35,921 nucleotides of DNA from assembly GCA_025355875.1 (NCBI GenBank), contig JANXYV010000012.1, forward strand, positions 1 through 35,921, written 5' to 3'. The notes beneath the pieces are model-generated. The model searched no databases. It saw only the letters and a list, made by a program, of their open reading frames with translations, and was not told the origin of the DNA. The stretch's first letter is position 1; each line of letters opens with the position of its first letter. The translations under genes were made by a program, and so were the position numbers. This DNA is from Prolixibacteraceae bacterium (GTDB taxonomy: Bacteria; Bacteroidota; Bacteroidia; Bacteroidales; Prolixibacteraceae). Shown here one piece after another: positions 1-35,921 of this stretch.

Positions 1-495
1 TTCAAGTTCCTTTTGCTTTTCTTCATTCTGTTTCAGCTTTTCCAGAACAGCAAGTCCCATGGCAAATCCTGAAATCAATATCGAAGCCACAATATGGTTG
101 AAAAACCCAAATACGCGAAACGAGGGGGTAGTATTTTCGCCGGTTACCTTTTTAAATGCTTCCAGAAATTTCGCATTGCGAACCGGATCAGTAAACAGAT
201 TTTCGTTAACCAAACTGGTAATTTCGTAAGTGGAGAGAATGATTGCAACCAGGATAACGAGGTAGAGCAATTTTTTGTCTTTTAGAAAAAACCGGGGAAC
301 TAGCCATAAATATCCCAAGTAAAAAATGACGATCGCCGATAAAGTGTGGACATAAAACTGGTAAAGACGAAGCTGATCGTCGCCACCAAAGGCTCTGTTC
401 AGGAACAGCGGAACAACCAATGCAATGATCAAGGCAATACCGTGAAGGATCAGGGCAATTTTCTTATCGGAAAGTGATTTGAACATACTCGTCAT
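1..495 (-). CDS. LytS-type sensor histidine kinase, N-terminal part (cut by window edge)
   Basis: Reading the minus strand from ATG at 495 gives 165 codons open to the window edge. The sequence starts MTSMFKSLSDKKIALI and shows about four hydrophobic membrane segments (near residues 14-31, 46-64, 74-90 and 134-151). It ends in a charged helix (EKLKQNEEKQKELE) like the linker that leads into the His-kinase domain of Bacteroidota LytS/YehU-type kinases. The catalytic part lies outside the window, so the family is inferred from architecture and context. Kinases of this type often follow MacAB-TolC operons, as here. An in-frame ATG at 486 is an alternative start, made plausible by a -7-like box that lies only six bases before the first ATG. 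Confidence 0.6.
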   Translation of the reverse strand, partial: MTSMFKSLSDKKIALILHGIALIIALVVPLFLNRAFGGDDQLRLYQFYVHTLSAIVIFYLGYLWLVPRFFLKDKKLLYLVILVAIILSTYEITSLVNENLFTDPVRNAKFLEAFKKVTGENTTPSFRVFGFFNHIVASILISGFAMGLAVLEKLKQNEEKQKELE

Positions 496-501
496 TTTTA
501 T

Positions 502-509
502 CAAAGATA
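502..509 (-). promoter_or_regulatory. -7 box candidate for the kinase gene
   Basis: The minus strand reads TATCTTTG, a full match to the Bacteroidota TAnnTTTG element. It lies six bases before the ATG at 495, so the transcript would be nearly leaderless, or would start translation at the ATG at 486. No TTTG -33 element is seen at the usual 19-21 bp distance, so this is tentative. Confidence 0.35.
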
Positions 510-591
510 ATTATTGAAGTCTTAAAACATATCAGGAATAAAGCAAATTCAATCGGTTGGCCAATTCAGGAAATATTTTGAAGAGAAAAGA

Positions 592-637
592 AAATTGCTC
601 CGGCAAATCAAATCAAAAAACAAGTCCGGAGCAATTT
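592..637 (-). terminator. Rho-independent-like terminator after the MacB permease
   Basis: AAATTGCTCCGG (592-603) and CCGGAGCAATTT (626-637) form a perfect 12-bp inverted repeat with a 22-nt AT-rich loop. On the minus strand the stem is followed by a T-rich run (TTTTCTTTTCTC). It begins 12 bases past the permease stop codon, so it probably ends the tolC-macA-macB transcript before the kinase gene. Confidence 0.7.
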
Positions 638-649
638 CTTTGCAACATT

Positions 650-1870
650 TTATTCGTATCTCAATGCATCGATCGGGTTCAGATTGGCAGCTTTTTTGGC
701 CGGATACCAGCCAAAGAAAATACCAATCGCCGAACAAACCAGGAAGGCCAGCACCACCGAATTGGTCATGATCACCACTGGCCATCCCATCAGCGAACCA
801 ACCAACGAACTGATCAGGTACCCGAAAAGGATTCCGATCACGCCTCCGGTAACACTCAGCATGGTCGACTCAATCAGGAACTGCATCAGGATGTCACGGC
901 CTTTTCCTCCAATCGACATGCGCAGACCAATTTCGCGGGTGCGTTCAGTCACCGAAACATACATGATGTTCATGATTCCAATTCCGCCCACGAGCAGAGA
1001 AATTCCCGAAATTACTCCTAAAAGGGCTGTCAGGATATCGCTGATTGAGGTGAAGGTCTTGACCAGTTCGGCCTGTGACATCACCCTGAAATCATCGTCG
1101 GTGGGTTTTGAAATTTTATGCTGCCTGCGCATCACTTCCGTCATTTCATCGATGGCGGCGCTGGTTTTTGCCTCGCTCGCTGCCGAAGTATAAATTCCGG
1201 TGATGTAATCGATGGCCAAAAACCTCCGCTGAACAGTGGTATAGGGAGCAAAAAGAATATCATCCTGATCCTGTCCAAAGGAGTTTTCCCCTTTTTCTTT
1301 CAGGATTCCGATCACCTTCATGGGCACTGTTTTAAAACGAATGGTTTGACCAATCGGGTCGGTTCCTTTCGGGAAAATATTCTTTGCAACGGTCTTCCCG
1401 ATTAAACAGACTTTGGCCAAACCTGCAATTTCCTTGTCTGTAAAAAGCCTTCCGCTCTCCACTTCAAACTTTTTAATCCCAAGATAGAAGGTGTTTCCGC
1501 CAAACATAGTTGTGGGCCAGTTCTGGTTTCCAAAAACGGCCTGCGCATTGGACCTCACCTCAGGAGAAACGGCAGTTACATCCGGACACTGCAAGCGGAT
1601 GGCTTCGGCATCGGCCAGTTTAAGCGATTGTGTCCCCGAATTTCCCATCATAACCCCACCCCGCTGTTGCGATCCGGGCATGATGAATACCAGGTTCGAG
1701 CCCATGCTCGACATCTGGTCCTGAATGCTTTTCTTGGAACCCTGTCCGATGGCCAGCATCGCGATGACCGAAGCCACTCCGATGATGATGCCCAACATGG
1801 TCAGAAATGCCCTGAATTTGTTCCGGAGCAGTGCATTCTTGGCAATTTTTGCAAGATTGATATAGTTCAT
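650..1870 (-). CDS. macB: MacB-like ABC transporter permease
   Basis: 406 aa. Inner-membrane permease of a MacAB-TolC type efflux system. The N-terminus (RNKFRAFLTMLGIIIGVASV) is the typical first transmembrane segment of MacB permeases, followed by a periplasmic MacB_PCD domain (about residues 45-240). A C-terminal FtsX domain carries three helices; its first helix runs into the conserved GIMNIMYVSVTERTREIGLR coupling motif (about 298-317). The start codon overlaps the stop of the upstream ATPase gene as ATGA, indicating translational coupling. ATPase and permease are separate proteins, unlike the fused E. coli MacB but usual in Bacteroidota. The substrate (macrolide, lipid, peptide or other) cannot be told from sequence. 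Confidence 0.92.
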   Translation of the reverse strand: MNYINLAKIAKNALLRNKFRAFLTMLGIIIGVASVIAMLAIGQGSKKSIQDQMSSMGSNLVFIMPGSQQRGGVMMGNSGTQSLKLADAEAIRLQCPDVTAVSPEVRSNAQAVFGNQNWPTTMFGGNTFYLGIKKFEVESGRLFTDKEIAGLAKVCLIGKTVAKNIFPKGTDPIGQTIRFKTVPMKVIGILKEKGENSFGQDQDDILFAPYTTVQRRFLAIDYITGIYTSAASEAKTSAAIDEMTEVMRRQHKISKPTDDDFRVMSQAELVKTFTSISDILTALLGVISGISLLVGGIGIMNIMYVSVTERTREIGLRMSIGGKGRDILMQFLIESTMLSVTGGVIGILFGYLISSLVGSLMGWPVVIMTNSVVLAFLVCSAIGIFFGWYPAKKAANLNPIDALRYE

Positions 1871-2634
1871 GATTTTGTGATTTTAACATCCAATTCATCG
1901 ACAGGCAGCAACTTGATGATTTCTGACGCGTAAGTTCTGTCTTTTACTTGTTCCTCCCGAACCACCCAACCGTCTCGGAAGATAATGTTCCGGGAAGTCA
2001 GACGGGCGATATCAGGCTCATGAGTCACAAAAACGATGGTTTTTCCCCGGTCTGAATTCAGGCGTTGAAAAAGTTCCATGATTTCGTAGGAAGTGCGTGT
2101 ATCAAGGTTTCCGGTTGCCTCATCAGCCAGGATGACCACCGGGTCGTTCACCAGCGAGCGGGCAATGGCCACGCGCTGTTGCTGTCCTCCGGAAAGCTGG
2201 TTGGGCATGTGGTGCATCCGGTCGAGTAGTCCAACCGATTCGAGGGCTGCAATGGCTCGCTCTTTTCTCTCCTTCGCCTTTACACGGCTGTTGTAAAAAA
2301 GCGGAAGTTCAACATTTTCAAGCGCCGAAGTTCGTGACAACAGGTTATACGACTGAAATACAAAACCCAGTTTTTCGTTTCGAAGCTCTGCCAGTTCATT
2401 CTTGTTTAAGGCCGAAATACTGACCCCGTCGAGTTTATATTCTCCCTCACTGGGTTTTTCGAGGCATCCCAGAATGTTCAGCATGGTCGATTTTCCGGAT
2501 CCGCTGGCACCCATGATGGCGACAAACTCACCTTTTGCAATCTGAAGGTTGATTCCTTTCAGCGCCCTGACGGTCACATCGCCCACATAAAAATCTTTTT
2601 TCAGGTTTTCAACTTCTATAATGATGTTGTTCAT
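1867..2634 (-). CDS. MacB-type ABC transporter ATP-binding protein
   Basis: 255 aa cytoplasmic ATPase of the LolD/MacB group. All nucleotide-binding motifs are present: Walker [10 protein letters not shown] (42-50), Q-loop Q94, signature LSGGQQQR (147-154), Walker B VVILADE ending in catalytic E172, and the switch His H205. The GNLDT D-loop sequence after Walker B is typical of this group. It powers the permease that follows with a 4-bp overlap, and is itself 9 bp behind the adaptor gene. The C-terminal tail of about 25 residues past the core domain is of unknown role. Confidence 0.94.
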
Positions 2635-2643
2635 GGTCTGTAT

Positions 2644-3852
2644 TTATTTTTTCTGTCCCGGACGAGTTGGCATAAACGGGCTCCTTGCTGCTTTTGTGGC
2701 AACAGCAGTCTTTTCTTCTTCCATCGAAAGAATAATTTCGTCGCCTTCTTTCAATCCTGAAAGCAATTCATAACTGATGCCGTCGTTGGTACCCAGTTTT
2801 ACTTCGTTTTTTTCAAGTTCCTGACCTTTTTTCGTCCAGATGAACGATTTTTCTTTTCCGGTATTCTCCGGAAGTTTGGGATCCATCTTGCTGGCTACCT
2901 CCAGGGGCAGCGATTTCAGGTAAGCCTGATAGTTTTCAGCCGTTGGTGCGAAGCGGACGGCTTTTCCGGGAACCACTAGAATATCTTTCTTTTCATTTAC
3001 AAAAATGGTGGTGCTTGCGGTCATCCCAGGCAGAAGTTTTTTGTCAGGATTTGGTGCGTCAATAATCACGGTATAGGTTACCACATTCGATGTAACGACC
3101 GGCTGCATCCTGATTTCAGTAACTGAACCGGCAAACTTCAGATTCGGGAAAGCGTCAACAGTAAATTCAACACGCTGATTGACCACCACATTGCCGATAT
3201 CAGCTTCGTCAACATTGGCTTCAACCCTCATCTGGGTCAAGTCGTTGGCAATGCTGAACAAGGTTGGCGTGCTGAAACTGGCAGCCACTGTCTGACCTTC
3301 ATCTACGGCCCGGTTCAGGATTACTCCATCGATGGGCGAATAGATTTTGGCATACGAAAGGTTGATTTTATTTCGGTCGTACATCGACTTGGCATTATTC
3401 AGCGACGAAAGCGCATTCTTGTAGTTGTATTCAGCCAGATCGAAATCCGACTGCGCAATCAGTTTCTTTTCGATCATTACCTTGTAGCGGTCGTAGGTAG
3501 CTTTCTGGTATTTCAGTTGGGCCTCGGCCTGATCGACTGTCGATTTGCTTTGTTCAAGCTGAGCCAGTAAAGGCGTCTCGTCGATTTGCGCCAACAATTC
3601 TCCTTTTTTTACCTGCGAATTGAAGTCGACAAAAATGCGGTTTATGACTCCCGAAACCTGGGTACCCACGGCAACTGTTTTAATTGCTTCCAGTTTTCCT
3701 GTTGCAGTCACGGTGCTGGCAATGGTTCCTTTGGCGATTGGCGCGGTTTCAAAGGCGAAAGTCTTCTCTGAATTCTTCATCGACCTGATTCCAAAAAAGG
3801 TGGCTGCGCAAACCAGAAGGGCAGCTCCGATGTAAATAAATTTCTTTTTCAT
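2644..3852 (-). CDS. macA: MacA-like periplasmic adaptor (HlyD/RND membrane-fusion family)
   Basis: 402 aa. Membrane-fusion protein that bridges the MacB inner-membrane pump and the TolC channel. One N-terminal membrane anchor (residues 5-22, IYIGAALLVCAATFFGIR) is followed by a barrel-sandwich/lipoyl half (VTATGKLEAIKTVAVGTQVSG), a long alpha-hairpin rich in Lys, Gln and Ala (about 90-170), the returning half (YSPIDGVILNRAVDEGQTV) and beta-barrel domains. The C-terminus is basic and Pro-rich. It lies between the tolC-like gene (21 bp upstream) and the ATPase gene (9 bp downstream) in one transcript. Confidence 0.92.
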   Translation of the reverse strand: MKKKFIYIGAALLVCAATFFGIRSMKNSEKTFAFETAPIAKGTIASTVTATGKLEAIKTVAVGTQVSGVINRIFVDFNSQVKKGELLAQIDETPLLAQLEQSKSTVDQAEAQLKYQKATYDRYKVMIEKKLIAQSDFDLAEYNYKNALSSLNNAKSMYDRNKINLSYAKIYSPIDGVILNRAVDEGQTVAASFSTPTLFSIANDLTQMRVEANVDEADIGNVVVNQRVEFTVDAFPNLKFAGSVTEIRMQPVVTSNVVTYTVIIDAPNPDKKLLPGMTASTTIFVNEKKDILVVPGKAVRFAPTAENYQAYLKSLPLEVASKMDPKLPENTGKEKSFIWTKKGQELEKNEVKLGTNDGISYELLSGLKEGDEIILSMEEEKTAVATKAARSPFMPTRPGQKK

Positions 3853-3873
3853 GATGTATTGTTAATTAATGTT

Positions 3874-5220
3874 TTACAATGTAAGTGGTACTCCTTTGTA
3901 AAAATCGAGCACTTTATAGCTGAAAATCAGGTTGTACTTCGATTGGAGAAATTTGCTTTCAGAGGTAATCAGGTTGGTTTTTTCGAAGAGGTAATCCACT
4001 GAGTTCATCAATCCAATTTTGAATTTTTCGGTTGAAACCTGGTTCGATTCGGTCTGTGCCTGAATTTTCTCGACGTTTGCAGCATATTCGGCCTGGGCGG
4101 AAATTACATTCTGGCAAGCCTGCTCAATGTCTTTTCTCAGCTGATTTTTCGTATTGATTTCGTCCAGACTGGCATCAGAAATGGCGATTTTGGCTACTGA
4201 GATATTAGTTTTGATCTGTTTCTTCTGAAAGATCGGAATCGAAAGAGTAAATCCAATCGATGGACTGAGCTGATTTTCGACCTGGCCCGGATAATCGGAA
4301 CCGGGGCTTTTACTGTTGTAGCCTGTTGAAAGACCCGCATCCATTGAAAGGCTTGGCAAAGCATCGGCTTTGGCAATATTCACCCCGATGGTGGCGTTTT
4401 CGGTATTGAGCGAAGCGTTCTTGATCTGCGGCTTGATTCCCAATGCGAGGTTGTAAATTTCCTGCGCATTTGGAGCACGATTCTGATTGAGGAGGCTGTC
4501 GAGCGAAGGTGAACTGATGGTGAAATTCGGATCAACCGGAAGTTCCATGAGTTGCATCAGGTTTACCTTCGAAGTCGAAAGCTGACTTTCGGCATTGGCC
4601 AGTGTCAGTTTTTCGTTGGCCAGTTCGGATTTAATCTGAAGATAATCGGATTGCGAAATGACGCTCAGCGCCAACCGCTCCGAAGCCAACGCCAGTTGTT
4701 CAGTGGTCGCTTCAATTTGTTTTTGAGCATTTTTCACCTGCTCACCGGCATACAAAATCTGCAGGAAGGCATCCATGATGGTCAGGCTGACCGATTCCTT
4801 GATGGTTTCCGAATAGAAACGACCACTTTCCAGATTTAACTCTGCTTGTTTGATCTTGTTGTTGATTTTCTGGCCGTTGTAGATCGAAATACTCGAAGCA
4901 ACCGAGTAACTCGTACCGTTCGAAGCAGCCAGTGCTCCGTAGGTACCAGTGGTGTTGATCTGGGTTTTGTTCCAATCAAAGTTCTGCCGGACCGAAGCAT
5001 TCAGTGAAGGCAGGCGGCTGGCTTGCGCTTCCTCAGAATAAAGCTGGTTCCGGTCGATGGAATTACTGGCTTTCTTCACCTGAATGTTTTGCTCGACGGC
5101 ATGATTGATGCATTCTTCGAGGGTCCAGCTTTTGTTTTGTGCCTGGCTGCCGAATCCTGAAAAAAGCATCAGGAATGCAGGAAGGATAAAACTTGTTCGA
5201 ATTCTGTCAATTGTTTTCAT
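3874..5220 (-). CDS. tolC: TolC-family outer-membrane efflux channel
   Basis: 448 aa. Signal peptide of about 27 residues (hydrophobic FILPAFLMLFSGFGSQA, cut before QNKSW), then two OEP repeats of long amphipathic helices with small beta segments, the typical outer-membrane channel fold. The opening SWTLEECINHAVEQNIQVKK is the classic start of the first OEP repeat. It is first in the efflux operon and directly preceded by a well-formed promoter (5243-5274). The symbol is by family; this is not a true E. coli TolC orthologue. Confidence 0.92.
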   Translation of the reverse strand: MKTIDRIRTSFILPAFLMLFSGFGSQAQNKSWTLEECINHAVEQNIQVKKASNSIDRNQLYSEEAQASRLPSLNASVRQNFDWNKTQINTTGTYGALAASNGTSYSVASSISIYNGQKINNKIKQAELNLESGRFYSETIKESVSLTIMDAFLQILYAGEQVKNAQKQIEATTEQLALASERLALSVISQSDYLQIKSELANEKLTLANAESQLSTSKVNLMQLMELPVDPNFTISSPSLDSLLNQNRAPNAQEIYNLALGIKPQIKNASLNTENATIGVNIAKADALPSLSMDAGLSTGYNSKSPGSDYPGQVENQLSPSIGFTLSIPIFQKKQIKTNISVAKIAISDASLDEINTKNQLRKDIEQACQNVISAQAEYAANVEKIQAQTESNQVSTEKFKIGLMNSVDYLFEKTNLITSESKFLQSKYNLIFSYKVLDFYKGVPLTL

Positions 5221-5242
5221 GGCTTTGATAACTATTTTGAAC

Positions 5243-5274
5243 CAAAACTACAGTAGTCGAAACCGTTTATCAAA
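5243..5274 (-). promoter_or_regulatory. Bacteroidota sigma-A-type promoter of the efflux operon
   Basis: On the minus strand TTTG (5271-5274) is followed after exactly 20 bases by TAGTTTTG (5243-5250). This fits the Bacteroidota -33 TTTG and -7 TAnnTTTG consensus and spacing. It lies 22 bases before the tolC-like start codon. Seen directly; activity is inferred. Confidence 0.7.
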
Positions 5275-5484
5275 TGCAATAGACGTTTGGGCCGATTTTA
5301 CCGACAAATGGGTTTATTTTACTTTAAAAGATTTCGGCAGATTGTTGGAAAGTCAGAAAGAACTGCTTGTTTCTGTTAATTTAGCTTAAGATTTCATTTT
5401 TCCCAAACAAAGTCTGTCGGCTTCTGTTTTAAGATAAATTCATTGGAACAATTCAATTTTCAATCTTTAAAGAAGAAACAGATC

Positions 5485-6009
5485 ATGAAAAAACATTTTT
5501 ATTTATTCGCTGCAATCCTGGTTTTCGCAGCTTCGGCTTTTACTGCAATCCAATCCATGGAATGGAAAATTGCCGACACGTATTCCGTAAAATTTGATGG
5601 TGGAGATCCTTCCGGAGAGTTTAAAGGCTTGAAAGGAACCATCAGCTTTGATGCAGCAAACCTGAAAAATTCAAAGTTTACCGTTTCGATTGATGTAGCC
5701 ACAATCAACACAGGAAACGGAATGAAAAACACCCATGCTGTGAGCGAAAAATGGCTCGATGCGCAGAAATTCCCTTTGATTTCATTCACCTCAAAGGAAA
5801 TCACAAAAACAAGTACCGGATTTGAAGCAAAAGGAACGCTCGATATGCATGGTGTTCAGAAGGAAATCACCCTTCCTTTTACCTTTGAAAATAATGTATT
5901 CAAGGGAGGATTTTCGGTCAACCGGATGGATTACAACATCAACACTGCTGAGCCCAACCATGGCAGCCAGGTTATGAAGGTTGACATTGTGGTTCCGGTT
6001 TCAAAATAA
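5485..6009 (+). CDS. YceI-like periplasmic protein
   Basis: 174 aa from ATG at 5485, chosen over an upstream TTG at 5443 because the ATG begins directly with a signal peptide (MKKHFYLFAAILVFAASAFT). The mature part matches the YceI lipocalin-like beta-barrel fold: WKIADTYSVKF at the start, an SFDAANLKNSKFTVSIDVAT strand pair, then KFPLISFTSKEI and GTLDMHGVQKEITLPF. This family binds polyisoprenoid or similar amphiphilic ligands in the periplasm; the ligand here is unknown. The next gene starts 8 bp after the stop, so the two are probably co-transcribed. Confidence 0.9.
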   Translation: MKKHFYLFAAILVFAASAFTAIQSMEWKIADTYSVKFDGGDPSGEFKGLKGTISFDAANLKNSKFTVSIDVATINTGNGMKNTHAVSEKWLDAQKFPLISFTSKEITKTSTGFEAKGTLDMHGVQKEITLPFTFENNVFKGGFSVNRMDYNINTAEPNHGSQVMKVDIVVPVSK

Positions 6010-6017
6010 ACCAGATC

Positions 6018-6413
6018 ATGTTTAAAAAGGATTTTATCCACGGAATAATTGCCGGCACATTGGCTTCAATTGCCGGCATTATTTATTCCCGTGTTTATTT
6101 TTTTGCCAACGAAGCCGACTTCTCCGCTTTAATAAACGTGGCCAGTATCATCGGGTTAAATCTGTCAGGTTCCATTTTGATTGCCGCCACCCATGCCATT
6201 CTTCTGAAACTGCTCAAAAAGAATGGCGAATTGGTTTTCAGCCTGATTCTTTCGGTTTTTTCCTTTGCACTCATCGTGGTGCCCATTTCCATTTCACTCC
6301 CGTTAACTGTAAAATTTCCGGAGCTATTTCCCGGTCTTGCTGTTCCCATGTTGTTTTTCCCAGCCATCGCCTGGTTTGCAATAAATCCGGTTTTTAATCA
6401 TCCAGAGAAGTAG
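6018..6413 (+). CDS. Small four-helix membrane protein, unknown function
   Basis: 131 aa. Four clear hydrophobic stretches (about residues 8-28, 42-66, 72-96 and 105-125) with short loops and few charges, so an integral inner-membrane protein. No catalytic or binding motif was recognised. It starts 8 bp after the YceI-like gene and is likely in the same transcript, so a link to membrane-lipid or periplasmic carrier metabolism is possible but only inferred. Confidence 0.75.
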   Translation: MFKKDFIHGIIAGTLASIAGIIYSRVYFFANEADFSALINVASIIGLNLSGSILIAATHAILLKLLKKNGELVFSLILSVFSFALIVVPISISLPLTVKFPELFPGLAVPMLFFPAIAWFAINPVFNHPEK

Positions 6414-6472
6414 AAATATTCTTACCGATTTTGTACATTTAGTGATTCTTAACCTTTAAAAATCACCAAAAC

Positions 6473-6808
6473 ATGGAAAAGCTAGTTGCCTGTTGCGGCC
6501 TGGATTGCTCTACCTGCGATGCAAGAACTGCCACGATCAAAAATGATGATGAATTACGTGCCCAAACCGCTACAAAATGGAAAGTTGCCTTCAGTGCCGA
6601 CATTACTCCTGAAATGATTAATTGCACGGGCTGCCGGGAACCTGGAGTGAAGTTTGCACATTGTGCTGAGTGTGAAATACGGAACTGTGTGACATCAAAA
6701 AGCTTTCAAACCTGTGCCGATTGTGACAAACTAATGGATTGCACACTTCTGGTAAATATACACCAATATGCCCCTGATGCACTGGAAAACCTTAAATCGC
6801 TAAATTAA
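6473..6808 (+). CDS. DUF3795 Cys-rich protein
   Basis: 111 aa, cytoplasmic. It carries 12 cysteines in the DUF3795 pattern: CCGLDCSTCDA (residues 7-15), CTGC (51-54), HCAEC (63-67), C72, CADC (81-84) and C90. Such spacing suggests zinc or iron-sulfur binding, but the biochemical role of the family is not known. The 3' end overlaps the convergent macro-domain gene by 17 bp (6792-6808). Confidence 0.85.
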   Translation: MEKLVACCGLDCSTCDARTATIKNDDELRAQTATKWKVAFSADITPEMINCTGCREPGVKFAHCAECEIRNCVTSKSFQTCADCDKLMDCTLLVNIHQYAPDALENLKSLN

Positions 6809-7343
6809 GGGAATCTATTTTTCGGTACAATTCATAGTTTTCATCATCGAAACATACAAACCAGACCTGTTTGATTTGCACATTTCCGGCGAGAAATTTT
6901 CTTACCGCTTCATAAGCGATTTCAGCAGCTTTTCCCTTTGGAAACCCATAAACACCTGTGCTGATGTTCGGAAAGGCGATGGTTTCAATTTCGTTTTCAA
7001 TAGCTATCGTTAACGAATTTGTGTATGCGTTTTCAAGCAATTGATTTTCATTACTATTCCCTCCATGCCAGACTGGTCCGACCGTATGGATCACAAATCT
7101 GGCCGGGAGATTGCCCCCGGTTGTAATGACCGCCTCACCAGTTTCGCAGCGGCCTTGCCAGGCAATGATATGGCGGCATTCTTACAAAATAGCAGGTCCA
7201 CCGGCACGATGAATCGCTCCGTCCACACCACCGCCACCCATCAGCGATGAGTTGGCTGCATTCACAATCGCATCCACTTTGAGTTTGGTGATGTCTCCCT
7301 GTAACAGCTGGATCCGCTTCTTCATTTCAAATTGAATTTTCAT
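6792..7343 (-). pseudogene. Macro-domain ADP-ribosyl hydrolase, broken by an in-frame stop
   Basis: Minus strand from ATG at 7343 to TAA at 6792-6794 is one frame of 184 codons, interrupted at codon 54 by TAA (7182-7184). Before it: [20 protein letters not shown], then the ligand loop [14 protein letters not shown]. After it: ECRHIIAWQGRCETGEAVIT, FVIHTVGPVW and ISTGVYGFPK. These are all conserved blocks of O-acetyl-ADP-ribose deacetylase (YmdB-like) macro domains. Homologues have Glu or Lys at the stop position, so one base change (GAA or AAA to TAA) explains it. The remaining frame is undamaged, pointing to a recent mutation, a sequencing error, or possibly suppression. An internal ATG at 7094 could allow only a fragment without the ligand-binding loop. 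Confidence 0.85.
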
Positions 7344-7347
7344 TCAA

Positions 7348-7389
7348 AAATACGAAAGGCTACCCGAATCCGGACAGCCTTTCGTATTT
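7348..7389 (-). terminator. Rho-independent-like terminator after the VOC gene
   Basis: AAATACGAAAGGCT (7348-7361) and AGCCTTTCGTATTT (7376-7389) form a perfect 14-bp stem with a 14-nt loop. On the minus strand it is followed by a T run (TTTTTGAAT). It lies 37 bp past the VOC stop codon and directly before the macro-domain start, so it separates the two transcripts. Confidence 0.75.
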
Positions 7390-7426
7390 AAAATGTTTCT
7401 AAAACGAAATGATTCGGGTAAACTCT

Positions 7427-7837
7427 TTATAAAATCTGGTTAAACTCCAATCGCTCATTATCAGGCCCAAGAATGTTGAAATATTTACATCCATTTTTCC
7501 AAAACGGAAGAAAAACCGGTCGCTCTTCTAGGATATGAAAAGGTGTTTCTTTTGCCGCAGCATAGGTATAGTCAATATCACTGACATCAAAAGTAATATG
7601 ATCGATATGCCCGTCATTTCTGTTTCGTAATTCATCCAAATCATTTTCAGGAAGTTGATAAAGTTCAATGATGATATCTTCCAAATGCATCATCGTCATT
7701 TTACCTATCCCACCGTTGTGATCAAAATCGGAACTCGTCGCCTTTGTAAAGCCTAATTTTTGGTAAAAAGCTTCAGAAACGTTTAAGTTGGTAACTGGTA
7801 TACCAATGTGTTGAAGATGATTGATTTTTATTTTCAT
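7427..7837 (-). CDS. VOC (glyoxalase/bleomycin-resistance) superfamily protein
   Basis: 136 aa. Two beta-alpha-beta-beta-beta modules with candidate metal ligands H10 (HLQHIGIPV), E58 (IIIELYQ), H80 (HIDHITFDV) and E131 (RLEFNQIL), the usual H-E-H-E arrangement of glyoxalase-I-like enzymes. The reaction could be a lyase, isomerase or epimerase; the sequence does not decide. It starts only 10 bp after the Gfo/Idh/MocA lipoprotein stop, so it probably belongs to that catabolic transcript, where a VOC-type sugar isomerase or epimerase would fit. Confidence 0.85.
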   Translation of the reverse strand: MKIKINHLQHIGIPVTNLNVSEAFYQKLGFTKATSSDFDHNGGIGKMTMMHLEDIIIELYQLPENDLDELRNRNDGHIDHITFDVSDIDYTYAAAKETPFHILEERPVFLPFWKNGCKYFNILGPDNERLEFNQIL

Positions 7838-7847
7838 TTTGCTTGAT

Positions 7848-9251
7848 TTATTTTTTCGCCAGTTTCAAAGCTTCAGTAGTGGTGTAATATTTCACAATCA
7901 TATTTGGCACTTCCCAATCGGGTAATTTCCCATCTTTCAGATATTTCAGGTAATCTTCGGTAACCTGTCCGAAGTGGGCTTCGTGACCAATTTTATACTG
8001 ATCCGGAATCGCCACAGTCCAGGTTTTTTCGCCTGTTTTCTGAAGTTTCAATCCTGGATAGGCTGCCGATAAATCCTGCTCGATGGCTTTTTTCAGCACA
8101 GTTTCGAAAGCGGCCAGATTGCCTGGAGATTTGGCTTCGATGAATACAGTAGGTTTGAAGTTTTCATCCTTGCCCTGTTTGATTTGCACATCGCAGCGGG
8201 TACCTCGCATGACACTGAAATGCTGATCGCCGGCACCATCATGCGATTCAAAATTCCAGATAACCGAAACCCCCGATGTTTTGCCTTTCAGCTTCCAGAG
8301 GATTTCACCATTCGAATACACTTTCAGCTTGCCATCAGAAACATCCTTTTTCAGAAACTCCGGAAATTCTTTCAGCGAAGTGACCTTTTCGAACTGATCC
8401 GGACTCAAATCAGTGGTCCATCGTTTTGCCGAAATCATCTGTACATCCGATTTGCTCAGGATGACTTCAGGAAATCCGCAATACTGAACCAAATCGACCA
8501 AATGTGTGGTCACATCCACGATTCCTTCGCCCTGCTGAGTGGTATCAAAAAACCAGGCCGGACGTTTGAGCGCTGCACCAGAAACCATTTTGCAGAAGTT
8601 GTGCACGCTTTCCATTTCGATGGCTGGTTGTTCGGGCGTTCCGTCGATGAGTGTTCCGAAAACTTCAGGAATTTTGCTTAATTCCCGCTGGATGATGGTG
8701 GTGATTTCGTGGCGTTCGGTCATGATATCGTATAACAAAACTCCTTTCTCCGCTGCCGTTTTAAAAGTCTGCTCCAGCGCCGGGAAAGCTTCCGGAGTGA
8801 TCACCATGGGTTTGTCGGCAAAAACATTGATTCCGGCTTCCACTGCCTTATGAATGTATTCGGTCTTTTTGGCGTTGTTTCCGGCCACCATCATCACATT
8901 TCCGGGTTTTTCAGCCAGCATTTTTTCGAGATAATCCGGTCCGGAAAAAACCTTTTCTTCCCAGGCAGTAGGCTTTTCTGGTCGCTTGTTGTAGGCTTCA
9001 ATGCGGGCCAAATGCTGATTCAAATCGTCGCCATCCGGAGCAAATACATAAACGGTCGGATCGATTTGCGGATACATGGTTTTCTGGATCAACGCCGCAT
9101 GGAAATGCCCCGGATCGAGCGTCATCAGCTTGACTTCACCTTTGGAGCCGGTAAACTTCGGATTGGCCTTTTCAGCGGCTTTTTGACCACCACCGGCACA
9201 AGCTGAAAAGAGAAACGAAAGAAGACCCATCTGGAGGATACTTTTATTCAT
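7848..9251 (-). CDS. Gfo/Idh/MocA-like oxidoreductase, probable lipoprotein
   Basis: 467 aa from ATG at 9251; a longer frame with TTG at 9296 is less likely because the ATG begins with a lipoprotein signal (MNKSILQMGLLSFLFSACAG, Cys 18 as lipidation site). The mature N-terminal half looks Rossmann-like but lacks a clean GxGxxG, and keeps MMVAGNNAKKTEYIHKAVEAG and NVFADKPMV (the EKP-like block with D in place of E). The C-terminal half matches the 'putative oxidoreductase C-terminal domain' found in Bacteroidota carbohydrate clusters. Likely periplasmic-facing and NAD(P)- or sugar-binding; the missing glycine motif makes activity uncertain. It follows the second Gfo/Idh/MocA gene by 74 bp. Confidence 0.85.
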   Translation of the reverse strand: MNKSILQMGLLSFLFSACAGGGQKAAEKANPKFTGSKGEVKLMTLDPGHFHAALIQKTMYPQIDPTVYVFAPDGDDLNQHLARIEAYNKRPEKPTAWEEKVFSGPDYLEKMLAEKPGNVMMVAGNNAKKTEYIHKAVEAGINVFADKPMVITPEAFPALEQTFKTAAEKGVLLYDIMTERHEITTIIQRELSKIPEVFGTLIDGTPEQPAIEMESVHNFCKMVSGAALKRPAWFFDTTQQGEGIVDVTTHLVDLVQYCGFPEVILSKSDVQMISAKRWTTDLSPDQFEKVTSLKEFPEFLKKDVSDGKLKVYSNGEILWKLKGKTSGVSVIWNFESHDGAGDQHFSVMRGTRCDVQIKQGKDENFKPTVFIEAKSPGNLAAFETVLKKAIEQDLSAAYPGLKLQKTGEKTWTVAIPDQYKIGHEAHFGQVTEDYLKYLKDGKLPDWEVPNMIVKYYTTTEALKLAKK

Positions 9252-9325
9252 GGATTTTAAAATTAGGTTTTGACAGGAACACTTGCGAAAATACAATTTT
9301 CCGGCACCTGTATTGCCAAAAATCG

Positions 9326-10702
9326 TTATTTCCTTCTAATATTCCCCACACCATATGGGAAACGTTCGGGACGACTCAGCATGGCATTGGCCTGATCATC
9401 ATTTTCAAATCGTTCGGTACCCGGATTCCAGTTCAGTTTGCGGTTCAGTTTCATCGCAATGTGCGTAATCAGGCAAATGGTGCATGTGCGGTGACCAATT
9501 TCCGCTGGAGAGATTAGTTCCTTTTTGGTTTGAATGCATTCGAGCCAGTTGCCATGTTGTTCATCGCTTTTATAGAGATGAATTTCATCATTACCAATAA
9601 CCGAATCCAGAATTTTCGGATCGCTGGCATCGAGGGCTTTAGCTTTCACTTTCGAAGTCGGATCACTGGCAGAAGCCACATAATCGCCACGCGAAACAAA
9701 AATCCAGCCTTCGGTTCCCTCATATCGAATTCCGTTGGGATAGCCACCGCTAGTGTACATAGTAATGCCGTTGGCATACTCGGCTTTGGCCATGAAATCG
9801 CCATGCACATTCCACAGTCCCGATTTTGGGAATTCAGCTACTGCCTGAATAGAGTTCGGACCGGTATACTCGGTATCCATTCCCCATGCAGCCGAATCGT
9901 AATGATGCTGCCCCCAGCCGGTAATCATTCCGGCGCCAAACTGTTCACGGCGCAACCATCCAGGACGATCGTATCCTTTTTGTGGATGCACACCAATTTC
10001 AGTATAGGGCACAAACGGGGTCTCACCCAGCCACATGTCGTAGTTGAAGCCTTTTGGCACAGGCATTTCAGCAGCTTCAGGTCCGGAAGGATCACCCGGC
10101 AAACCAATTTTTACGGTGTGCAAACGGCCAATGCGTCCATTCCGGACCAACTCGGCTGCAACCCGAAACTGAGAGGAAGAACGTTGCTGCGTTCCTACCT
10201 GAAGTGTAATTCCCTTTTCCTTCACGATGTTTGCCATGATCCGGCCTTCGGTAACGGTTAATGAAGTCGGTTTCTGGACATAAACATGTTTTCCGGCCAA
10301 AGCTGCTTCGATGGCTGGCTGGGCATGCCAGTGATCGGGTGTGCTGATCACCACGGCATCAATCTCTTTGTTCAGAAGCATTTCGCGATAATCGTCGTAC
10401 ATTTTTGCATTCACGTAATTATCCTGACCCGTTTTCTTTTGATAGAAATCGTCAACCAGTTTCTTCCCATCGGCCATCCGGTTTTTGTCGAGATCGCTTA
10501 CTGCAATCATCCGTGCAACTTCATGCTGAAGGGTTCCGGGCATATCGTGACTTTGGGCAATACGGCCGCAACCAATTTGCCCGATGTTGATCTTGTTACT
10601 CGGTGCATTTTTACCCATCACCGACGATGGAATAATTGTTGGAACAACCATGGTTGCTGTTGCTCCAATCAACGAGGTTTGTAAAAATTTCCTTCTTTCC
10701 AT
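9326..10702 (-). CDS. Gfo/Idh/MocA oxidoreductase with Tat signal
   Basis: 458 aa. A Tat signal (MERRKFLQTSLIGATATMVV) sends the folded enzyme across the inner membrane. The NAD(P)-binding Rossmann motif is INIGQIGCGRIAQSHD (about 38-53), followed by AVVISTPDHWHAQPAIEAA and the family motif GKHVYVQKPTSLTV, where QKP replaces the usual EKP that bears the catalytic Lys. The C-terminal half has GAGMITGWGQHHYDSAAWGM. This class includes periplasmic glycoside-active oxidoreductases and hydrolases of Bacteroidota. It is 15 bp downstream of the ThuA-like gene and part of the cluster 7427-14055. Confidence 0.9.
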   Translation of the reverse strand: MERRKFLQTSLIGATATMVVPTIIPSSVMGKNAPSNKINIGQIGCGRIAQSHDMPGTLQHEVARMIAVSDLDKNRMADGKKLVDDFYQKKTGQDNYVNAKMYDDYREMLLNKEIDAVVISTPDHWHAQPAIEAALAGKHVYVQKPTSLTVTEGRIMANIVKEKGITLQVGTQQRSSSQFRVAAELVRNGRIGRLHTVKIGLPGDPSGPEAAEMPVPKGFNYDMWLGETPFVPYTEIGVHPQKGYDRPGWLRREQFGAGMITGWGQHHYDSAAWGMDTEYTGPNSIQAVAEFPKSGLWNVHGDFMAKAEYANGITMYTSGGYPNGIRYEGTEGWIFVSRGDYVASASDPTSKVKAKALDASDPKILDSVIGNDEIHLYKSDEQHGNWLECIQTKKELISPAEIGHRTCTICLITHIAMKLNRKLNWNPGTERFENDDQANAMLSRPERFPYGVGNIRRK

Positions 10703-10717
10703 GGTTTGTCTGTTTAG

Positions 10718-11476
10718 CTAGTTCTTCATTTTTAAAATCCACAAAATTCCACCGCGAAGGTGTTTCCTGAAGGTTTCATCCTGGTAGAATTCAGGATTGT
10801 GCCCCAGGGCAGAATACCATTGCCGGCCACCTTCAAATTCGTGACACCAGCACAGTGGAAAATAATTCCCGAAGGTTTCTCCCGGATATTCTTTCATTCC
10901 CTCATCTTTCACAGTCGTCAGATCGACAGCCAGCAACACATGAATATCAGGATTCAACTGATTGGAATAGTAGCATTCGTCTTCGATGGTCCAGCGTTTT
11001 GGCAAATCTTTGGCGGAAAGATTTTCCGGATCAACCACCACCACATCAAACTTCTGGTAAGGGGCATGACGTACAAATTTTCCTCCAACCAACGCCCAGT
11101 ACCATGGCCATTCGCGTTCGGTAGCATTGGCCGAATGTAGGGCGCCGAATCCTTTTCCGCTCCGGCAGAAATCCTGAAATGCTTTCTTTTGGTCTTCCGT
11201 ATCAAATCCCTCGTTGTTGCTGTTGCAGAAAAATAATGCATCATACTGCTTTAGATTTTCAGGAGTGAAAACAGAAGGATTGTCTGAAACATCTGTATCG
11301 ATTTTTTCTGAAGCACAAATCTCCTGCAATGCATTGACACTGGAGGCAATGTTTTCGTGCACATAGCCTTTCCCGTTTTTGGTGTAAATCAGGATTTTCT
11401 TTTTGGCAGCTGATGCCGGCTGGAGAGCAATACACATAAGACAAATAAGGGTTATAACAATCTTTATTTTCTCCAT
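10718..11476 (-). CDS. ThuA-like (trehalose-utilization) domain protein, exported
   Basis: 252 aa from ATG at 11476; a TTG nine bases upstream is less likely. Signal peptide KIKIVITLICLMCIALQPASA. The mature part has the ThuA glutamine-amidotransferase-like fold: KKILIYTKNGKGYVHENIA at the start, YDALFFCNSNNEGFDTEDQK, then FCRSGKGFGALHSANATERE and GGKFVRHAPYQKFDV, ending in WYSALGHNPEFYQDETFRKH. The DUF1080/ThuA family commonly accompanies Gfo/Idh/MocA enzymes in sugar-catabolic clusters; its exact reaction is not established. It is tightly followed by the Tat-exported Gfo/Idh/MocA gene. Confidence 0.88.
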   Translation of the reverse strand: MEKIKIVITLICLMCIALQPASAAKKKILIYTKNGKGYVHENIASSVNALQEICASEKIDTDVSDNPSVFTPENLKQYDALFFCNSNNEGFDTEDQKKAFQDFCRSGKGFGALHSANATEREWPWYWALVGGKFVRHAPYQKFDVVVVDPENLSAKDLPKRWTIEDECYYSNQLNPDIHVLLAVDLTTVKDEGMKEYPGETFGNYFPLCWCHEFEGGRQWYSALGHNPEFYQDETFRKHLRGGILWILKMKN

Positions 11477-11590
11477 ATTAATCAAGTTTTATTAGTAACC
11501 CAGTTTATTGAAATCCGATTCCATTCCGTCCGAAAACTGGCTAAAACATTGCAATGCGTTTTCTCGCGGACGGTGTTTGTTTTTCATCGT

Positions 11591-11653
11591 TGACCCGGGG
11601 TGTCGTTCGTTCCTCTCTTACCCCGGGCTATTGATATTCTGCCCCTTAAGGGC
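11591..11653. repeat. Palindrome-rich intergenic repeat, partial copy
   Basis: The 224-bp gap between the ThuA-like and DUF6807 genes holds no gene. ACCCGGGG (11592-11599) faces CCCCGGGC (11621-11628), the core GGGCTATTGATA sits at 11625-11636, and GCCCCTTAAGGGC (about 11641-11653) is a second hairpin followed by an A run. The order (CG-rich inverted repeat, GGCTATTGA, second hairpin) matches the right-hand modules of the composite elements at 27288-27333 and 31154-31199. It is probably a diverged fragment of the same family. The A run is on the wrong side for a minus-strand terminator. Confidence 0.5.
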
Positions 11654-11700
11654 AAAAAAAAAAACCAAAAAGCATTCACCAGGCTTTCTGTTTTGTTTAC

Positions 11701-12942
11701 CTATTTAATCCGTATTTCCGGTGGATTGGCAAAAGCCTGCCAGTAATTTTCCGCTTCTTCCGGAGTCATTTTCCCGTCGAAAACAATCAATCGGTATTTC
11801 AAAGTATAGTCATTCCCTTTCTCAATTTTCCAGTCTTTGTGCCGGATGGGGCAAAACTCAAAGAAAAGATCGCCGCGTCCATTCTGGTCTTCCGGCCAGA
11901 CGCGCATGGGTTCGGGGTGCATCCGGTTGGCAGGATAACTCAGAAATAATATCCCTGATCGCCCTTCTTTGGTTGATGATTCTCCCTCAACGATGCACCA
12001 GCGGGCATTGCTTCCGTCGGCATCCTTTCGGGTTTTTCCTTCCGAAGTCAGGACCGAACTGTTGTCTTTGTTCCATTTTTCGGTTGCCCGAAAACCAATT
12101 CCGCCACCATAACGGTAGGCCGCCAGCAAAATTCCTGAATCGAGTGGTGTATTCAAAGTGCTGGCGTAATCGAACATATACCGCTGATTATTTAGGTTCC
12201 ATACACGAACATCGAATAATTCGTTTATGGCCACAGTATCACCGCCAGTTGCTCCAAAATTGATGTGCTCCTGATGCGATTTGAATCCGGTGTAAACTGG
12301 TCCCTCAACCTGTGAAATCATTCCTGCAAAACGAACGGTTCCTTCGCCTTTTGCCAAATTCCAAAAATCAACTTCGCGTTTGCCGATGAAAGTCAGTGTC
12401 CAGGGATTCCAGATCCCGTAATGATGGTAATGGTCAGGTGCCTGAATACGCGTCAGGACTTCTCCTCCGGGCGAATACAACGGATGGATAAAGGCCGAAC
12501 GTTTGTAAAGCGGACTGACGCCTTTGGGCGGATTCACTGTTTCGATCTGGTAACTGAGAATCGGTTTTTCTCCTGAAAACAAATTGAGAGCGCCATCTTT
12601 CATCACTTCTTTTATGCCTGATTGAAAGGTTCGTGAATCGTTAACCTTCCGCAGAATAAAAGTGCGTTTGGTATTTTTAGGTGTTTGTCCGTTTAAAATA
12701 AACCAGATTTTCGCTCCTGAACCAGTTTCAATCTGAAATGGTACCGCTGTTTCTGTTTTTTCCCTGATTTCAAAAAGCGCCAGTTTCAGCGAATCGGTAT
12801 TGTAATTCAATTGATCGATCGATAAGCTGAGCGGAAAATCCTGTCTATCAGTATTTCCGGCTGAAACTTCAAATTTCAGCAAATCCTGGGCTCCTCCATG
12901 CAATACAATCAGGAAGGCAAAAAGAAAGGTAACAAGTTTCAT
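11701..12942 (-). CDS. DUF6807 (PmoA-like) secreted protein
   Basis: 413 aa from ATG at 12942, which directly begins a signal peptide (MKLVTFLFAFLIVLHGGAQ). The frame is open to 13008 but the extra residues look like translated non-coding DNA. The mature protein has the DUF6807 beta-sandwich features: a short Ig-like N-terminal part, then SAFIHPLYSPGGEVLTRIQ, DHYHHYGIWNPWT, the WNLAKGEGTV segment and GGGIGFRATEKWNKDNSSVL. The His-rich DHYHHYGIW segment is the most conserved feature. The 'methane oxygenase' name in databases is historical and not functional evidence. It co-occurs with Gfo/Idh/MocA and ThuA proteins in glycan-use loci, as here. Confidence 0.82.
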   Translation of the reverse strand: MKLVTFLFAFLIVLHGGAQDLLKFEVSAGNTDRQDFPLSLSIDQLNYNTDSLKLALFEIREKTETAVPFQIETGSGAKIWFILNGQTPKNTKRTFILRKVNDSRTFQSGIKEVMKDGALNLFSGEKPILSYQIETVNPPKGVSPLYKRSAFIHPLYSPGGEVLTRIQAPDHYHHYGIWNPWTLTFIGKREVDFWNLAKGEGTVRFAGMISQVEGPVYTGFKSHQEHINFGATGGDTVAINELFDVRVWNLNNQRYMFDYASTLNTPLDSGILLAAYRYGGGIGFRATEKWNKDNSSVLTSEGKTRKDADGSNARWCIVEGESSTKEGRSGILFLSYPANRMHPEPMRVWPEDQNGRGDLFFEFCPIRHKDWKIEKGNDYTLKYRLIVFDGKMTPEEAENYWQAFANPPEIRIK

Positions 12943-13014
12943 AGTTCTTTGGTTACGCGTTGCGGGTTGCGGATTCTTTTTTAACTCGGAACTCGTAACC
13001 CGAAACAATTGGTT

Positions 13015-14055
13015 TTATTTGTCCTCCAGCTTCTTTATCGCTTCAATAAACGCCTTCATATTTTCAGTCGGAACATTCTGAGGAACTCCGCCACCGCACG
13101 ACCAGACAATTCCTTTCTTATCCTGAACTTCCGTCCACATTTCTACGGTTTTCTTTTTTACCTCTTCCGGAGAAGCAGCCATCAGCACATCGCGCGGAGG
13201 AAGATTTCCTAAAAGTGCAACTTCCGGTCCTGCCAGTTCACGAATTTCGTTGATCGAATGTTCGAAGCTAAAATTAAACAAATTAATCCCGATTTCTTTC
13301 AGGAAAGGCGTGCTGATCAATCCCTGCGCATCGTTATGGAAAAGCCGTATTTTGGTTTCGTAAGCTGCGAAAATCGGTGTCAGGTAAGGAACCACAAATT
13401 CGCGGCATTCATCTTCGCCAACAAAACCAACAATGTCGTCCAATACCAGAATACCTTCAATCGATGGGAACTGTTCTTTTTGGTACCTGAGCCAGTCGAT
13501 GGTAAATTCGGTAATCACCTTCAGAAGTTGATGTGCTTCATCCGGATTCATCATCAAAGCCATCATAAATTCGGTAGTTCCCATCATGAACGAAGCGATA
13601 TTCAGCGGTCCACGAGCAATGGCAAATTTGATTTCGTGCCCCATTTCGTGAATTTCCGGTTCAAATTCCTTCAGGCGTTGAATAATAAATGGCAAAAGCC
13701 CGTCGAGTCGTGGATTTGGCTTTTTGATTCCGGCAATGTCTTCAACCGAATGAATGGTTTTTTCGGCATGCGGCAGATTGCTTTCGTACCACACCTGCTT
13801 GGCTCCAAAAGCAGATGGCTCGCTGCACATGCCGTATTCCGACCAGAAGCCGGGAAGGAAAATGGCTTCTGGAAACGATTCAATGGCTTTCTTATTGGCT
13901 TCGAACCACTGTTTGCCACTGGCATAATAATCGAGGGTTGATATGCCTGCCCATCCGGGAAGCCAGGGACTGTCGACGATAAATGCCGCAGGTGCAGGTC
14001 CCTCATGCTTTCGGTTGACGACATCAACCAGCAGGTTCCACTGTTTGTTGGTCAT
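13015..14055 (-). CDS. Uroporphyrinogen-decarboxylase-like protein (URO-D/MtaA superfamily)
   Basis: 346 aa, cytoplasmic, no signal peptide. The URO-D TIM-barrel pattern is visible: GPLNIASFMMGTTEFMMALM (about 165-184), a central IEGILVLDDIVGF, LFHNDAQG, the segment LFNFSFEHSINEIRELAG, GNLPPRDVLMAAS and the C-terminal WSCGGGVPQNVP. This is the methyltransferase-like branch (MtaA/CmuA-type, zinc through His and Cys) rather than the heme enzyme. The conserved FHND and WSCGGG are consistent with metal binding, but the methyl donor is unknown. It is first in the minus-strand cluster and diverges from the AraC gene, so it is probably the regulated promoter-proximal gene. Confidence 0.85.
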   Translation of the reverse strand: MTNKQWNLLVDVVNRKHEGPAPAAFIVDSPWLPGWAGISTLDYYASGKQWFEANKKAIESFPEAIFLPGFWSEYGMCSEPSAFGAKQVWYESNLPHAEKTIHSVEDIAGIKKPNPRLDGLLPFIIQRLKEFEPEIHEMGHEIKFAIARGPLNIASFMMGTTEFMMALMMNPDEAHQLLKVITEFTIDWLRYQKEQFPSIEGILVLDDIVGFVGEDECREFVVPYLTPIFAAYETKIRLFHNDAQGLISTPFLKEIGINLFNFSFEHSINEIRELAGPEVALLGNLPPRDVLMAASPEEVKKKTVEMWTEVQDKKGIVWSCGGGVPQNVPTENMKAFIEAIKKLEDK

Positions 14056-14202
14056 GGTTTATGGGTGATATTAGATTTACAAATAGATTTACAGATGCAC
14101 CTTTTTTACTAGCTACTGGTCGCTGGTTGCCAGTAACTGGAAAAACCAAAGGTATCTGTTCTATGGCATTTTTACCAGTATTATTTTAACCGCCAATTGT
14201 AC

Positions 14203-14210
14203 TATTTTTG
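14203..14210 (+). promoter_or_regulatory. -7 box candidate for the AraC-type regulator
   Basis: TATTTTTG fits TAnnTTTG exactly and lies 22 bases before the ATG at 14233. No TTTG is found at the -33 position, which suggests a weak or activator-dependent promoter in the 177-bp divergent gap. Confidence 0.45.
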
Positions 14211-14232
14211 CCTGACTTCAAATCATCCTGCT

Positions 14233-15099
14233 ATGAAAATCATGCACGAACAAGTGAGTTTTCCGCCCAATACGTTGCTTAAAGTCAAGTGGGACGATTT
14301 TCCGCATTTTACCTATCCCTGGCATTTTCACAGCGAATTCGAAATCGTCTATGTGCTGAAAAGTACCGGAAAAAGGTTTGTTGCTGATAGCTTTGAGTCG
14401 TTTGGAGAAGGCGATATTACGCTGATGGGAAGCAATTTGCCTCATTTCTGGAAAAGCGAAATGACCGATCAGAGCAAAATCCGGGTGAACGCCATTGTGG
14501 TACAGTTTCACCGCAGTTTTTTAAGCGATGCGATCAATACTTATCCCGAATTCCGGCGCATCAGAGAATTGTTGAGCCGGGCTGATCGCGGAATTCATTT
14601 TACCGGTTCATCCAGCGAAAAAATTGGCCGGATGCTGAAAAGGCTACTGGCGCTCAGTGGCCTGGGACGAATACTGTATTTCATCAAATTGCTCGATACG
14701 ATGGCCCGGTCAGAAAATTACCGAATCCTGGCCAGCAAGGCTTACCAGTTGGAAGAGCACAAGGAACTCAACAACCGGCTCGATAAAATCATTCATTTTA
14801 TCAATACCAACTACCGGCGGAAAATTACCCAGCAGGAAGTAGCGACCAAAATTGGAATGACCACGGCTGCATTTTGTCGCTATTTCAAGGAAAAGACGGG
14901 AAAAGGATTTATCTTTTTCATCAACGAGATGAGAATCGGCTTTGCCTGCAAACTGCTGATCGAAAACCGCCTTTCGATTTCACAAATCTGCTTCGAATGC
15001 GGATTTAATAACCTTTCGAATTTTAACCGAATGTTTAAGCGGCAAACTGGCACTACCCCGGGCGAATACCAGCTGCAATTCATCAGGGCAAGTGCCTGA
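14233..15099 (+). CDS. AraC-family transcriptional regulator
   Basis: 288 aa from ATG at 14233. The N-terminal cupin-like effector domain (YPWHFHSEFEIVYVLKSTGK, then GEGDITLMGSNLPHFW) is of the sugar-sensing type. The C-terminal AraC HTH has two helix-turn-helices: the first in KITQQEVATKIGMTTAAFCR followed by YFKEKTGKGFIFFI, the second in LSISQICFECGFNNLSNFNR, ending with MFKRQTGTTPGEY. It is divergent from the URO-D-like gene and its cluster, so it is the likely local regulator, probably responding to a carbohydrate or its catabolite. The ligand is unknown. Confidence 0.92.
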   Translation: MKIMHEQVSFPPNTLLKVKWDDFPHFTYPWHFHSEFEIVYVLKSTGKRFVADSFESFGEGDITLMGSNLPHFWKSEMTDQSKIRVNAIVVQFHRSFLSDAINTYPEFRRIRELLSRADRGIHFTGSSSEKIGRMLKRLLALSGLGRILYFIKLLDTMARSENYRILASKAYQLEEHKELNNRLDKIIHFINTNYRRKITQQEVATKIGMTTAAFCRYFKEKTGKGFIFFINEMRIGFACKLLIENRLSISQICFECGFNNLSNFNRMFKRQTGTTPGEYQLQFIRASA

Positions 15100-15269
15100 T
15101 ACAGGAAAAAGAAAAAGGATATGTCGGAAGGGTTGATTGTTATGAATTGCCAGATTTTCTTTTTAGTCCTTCACTAATTCAATTCTTCAGTTCTTAGCTT
15201 GAAAAAATTCATAGATGAAGCCAATCCTTATTTCTACATTTACCGGCAACAACGAAAACATTTTTCACT

Positions 15270-16637
15270 ATGGAATATTTTGAAAAGTACATCAGCGATA
15301 ACCGCGACCGATTTCTTGACGAGCTTTTTGGATTGCTTCGCATTCCTTCGATCAGTTCGCTCGAAGCCAACAAACCCGACATGTACCGGGCTGCCGAATA
15401 CTGGAAGCAAACCCTTCTACAGGCTGGAGCCGACCGGGCAGAGATCTATGAAACGCAAGGAAATCCGGTGACCTACGGAGAAAAAATCATGAATCCGAAT
15501 AAGCCAACGGTTCTCATCTACGGGCACATGGATGTGATGCCGGTCGATCCGATTGAATTGTGGATAGTACCGCCGTTTGAACCGGAAATCCGCGACGAAA
15601 AAATCTGGGCCCGAGGCGCTGAAGACAATAAAGGTCAGAGTTTCATGCACGCAAAAGCATTTGAAATGATGGTCAAAACCAACACCCTGCCGTGCAATGT
15701 GAAATTCATGATTGAAGGCGAAGAGGAAATTGGCTCGCCGAACCTCGAAAAATGGTGCGAAGATCACAAAGAAATGCTGAAAGCCGATATCATCCTGGTA
15801 TCTGACACTTCGATGATTGCCCGGGATACACCTTCCATCACTACCGGCTTGCGCGGACTGGCCTACTGGCAGGTGGAAGTGACCGGACCCAGCCGCGACC
15901 TGCATTCCGGATTGTTTGGCGGAGCTGTGGCCAATCCGATCAACGTGCTGGCAAAGATGATTGCCCAAATGACCGACGAAAATGGCAGGATTACCATTCC
16001 TGGATTCTATGATGATGTGGTGGAAGTTTCGGCTGAAGAACGTGCTTTGCTGGCTCAGGCTCCGTTTGATCTGGACAAATATATGAAGTCACTGGATATT
16101 GCCGAAGTTTCCGGAGAAATTGGCTACTCGACCACCGAACGTACCGGCATCCGCCCGACCTTCGATGTTTGCGGAATCTGGGGTGGCTACACCGGCGAAG
16201 GTGCAAAGACAGTGCTTCCGTCGAAGGCCTTTGCCAAAATCTCGAGTCGTTTGGTTCCCAATCAGGATCACACAAAAATAGAAATCCTGTTCAAGGAACA
16301 TTTCGAGAAAATTGCTCCGTCCAGCGTCAGGGTGGAAGTCAATTACCTGCACGGAGGCTACGGATATGCCTGTCCGATTGATCTTCCGGCCTATCTCGCC
16401 GCCGAAAAAGCCTATCTCGATATTTATGGTAAACGACCGGTTCCCTTTCGCAGCGGCGGCAGTATCCCCATCATTTCCACGTTTGAGCAGGTGTTGGGGA
16501 TCAAATCAATCCTGATGGGTTTTGGACTGGAATCGGATGCCATTCATTCGCCCAACGAGAACTTCCCGTTGGAGCAATTCTTCAATGGAATACGCACCAT
16601 TCCTTTGTTCTACAAGTATTTTGCGGAGATTTTTTGA
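15270..16637 (+). CDS. M20-family dipeptidase / metallopeptidase
   Basis: 455 aa, cytoplasmic. Metal and catalytic residues of M20 peptidases are in place: GHMDVMP (H86, D88), GAEDNKGQ (D119), EGEEEIGS (catalytic Glu and metal ligand among E151-E153), SDTSM (a metal-ligand Asp), DLHSG in the lid domain and a late His (AIHSPNE). The length and long lid insertion fit the CNDP-like M20A/F dipeptidases. It releases amino acids from short peptides using two zinc or manganese ions. It stands alone, with 170 bp to the AraC gene upstream and a convergent neighbour downstream. Confidence 0.92.
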   Translation: MEYFEKYISDNRDRFLDELFGLLRIPSISSLEANKPDMYRAAEYWKQTLLQAGADRAEIYETQGNPVTYGEKIMNPNKPTVLIYGHMDVMPVDPIELWIVPPFEPEIRDEKIWARGAEDNKGQSFMHAKAFEMMVKTNTLPCNVKFMIEGEEEIGSPNLEKWCEDHKEMLKADIILVSDTSMIARDTPSITTGLRGLAYWQVEVTGPSRDLHSGLFGGAVANPINVLAKMIAQMTDENGRITIPGFYDDVVEVSAEERALLAQAPFDLDKYMKSLDIAEVSGEIGYSTTERTGIRPTFDVCGIWGGYTGEGAKTVLPSKAFAKISSRLVPNQDHTKIEILFKEHFEKIAPSSVRVEVNYLHGGYGYACPIDLPAYLAAEKAYLDIYGKRPVPFRSGGSIPIISTFEQVLGIKSILMGFGLESDAIHSPNENFPLEQFFNGIRTIPLFYKYFAEIF

Positions 16638-16664
16638 ACCACAGAGCACACAGAGATAAAAGAG

Positions 16665-16695
16665 ATTCCATTTCTCGAAGGAGGGATGGAATTTT
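16665..16695 (+). terminator. Weak terminator-like hairpin after the M20 gene
   Basis: ATTCCAT (16665-16671) pairs with ATGGAAT (16686-16692) over a 14-nt loop, followed by TTTTAACTT. It is 28 bp past the stop codon in a convergent gap. The stem is short and AT-rich, so this is only suggestive. Confidence 0.3.
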
Positions 16696-16765
16696 AACTT
16701 ATCAGTTATATTTGCTTTTAGCTTTAAACTATCACTCGTAATTGAATTCACAAAAGATATTTTAA

Positions 16766-18718
16766 TTAATCCACTAATAGCATCTTTTTGACAGAAGAAA
16801 ATCCATCACAAGTAAGCTTATAGAAATAAATACCTGGTTTCAATCCTGATCCATTGAAATTCACTGAATGATTCCCTTCCGATTTAAAAGAATTCTCAAG
16901 CAAACACACCTCCCGTCCATAAAGATCTGCTAACGATAGCCTAACAGCCCCTGGATGGTCTAATGAATAGCGAATCTGAGTCTCTGTGTGAAATGGATTC
17001 GGAGTATTCTGGCTTAGGTAATAATTCTGTTCTGAAAAAGAATTGTTGCTGCTTGTGGGTGCACTCCACTTGTTTATAAGAAAATCAACAAATTCAGTTG
17101 TTTTCGATGTTTGCTTTGAATCTGGCATTATCATTTCATCTGTTGTCTTTGCTAAATACTGAAAATAAAACTTAATCCCATCTTCCCGAAATAGTTGATG
17201 TACTTCCGTAGTTTTAGTCCAACCTGGTGATGTGGAAGTGACTGTGGTATAAGTAGTATCCTGATTACCAACTCTGTCAATAGTATACGAATTCGTTCCA
17301 TCCGCGTAAGCATTCGGCGGGCAATCAACAACTTCTGATTTTGAAATCGTCTGGCAATTGCCGTCCTGACAATAAATAAGAAGTGAGTTACTTTGTCCTC
17401 CTCCGATTGGGGGCATCGCCAGGGTTGTAAAGGCAATATGCCTGTCTTTGGAGCCAATGGAAACATTAACTCTCTGGTCCGAATAATATTTTGTCGGCGA
17501 TTCACAATACTTGGTTGTTACTGCATTCGCATATTCAGAGATATGTGATACTTCGTCGGTTCCCTGTCCAAATCTTCTCTCTGTAAATCCTTCCATCGTT
17601 TCTCCGATTACTTCTACATCAACCGATTTATTAGTGGTATATCTTCCGCCGCCCCATGATTTCATATCAAGAACTGCACTAAAAATACCCATGTTTCTTT
17701 TCACGGTTTCTGAATTGATTTTCGTGGGTATGGGTGTATCGGCTCCCAGTATTTGCTCAAATGAAGTCTTCTCTTCAAAACGGTAATTACCATCCACTAT
17801 CCAATTGGGAGTATTCCCGACTTCAATGCGGGCGAGGGAACCACCCTCGTAAATAGTTTCAGGATTTTGTGTAGGATGCCTGAAAGGAAAACGACCGTCT
17901 ATCTGGACCGTTCCGGCATCATTTCCTGCTGTATATTTGGCCGTACATTTACCCGATTCATCGGTAGTAAGTGTAGATTTATCAAAAGAGCCGGCATCAG
18001 CCATAATTTCGATTGCCCTGTTCTTTAAGGGAACATTGTCGCAATCCGTCAGGGTGAATTCAACATTTGTTGACTCACCGGGATTAATTTTCGTTTTTTC
18101 AGGAATAACCTTCATCGTTGGTTTTATCGCAAATGGTTCACCTCCATCCCGTTTCTTTTTTTCGAAATCGAGACAGGTTGTATAAAGTGGCGCAAAGTTG
18201 GAAGCTGCATTGTAGCCGGTTGTAATAGGATTAAAGTCTTTGGCAAAAGAGATATTGAATTCTTTCACCAGCTCTCTGGATCTGGCAGTTTCGAGTTTTA
18301 ACTGCAGGTTATAATTTGAGCCACCTCCGGTAACTACTCCATAGATGATGTAGTTGCCGCTGGCAACTGAACCTGTAGCCGGCGGAATATTGGGATGACC
18401 AATACCGGATTTTATAGTTGTATTTATACTATCGGGTTCAGTAAAAAATGCTGCATCAAGTCTCCGGAAACAATCGGCTGTTGGATCTTTTTGAACATAG
18501 TTTCTGATACCGCCGGCAATATAAAAAAGATTGGTCCATTCGCGATAGGCCTTAAGTTGTTCGTTCACTGGCATTGAAGCATAATCTGGTTGTGGAATTT
18601 TCACTTCATTATCATAGATAATGATTACTCTTTCCTTGCATTCCGTGCAAGTTTGGGCTGAAGAATTTCTATATAAGAAGCTACAGCAGATTAGGGTAAG
18701 AAGTAGAACTTTTTTCAT
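16766..18718 (-). CDS. T9SS-exported protein with Ig-like domain and C-terminal sorting domain
   Basis: 650 aa. Signal peptide KKVLLLTLICCSFLYRNSSA. Residues about 200-300 form an invasin/Big_1-like Ig domain (KVIPEKTKINPGESTNVEFT, then GKCTAKYTAGNDAGTVQIDG). A Ser/Thr-rich beta region of unknown fold follows. The last 80 residues are a type A T9SS sorting domain: QNTPNPFHTETQIRYSL, VRLSLADLYGREV and GIYFYKLTCDGFSSVKKMLL. The protein therefore crosses the outer membrane and is anchored or released at the surface. No enzymatic motif was recognised. It is monocistronic, 240 bp from the next gene and convergent with the M20 gene. Confidence 0.88.
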   Translation of the reverse strand: MKKVLLLTLICCSFLYRNSSAQTCTECKERVIIIYDNEVKIPQPDYASMPVNEQLKAYREWTNLFYIAGGIRNYVQKDPTADCFRRLDAAFFTEPDSINTTIKSGIGHPNIPPATGSVASGNYIIYGVVTGGGSNYNLQLKLETARSRELVKEFNISFAKDFNPITTGYNAASNFAPLYTTCLDFEKKKRDGGEPFAIKPTMKVIPEKTKINPGESTNVEFTLTDCDNVPLKNRAIEIMADAGSFDKSTLTTDESGKCTAKYTAGNDAGTVQIDGRFPFRHPTQNPETIYEGGSLARIEVGNTPNWIVDGNYRFEEKTSFEQILGADTPIPTKINSETVKRNMGIFSAVLDMKSWGGGRYTTNKSVDVEVIGETMEGFTERRFGQGTDEVSHISEYANAVTTKYCESPTKYYSDQRVNVSIGSKDRHIAFTTLAMPPIGGGQSNSLLIYCQDGNCQTISKSEVVDCPPNAYADGTNSYTIDRVGNQDTTYTTVTSTSPGWTKTTEVHQLFREDGIKFYFQYLAKTTDEMIMPDSKQTSKTTEFVDFLINKWSAPTSSNNSFSEQNYYLSQNTPNPFHTETQIRYSLDHPGAVRLSLADLYGREVCLLENSFKSEGNHSVNFNGSGLKPGIYFYKLTCDGFSSVKKMLLVD

Positions 18719-18959
18719 AGCACACCATCTTTAAATTGTTGATAATGTATATAGTAAAGTTAAGATAAATTAACTGAAACTTTTCAGATTTTCCCTAAAA
18801 TTATCATCAACGATAAAAAAATAAATGGTTTGAAAATGGATTATATAAATGGTTAAAATGACAAAAATTGAAGCCTATATCTGGCAAAAACTACGGATCC
18901 AGATCTGGTAAGATAAAATCATCAGGTAAAATTAAACTAACCCGCAACCCGCAACATTT

Positions 18960-19709
18960 CTATCTGTCCAGCCACATCTTAAATTCCACCACCCGTTCGC
19001 GGGCAACAATGATGTCGGAATCGTCGATGCCATCGATTTTCAGGCGGAGGCGGGAATTGGTCCAGACCAGAATATTGGTGCAGGCCTCGATGGAAACGAG
19101 GTATTTGCGGTTGATGCGAAAGAACTTTCCCGGATTGAGCATGGGTTCCAACTCGTCGAGCGTATAGTCGATGCAATAGGTGTGTGAATCGCTGGTTCGC
19201 AGAAAACTGGCCTTTTCCTGGCTGTAAAAAACAAGAATTTCTTCAACCGGAATACTCCTGATCTTGTCTCCCACTTTCACCATGAACCTCGACTTCCAGG
19301 ACTTATCTTCGGCTGGCCGACTCATAGCCAGCAGCTTCTCCAGTAACATTCCGGGTGAAAAATGCCTTGCTTTTTCGATGGCTTTTTGAAGCCGCTCTTC
19401 CTCGATAGGCTTCAGTAAATAGTCAATTCCGTTGGTCTGAAAGGCTTCGATGGCATAATGGTCGTAGGCGGTGGTAAAGATAATCGGGCAGTTGATCGCC
19501 ACCTGTTTGTAAATTTCAAAACTCAGCCCGTCGGCCAATTGAATATCCGAAAAAATCAGGTCCGGTTCGGGATTGGTTTGCAGGTATTTTGCGCTGTCGC
19601 GCACCGACTCGAGCCGGGCCACCACCTTCATCGACGGCGCGACATTTGCAAGCAAGCGTTCCAGGTGATTGGCTGCACGGGTTTCATCCTCAAGAATAAT
19701 CACTTTCAT
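18960..19709 (-). CDS. LytTR-family response regulator
   Basis: 249 aa. The receiver domain has acidic residues E7/D8, phospho-acceptor D55 (IFSDIQLADG), the conserved Thr in FTTAYDHYAIEAF and the Lys in DYLLKPIEEE. The C-terminal LytTR DNA-binding domain (about 140-249) shows KVGDKIRSIPVEEILVFYSQ, RTSDSHTYCIDYTLDELEPM and FFRINRKYLVS. Its start overlaps the kinase stop as ATGA, so the pair is translationally coupled and works as one two-component system. It is the last gene of the 18960-23871 series. Confidence 0.94.
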   Translation of the reverse strand: MKVIILEDETRAANHLERLLANVAPSMKVVARLESVRDSAKYLQTNPEPDLIFSDIQLADGLSFEIYKQVAINCPIIFTTAYDHYAIEAFQTNGIDYLLKPIEEERLQKAIEKARHFSPGMLLEKLLAMSRPAEDKSWKSRFMVKVGDKIRSIPVEEILVFYSQEKASFLRTSDSHTYCIDYTLDELEPMLNPGKFFRINRKYLVSIEACTNILVWTNSRLRLKIDGIDDSDIIVARERVVEFKMWLDR

Positions 19710-20749
19710 TTTGCTTGTGCTTTTAAAATGGGTACCCGAACCAGGTATCTTTCGTAGGTACTCAGGATTTTTATTGGTTTGTCGGAGAAGAAAGCATATT
19801 GCTGTGTGATGTTCCGCAGCCCGGTTTTCTTCGAGTCGTCGCCCGCACTTTTGAGTTGCATGTTATTTTCCACCTCCAGAAAATCGGTGGTTTTCCGGAT
19901 CGTGATTTTTAATGGAAATGCCTCCGAAACTTCATTATGCTTCACTGCATTTTCAATTAAAAGTTGCAGCGTCATCGGGACAATATATTCCTCGGATGTT
20001 GCCTCAACCTCGATATCGATGCTGAGTTTATCTTCGAAGCGGGTTTTGAGCAGGAAGGTAAACGACCGGATGAAATCGAGCTCCTCCTGAAGCGGAACCA
20101 GTTCCTTGTCCCGGCTGTCGAGTACATACCTGAACAAGTCGCTCAACTGGCGGATAAACTTCACAGCCAGTGCCTGATCGTCGTAAACCAGATCGCTCAA
20201 CACGTTCAGGCTGTTGAACAGGAAGTGTGGATTAATCTGGTTCCGGAGCGATTCATACTTGTAGGCAAGCATTTCGACTTTCAGCTTTTCAGCCTGTATA
20301 AATGATCTTTTCCAGGCCTGAAAAAATTCGACAACCGTATAAATCAGCGAAATGATGAACGAAATCAGGACGGTATACGGAATCGACGGTACAATCAAAG
20401 CCCATGATTTCGAAGGTGAAATGCCCATCCAGACAATAAAATTGAAAAACTGAATGAGAACAAAGGCGCTGATCGAATAGGCCAGGAAGGACAGCATCAG
20501 AAAGATCGTCTTTTTTGCCGGAGCTTCGATCCACAAAATCCTTACGTCAATGATCTGATTCACCCACCGCAAACCGGTCCATTGAGTGAAACTGATGCTG
20601 AAGGTCCAGCAAAAAGCAATCATCATCGATTTCCAGTCTTGCGTCGCTCCGTTCATGAATACGAACATCAGGAGGATACTCAGCCCGGCATTGGCCAGAA
20701 GGTAAATCAGTATATTTTCCGGCTTGGTCCCGAACCCGAATGACTTCAT
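19706..20749 (-). CDS. LytS/YehU-type sensor histidine kinase
   Basis: 347 aa. Four membrane helices in the first 145 residues with little periplasmic sequence, then a coiled linker (FIQAEKLKVEMLAYKYESLR) and a His_kinase domain with RNQINPHFLFNSLNVLSD (phospho-acceptor H175). The ATPase N-box is LIENAVKHN; the C-terminal glycine box is short (GLRNI). The near lack of a sensor ectodomain suggests it senses within the membrane or through a partner, possibly the exported neighbours. It signals to the overlapping LytTR regulator. Confidence 0.93.
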   Translation of the reverse strand: MKSFGFGTKPENILIYLLANAGLSILLMFVFMNGATQDWKSMMIAFCWTFSISFTQWTGLRWVNQIIDVRILWIEAPAKKTIFLMLSFLAYSISAFVLIQFFNFIVWMGISPSKSWALIVPSIPYTVLISFIISLIYTVVEFFQAWKRSFIQAEKLKVEMLAYKYESLRNQINPHFLFNSLNVLSDLVYDDQALAVKFIRQLSDLFRYVLDSRDKELVPLQEELDFIRSFTFLLKTRFEDKLSIDIEVEATSEEYIVPMTLQLLIENAVKHNEVSEAFPLKITIRKTTDFLEVENNMQLKSAGDDSKKTGLRNITQQYAFFSDKPIKILSTYERYLVRVPILKAQAK

Positions 20750-20884
20750 TTAAAATTTATTTTTATGCAGTTGATCGTTGGATAAAAGTAAAGATAAATC
20801 CGGTTTCTGAACGAATCCGGGAAAAGGAATCCGGAGTACAAAAAAAGAACCCCCGAAATGCTACCAGACAGCTTTTTCCTTAAC

Positions 20885-21526
20885 TTATTGGCATCCTTTC
20901 ACGATTCCCTCCACCTGGTCTTTTCCCCAGTTGGGATGAATGGGTGATTTGGGCTTGAATTCATCCCATTTGGCCAGCAATTCTTTGGCATCGGGGCAAA
21001 ACGATTTTGGATCCAAACCCATATATGGCGCTGAACCCATGTCCATCTGAATTTTCATCAGTTTTGCCCGTGGATTGGCCGGATCAATCCCGAGCGCTTT
21101 ACTGTTAGCCTGCTGGGATAGCCCGCTATATTGCTGTCCGCGTTCCATCGGATTGACCACCAGGCGACCAGTCAGATAGAAAGCCTGTAAAACATAGACT
21201 TCAGCTTCTCCCGGAGCCATTTCAGTCATTTTGGAAATTGCTTTTTCGGCGACATCGAGATAGGAGTCTTTTTTGGCGCCATCGCCTTGTTCAACAAAAC
21301 TCATCAGGATGTAGCAATCTGCCTGGTAATACAAAGGCAGCCACTCGCCTTTTTCTGCATTGGCAATCATTTCGAACTTGTTGCCAAGGGACTGAAAGTC
21401 GTCGACGGTTTTGCAATTGGCAAACTCACCCAGGGTTTGTCCCATTTTCTGAACATACTCCGGATTTTGTGCCTTAGAAACTAAACTAACTAACACTACT
21501 GCAAGTAATAAAATGATCTTCTTCAT
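20885..21526 (-). CDS. Exported 213-aa helical (TPR-like) protein of unknown function
   Basis: Signal peptide KKIILLLAVVLVSLVSKAQ, cut before NPEYV. The mature protein is mostly helical, with TPR-like phrasing: EWLPLYYQADCYILMSFVEQ, AEVYVLQAFYLTGRLVVNP and NSKALGIDPANPRAKLMKIQ. It has four Cys residues, two of them late (C182 region and near the end). Proteins of this type are commonly encoded beside a TonB-dependent receptor and a LytSR pair in Bacteroidota, which is the arrangement here; the function is not known. There are 179 bp to the receptor upstream and 135 bp to the kinase downstream. Confidence 0.8.
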   Translation of the reverse strand: MKKIILLLAVVLVSLVSKAQNPEYVQKMGQTLGEFANCKTVDDFQSLGNKFEMIANAEKGEWLPLYYQADCYILMSFVEQGDGAKKDSYLDVAEKAISKMTEMAPGEAEVYVLQAFYLTGRLVVNPMERGQQYSGLSQQANSKALGIDPANPRAKLMKIQMDMGSAPYMGLDPKSFCPDAKELLAKWDEFKPKSPIHPNWGKDQVEGIVKGCQ

Positions 21527-21705
21527 GATAATTGTATTTAAGGATTAACGTTTATATTCATGCTTGTCATTTATAGTCATTAGGTCATTAGTGGTCATTC
21601 ATTGGAGACTTCCTTTGTATGCGATTCACAACAATTGACGTAAAACAAATGACCATGAATGATTGATGTTTTCTGAACACTGCGACTGAATACTTATCAC
21701 TTTGC

Positions 21706-23871
21706 TCATTCAATCTTATCCAACTGGTTGGCACTTCCTTTTCTCGTCAGCGTAATGAAACAGCCGAAGACAAAAAACCGGTCGGAACCTGGAAGGATGG
21801 CCGCGCTCTGGTAAACTCCCGATGCATCGGGAACAGTGGCATAGCTGCGTCCAAATTCATTTTTAAACCCGGTCAGATTGGTCACTGCTGCATACATGAT
21901 CACATTCGTCCGGTACAAAAAACTCCAGCTCAAATCCAGGCTCCGGTAGGGTGGCATTTTCTCGCCATTGAACACCGTTGAATTCGGATTATTATACACC
22001 CGCGGCGACGAATACCTGAAATTGACACTGGCCAGCGACCTCAACCCTCCAAACCAATGTTTATAAACCATCGAAAAATTGTGTTTGCTTGCAAAGGTCG
22101 GAACTGCTTTTTCAGGGAAGTTACGATAATCGCGCCGGGTATCCAAATAGGAATACGAAATCCAGTAATCGCCGTTTTTGATGGTCTTTTTATCGCGCCA
22201 GAAGAAATCGAGTCCGCTGGCATAACCGCTTCCGGAGTTATCGTAGCTCGATGGCAGATAAAATTCGGGTCCATTCAATTTTACCAGCGATTTGTAATCT
22301 TTATAATAGAGTTCGGCCCGGATGGTACGGCTGTTTGCCGACGACTGAAAACTAAACGTATAGTGATCGGCCCGTTCGGGGCTCAGATGACTGGTGTACA
22401 GCAAATAGTCGTCGATCGGATTCTGGTAAAACCAGCCGTAGGCAGCCGAAAACTGACTTTTTCCTGAAATTTTGTAGGCAGCCGAAAAACGCGGCATGGC
22501 CCTGAAACTATTCAGGTAATCCGAATATTCCACCCGCCCGCCAATACGTGCCACGAACCGGGACGAAGCATAAATCTGAGCCTCGGTAAATCCGGAATAG
22601 TTGTGATTGGTAAAACGGTTGTCATGCTTTCCATCCGCGATTTCGGCATGTTGATCAAATGACTTGGAAACGAATTCTGCCCCAAATTTCAGGGCAAATT
22701 TCTCGGTAAGCTGAACCGACCAGTTGTTTTTCAGGTAAAACGCTTCGAGATATTTGTTGACCTTAGTCGGGTCGAAATGAATATCGTCGAGGTTATTGGT
22801 ATACGAAAATGCAGCATTCGTGCCCCACTTTTCGCTCAGTTGCCCGTTCCACGAGGTATTTACAAACTGATTCTGATTCAAAAGCTGGAAATCTGCCGGT
22901 TTCGACTCCAGGGCAAGCGGATACTGCCCCAGGGTAAAATTGCTGTTATCGATTTTCGAATACAATTTAAGCATCCCCGATTTGCCTGTTTTTTGCCGGA
23001 CGCTGATTTCTCCTGAAAGTGATTCCGGAGCCTTTTGCCAGTCGTAGTTTTGTTTGGCCAGGCTCATGTAGGGTGCCAGGTTGTTGTAAGTGACGGTTCC
23101 GGTAACGGCACCATTGCTCCACTTTTTTGTGCCCGAGGCGTCTAACCCGATGGACATGATTGAGAAGTCGAGCTGATCTTCGGCTGGGATGTCGTTGGTG
23201 CTGAGCAACAAAACTGAAGAAAGTGCCTGTCCGTATTCGGCCGAATACCCACCGGTGCTGAAAACCGTTCCTTTGAACATGAACGGATTGAACCTGCCCC
23301 GGGTTGCCAGGTTTGGAGCCGACGAATTGTAGGGAGTCGCTACCAGCGAACCGTCGATATAGGTTTGTGATTCTTCGCTGTCGCCACCTTTGACAAACAG
23401 GCGTCCCGATTCACCATTGATGGTTGTTCCCGGCAAGGATTGAAGCGCGCCGTAAACATCGCCGGCAGCACCGGCGGTGGTCATCATATCCAGCGGGGTA
23501 ATGGTTACCGCTTGTTTTTTGTCGCTGGCCTCGAAGGTCCCGACATTGATGGTCACCGCATTCAACTGATTGAATTTTTCTTTCAACTGAATATTCAACC
23601 TGATGGTGTCGCCTTTCAGTTCTACTGGTTTCGAAAAAGGTTCGTACCCAAGGAGATTCACCAATAAAACAAGTTCACCGGTTTTATTGGTTTTAAACCG
23701 GAATTCACCCTTTGAATTGCTCGAAATCCCATCGTAAGTTCCTTTCAGGAAAACATTGACACCTGGCAGAGGTTCGCCCTTTTCCCCGGCTACTTTTCCG
23801 GTGACGACCGTCTGTGCGATGGAACTGGCTCCGATCAAAAAAAACAGGATATAGCTAACAATCATTTTCAT
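21706..23871 (-). CDS. TonB-dependent receptor with carboxypeptidase-like regulatory domain
   Basis: 721 aa outer-membrane receptor. Signal peptide MIVSYILFFLIGASSIAQ, then a CarboxypepD_reg domain (VVTGKVAGEKGEPLPGVNVF to about residue 95), a plug (TITPLDMMTTAGAAGDVYGA, GRLFVKGGDSEESQTYIDG) and a beta-barrel. It is a medium-size receptor without a neighbouring SusD, so it is more likely a metal, siderophore or small-molecule receptor than a glycan SusC. It leads the series receptor, 213-aa protein, LytS, LytTR. An in-frame ATG at 23865 is an equally possible start. No convincing promoter box was found before it. Confidence 0.9.
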   Translation of the reverse strand: MKMIVSYILFFLIGASSIAQTVVTGKVAGEKGEPLPGVNVFLKGTYDGISSNSKGEFRFKTNKTGELVLLVNLLGYEPFSKPVELKGDTIRLNIQLKEKFNQLNAVTINVGTFEASDKKQAVTITPLDMMTTAGAAGDVYGALQSLPGTTINGESGRLFVKGGDSEESQTYIDGSLVATPYNSSAPNLATRGRFNPFMFKGTVFSTGGYSAEYGQALSSVLLLSTNDIPAEDQLDFSIMSIGLDASGTKKWSNGAVTGTVTYNNLAPYMSLAKQNYDWQKAPESLSGEISVRQKTGKSGMLKLYSKIDNSNFTLGQYPLALESKPADFQLLNQNQFVNTSWNGQLSEKWGTNAAFSYTNNLDDIHFDPTKVNKYLEAFYLKNNWSVQLTEKFALKFGAEFVSKSFDQHAEIADGKHDNRFTNHNYSGFTEAQIYASSRFVARIGGRVEYSDYLNSFRAMPRFSAAYKISGKSQFSAAYGWFYQNPIDDYLLYTSHLSPERADHYTFSFQSSANSRTIRAELYYKDYKSLVKLNGPEFYLPSSYDNSGSGYASGLDFFWRDKKTIKNGDYWISYSYLDTRRDYRNFPEKAVPTFASKHNFSMVYKHWFGGLRSLASVNFRYSSPRVYNNPNSTVFNGEKMPPYRSLDLSWSFLYRTNVIMYAAVTNLTGFKNEFGRSYATVPDASGVYQSAAILPGSDRFFVFGCFITLTRKGSANQLDKIE

Positions 23872-24084
23872 GACCCAAAGCTGGAACTTTGCCCTCAGTT
23901 ATCAAAAAAGAAGTCGATGAATTGTCGAAAAAGACAGATGAACTGTATGATTATCTGCTTTCCAAAAAAATCATCCAATGAACACCTGATTTTAATCGTC
24001 TTTTATCATATTTCAACAATCTATTAATCGATACTTAATTAAATACCAACAACGAAAGAACAACTTCGCCCCAAAACAGGAACT

Positions 24085-24756
24085 ATGTTCTGGTACGAAG
24101 ACGAAATCAGGAAACTCGAATCCAAACCGGTCCTTCCATCGCCGGAGAAAAAAAAGGTGCTTTTTTACGGAAGTTCATCTATCACCCAGTGGAACACGAT
24201 TGAAGCTGATTTTTCCGAATTTTCGGTGATCAACCAGGGTTTTGGCGGATCTACCTTCGCGGCTTGCTGCTGGTTTTTCAAACGGGTAGTTCCTCCGCAC
24301 AATCCGGATATCATCATACTGTATGCAGGCGACAACGATCTGGGGGATGGCCGACATCCCGAGGAAGTGTATTTCCTTTTTAAAAACATGATGGCTCTCA
24401 TCCGCGAAAACTGTGGCCGGATACCGGTTGCCTACATTTCGGTCAAACCTTCGCTGGCGCGACTGCATCTCTATAATTCCATCGAATACACGAATTCCAT
24501 CATCCGAAAAGAAATTGCTGAAAATTATCCGGATTGCACTTTTATCGATGTCTTCCCGACCATGCTGATGAACGGCGCAATCAATCACACCTTGTTTGAG
24601 CCTGATGGTCTGCATCTCAGCCGGAAAGGGTATCAGGTCTGGATCAGGGAACTGAAATCTCAATATCTCGATCAGTTTACGGTAAAACCCATTCAGGAAA
24701 ATCTCACTTCAAAAATATCCAATACAGATGAACCGCGAATATCACCGATGGTATAG
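24085..24756 (+). CDS. SGNH/GDSL-family hydrolase
   Basis: 223 aa, no signal peptide. SGNH blocks: block I VLFYGSSSITQW (catalytic Ser probably S31; the usual Asp before it is Ser), block II INQGFGGS (Gly oxyanion), block III LYAGDNDL (N84) and block V EPDGLHLSRKGY (D173 and H176). It is an esterase or lipase acting on an ester or acyl group of unknown type, perhaps on acetylated sugars. The last 29 bases overlap the next gene, so the two hydrolases are co-expressed. Confidence 0.9.
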   Translation: MFWYEDEIRKLESKPVLPSPEKKKVLFYGSSSITQWNTIEADFSEFSVINQGFGGSTFAACCWFFKRVVPPHNPDIIILYAGDNDLGDGRHPEEVYFLFKNMMALIRENCGRIPVAYISVKPSLARLHLYNSIEYTNSIIRKEIAENYPDCTFIDVFPTMLMNGAINHTLFEPDGLHLSRKGYQVWIRELKSQYLDQFTVKPIQENLTSKISNTDEPRISPMV

Positions 24757-25456
24757 TCCAAATTTGCAGCGCGAAATGGAATTGCTGGTTTATGGTCATT
24801 CCGGAGCCAGGGTAATCCTTTTCCCGACCCGCACAGCCCGTTTTTACGATTACGAAAACTGGAATATTATTGAATCGCTCAAGCCACATCTTGAAAACGG
24901 CTGGCTACATATTTTTGCGCTCGACAGTATCGATCAGGAGAGTTTTTATTGTTTTTGGGCCCATCCGCAAGGCCGGATCCAACGACATATCCAATACGAA
25001 AATTACATTCTCAACGAGGTCATACCGATGACTGCCGCAAAAAATCCGAATCCTTTCCTGATGTCGGTAGGCTGCAGTATGGGCGCATACCACGCTACCA
25101 ATATCGCCTTGCGACATCCCCAATTATTCAGCAAAATAGTAGCTTTAAGCGGCCGGTACGATCTGACCCTGAAACTGGGTATGTTCGATGATCTGTTCAG
25201 CGGGTATTACAGCAATACCATCTACTACAATTTGCCGAGCCATTATGTCCCCAACCTTCCTGAAGGCGAGCAACTGGATCGGATCAGGAACCTGAAAGTC
25301 ACTATTGCCTGTGGCAAAGAAGATAGTTTTTATACCAACAACAGGCAGTTCAGCGAAACGTTGTGGGGAAAAGGGATTCCGCACGACTTTCAGGAATGGG
25401 ACGGAATGGCCCACAAAGCAAAATACTGGCGACAGATGCTTCCTGCCTATTTGTAA
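24728..25456 (+). CDS. Esterase-like alpha/beta hydrolase
   Basis: 242 aa, cytoplasmic. The nucleophile elbow is VGCSMGAY (S117); D199 (CGKEDSFY) and H229 (DGMAHKAKYW) complete a plausible triad in the usual order. It resembles the Esterase (PF00756/COG4947) group. Its start lies inside the SGNH gene (24728-24756, different frame), suggesting translational coupling and a shared substrate such as an acyl ester. The gene ends 17 bp from the convergent Gfo/Idh/MocA gene, with no obvious terminator between them. Confidence 0.88.
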   Translation: MNREYHRWYSPNLQREMELLVYGHSGARVILFPTRTARFYDYENWNIIESLKPHLENGWLHIFALDSIDQESFYCFWAHPQGRIQRHIQYENYILNEVIPMTAAKNPNPFLMSVGCSMGAYHATNIALRHPQLFSKIVALSGRYDLTLKLGMFDDLFSGYYSNTIYYNLPSHYVPNLPEGEQLDRIRNLKVTIACGKEDSFYTNNRQFSETLWGKGIPHDFQEWDGMAHKAKYWRQMLPAYL

Positions 25457-25473
25457 CCAGGACTGACTTCACG

Positions 25474-26583
25474 CTATTTCAGGACGATCCGTTTTCCGCC
25501 TTTCTGAACCGATTCGCGAATGGCATCGATAATGATCATGTCGCGCAAACCTTCTTCTCCAGGCGTTTTGCAAGGCCGTTTTTCGATGATAGACAGGCAC
25601 ATTTCATCCATTTGAGCAGCTTGCTGATTCATTTCAGGAAAGTCGAACGATTTGCCATCAGGAAGAAATCCGTGAATTCCACCATAACCGCTGAAAGGAC
25701 GCAAACCATATTCACCTCGCTCAGCATTAATATTCAGGAAGTTGACATTGGCCGCAAGCGTGGTGGTACAATTTGCTACAATATTTCCCGGAAATTCGAG
25801 CTGGAAAGTAGTCGTTTCATCCACACCCTCAAAGACTTCGGGCGCAGTATTAAACATTTGGGCAGTAACAGCAACAGGCTCGAGACCAGTAGCATAACGC
25901 GCTGCCTGCAAAGGATACGGTCCCATGTCCATCATGGCGCCACCGCCGAATTTGCTTTTTGCTTTCCAATGATCGTTTGGCCGTTCCATCCTCCAGCCTG
26001 CCGATGCATGAACCATCGAAATATCCCCAAAAGGCTTGTCTTTGGCCATCTTCATGATGTGCTGGGTATACGGCTCATAGTGAAGCCGGTAGCCAATTGA
26101 AAGCGAAACGCCTGCCTTTTGACAGGCCGCAATCATTTCACGGCACTCAGCAGCATTCAAAGCCATGGGTTTTTCGCAAATAACCTGTTTCCCGGCCTTG
26201 GCGGCCCGGAGTACAAATTCTTTGTGCATGCTGTTGGGTAAAACAATATAAATCACATCGATAGCCGGATTTTTGGCAATTTCGTCGAAGTTCTGGTAAT
26301 TGTAAATGTTCGTCTTCGGAATGTTGTATTTCTCTCCGTACTTTTTGGCTTTTTCCGGAGTGCCGGTTACCAAACCGGTAAGTTTCACATTCTGAGTTTT
26401 CTGCAGGGCAGGCATCAATTCATCGACTGAATAATAACCCAGACCTACCAGGGCAATGCCCAGTTTCTTGCTCTCGCCCAACGACCGGGCTGAAGAAATG
26501 AATGGAATTGAAGAGAGTCCGGTGGCAAGCGCTGCTGCCGACATCTGGGTCAGGAAAGTCCTGCGATTGAGATGGTTGTTCAT
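25474..26583 (-). CDS. Gfo/Idh/MocA oxidoreductase with Tat signal
   Basis: 369 aa. Tat signal (NRRTFLTQMSAAALATGLSS). Rossmann motif KLGIALVGLGYYSVDELMPA, then VIYIVLPNSMHKEFVLRAA and the complete family motif QVICEKPMALN with catalytic EKP. The C-terminal half keeps GGGAMMDMGPYPLQAARYA. It resembles glucose-fructose-oxidoreductase-like exported dehydrogenases that act on sugars in the periplasm. It stands alone with its own -7 box at 26607-26614. Of the three such proteins in the window, only this one has the textbook EKP. Confidence 0.93.
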   Translation of the reverse strand: MNNHLNRRTFLTQMSAAALATGLSSIPFISSARSLGESKKLGIALVGLGYYSVDELMPALQKTQNVKLTGLVTGTPEKAKKYGEKYNIPKTNIYNYQNFDEIAKNPAIDVIYIVLPNSMHKEFVLRAAKAGKQVICEKPMALNAAECREMIAACQKAGVSLSIGYRLHYEPYTQHIMKMAKDKPFGDISMVHASAGWRMERPNDHWKAKSKFGGGAMMDMGPYPLQAARYATGLEPVAVTAQMFNTAPEVFEGVDETTTFQLEFPGNIVANCTTTLAANVNFLNINAERGEYGLRPFSGYGGIHGFLPDGKSFDFPEMNQQAAQMDEMCLSIIEKRPCKTPGEEGLRDMIIIDAIRESVQKGGKRIVLK

Positions 26584-26606
26584 AATCGTTTCAAATTAGG
26601 TTTATC

Positions 26607-26614
26607 CAAAGATA
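26607..26614 (-). promoter_or_regulatory. -7 box of the Gfo/Idh/MocA gene
   Basis: The minus strand reads TATCTTTG, a full TAnnTTTG match, 23 bases before the ATG at 26583. A partial -33 (ATTG) lies 22 bases upstream. Position and match are good; the -33 element is weak. Confidence 0.5.
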
Positions 26615-26738
26615 AAAGAAACGAAACATTAAATTGCAATTTTCATTTTTAAAGAGACTATTAACCGAGAAAAACAAAAGATTATCCGCTACGCGGAATT
26701 TGATTGACCAGTTACTACTGTTTTACAATACTTTATGC

Positions 26739-27424
26739 GGGGTATACAACAAAATTCCCTTTTAAAAAAATCGGTATAGGCGCTAAGACCACCCAACTTA
26801 AATTATTGATTGTGTGTATTTTAATTCAATGACAAACTCCAAATATCTTTACAAAATGCATTTCACTACCAAAAATCGAAACCCTGAAAAGGGTTGACTG
26901 TGAATAACCCCCAATGCAATTGGGGGGTAAGGATGCACTCAAGGAACCCGGAACCCCATAGGGGTTCAATCATAACACACTATAATTCAACCCTTACAGG
27001 GTTGTTTTGTGTGAGTGTTTCACATCCCCCGGTTACGTTTCACTTCACCAGGGGATATTCACAGTTAACTCCTTCGGAGTTAGAACTAAAATTTGACATC
27101 ACAAATTTGGGCAGCTTAAAAAACTGTCCGAATAAAAAAATATCCACGAAGTGGTTGAATGTGAATAGCCCTGAACAAAACTCAGGAAAAAAATGAAGGT
27201 AATTTTCAGCAACCCTGCAAAGGGTTGAATTTTTTTACTTTGATATTCAACCCTTTGCAGGGTTGTTTGCCATTGCTGCCATTTTACCCCGGATTTCATC
27301 CGGGGCTATTGACATTAAATCCCTTCAGGATTTCAATGAGGATTCGCAATTGGAAAATAGATTTATCAGTTGGTGAATCTTATCGAACACCCCGGAAATT
27401 TCTCCGTAGGAGATTTTGTATGGT
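26739..27424. repeat. Hairpin-array composite element, copy A
   Basis: This fills most of a 908-bp stretch with no gene. The left end GGGGTATACAACAAAATTCC (26739-26758) is inverted, in worn form, at 27409-27424 (ACAAAATCTCC on the minus strand). Between them are at least nine small hairpins, including AACCCT-GAAA-AGGGTT (26880-26895), AACCCC-ATA-GGGGTT (26952-26966), AACCCT-TAC-AGGGTT (26989-27003), TAACTCC-TTC-GGAGTTA (27066-27082) and CCAC-GAA-GTGG (27144-27154), then a paired module at 27210-27265 and AAATCC-CTTCA-GGATTT (27317-27333). TGTSAATArCCC cores lie at 26899, 27052, 27160 and 27303. The open frames here are shadows. Confidence 0.65.
27210..27265. repeat. Perfect 21-bp inverted repeat made of two hairpins
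   Basis: The 21 bases at 27210-27230 are the exact reverse complement of 27245-27265, with a 14-base T-rich spacer. Each arm is itself a hairpin (AACCCT, 4-nt loop, AGGGTT). The same module, one mismatch apart in the stem, recurs at about 31079-31126 in copy B. Confidence 0.75.
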
Positions 27425-27491
27425 AGATAAATCAGCCCTCCGAATGCAGCTTACCTTGTAGAGGATAAACTAAAAAAATACATAAACCAAA

Positions 27492-27962
27492 TCATTCCGT
27501 CAGATCGCCAATAACCGCACCGGTTGCCCTGATTAAATCTTCCGGATTAAGTTTGAGTTGCAAGCCACGCTGGCCGGCACTCACATAAATGCAGTCAAAA
27601 AGCTGACAGACTTCGTCGATGAAAATAGGATATGGCCTTTTCATTCCCAATGGAGAACAACCACCACGGATGTATCCGGTTAATCCCAGCAATTCCTTTT
27701 GATGGACCATTGCGCAGTTTTTGTTTTCGGAAATTTTGGCCGCTTTCTTTAAATCAACCTCAGCATTACCGGGAACTACACAAACAAAAACGCCTGTTTT
27801 ATCGCCGCGGAGGACCAGCGTTTTGAAAATCTTCTCCACATCCTGACCGATTTTTTTTGCCAGTGTTGTGGCGCTCAGGTTGTTTTCATCTACCTCGTAT
27901 TCGGCCAGTTCATATCCGATTCCGGCGGCATCGAGCAGGCGGGCAGCATTGGTCTTCTTCAT
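27492..27962 (-). CDS. ybaK: YbaK/EbsC-family Cys-tRNA(Pro) deacylase
   Basis: 156 aa from ATG at 27962; a TTG 15 bases upstream is rejected. Single editing domain of the YbaK/ProX fold: EKIFKTLVLRGDKTGVFVCV (with the conserved Lys), VDLKKAAKISENKNCAMV, then the substrate loop GYIRGGCSPLGMKRPYPIFI and YVSAGQRGLQLKLNPEDLI. It hydrolyses Cys mischarged on tRNA(Pro), in trans to prolyl-tRNA synthetase. It lies 76 bp downstream of the mutarotase gene, with a C-rich hairpin repeat in the gap. Confidence 0.9.
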   Translation of the reverse strand: MKKTNAARLLDAAGIGYELAEYEVDENNLSATTLAKKIGQDVEKIFKTLVLRGDKTGVFVCVVPGNAEVDLKKAAKISENKNCAMVHQKELLGLTGYIRGGCSPLGMKRPYPIFIDEVCQLFDCIYVSAGQRGLQLKLNPEDLIRATGAVIGDLTE

Positions 27963-27977
27963 GACAGCCTCCCCCAA

Positions 27978-27996
27978 CCCCCTCCAAAAGAGGGGG
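27978..27996. repeat. C-rich hairpin in the 5' leader of ybaK
   Basis: CCCCCTC (27978-27984) pairs with GAGGGGG (27990-27996) over a 5-nt loop. The minus-strand transcript would carry GGAGGGGGTTGGGGGAGG directly before GCTGTC and the ATG at 27962. This purine run resembles a Shine-Dalgarno sequence, rare in this window. It may set the level of ybaK translation or be a neutral repeat insertion. Confidence 0.5.
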
Positions 27997-28038
27997 CTTT
28001 CGCATCAGACTTCCGAATCATATACTTCAAGTTCGTTC

Positions 28039-28950
28039 TTAATACAATTTGTCCTCCAAGCCAATGATCACCGAAGTTTCATATGATTCTCCCGGAGCCA
28101 GTGAAACCGGATAATCAAAAGCATTGGTTGCTTCCACGCAAACAAAGGTTTCATAAGCATCTTCCGGCAAATCGTCCATCCGGGCACAGGCATCTTCGCC
28201 GGGATTCCATACGGTGGTCACCTTGCTTCCCGATTTCTCGGCCCGGATCCGACGGTTAAAGACATGATCCTCAATAATGACCTGCGATTCGGTATTCAGG
28301 TAATGACGGGTCAGTGGCTCGTGAATCTGCAACGGTTCTTCCTCCTGAATGCCATATTCTCCGGTCAGCTGGTTAAAATAGCTTCTTCCCTGAAGCCCCT
28401 CAATTGATAAATTGTCGAGGGCCGACAATCCAAAATAGCTATGAAGGGCGCAACCATATTCAAACGGTTCGTCCGAAGTATTCGTCACGTTCAGGCTGAC
28501 GACCAGGGTGAGACCCACGGTAATAGTGAGTTCGGCGCAAAAATCGTACGGCCAAAGTTCTTTGGTTTCTTCCGAAGAATTCAGTCGCAGTTTCACGACC
28601 GTTTCGCCTGAAGGTTTGGTCGCTGTTCCGAAAACGTCCCAATACATCAGCCGGGCAAATCCGTGCTGGGGCTTCTCCGGATCGGTTTTGTGCGGGCCAA
28701 ACCATGGAAAACAAACCGGAATCCCGCCACGGATGGCTTTTCCTTCTTCAAAAAAGCTATCCGGACTCATCCAGAGCAGATCCATCGAACTCCGCGGCCT
28801 GAAGGAGGTGATCTGTCCGCCATACAGGCAAATATCGGCATCGCCCAGTTTGTTCGAAACGGTGACAAACACCAGTTCATTTTCGAGTTCGGCGAACCCA
28901 AGTTCCCCTTCAATGCTGAACTTTTCGTCCAGTTCGTCAATGTCAATCAT
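28039..28950 (-). CDS. yeaD: D-hexose-6-phosphate mutarotase (YeaD-like aldose 1-epimerase)
   Basis: 303 aa, cytoplasmic. Galactose-mutarotase beta-sandwich of the YeaD branch: GGIPVCFPWFGPH (75-87), QHGFARLMYW (H96, R100), YGCALHSYFGLS (H170) and CVEATNAFDYP (E273 as catalytic base). It interconverts alpha and beta anomers of hexose 6-phosphates. Upstream of ybaK in the same direction, with a shared transcript likely. The 444-bp gap on its 5' side contains repeats and no recognisable promoter box. Confidence 0.9.
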   Translation of the reverse strand: MIDIDELDEKFSIEGELGFAELENELVFVTVSNKLGDADICLYGGQITSFRPRSSMDLLWMSPDSFFEEGKAIRGGIPVCFPWFGPHKTDPEKPQHGFARLMYWDVFGTATKPSGETVVKLRLNSSEETKELWPYDFCAELTITVGLTLVVSLNVTNTSDEPFEYGCALHSYFGLSALDNLSIEGLQGRSYFNQLTGEYGIQEEEPLQIHEPLTRHYLNTESQVIIEDHVFNRRIRAEKSGSKVTTVWNPGEDACARMDDLPEDAYETFVCVEATNAFDYPVSLAPGESYETSVIIGLEDKLY

Positions 28951-29394
28951 GAGAATTATAAATTATAAATTGAAAAGCCAAGCCACCAATACACTAAAAA
29001 ATAGAAGTTTACCCATATTCACAAAATTCTATAGAACCATCCTCTTTATTTCCATCTCACATCTTTGGTACATTAAAAATTCCTGAGAACCGGGTTTTGG
29101 TTTTTAAAACCTGAAGGGTTGTCATGATTAAAGCAAGTGTTTGATAATGCTGTCTTAAACCACGAAGTGGTGACATAATCTTTCATGCCTTCCTGCCCGC
29201 GGCAGGCGGGCGGTATTTTTAACTCCTTCTCATCCAGATTTTCTACCATCCTATCATGCCTTCGGCATTAAAGTCTATATTTTCCTGCGCAAGGTAAGAA
29301 TCATTTTTAACAGATAAAAAACCGTTTCGAAGGAAATCGCCGAAATCCAAAACATTCAGGACGAAAAACGGTTATTACATTGAACGAACAATAA
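28951..29394. repeat. Gene-free stretch with scattered hairpins
   Basis: No gene is seen. Hairpins include ACCAC-GAA-GTGGT (29159-29171), CCTGCC-CGC-GGCAGG (29192-29206) and ATGCC-TTC-GGCAT (29256-29268), the same style as the arrays at 27 kb and 31 kb but without their shared ends. Directly before the cupin gene, AACCGTTT (29320-29327) and AAACGGTT (29366-29373) form an inverted repeat 38 bp apart, which could be an operator or part of the leader. Confidence 0.5.
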
Positions 29395-29742
29395 ATGAAG
29401 AAAATGAAGGTTACCAAATACTTGGAACAGCCCGTCAATCCAAACCCCCATGGCGTTGACGTGCGAAAATTGTACGACAAGGAATCGGCCCAGGTGATGC
29501 ACATTACCCTGCAGCCCGGCGAGGCACTGAAACCTCACAAAACCCCGGTCGACGTGTTTTTTGTGGTGCTCGAAGGAACTCCGACCATTTTGGTCGGTGA
29601 AGAAGAATTGGTTTGCGAAAAGGATGAATTGATTGAAAGTCCGGCGCACATCGTTCACAACCTATCCAATGCAGCCCTGAATATTGCCCGTATTTTGGTG
29701 GTGAAAGCGCCCCGGCCAACGACTCTGTCACGAGTTTTGTAG
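29395..29742 (+). CDS. Small cupin-domain protein
   Basis: 115 aa single-domain cupin. Cupin motif 1 is ALKPHKTPVDVFFVVLEGTP (H48, E60), motif 2 ESPAHIVHNLSNAALNIARI (H85 or H88). The second His of motif 1 (HxH) is replaced, so metal binding may be incomplete. Many such proteins are isomerases, dioxygenases or ligand sensors; nothing here decides. Start at 29395 or at the next ATG, 29404. It is monocistronic, with repeats on both sides. Confidence 0.82.
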   Translation: MKKMKVTKYLEQPVNPNPHGVDVRKLYDKESAQVMHITLQPGEALKPHKTPVDVFFVVLEGTPTILVGEEELVCEKDELIESPAHIVHNLSNAALNIARILVVKAPRPTTLSRVL

Positions 29743-29895
29743 GTCTGTTCGTAATCTGAATAATCTATTTTGCCACGAAGGCATGAAGACTCAAAGCTCC
29801 ACTAGGAATATACAACAGAGATTCAATGCTTTGGGCATCTTGGGGCTTGGTAGCTGGTAAAATTTTAATGCGGGAAATGTGATACTGCACCTCAA

Positions 29896-29935
29896 CTCAG
29901 GATCGGACTCCAAGTCGGCCCCGGAGTAATGGCAA
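29896..29935 (+). repeat. 40-bp direct repeat, copy 1
   Basis: Begins CTCAGGATCGGACTCCAAGT and ends GAGTAATGGCAA. It aligns without gaps to 30435-30474 (32/40 by eye) and 31341-31380 (31/40). It lies 14 bp beyond the stop codon of the DUF2442 remnant. Confidence 0.7.
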
Positions 29936-29949
29936 AAAGAAGTTTTAGA

Positions 29950-30350
29950 TTATTTGCTGTCCAGATAAAGTGTATCTGGACAAAGATCAGCGCCATTAGC
30001 CCATTGGATACTTCCCAAAAATGGTTTAAGTACTGGAAATGAAATAATGTCGTATAATTTGGTTTGCAATTCTGACTCACCCCCATCACACCTTCGGTGT
30101 TCTGCCCCCTCTCTTCGCGAAGAGAGGGGGGAAGGCCGATTTATCGGACTTCGGGGTGAGTAATATAAAACACGACAGTAAATTATTCCTATTACTTAAC
30201 AGAATTGAATAAGCTTAAATCCTTTAATTCACCAAAAATGCCAATTGCTAAATATGGTTTGACATCAAAATGTCTTATTTCTCCGTTGCTAAACGAAATT
30301 AAAAGAAGAAAATCATTTTCAGGTTTTACATTGGTCACTGTTGGATTCAT
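29950..30350 (-). pseudogene. DUF2442 gene split by a 168-bp MITE-like insertion
   Basis: From ATG at 30350 the frame reads MNPTVTNVKPENDF, then GEIRHFDVKPYLAIGIFGEL, then LKDLSLFNSVK, and stops at 30192 inside the insert. The missing C-terminus, PFLGSIQWANGADLCPDTLY followed by LDSK and TAA (29950-29952), resumes beyond it. Deleting 30029-30196 plus one TA copy leaves 231 bases, exactly 77 codons, with no other defect. DUF2442 proteins are small and often paired with DUF4160 proteins in toxin-antitoxin-like or regulatory pairs; a DUF4160-like remnant lies 7 bp upstream. The clean reading frame suggests a fairly recent disruption. Confidence 0.88.
30029..30196. mobile_element. MITE-like element with TA duplication and cloverleaf-like interior
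   Basis: 168 bp, non-coding. Ends AGTACTGGAAAT (30029) and, inverted, AGTAATAGGAAT (from 30196) match at 18 of 25 positions. TA flanks both ends (30027-30028 and 30197-30198), and only one TA is needed to restore the host gene, so TA is the target duplication, as in Tc1/mariner/IS630-type transposition. The interior folds as an outer stem ACTCACCCC/GGGGTGAGT (30075-30083/30153-30161) enclosing three hairpins at 30088-30100, 30105-30130 (a perfect 26-nt palindrome) and 30136-30147. There is no transposase in the window, so it would have to move in trans. Confidence 0.8.
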
Positions 30351-30357
30351 AGGATTA

Positions 30358-30429
30358 TCACTTTAATGGATCGATCTTGAAAATAACCAGTTTCCTTTAT
30401 ACCTTCAGGTCAATGATCAAGTTCAAATT
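30358..30429 (-). pseudogene. DUF4160-like C-terminal remnant
   Basis: Directly upstream of the DUF2442 start, the minus strand reads NLNLIIDLKV, stop, RKLVIFKIDPLK and TGA (30358-30360). The ending FKIDPLK and the position before DUF2442 are typical of the C-terminus of DUF4160 proteins. There is an in-frame stop, and nothing recognisable remains further upstream, where the 40-bp repeat begins at 30435. The fragment is short, so the call rests mainly on the tail motif and gene order. Confidence 0.45.
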
Positions 30430-30434
30430 CTCTT

Positions 30435-30474
30435 CTCAGAACCTAACTCCAGGTCAGACCCAGAGTAATGGCAA
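30435..30474 (+). repeat. 40-bp direct repeat, copy 2
   Basis: Begins CTCAGAACCTAACTCCAGGT and ends GAGTAATGGCAA; same orientation as copies 1 and 3. It truncates or borders the DUF4160-like remnant and lies 5 bp from the end of the next gene's stop codon. Confidence 0.65.
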
Positions 30475-30479
30475 TTCTT

Positions 30480-30887
30480 CTACCAAAGTGCAGTGTTTTT
30501 CAATGCTTCTCTGAGGGCAGGATCCTTTTCAGCAGCGGATTTCAGAGCTTTGATGATCCGTTCAGTTTTATTTTCAACCGGGGCGAGAGTGGTACGGCGG
30601 TCATAGATAATAAACCCAATCAATCCAAAAATTGACATTAAAACCAGACCGAAACCCCACCTGAAATAGCTGTCGAACTTATCTTCAAGCCGGTTAATCT
30701 GAGTCTGAAAGTTATCCATCCGCTTGTCTAAAGCATCGACTTTGGCTTCAAGTGTTTCCATGCGGGCCTCAGTACGGACAGCACGATCCCGGTCTGCCAG
30801 AGTATAAGGAACAGTTACCTGAGATTCCTGGGCGTTCAACCCGGAAATTAGAAGTAAAGCAGCGATAAAAATGAAGAATCGTTTCAT
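30480..30887 (-). CDS. Small exported coiled-coil membrane protein
   Basis: 135 aa from ATG at 30887, chosen over a longer frame starting at 30926 because it begins directly with a signal peptide (MKRFFIFIAALLLISGLNAQ). A coiled coil follows (VRTEARMETLEAKVDALDKR to about residue 72), then one transmembrane helix (FGLVLMSIFGLIGFIIY) and a short cytoplasmic helical tail ending LREALKNTALW. No enzymatic motif. The layout resembles small membrane-anchored scaffold or sensor proteins of unknown role. It is flanked by the 40-bp repeat on one side and composite element B on the other. Confidence 0.72.
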   Translation of the reverse strand: MKRFFIFIAALLLISGLNAQESQVTVPYTLADRDRAVRTEARMETLEAKVDALDKRMDNFQTQINRLEDKFDSYFRWGFGLVLMSIFGLIGFIIYDRRTTLAPVENKTERIIKALKSAAEKDPALREALKNTALW

Positions 30888-30949
30888 TGCCTGATATTTA
30901 ATACGAAGGTAAGAAAAAATTTGCAATTCTATTATTTACAATTTACAAG

Positions 30950-31261
30950 GGGGTACGACAAAATTCCATTTTTGAAAAATTAACCATAAAGTGGTTGAAT
31001 GTGAATAGCCCAGGGCTTCGGCTTGAGCTCAGCCGAACGGTGAAACTCGTGGGGTACGGGAAAGATAGGTTTTGTAATCCTGCAAAGGGTTGAATTTGTT
31101 TGTTTTTTACATTCAACCCTTTGCCGGGTTGCTGTTCATTATCATTATTTTACACCGGATTTCATTCAGGGCTATTGACATAAAATCCCTTCAGGATTTA
31201 AAAAAATATTTGTCTGCTGAATAGCTGAAATTATCCATTTGGGAATTTTGTAGCACACCCC
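30950..31261. repeat. Hairpin-array composite element, copy B
   Basis: 312 bp bounded by inverted ends: GGGGTACGACAAAATTCC (30950-30967) and, reversed, GGGAATTTTGTAGCACACCC (31241-31260). The inner order matches copy A: AGTGGTTGAATGTGAATAGCCC (30990-31011), the paired hairpins CCTGCAAAGGGTTGAAT and ATTCAACCCTTTGCCGGG (about 31079-31126), CCGGATTTCATTCAGGGCTA (31155-31174) and AAATCC-CTTCA-GGATTT (31183-31199). No coding capacity and no clear target duplication were seen. Confidence 0.65.
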
Positions 31262-31299
31262 TTTCCTATCAATCCCATAGGGATGGTTCATGTTGTAAA

Positions 31300-31317
31300 C
31301 CACCGATTTATCGGTGG
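31300..31317. repeat. Hairpin next to copy B
   Basis: CCACCGA-TTTA-TCGGTGG is a 7-bp stem with a 4-nt loop. The CCGATTTATCGG core is the same as the third hairpin of the MITE-like element (30136-30147). ATCCCATAGGGAT (about 31272-31284) is another palindrome beside it. Confidence 0.5.
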
Positions 31318-31340
31318 GGACATACAACCGTGCAGTTCTG

Positions 31341-31380
31341 CTCAGAGCCCGACCCGAAGTCGGCCCCGGAGTAGTGATAA
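31341..31380 (+). repeat. 40-bp direct repeat, copy 3
   Basis: Begins CTCAGAGCCCGACCCGAAGT and continues CGGCCCCGGAGTAGTGATAA, in the same orientation as copies 1 and 2. Copies 2 and 3 bracket the small coiled-coil gene and composite element B. Confidence 0.65.
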
Positions 31381-32334
31381 GCGGACCCACGGCACCTATA
31401 CCCGCAAAAAACCGCACAACCGCTCGATTTCTTTACGCGAATATTCTCCTTTTGAACCCTTTATTTCCGATAATGGAACAATCTTTCTGTGCTCATCGTC
31501 AACTGCGAAGAGCACATACCCTATGTCCGCAAGTTAACATTCGCTGTTTGTATATTAAATAAACCGACGTATACATCTGGTAATCAGCCAAAAAAAACAC
31601 TTCATTTATTTTTGGGATCAGCCGATTTGTGTTATATTTACTTACTGAACTTTCAGGTTTATTCCAGCACAGTCGAAACCGGTGAAGGTTTGGCAGCCAT
31701 TTTGCATTTCGTAACGGTTGCGATGGCTTTCATCCTGAATTGCAAAAATATACACGAGTACGACTTGAACGGATGGAAAGGAAAGTCGCATAAAAAACGA
31801 CCTGCGCGAATGTCGGATGATCAACGTTTATCTTGAGGATTTGAAAGGATTAACTTGTTCGTGATCGGTCGGTCGTAACACAGCCGGTGGATGGATTTCA
31901 ATTCATTGCCCCGGCCACCGAAATTTGGAATTATTGGATTTGCAGCATATATGAACCACCATCAGGAAATAATAACTTGCTTATTATGTCTTGTCATTTA
32001 CGTCGCCCCATGGGATAAATCCCTCCGGAGCCGGCGAAATGATCGGTGTCATCTATATTCAAATCCCTTCAGAGCTTTTAATTCCTTTTTCCTGATTCCT
32101 TTTTCCAATTTTTTTTCCTCTATACAATCAAACGGGCAGTATCCGCGATTAGTACAAAAAGTCTCCGGTTTATTTGCATCCACCAATCTTTCTTCCCTTA
32201 CGTTCTGCAAATCCAATAGGGAGAGAACACGAACCGATGCCGTCCGTGCCGATGGTTTTTCTTCGCTGGTTCATCAGGAAGAAGCAAGTCCAAAACAGGA
32301 TTCGTTTGTTTCTGGTCCGGATTTACTGCTGCGT
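31381..32334. other. Gene-free stretch before the adhesin
   Basis: About 950 bp with no recognisable gene. Short open frames exist (for example 31489-31836 plus) but show no domain, signal or plausible composition. Around 32010-32090 the sequence (GCCCCATGGGAT, AAATCCCTTCAGAGC) looks like a decayed copy of the right half of the composite repeats. The adhesin frame is open from 31879, with one ATG at 31951 that would add 128 unlikely residues before the signal peptide. It may be a long leader. Confidence 0.45.
31611..31640 (+). promoter_or_regulatory. Possible promoter for the adhesin
   Basis: TTTG (31611-31614), an 18-bp spacer and TATATTTA (31633-31640, 7 of 8 to TAnnTTTG). The spacing is one base short of usual and the start codon is far (about 690 bp), so this is weak evidence. 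Confidence 0.22.
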
Positions 32335-35300
32335 TTGATTTGTAAACCTCTCCTGACCCTGGGACTGCTCCTGATTTTTGCTGACTTCACCCAGGCCATT
32401 TCAATCAAATCTACCGCCACCGGTGGAAACTGGAGTAACCCAACCACCTGGGTGGGAGGAGATGTTCCTTTGGCTGGCGATGAAGTAACCATTGCTGATG
32501 GGGCCATTGTAACCATCGATACGGATATTCCGGCGTTACTTTCCTTGTCTATCGGGCAATTTTCATCGGGTACTTTGCAATTCGAAGCCGAAGCTGCACG
32601 GACTTTAACGATTGCCGGAATTCTGACCATCAAGCCGGGCAGTGTTTTCCGGAGCGCACCCTCAGGCTCCGCCAGCGCCGTGACCGACCATTCGCTGGTG
32701 GTGAACGGAAGTATTATCAACAACGGAATCCTCAATTTCAGTGCACCGGCCGGTGCAGGAGGAACCACGGCCAATGCTTCAGGCGCCGGAATCACTTTTA
32801 CCGGAGCTTCGAATGCAACCTTCGATTGTTCGTCGGCAAGTCTGACTAATTTAAGGCAAACGAACGGAATCATCCTGAACAAAGGAACCTCAGCAACCTC
32901 GGTGCTTTCATTCGCACCCGGAAAGTCATTCCAGGTTTTATCGGATGGCACTCCGGCAGCAAAAGGATTCCTTTCGATCCTCAACGGAACTTTTAATATC
33001 ATCGGGTCGAATACCTTTCACAATCCGGTATTCGACACCAATGGAAGCTACACGATTCCGGCTACAGGTGGTCTTTGGCTTGGAAATCAGAATGCCACGA
33101 TCGCCGGGATGGATGGAACCGCGACCATTCTGGGAGAACTGAAAATTTCGAACGGGACCTGCCAGGTCGGCATTTCCGGTAATAACTCATCCGGAATAGT
33201 CAATCATGGCCAGTTCCGGATGTCGGGCGGGAACCTGGACATTGCCGGGAAGTTCAGTTTGGAAGATGGAGCATGCACCATTTCCGGAGGAAAAATCAAC
33301 CTGGCCACCAAAGGTTTTACGGCTGATCATGAGCCCACTTTCAACGTTTCACCGCAGGCCAGCCTGCAGATTTACGGAAACCCGGTCATCACGATTGAAG
33401 AACCTGCCGCTGACCAATCCGACGATCTACGGATACTGGCCGGTACCGGGAAAAAATCCATCCGGGGTGGGAACTTCCGGATGGGAACGGCTACGACCCC
33501 GGCAGCGAGCACGTTCTATGTGAACAGCGAAATCCAGATCGCTAAAATTACCGTCTTCGACGAATGTTCCATGCGGATGGTCGATACCTCCCAAGATCCG
33601 GCGATTAACCTAAAAAACGGCTTTGTTTCGAAGCTTGATTTTGAGAACGGCAGTTTTGCACTCACCGCTCCGGATAACAAAATGTTGTTTTGCAAAGGCG
33701 AAATACCTGCACCATACATGAGTTTGCAATCGTTTATCGACGGTGGGGGCAAAGCCAGCCGGAATTGCACACTCATCCCATCCAGCTTTCAGCTGCTCGA
33801 TGAAACCCAAAGCGGCAGCGATTGCCCATACACGATTACACGAAACTATCAGGTAAGCAACATATTCGGGAGCGTTGGCACCGCCAGGCACCGCATTTTT
33901 GTTGAAGCCGAAACCACGCCTGCTCCCGAGACAAAGGTAGTGTTGAAATCGGCGGCGGGGATAATGGCACAAACATCTCAATCATTTACGACATCAGGTA
34001 ATTGGATTTGCCCCGCTGGTGTTACCAGTATTATAGTAGAATGCTGGGGTAGCGGCGGCGGCGGAGCGGGTGATGCCTCCTCCGGAGGTTGGGGAAATGG
34101 CGGCGGTGGCGGTGGTGCTTATGCCAAAATAAATTCATTTACAGTTGTTCCAGGAATTAGTTATTCTTTTAATGTTGGAGCAGCAGGGGCTGGTGGAGCT
34201 GCTGGTAATAATCCTGGTGGAAGCGGAGGTACAACCTCCTTTAACACTTCCACTTGTATTGCAGTAGGCGGTGCTGGTGGTCAGGTTAACAATAGCGGAA
34301 GTGCAGGCGGCACTGGTGGTGCCGGTGGCTTGTCAAGTAGCTCAACTGGCGATGTCAAATATAATGGAGGAAATGGTGCTGCAGGTAGCAATTCGGGTGG
34401 TGGTGGTGGAGGCTCATCGGCTGGAACAGGAATTAATGGTAATAACGCAACAGGTTTAACTGCAGGTACAGCAGTAACAGGAGGGGGTGCTGGTGGCAAC
34501 GGACAGAATAACAACCCAGGCATATCAGGAACCGCCCCAGGCGGTGGTGGTGGTGGAGCTGAATATAGTGGTGCGAATGAGCAGGGGGGTGCTGGTGCTC
34601 TTGGTCAGGTAATAATTACTTGGGATATTCCAGCAGGATATTGTTCTGGAAATGCGGTGACGGTTCTGAGTTCAAATGGAGTAACTAACACTGGTAATGC
34701 AACTGGCTCTTCAGATGCACAAGGAGTTGATCTAAATGAAAGGACTGATCTACTGACACTTGATCTAACTGGCGGTGATTTGCTTACTTCAGGAGGTTCT
34801 TTAACTGTCGCATGGGGTAGATTCAACAATAATCCGGCAAATATAACTGTGGAATTTTCTACTGATGCCGTAACATGGAGTGCACCTGTCACATATACAT
34901 TAGCCGGCAATAGTGGCTGGGCAAATCAAAATATTACTTTTAATATTAACACCAGATATATTCGCTTTGGAAAAACAGTTGCAAATGAACGAATAGTAAC
35001 TGTTGATGCGGTATCTTTTAACACTCCTTGTGCACCGCCTTGTACGTTGCCACAGGGAAGCTTAGCTGCAAACGGTCCATTCTGTGCAACCGGTGCAGGT
35101 CAATTGACATGGACAGCTACTGCCGGAACAGGACCATATACCGTTGTTTATAACGATGGCACCGCAAACCGTACTGCAAACAATGTAACCAGCGGAACTG
35201 CATTTGCAACTTTCAGCACACCAGTGGTCAGCACTACAACCTACACGCTGGTTTCAGTTACCGATGCTGGTGGGTGTGCCAGAAGCAGCGGTTTTACCGG

Positions 35301-35921
35301 GGGGTCAGCTACGATTACGGTCAATCCAATACCAACAGTGACCAATTCACCACTGACACAAACCATCTGTTCGGGTGGAAACACTACTCTGGTTACACTG
35401 ACTTCCGGTGTTACAGGGACAACTTTTGCATGGACTGCATCGGCAACGGCTGGCGTTTCAGGGTTCACGGCAAGCGGTATCGGTACAATCCCGGTTCAGA
35501 CAATATCTACAACCGGAACCGCCCAGGGGACTGTCACCTATGTAATTACTCCGACAGCAACCGGGTGTCCGGGTTCAGTAACCAATTACACCGTGTTGGT
35601 CAATCCAAAACCAACAGTGACCAATTCACCACTGACTCAAACCATCTGTTCAGGAGGCTCAACAACCATTGTCACGCTTACTTCCGGTATTGCAGGGACA
35701 ACTTTTTCATGGACTGCCTCGGCAACGGCTGGTGTTTCAGGGTTCACTGCAAGCGGTACCAGTACGATTCCGGTTCAGACAATATCTACAACTGGCACCA
35801 CACAGGGGACTGTCACCTATGTAATTACTCCGACAGCAACCGGGTGTCCGGGTTCAGTAACCAATTACACCGTGTTGGTCAATCCAAAACCAACAGTGAC
35901 CAATTCACCACTGACTCAAAC
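32335..35921 (+). CDS. Giant secreted adhesin-like protein, 5' part (runs off the window)
   Basis: Continuous frame of at least 1195 codons, no stop before 35921. Start taken at TTG 32335 because it gives a normal signal peptide (LICKPLLTLGLLLIFADFTQA); the only in-frame ATG, 31951, would bury it behind 128 residues. Order: G8-like beta domain (GGNWSNPTTWVGGDVP, residues about 28-140), beta-helix-like repeats to about 480, a truncated HYR/SprB-like piece (CPYTITRNYQVSNIFGSVG), then GIMAQTSQSFTTSGNW at about 543, a Gly-rich domain (568-760), a jelly-roll-like domain, and Ig/PKD-like repeats from residue 1000. Expected to be T9SS-exported, with the sorting domain beyond the window. Surface attachment or gliding is a reasonable guess, not shown. 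Confidence 0.82.
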   Translation, partial: MICKPLLTLGLLLIFADFTQAISIKSTATGGNWSNPTTWVGGDVPLAGDEVTIADGAIVTIDTDIPALLSLSIGQFSSGTLQFEAEAARTLTIAGILTIKPGSVFRSAPSGSASAVTDHSLVVNGSIINNGILNFSAPAGAGGTTANASGAGITFTGASNATFDCSSASLTNLRQTNGIILNKGTSATSVLSFAPGKSFQVLSDGTPAAKGFLSILNGTFNIIGSNTFHNPVFDTNGSYTIPATGGLWLGNQNATIAGMDGTATILGELKISNGTCQVGISGNNSSGIVNHGQFRMSGGNLDIAGKFSLEDGACTISGGKINLATKGFTADHEPTFNVSPQASLQIYGNPVITIEEPAADQSDDLRILAGTGKKSIRGGNFRMGTATTPAASTFYVNSEIQIAKITVFDECSMRMVDTSQDPAINLKNGFVSKLDFENGSFALTAPDNKMLFCKGEIPAPYMSLQSFIDGGGKASRNCTLIPSSFQLLDETQSGSDCPYTITRNYQVSNIFGSVGTARHRIFVEAETTPAPETKVVLKSAAGIMAQTSQSFTTSGNWICPAGVTSIIVECWGSGGGGAGDASSGGWGNGGGGGGAYAKINSFTVVPGISYSFNVGAAGAGGAAGNNPGGSGGTTSFNTSTCIAVGGAGGQVNNSGSAGGTGGAGGLSSSSTGDVKYNGGNGAAGSNSGGGGGGSSAGTGINGNNATGLTAGTAVTGGGAGGNGQNNNPGISGTAPGGGGGGAEYSGANEQGGAGALGQVIITWDIPAGYCSGNAVTVLSSNGVTNTGNATGSSDAQGVDLNERTDLLTLDLTGGDLLTSGGSLTVAWGRFNNNPANITVEFSTDAVTWSAPVTYTLAGNSGWANQNITFNINTRYIRFGKTVANERIVTVDAVSFNTPCAPPCTLPQGSLAANGPFCATGAGQLTWTATAGTGPYTVVYNDGTANRTANNVTSGTAFATFSTPVVSTTTYTLVSVTDAGGCARSSGFTGGSATITVNPIPTVTNSPLTQTICSGGNTTLVTLTSGVTGTTFAWTASATAGVSGFTASGIGTIPVQTISTTGTAQGTVTYVITPTATGCPGSVTNYTVLVNPKPTVTNSPLTQTICSGGSTTIVTLTSGIAGTTFSWTASATAGVSGFTASGTSTIPVQTISTTGTTQGTVTYVITPTATGCPGSVTNYTVLVNPKPTVTNSPLTQ
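35332..35921 (+). repeat. 279-bp tandem repeats encoding 93-aa Ig/PKD-like units
   Basis: Unit 1 is 35332-35610, unit 2 is 35611-35889, and a third begins at 35890 and is cut by the window. The period is exactly 279 bp. Units start PTVTNSPLTQTICSGG and contain WTASATAGVSGFTASG and TVTYVITPTATGCPGSVTNY. They are very similar at DNA level too, including long identical runs, so copy number could change by recombination. Confidence 0.9.

Follow-up and report, generated by a model that had tools for sequence, protein, structure and literature searches.

The window (the whole stretch of 35,921 nucleotides analysed here, from contig C182 of the assembled genome of a Prolixibacteraceae bacterium) carries a cupin gene, a DUF2442 gene and a gene for a coiled-coil protein in this order. 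The DUF2442 gene, which lies on the minus strand (29950-30350), is cut in two by a non-coding insert of 168 bp. The junctions read ...ATGGTT-TA-[AGTACTGG...CCTATTACT]-TA-ACAGAATTG..., where the bracketed part corresponds to positions 30029-30196. All features of the locus that are discussed below are collected in Table 1.

The interrupted DUF2442 gene and its uninterrupted homologues

The two halves of the DUF2442 protein were run against the PF10387 profile apart, and not as a joined sequence. The N-terminal 52 aa match profile positions 1-45 with an E value of 1.4e-5, above the curated cut-off, and the last part of the gene, which is still open as far as its own stop, matches positions 50-67 with an E value of 0.0089, below the cut-off. 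The 5' part of the gene closes with GTT AAG TAA on the minus strand, the TAA being supplied by the terminus of the insert. An earlier interpretation made from the letters of the window alone (the sequence-only reading) had proposed that a DUF2442 gene is split here by a 168 bp element with TA at both sides, and both the sequence and the profile matches of the two halves agree with that proposal.

Landing of the element would cut DUF2442 after codon 52, and its A-G-TAA terminus would give an immediate in-frame stop, leaving the host with a truncated DUF2442 protein at most and probably with an inactivated gene. We regard it as improbable that the 52-aa product of the window is retained and used, with the gene being no dead remnant. 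The short reading frame is clean and terminates at the element, and in relatives five ORFs of at least 90 aa also finish exactly at such an element, but the missing part covers the last stretch of PF10387, positions 50-67, and it can still be read past the element, as would be the case for a fairly new break.

Table 1. Features of the interrupted DUF2442 locus, in positions of the window.
Feature	Position	Strand	Basis
Very probable IS630-type MITE, 168 bp, non-coding	30029..30196	+	same termini in own-genome and relatives' copies
Left TA of target duplication	30027..30028	.	TA at 17/19 other copies aligned exactly to left terminus
Right TA of target duplication	30197..30198	.	TA at 19/30 other copies aligned exactly to right terminus
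Left terminal inverted repeat, 27 bp, A-type end	30029..30055	+	21/27 identical to left end of G012 IS630 element; 19/27 identical to other MITE end
Right terminal inverted repeat, 27 bp, B-type end	30170..30196	-	23/27 identical to left end of G012 IS630 element
Structured core with three arms, predicted to form a four-way junction, CTCACCCC...GGGGTGAG	30076..30160	+	folds; pairing over 35 copies
Core arm 1, ACACC-TTC-GGTGT hairpin	30088..30100	+	folding, core alignments
Core central arm, CCCCTCTC...GAGAGGGG hairpin, most constant arm	30105..30130	+	folding, own-genome matches, core alignments
Core arm 3, GAAGGCCGA-TTTA-TCGGACTTC hairpin, one G.A mismatch	30131..30152	+	folding, core alignments
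5' part of interrupted DUF2442, 52 aa, stop TAA from MITE end	30192..30350	-	PF10387 positions 1-45
3' part of interrupted DUF2442, open	29950..30027	-	PF10387 positions 50-67, below cut-off

The order of cupin, DUF2442 and coiled-coil genes is shared by contig C104 of another genome of the same genus (G010), in which DUF2442 is uninterrupted and 76 aa long. The cupins of the window and G010 have 86 identical residues (of 115 and 112, respectively), and the products of the coiled-coil genes have 102 (of 148 and 158). The flanks of the insert, aligned separately to G010, converge on a single two-base site, reading GGTTTTACAG. Five of the nine DUF2442 homologues tried were alignable on both flanks, and besides G010 their sites read GGTTTTACAG, GGCTTTACCG, GGTTTTACGG and GGTTTCACGG. 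The site GGTTTAACAG, which the sequence-only reading had predicted for the gene before insertion, is absent from these five alignable uninterrupted homologues, each of which differs from it by at least one base; the G010 site departs from it by a single silent change, which affects a valine codon, and has the same length and phase. An uninterrupted gene of fitting length and phase is therefore present in the syntenic G010, but GGTTTAACAG itself was not seen. The sequence-only reading had held that an uninterrupted site with any other sequence would speak against it; taken strictly, such sites are what the homologues have, but the homologues are other species, they fit in length and phase, and a TA at the site is what the lineage of the window would have required. 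The window is a clear case of gene interruption paired with a syntenic uninterrupted relative.

The sequence-only reading also assigned the window gene to a DUF4160-DUF2442 pair. This association fits the listing of DUF4160/DUF2442 as the type II pair dhiTA in Dickeya (PMC8198452), but the assignment does not hold for the window gene. In a profile search, DUF4160 (PF13711) has no match on the window's contig, and the only matches in the same genome are on contigs C29 and C123. On C29 an uninterrupted DUF4160 gene (32440-32634) is located directly before a second DUF2442 gene (32697-32840); the match on C123 is partial. The DUF2442 gene of the window stands alone, without a DUF4160 partner, and the ordinary pair is encoded elsewhere in the genome.

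Two further differences and likenesses between the loci were observed. G010 carries two additional small ORFs between cupin and DUF2442 (locus L161, 726-1061, minus strand), one of which is a ParE-like toxin gene (PF05016, E 2.3e-11), and none was seen at the equivalent place in the window. A small palindromic repeat of the form ACTCAG..GACT..AGTC.GAC.C.GAGTAA is found on both sides of DUF2442 in the window (29895-29929, 30434-30468 and 31340-31374) and also at the G010 locus (L161, positions 675, 1374, 1751 and 2771); it has 0 matches in 400 kb of the relative G012 when up to 5 substitutions are allowed.

Copies, ends and putative IS630 partner of the insert

The window's own genome contains 11 matches to the insert at 8 places, including the window copy, and some of these matches cover the core only. 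The next two places match with E values of 1.4e-52 and 4.7e-42. Given this number of matches and places, chance resemblance is excluded. Ends were compared using 40 further places, which were fetched, and four loci of the own genome. TA is present on both sides in 11 of the 14 other copies whose alignment is exact at both ends (the remaining three are without the TA pair); the counts for either terminus alone are given in Table 1, and the background of TA in the compared loci is 5.9% of positions. These copies are located at unrelated sites and share the termini, mostly with TA, which bears out both the ends at 30029 and 30196 and the TA target duplication put forward in the sequence-only reading. 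The MITE's own two ends are imperfect terminal inverted repeats, identical at 19 of 27 positions. The insert is thus short and non-coding, and it has dispersed copies with defined ends, terminal inverted repeats and a target site duplication.

The flanks also bear on whether the element was moved by a TTAA-specific transposase, since TTAA specificity is characteristic of IS1380/piggyBac-like transposases. The window site alone fits TTAA equally well (GGT-TTAA-G...C-TTAA-CAG), but other copies have TA and not TTAA on both sides (e.g. TTTATA/TAGAAC, AATCTA/TATAAA and CACATA/TAGGTA), and a full-length element with similar ends, described below, codes for an IS630-type DDE_3 transposase. We consider movement by a TTAA-specific transposase extremely improbable. 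Because the wider flanks vary from copy to copy, the duplication is taken to be TA, and a TTAA duplication is rejected.

Two copies at different sites in G012 are identical at 168 of 168 positions, which indicates recent movement of the family in that genome. Within the window's own genome the nearest copy is that of contig C70, which is without the right end and is identical at 127 of 136 positions over the shared part. The sequence-only reading had called the window insertion recent. The second half of the gene is still open and the family has moved recently in G012, but the nearest own-genome copy has diverged to the extent just given, and recency of this particular insertion is only weakly indicated.

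Matches to the element occur in 21 of the 61 genomes searched. By group, these are 19 of 23 genomes of the genus (the own genome included), 2 of 14 from other genera of the family and 0 of 24 from other families of the order, and the two matches outside the genus but within the family are weak (E 1.6e-5 and 4.3e-4). When up to 2 mismatches are allowed, the 27 bp end pattern is found in 23 of 23 genus genomes, compared to 0 of 23 for a reversed control pattern; across the family, 45 of 140 genomes have it with up to 1 mismatch. Similar 27 bp ends also enclose other interiors, for instance those of the CCCCTGAAGGGG and CGCGGATT types. One end form was scanned for among named contig records and was found in four contigs. 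Two of these, CAMDGL010000050.1 and CAMDGL010000079.1 (loci L207 and L208), belong to a MAG that carries the MITE family and is labelled, probably wrongly, Chitinophaga pinensis; the others are from a Bacteroidota MAG and from Prolixibacteraceae bacterium STCSWMC_58.

A search with PF13358 (DDE_3) gave matches in 6 of 23 genomes of the genus. One of these matches, in G012, falls within an IS630-family element of 1031 bp with TA at both ends (C1:3439660-3440690). The left end of this element agrees with the left and right ends of the MITE at 21 and 23 of 27 positions, and its right end at 21 and 20 of 27, respectively. The first reading frame of this element matches NF033545 (IS630) over positions 1-107 with 42.8 bits, below the cut-off of 100, and the second matches positions 108-297 with 125.2 bits, above it. 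The differing frames suggest a programmed frameshift, which occurs in some IS630 elements. Relatives of the second transposase frame at E 1e-20 are found in 9 of 149 genomes, including the window's own and G012.

The only PF13358 match in the window's own genome, on contig C51, is a protein 94% identical to the second G012 frame. The left end was not found there, and a left-end fragment is located instead near the edge of contig C199, so that the own genome, as assembled (230 contigs), has no intact IS630 partner. Inspected by eye, the own-genome IS630 element seems to be broken at one place, with its right part on C51 (L133, 1-700) and its left end on C199 (L155, 1-282). On C51 a perfect CTCACCCC hairpin of 46 nt and a repeated sequence come before the right part, and the left end on C199 stops at nearly the same base. 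The sequence-only reading had assigned the insert to IS630/Tc1-mariner-type MITEs, and the resemblance of its ends to those of the TA-flanked G012 element supports that assignment. It had also looked to an IS630-type transposase with matching ends as a check; one is found at full length in the relative G012, but the own genome has fragments only.

We conclude that positions 30029-30196 are, with high probability, a non-autonomous IS630-type MITE inserted in the DUF2442 gene. An IS630-family (Tc1/mariner-like DDE) transposase would recognise the 27 bp ends, move the element, insert it at TA and duplicate the TA, presumably acting in trans. An origin of the MITE by internal deletion of an IS630 element was considered and rejected, as the MITE and the G012 element, inspected by eye, have only the 27 bp terminal repeat in common and show no likeness in the interior that it encloses. 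The ends of the MITE family are fixed to the base, and the family is tied to an IS630 element.

The folded core

The element folds better than shuffled sequences both as DNA (z -6.9, 0 of 200 shuffles as good) and as RNA (z -5.2, 1 of 200). In both kinds of folding an 85 bp core is predicted to form a four-way junction, in which an outer stem (CTCACCCC/GGGGTGAG) encloses three hairpins. We obtained 63 core matches (a few of them parsed twice), of which 53 were oriented by their ends, some weakly, and 10 were not orientable; judged by eye, the arms mostly hold their places. Arms 1 and 3 are represented by 24 and 33 distinct stem-loops, respectively. In the five loop-proximal pairs, Watson-Crick pairing amounts to 87% for arm 1 and 84% for arm 3, compared to 39% and 34% when the 3' halves are redealt; the best stems obtained from shuffled arms give 64% and 69%. 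The corresponding value for the central arm is 99%, compared to 65% with redealt 3' halves and 70% in shuffled arms. The core therefore keeps its pairing while two of its hairpin arms vary in sequence.

For the covariation analysis we chose 35 cores from the 63 matches and supplied the structure by hand; since this structure was read from the same sequences, the count leans towards it. Three of the five measures exceed all 500 shuffles: 90.7% of cells are paired (83.1% in shuffled alignments and 44-55% in slid controls), 69 cells are changed on both sides (21.3 in shuffled alignments), and the covariation score is 0.216 (0.094 in shuffled alignments; 0 of 500 shuffles as high). The two others are not above the shuffles, and these are the measures least prone to relatedness: 10 pairs are changed on both sides, compared to 8.0 (55 of 500 shuffles as high), and there are 27 further pair types, compared to 25.4 (122 of 500 as high). 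Pairing of the core is well shown; selection for this pairing is not, because related sequences can exceed shuffles through relatedness alone.

RNAalifold, run on a plain MAFFT alignment of the 35 cores, did not recover the four-way junction and gave 6 pairs, none of them changed on both sides, probably as a result of poor alignment of the variable arms by MAFFT. In a search of Rfam with window positions 29800-30500, none of the 14 matches (E <= 10) reached the gathering score of its family, and a known RNA family was ruled out accordingly. Selection on one RNA strand of the core was likewise rejected, as G.T and A.C mismatches number 8 and 8 over 52 oriented cores and give no strand signal.

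Among described elements, the closest kind is RUP of pneumococcus, an IS630-Spn1 MITE that is described as having IS630-like ends, a TA target and no coding capacity (PMC2229807; PMC3049150). Both RUP and the window MITE are about 100-170 bp long, non-coding, TA-targeted and folded, and their ends resemble those of an IS630 element from the same host. Compared by description, RUP is tightly folded with its ends paired together, whereas the window MITE has a predicted closed four-way junction in its interior, with three arms of which two are variable. The hosts differ as well, the window MITE being found in Bacteroidota. In that phylum, the MITEs of Porphyromonas gingivalis (BrickBuilt and its relatives) and a Cardinium MITE share ends with resident IS (PMC4596501, PMC9769881). 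Their described partners are of the IS5 family and ISCca4 (listed as IS982), whereas the partner of the window MITE is of IS630 type, and the duplications of BrickBuilt are given as other than TA in these sources, whereas the window MITE duplicates TA. In the available text of a 2024 review of prokaryotic MITEs (PMC10969869), IS630 and Bacteroid- do not occur, and no IS630 MITEs from Bacteroidetes or Prolixibacteraceae were found among the titles and abstract starts of the open-licence papers listed. The element is of an ordinary kind, its family is without a description in the literature that we looked through, and it is the core that is interesting.

Position behind genes and maintenance of the fold

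Position relative to genes was assessed for 47 elements in the fetched loci, for which two recognisable ends and TA on both sides were required, so that these elements provide no evidence for TA; genes are here ORFs of at least 90 aa and not annotated genes. Twenty of the 47 elements are located within 30 bp of a stop codon. For TA sites lying outside ORFs the figures are 409 of 3067 (13%) in a 400 kb portion of G012 and 113 of 1247 (9%) in the same loci. The corresponding p values are 8e-7 and 1e-9, from a binomial test that treats elements as independent, although some come from related genomes. Compared to the TA sites of G012, elements with MITE ends are thus approximately three times as frequent just behind stop codons. 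Proximity on the start side is not raised (7 of 47, compared to 580 of 3067 and 174 of 1247). The CTCACCCC-type core is present in 28 of the 47 elements, and 13 of these 28 are within 30 bp of a stop. Five of the 20 elements are at distance 0: the gene runs up to the element, and its stop codon is made up of TA and the first base of the element. Part of the stop-side excess may therefore reflect harmless insertion at or near stop codons. A bias in orientation towards the upstream gene was also considered, but the 15 A-ends and 10 B-ends among the 25 elements within 60 bp of a stop are not convincing.

The insertion can be explained without the folded core, and in our reading the element is an ordinary MITE whose structured core is well kept. 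The core might help the element to be tolerated, or might act as a two-way transcript end behind genes. Palindromic repeats of other bacteria are comparable in part; REP/BIME sequences are not known to have 27 bp inverted ends with TA duplication. REP/BIME palindromes have been hypothesised to function in transcription termination or mRNA stabilisation (PMC3733652, PMC2817692), and REPs have been linked to tyrosine transposases (PMC2817692). Correia/NEMIS and ERIC, which resemble the window MITE, by description only, as small palindromic repeats, have been proposed to act via the structure of the transcript, and effects of RNase III and RNase E have been proposed for them (PMC2229807).

One explanation for the well-kept fold is selection: behind genes the core would end transcripts irrespective of its orientation, or would stabilise mRNA, and selection on the host would keep the well-paired copies. 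Pairing is maintained in arms of different sequence, the elements are enriched behind stops and not on the start side, and the lack of a clear bias in which end faces the gene is what would be expected of a two-way element. However, the window copy has no T run after the central hairpin, insertion behind a stop is also simply harmless, with the element end regenerating the stop in the cases at distance 0, the mismatches, with as many G.T as A.C, do not point to selection on a single RNA strand, and two of the five covariation measures are not above the shuffles. Selection by the host is possible, but we doubt it.

The alternative explanation is that pairing of the arms is kept by mutation, through template switching between the arms of a quasi-palindrome, and not by selection. 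Template switching makes imperfect hairpins perfect, a process referred to as quasipalindrome correction. The equal mismatch counts are compatible with this account, and the arm sequences differ in blocks rather than base by base (by eye). Against it, mismatches that correction should erase recur, namely the G.A of arm 3 in many copies and a C.T at the base of arm 1, and the outer stem and the central arm are nearly constant. We regard template switching as a serious possibility that falls somewhat short of an even chance, slightly favouring it over a selected structure.

More speculatively, the observations could be combined into a single picture of a genus-wide family with a four-way junction core, in which arms are swapped as whole hairpins with pairing preserved, and whose ends, which also carry other interiors, distribute structured, orientation-independent 3'-end modules (terminators or stabilisers) behind genes of Prolixibacteraceae. 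We consider this picture unlikely as a whole. As the two stricter covariation measures fail, the odds of both the 3'-end modules and the selected structure are slightly lowered. The interior of the MITE is not decaying freely and retains a fold. Should this fold terminate or protect transcripts, the host would be receiving 3'-ends from a selfish element; should template switching be what keeps it, the family would constitute a natural record of that mutation process.

Two minor observations concern other members and sites of the family. A second G012 element (L211) follows a gene, and the matches to this gene in G005, G014, G001 and G021 end within a few bases of the start of the element. Other folded-looking interiors, 156-338 bp in length, are present at L142, L145, L151-L153 and L156-L158.
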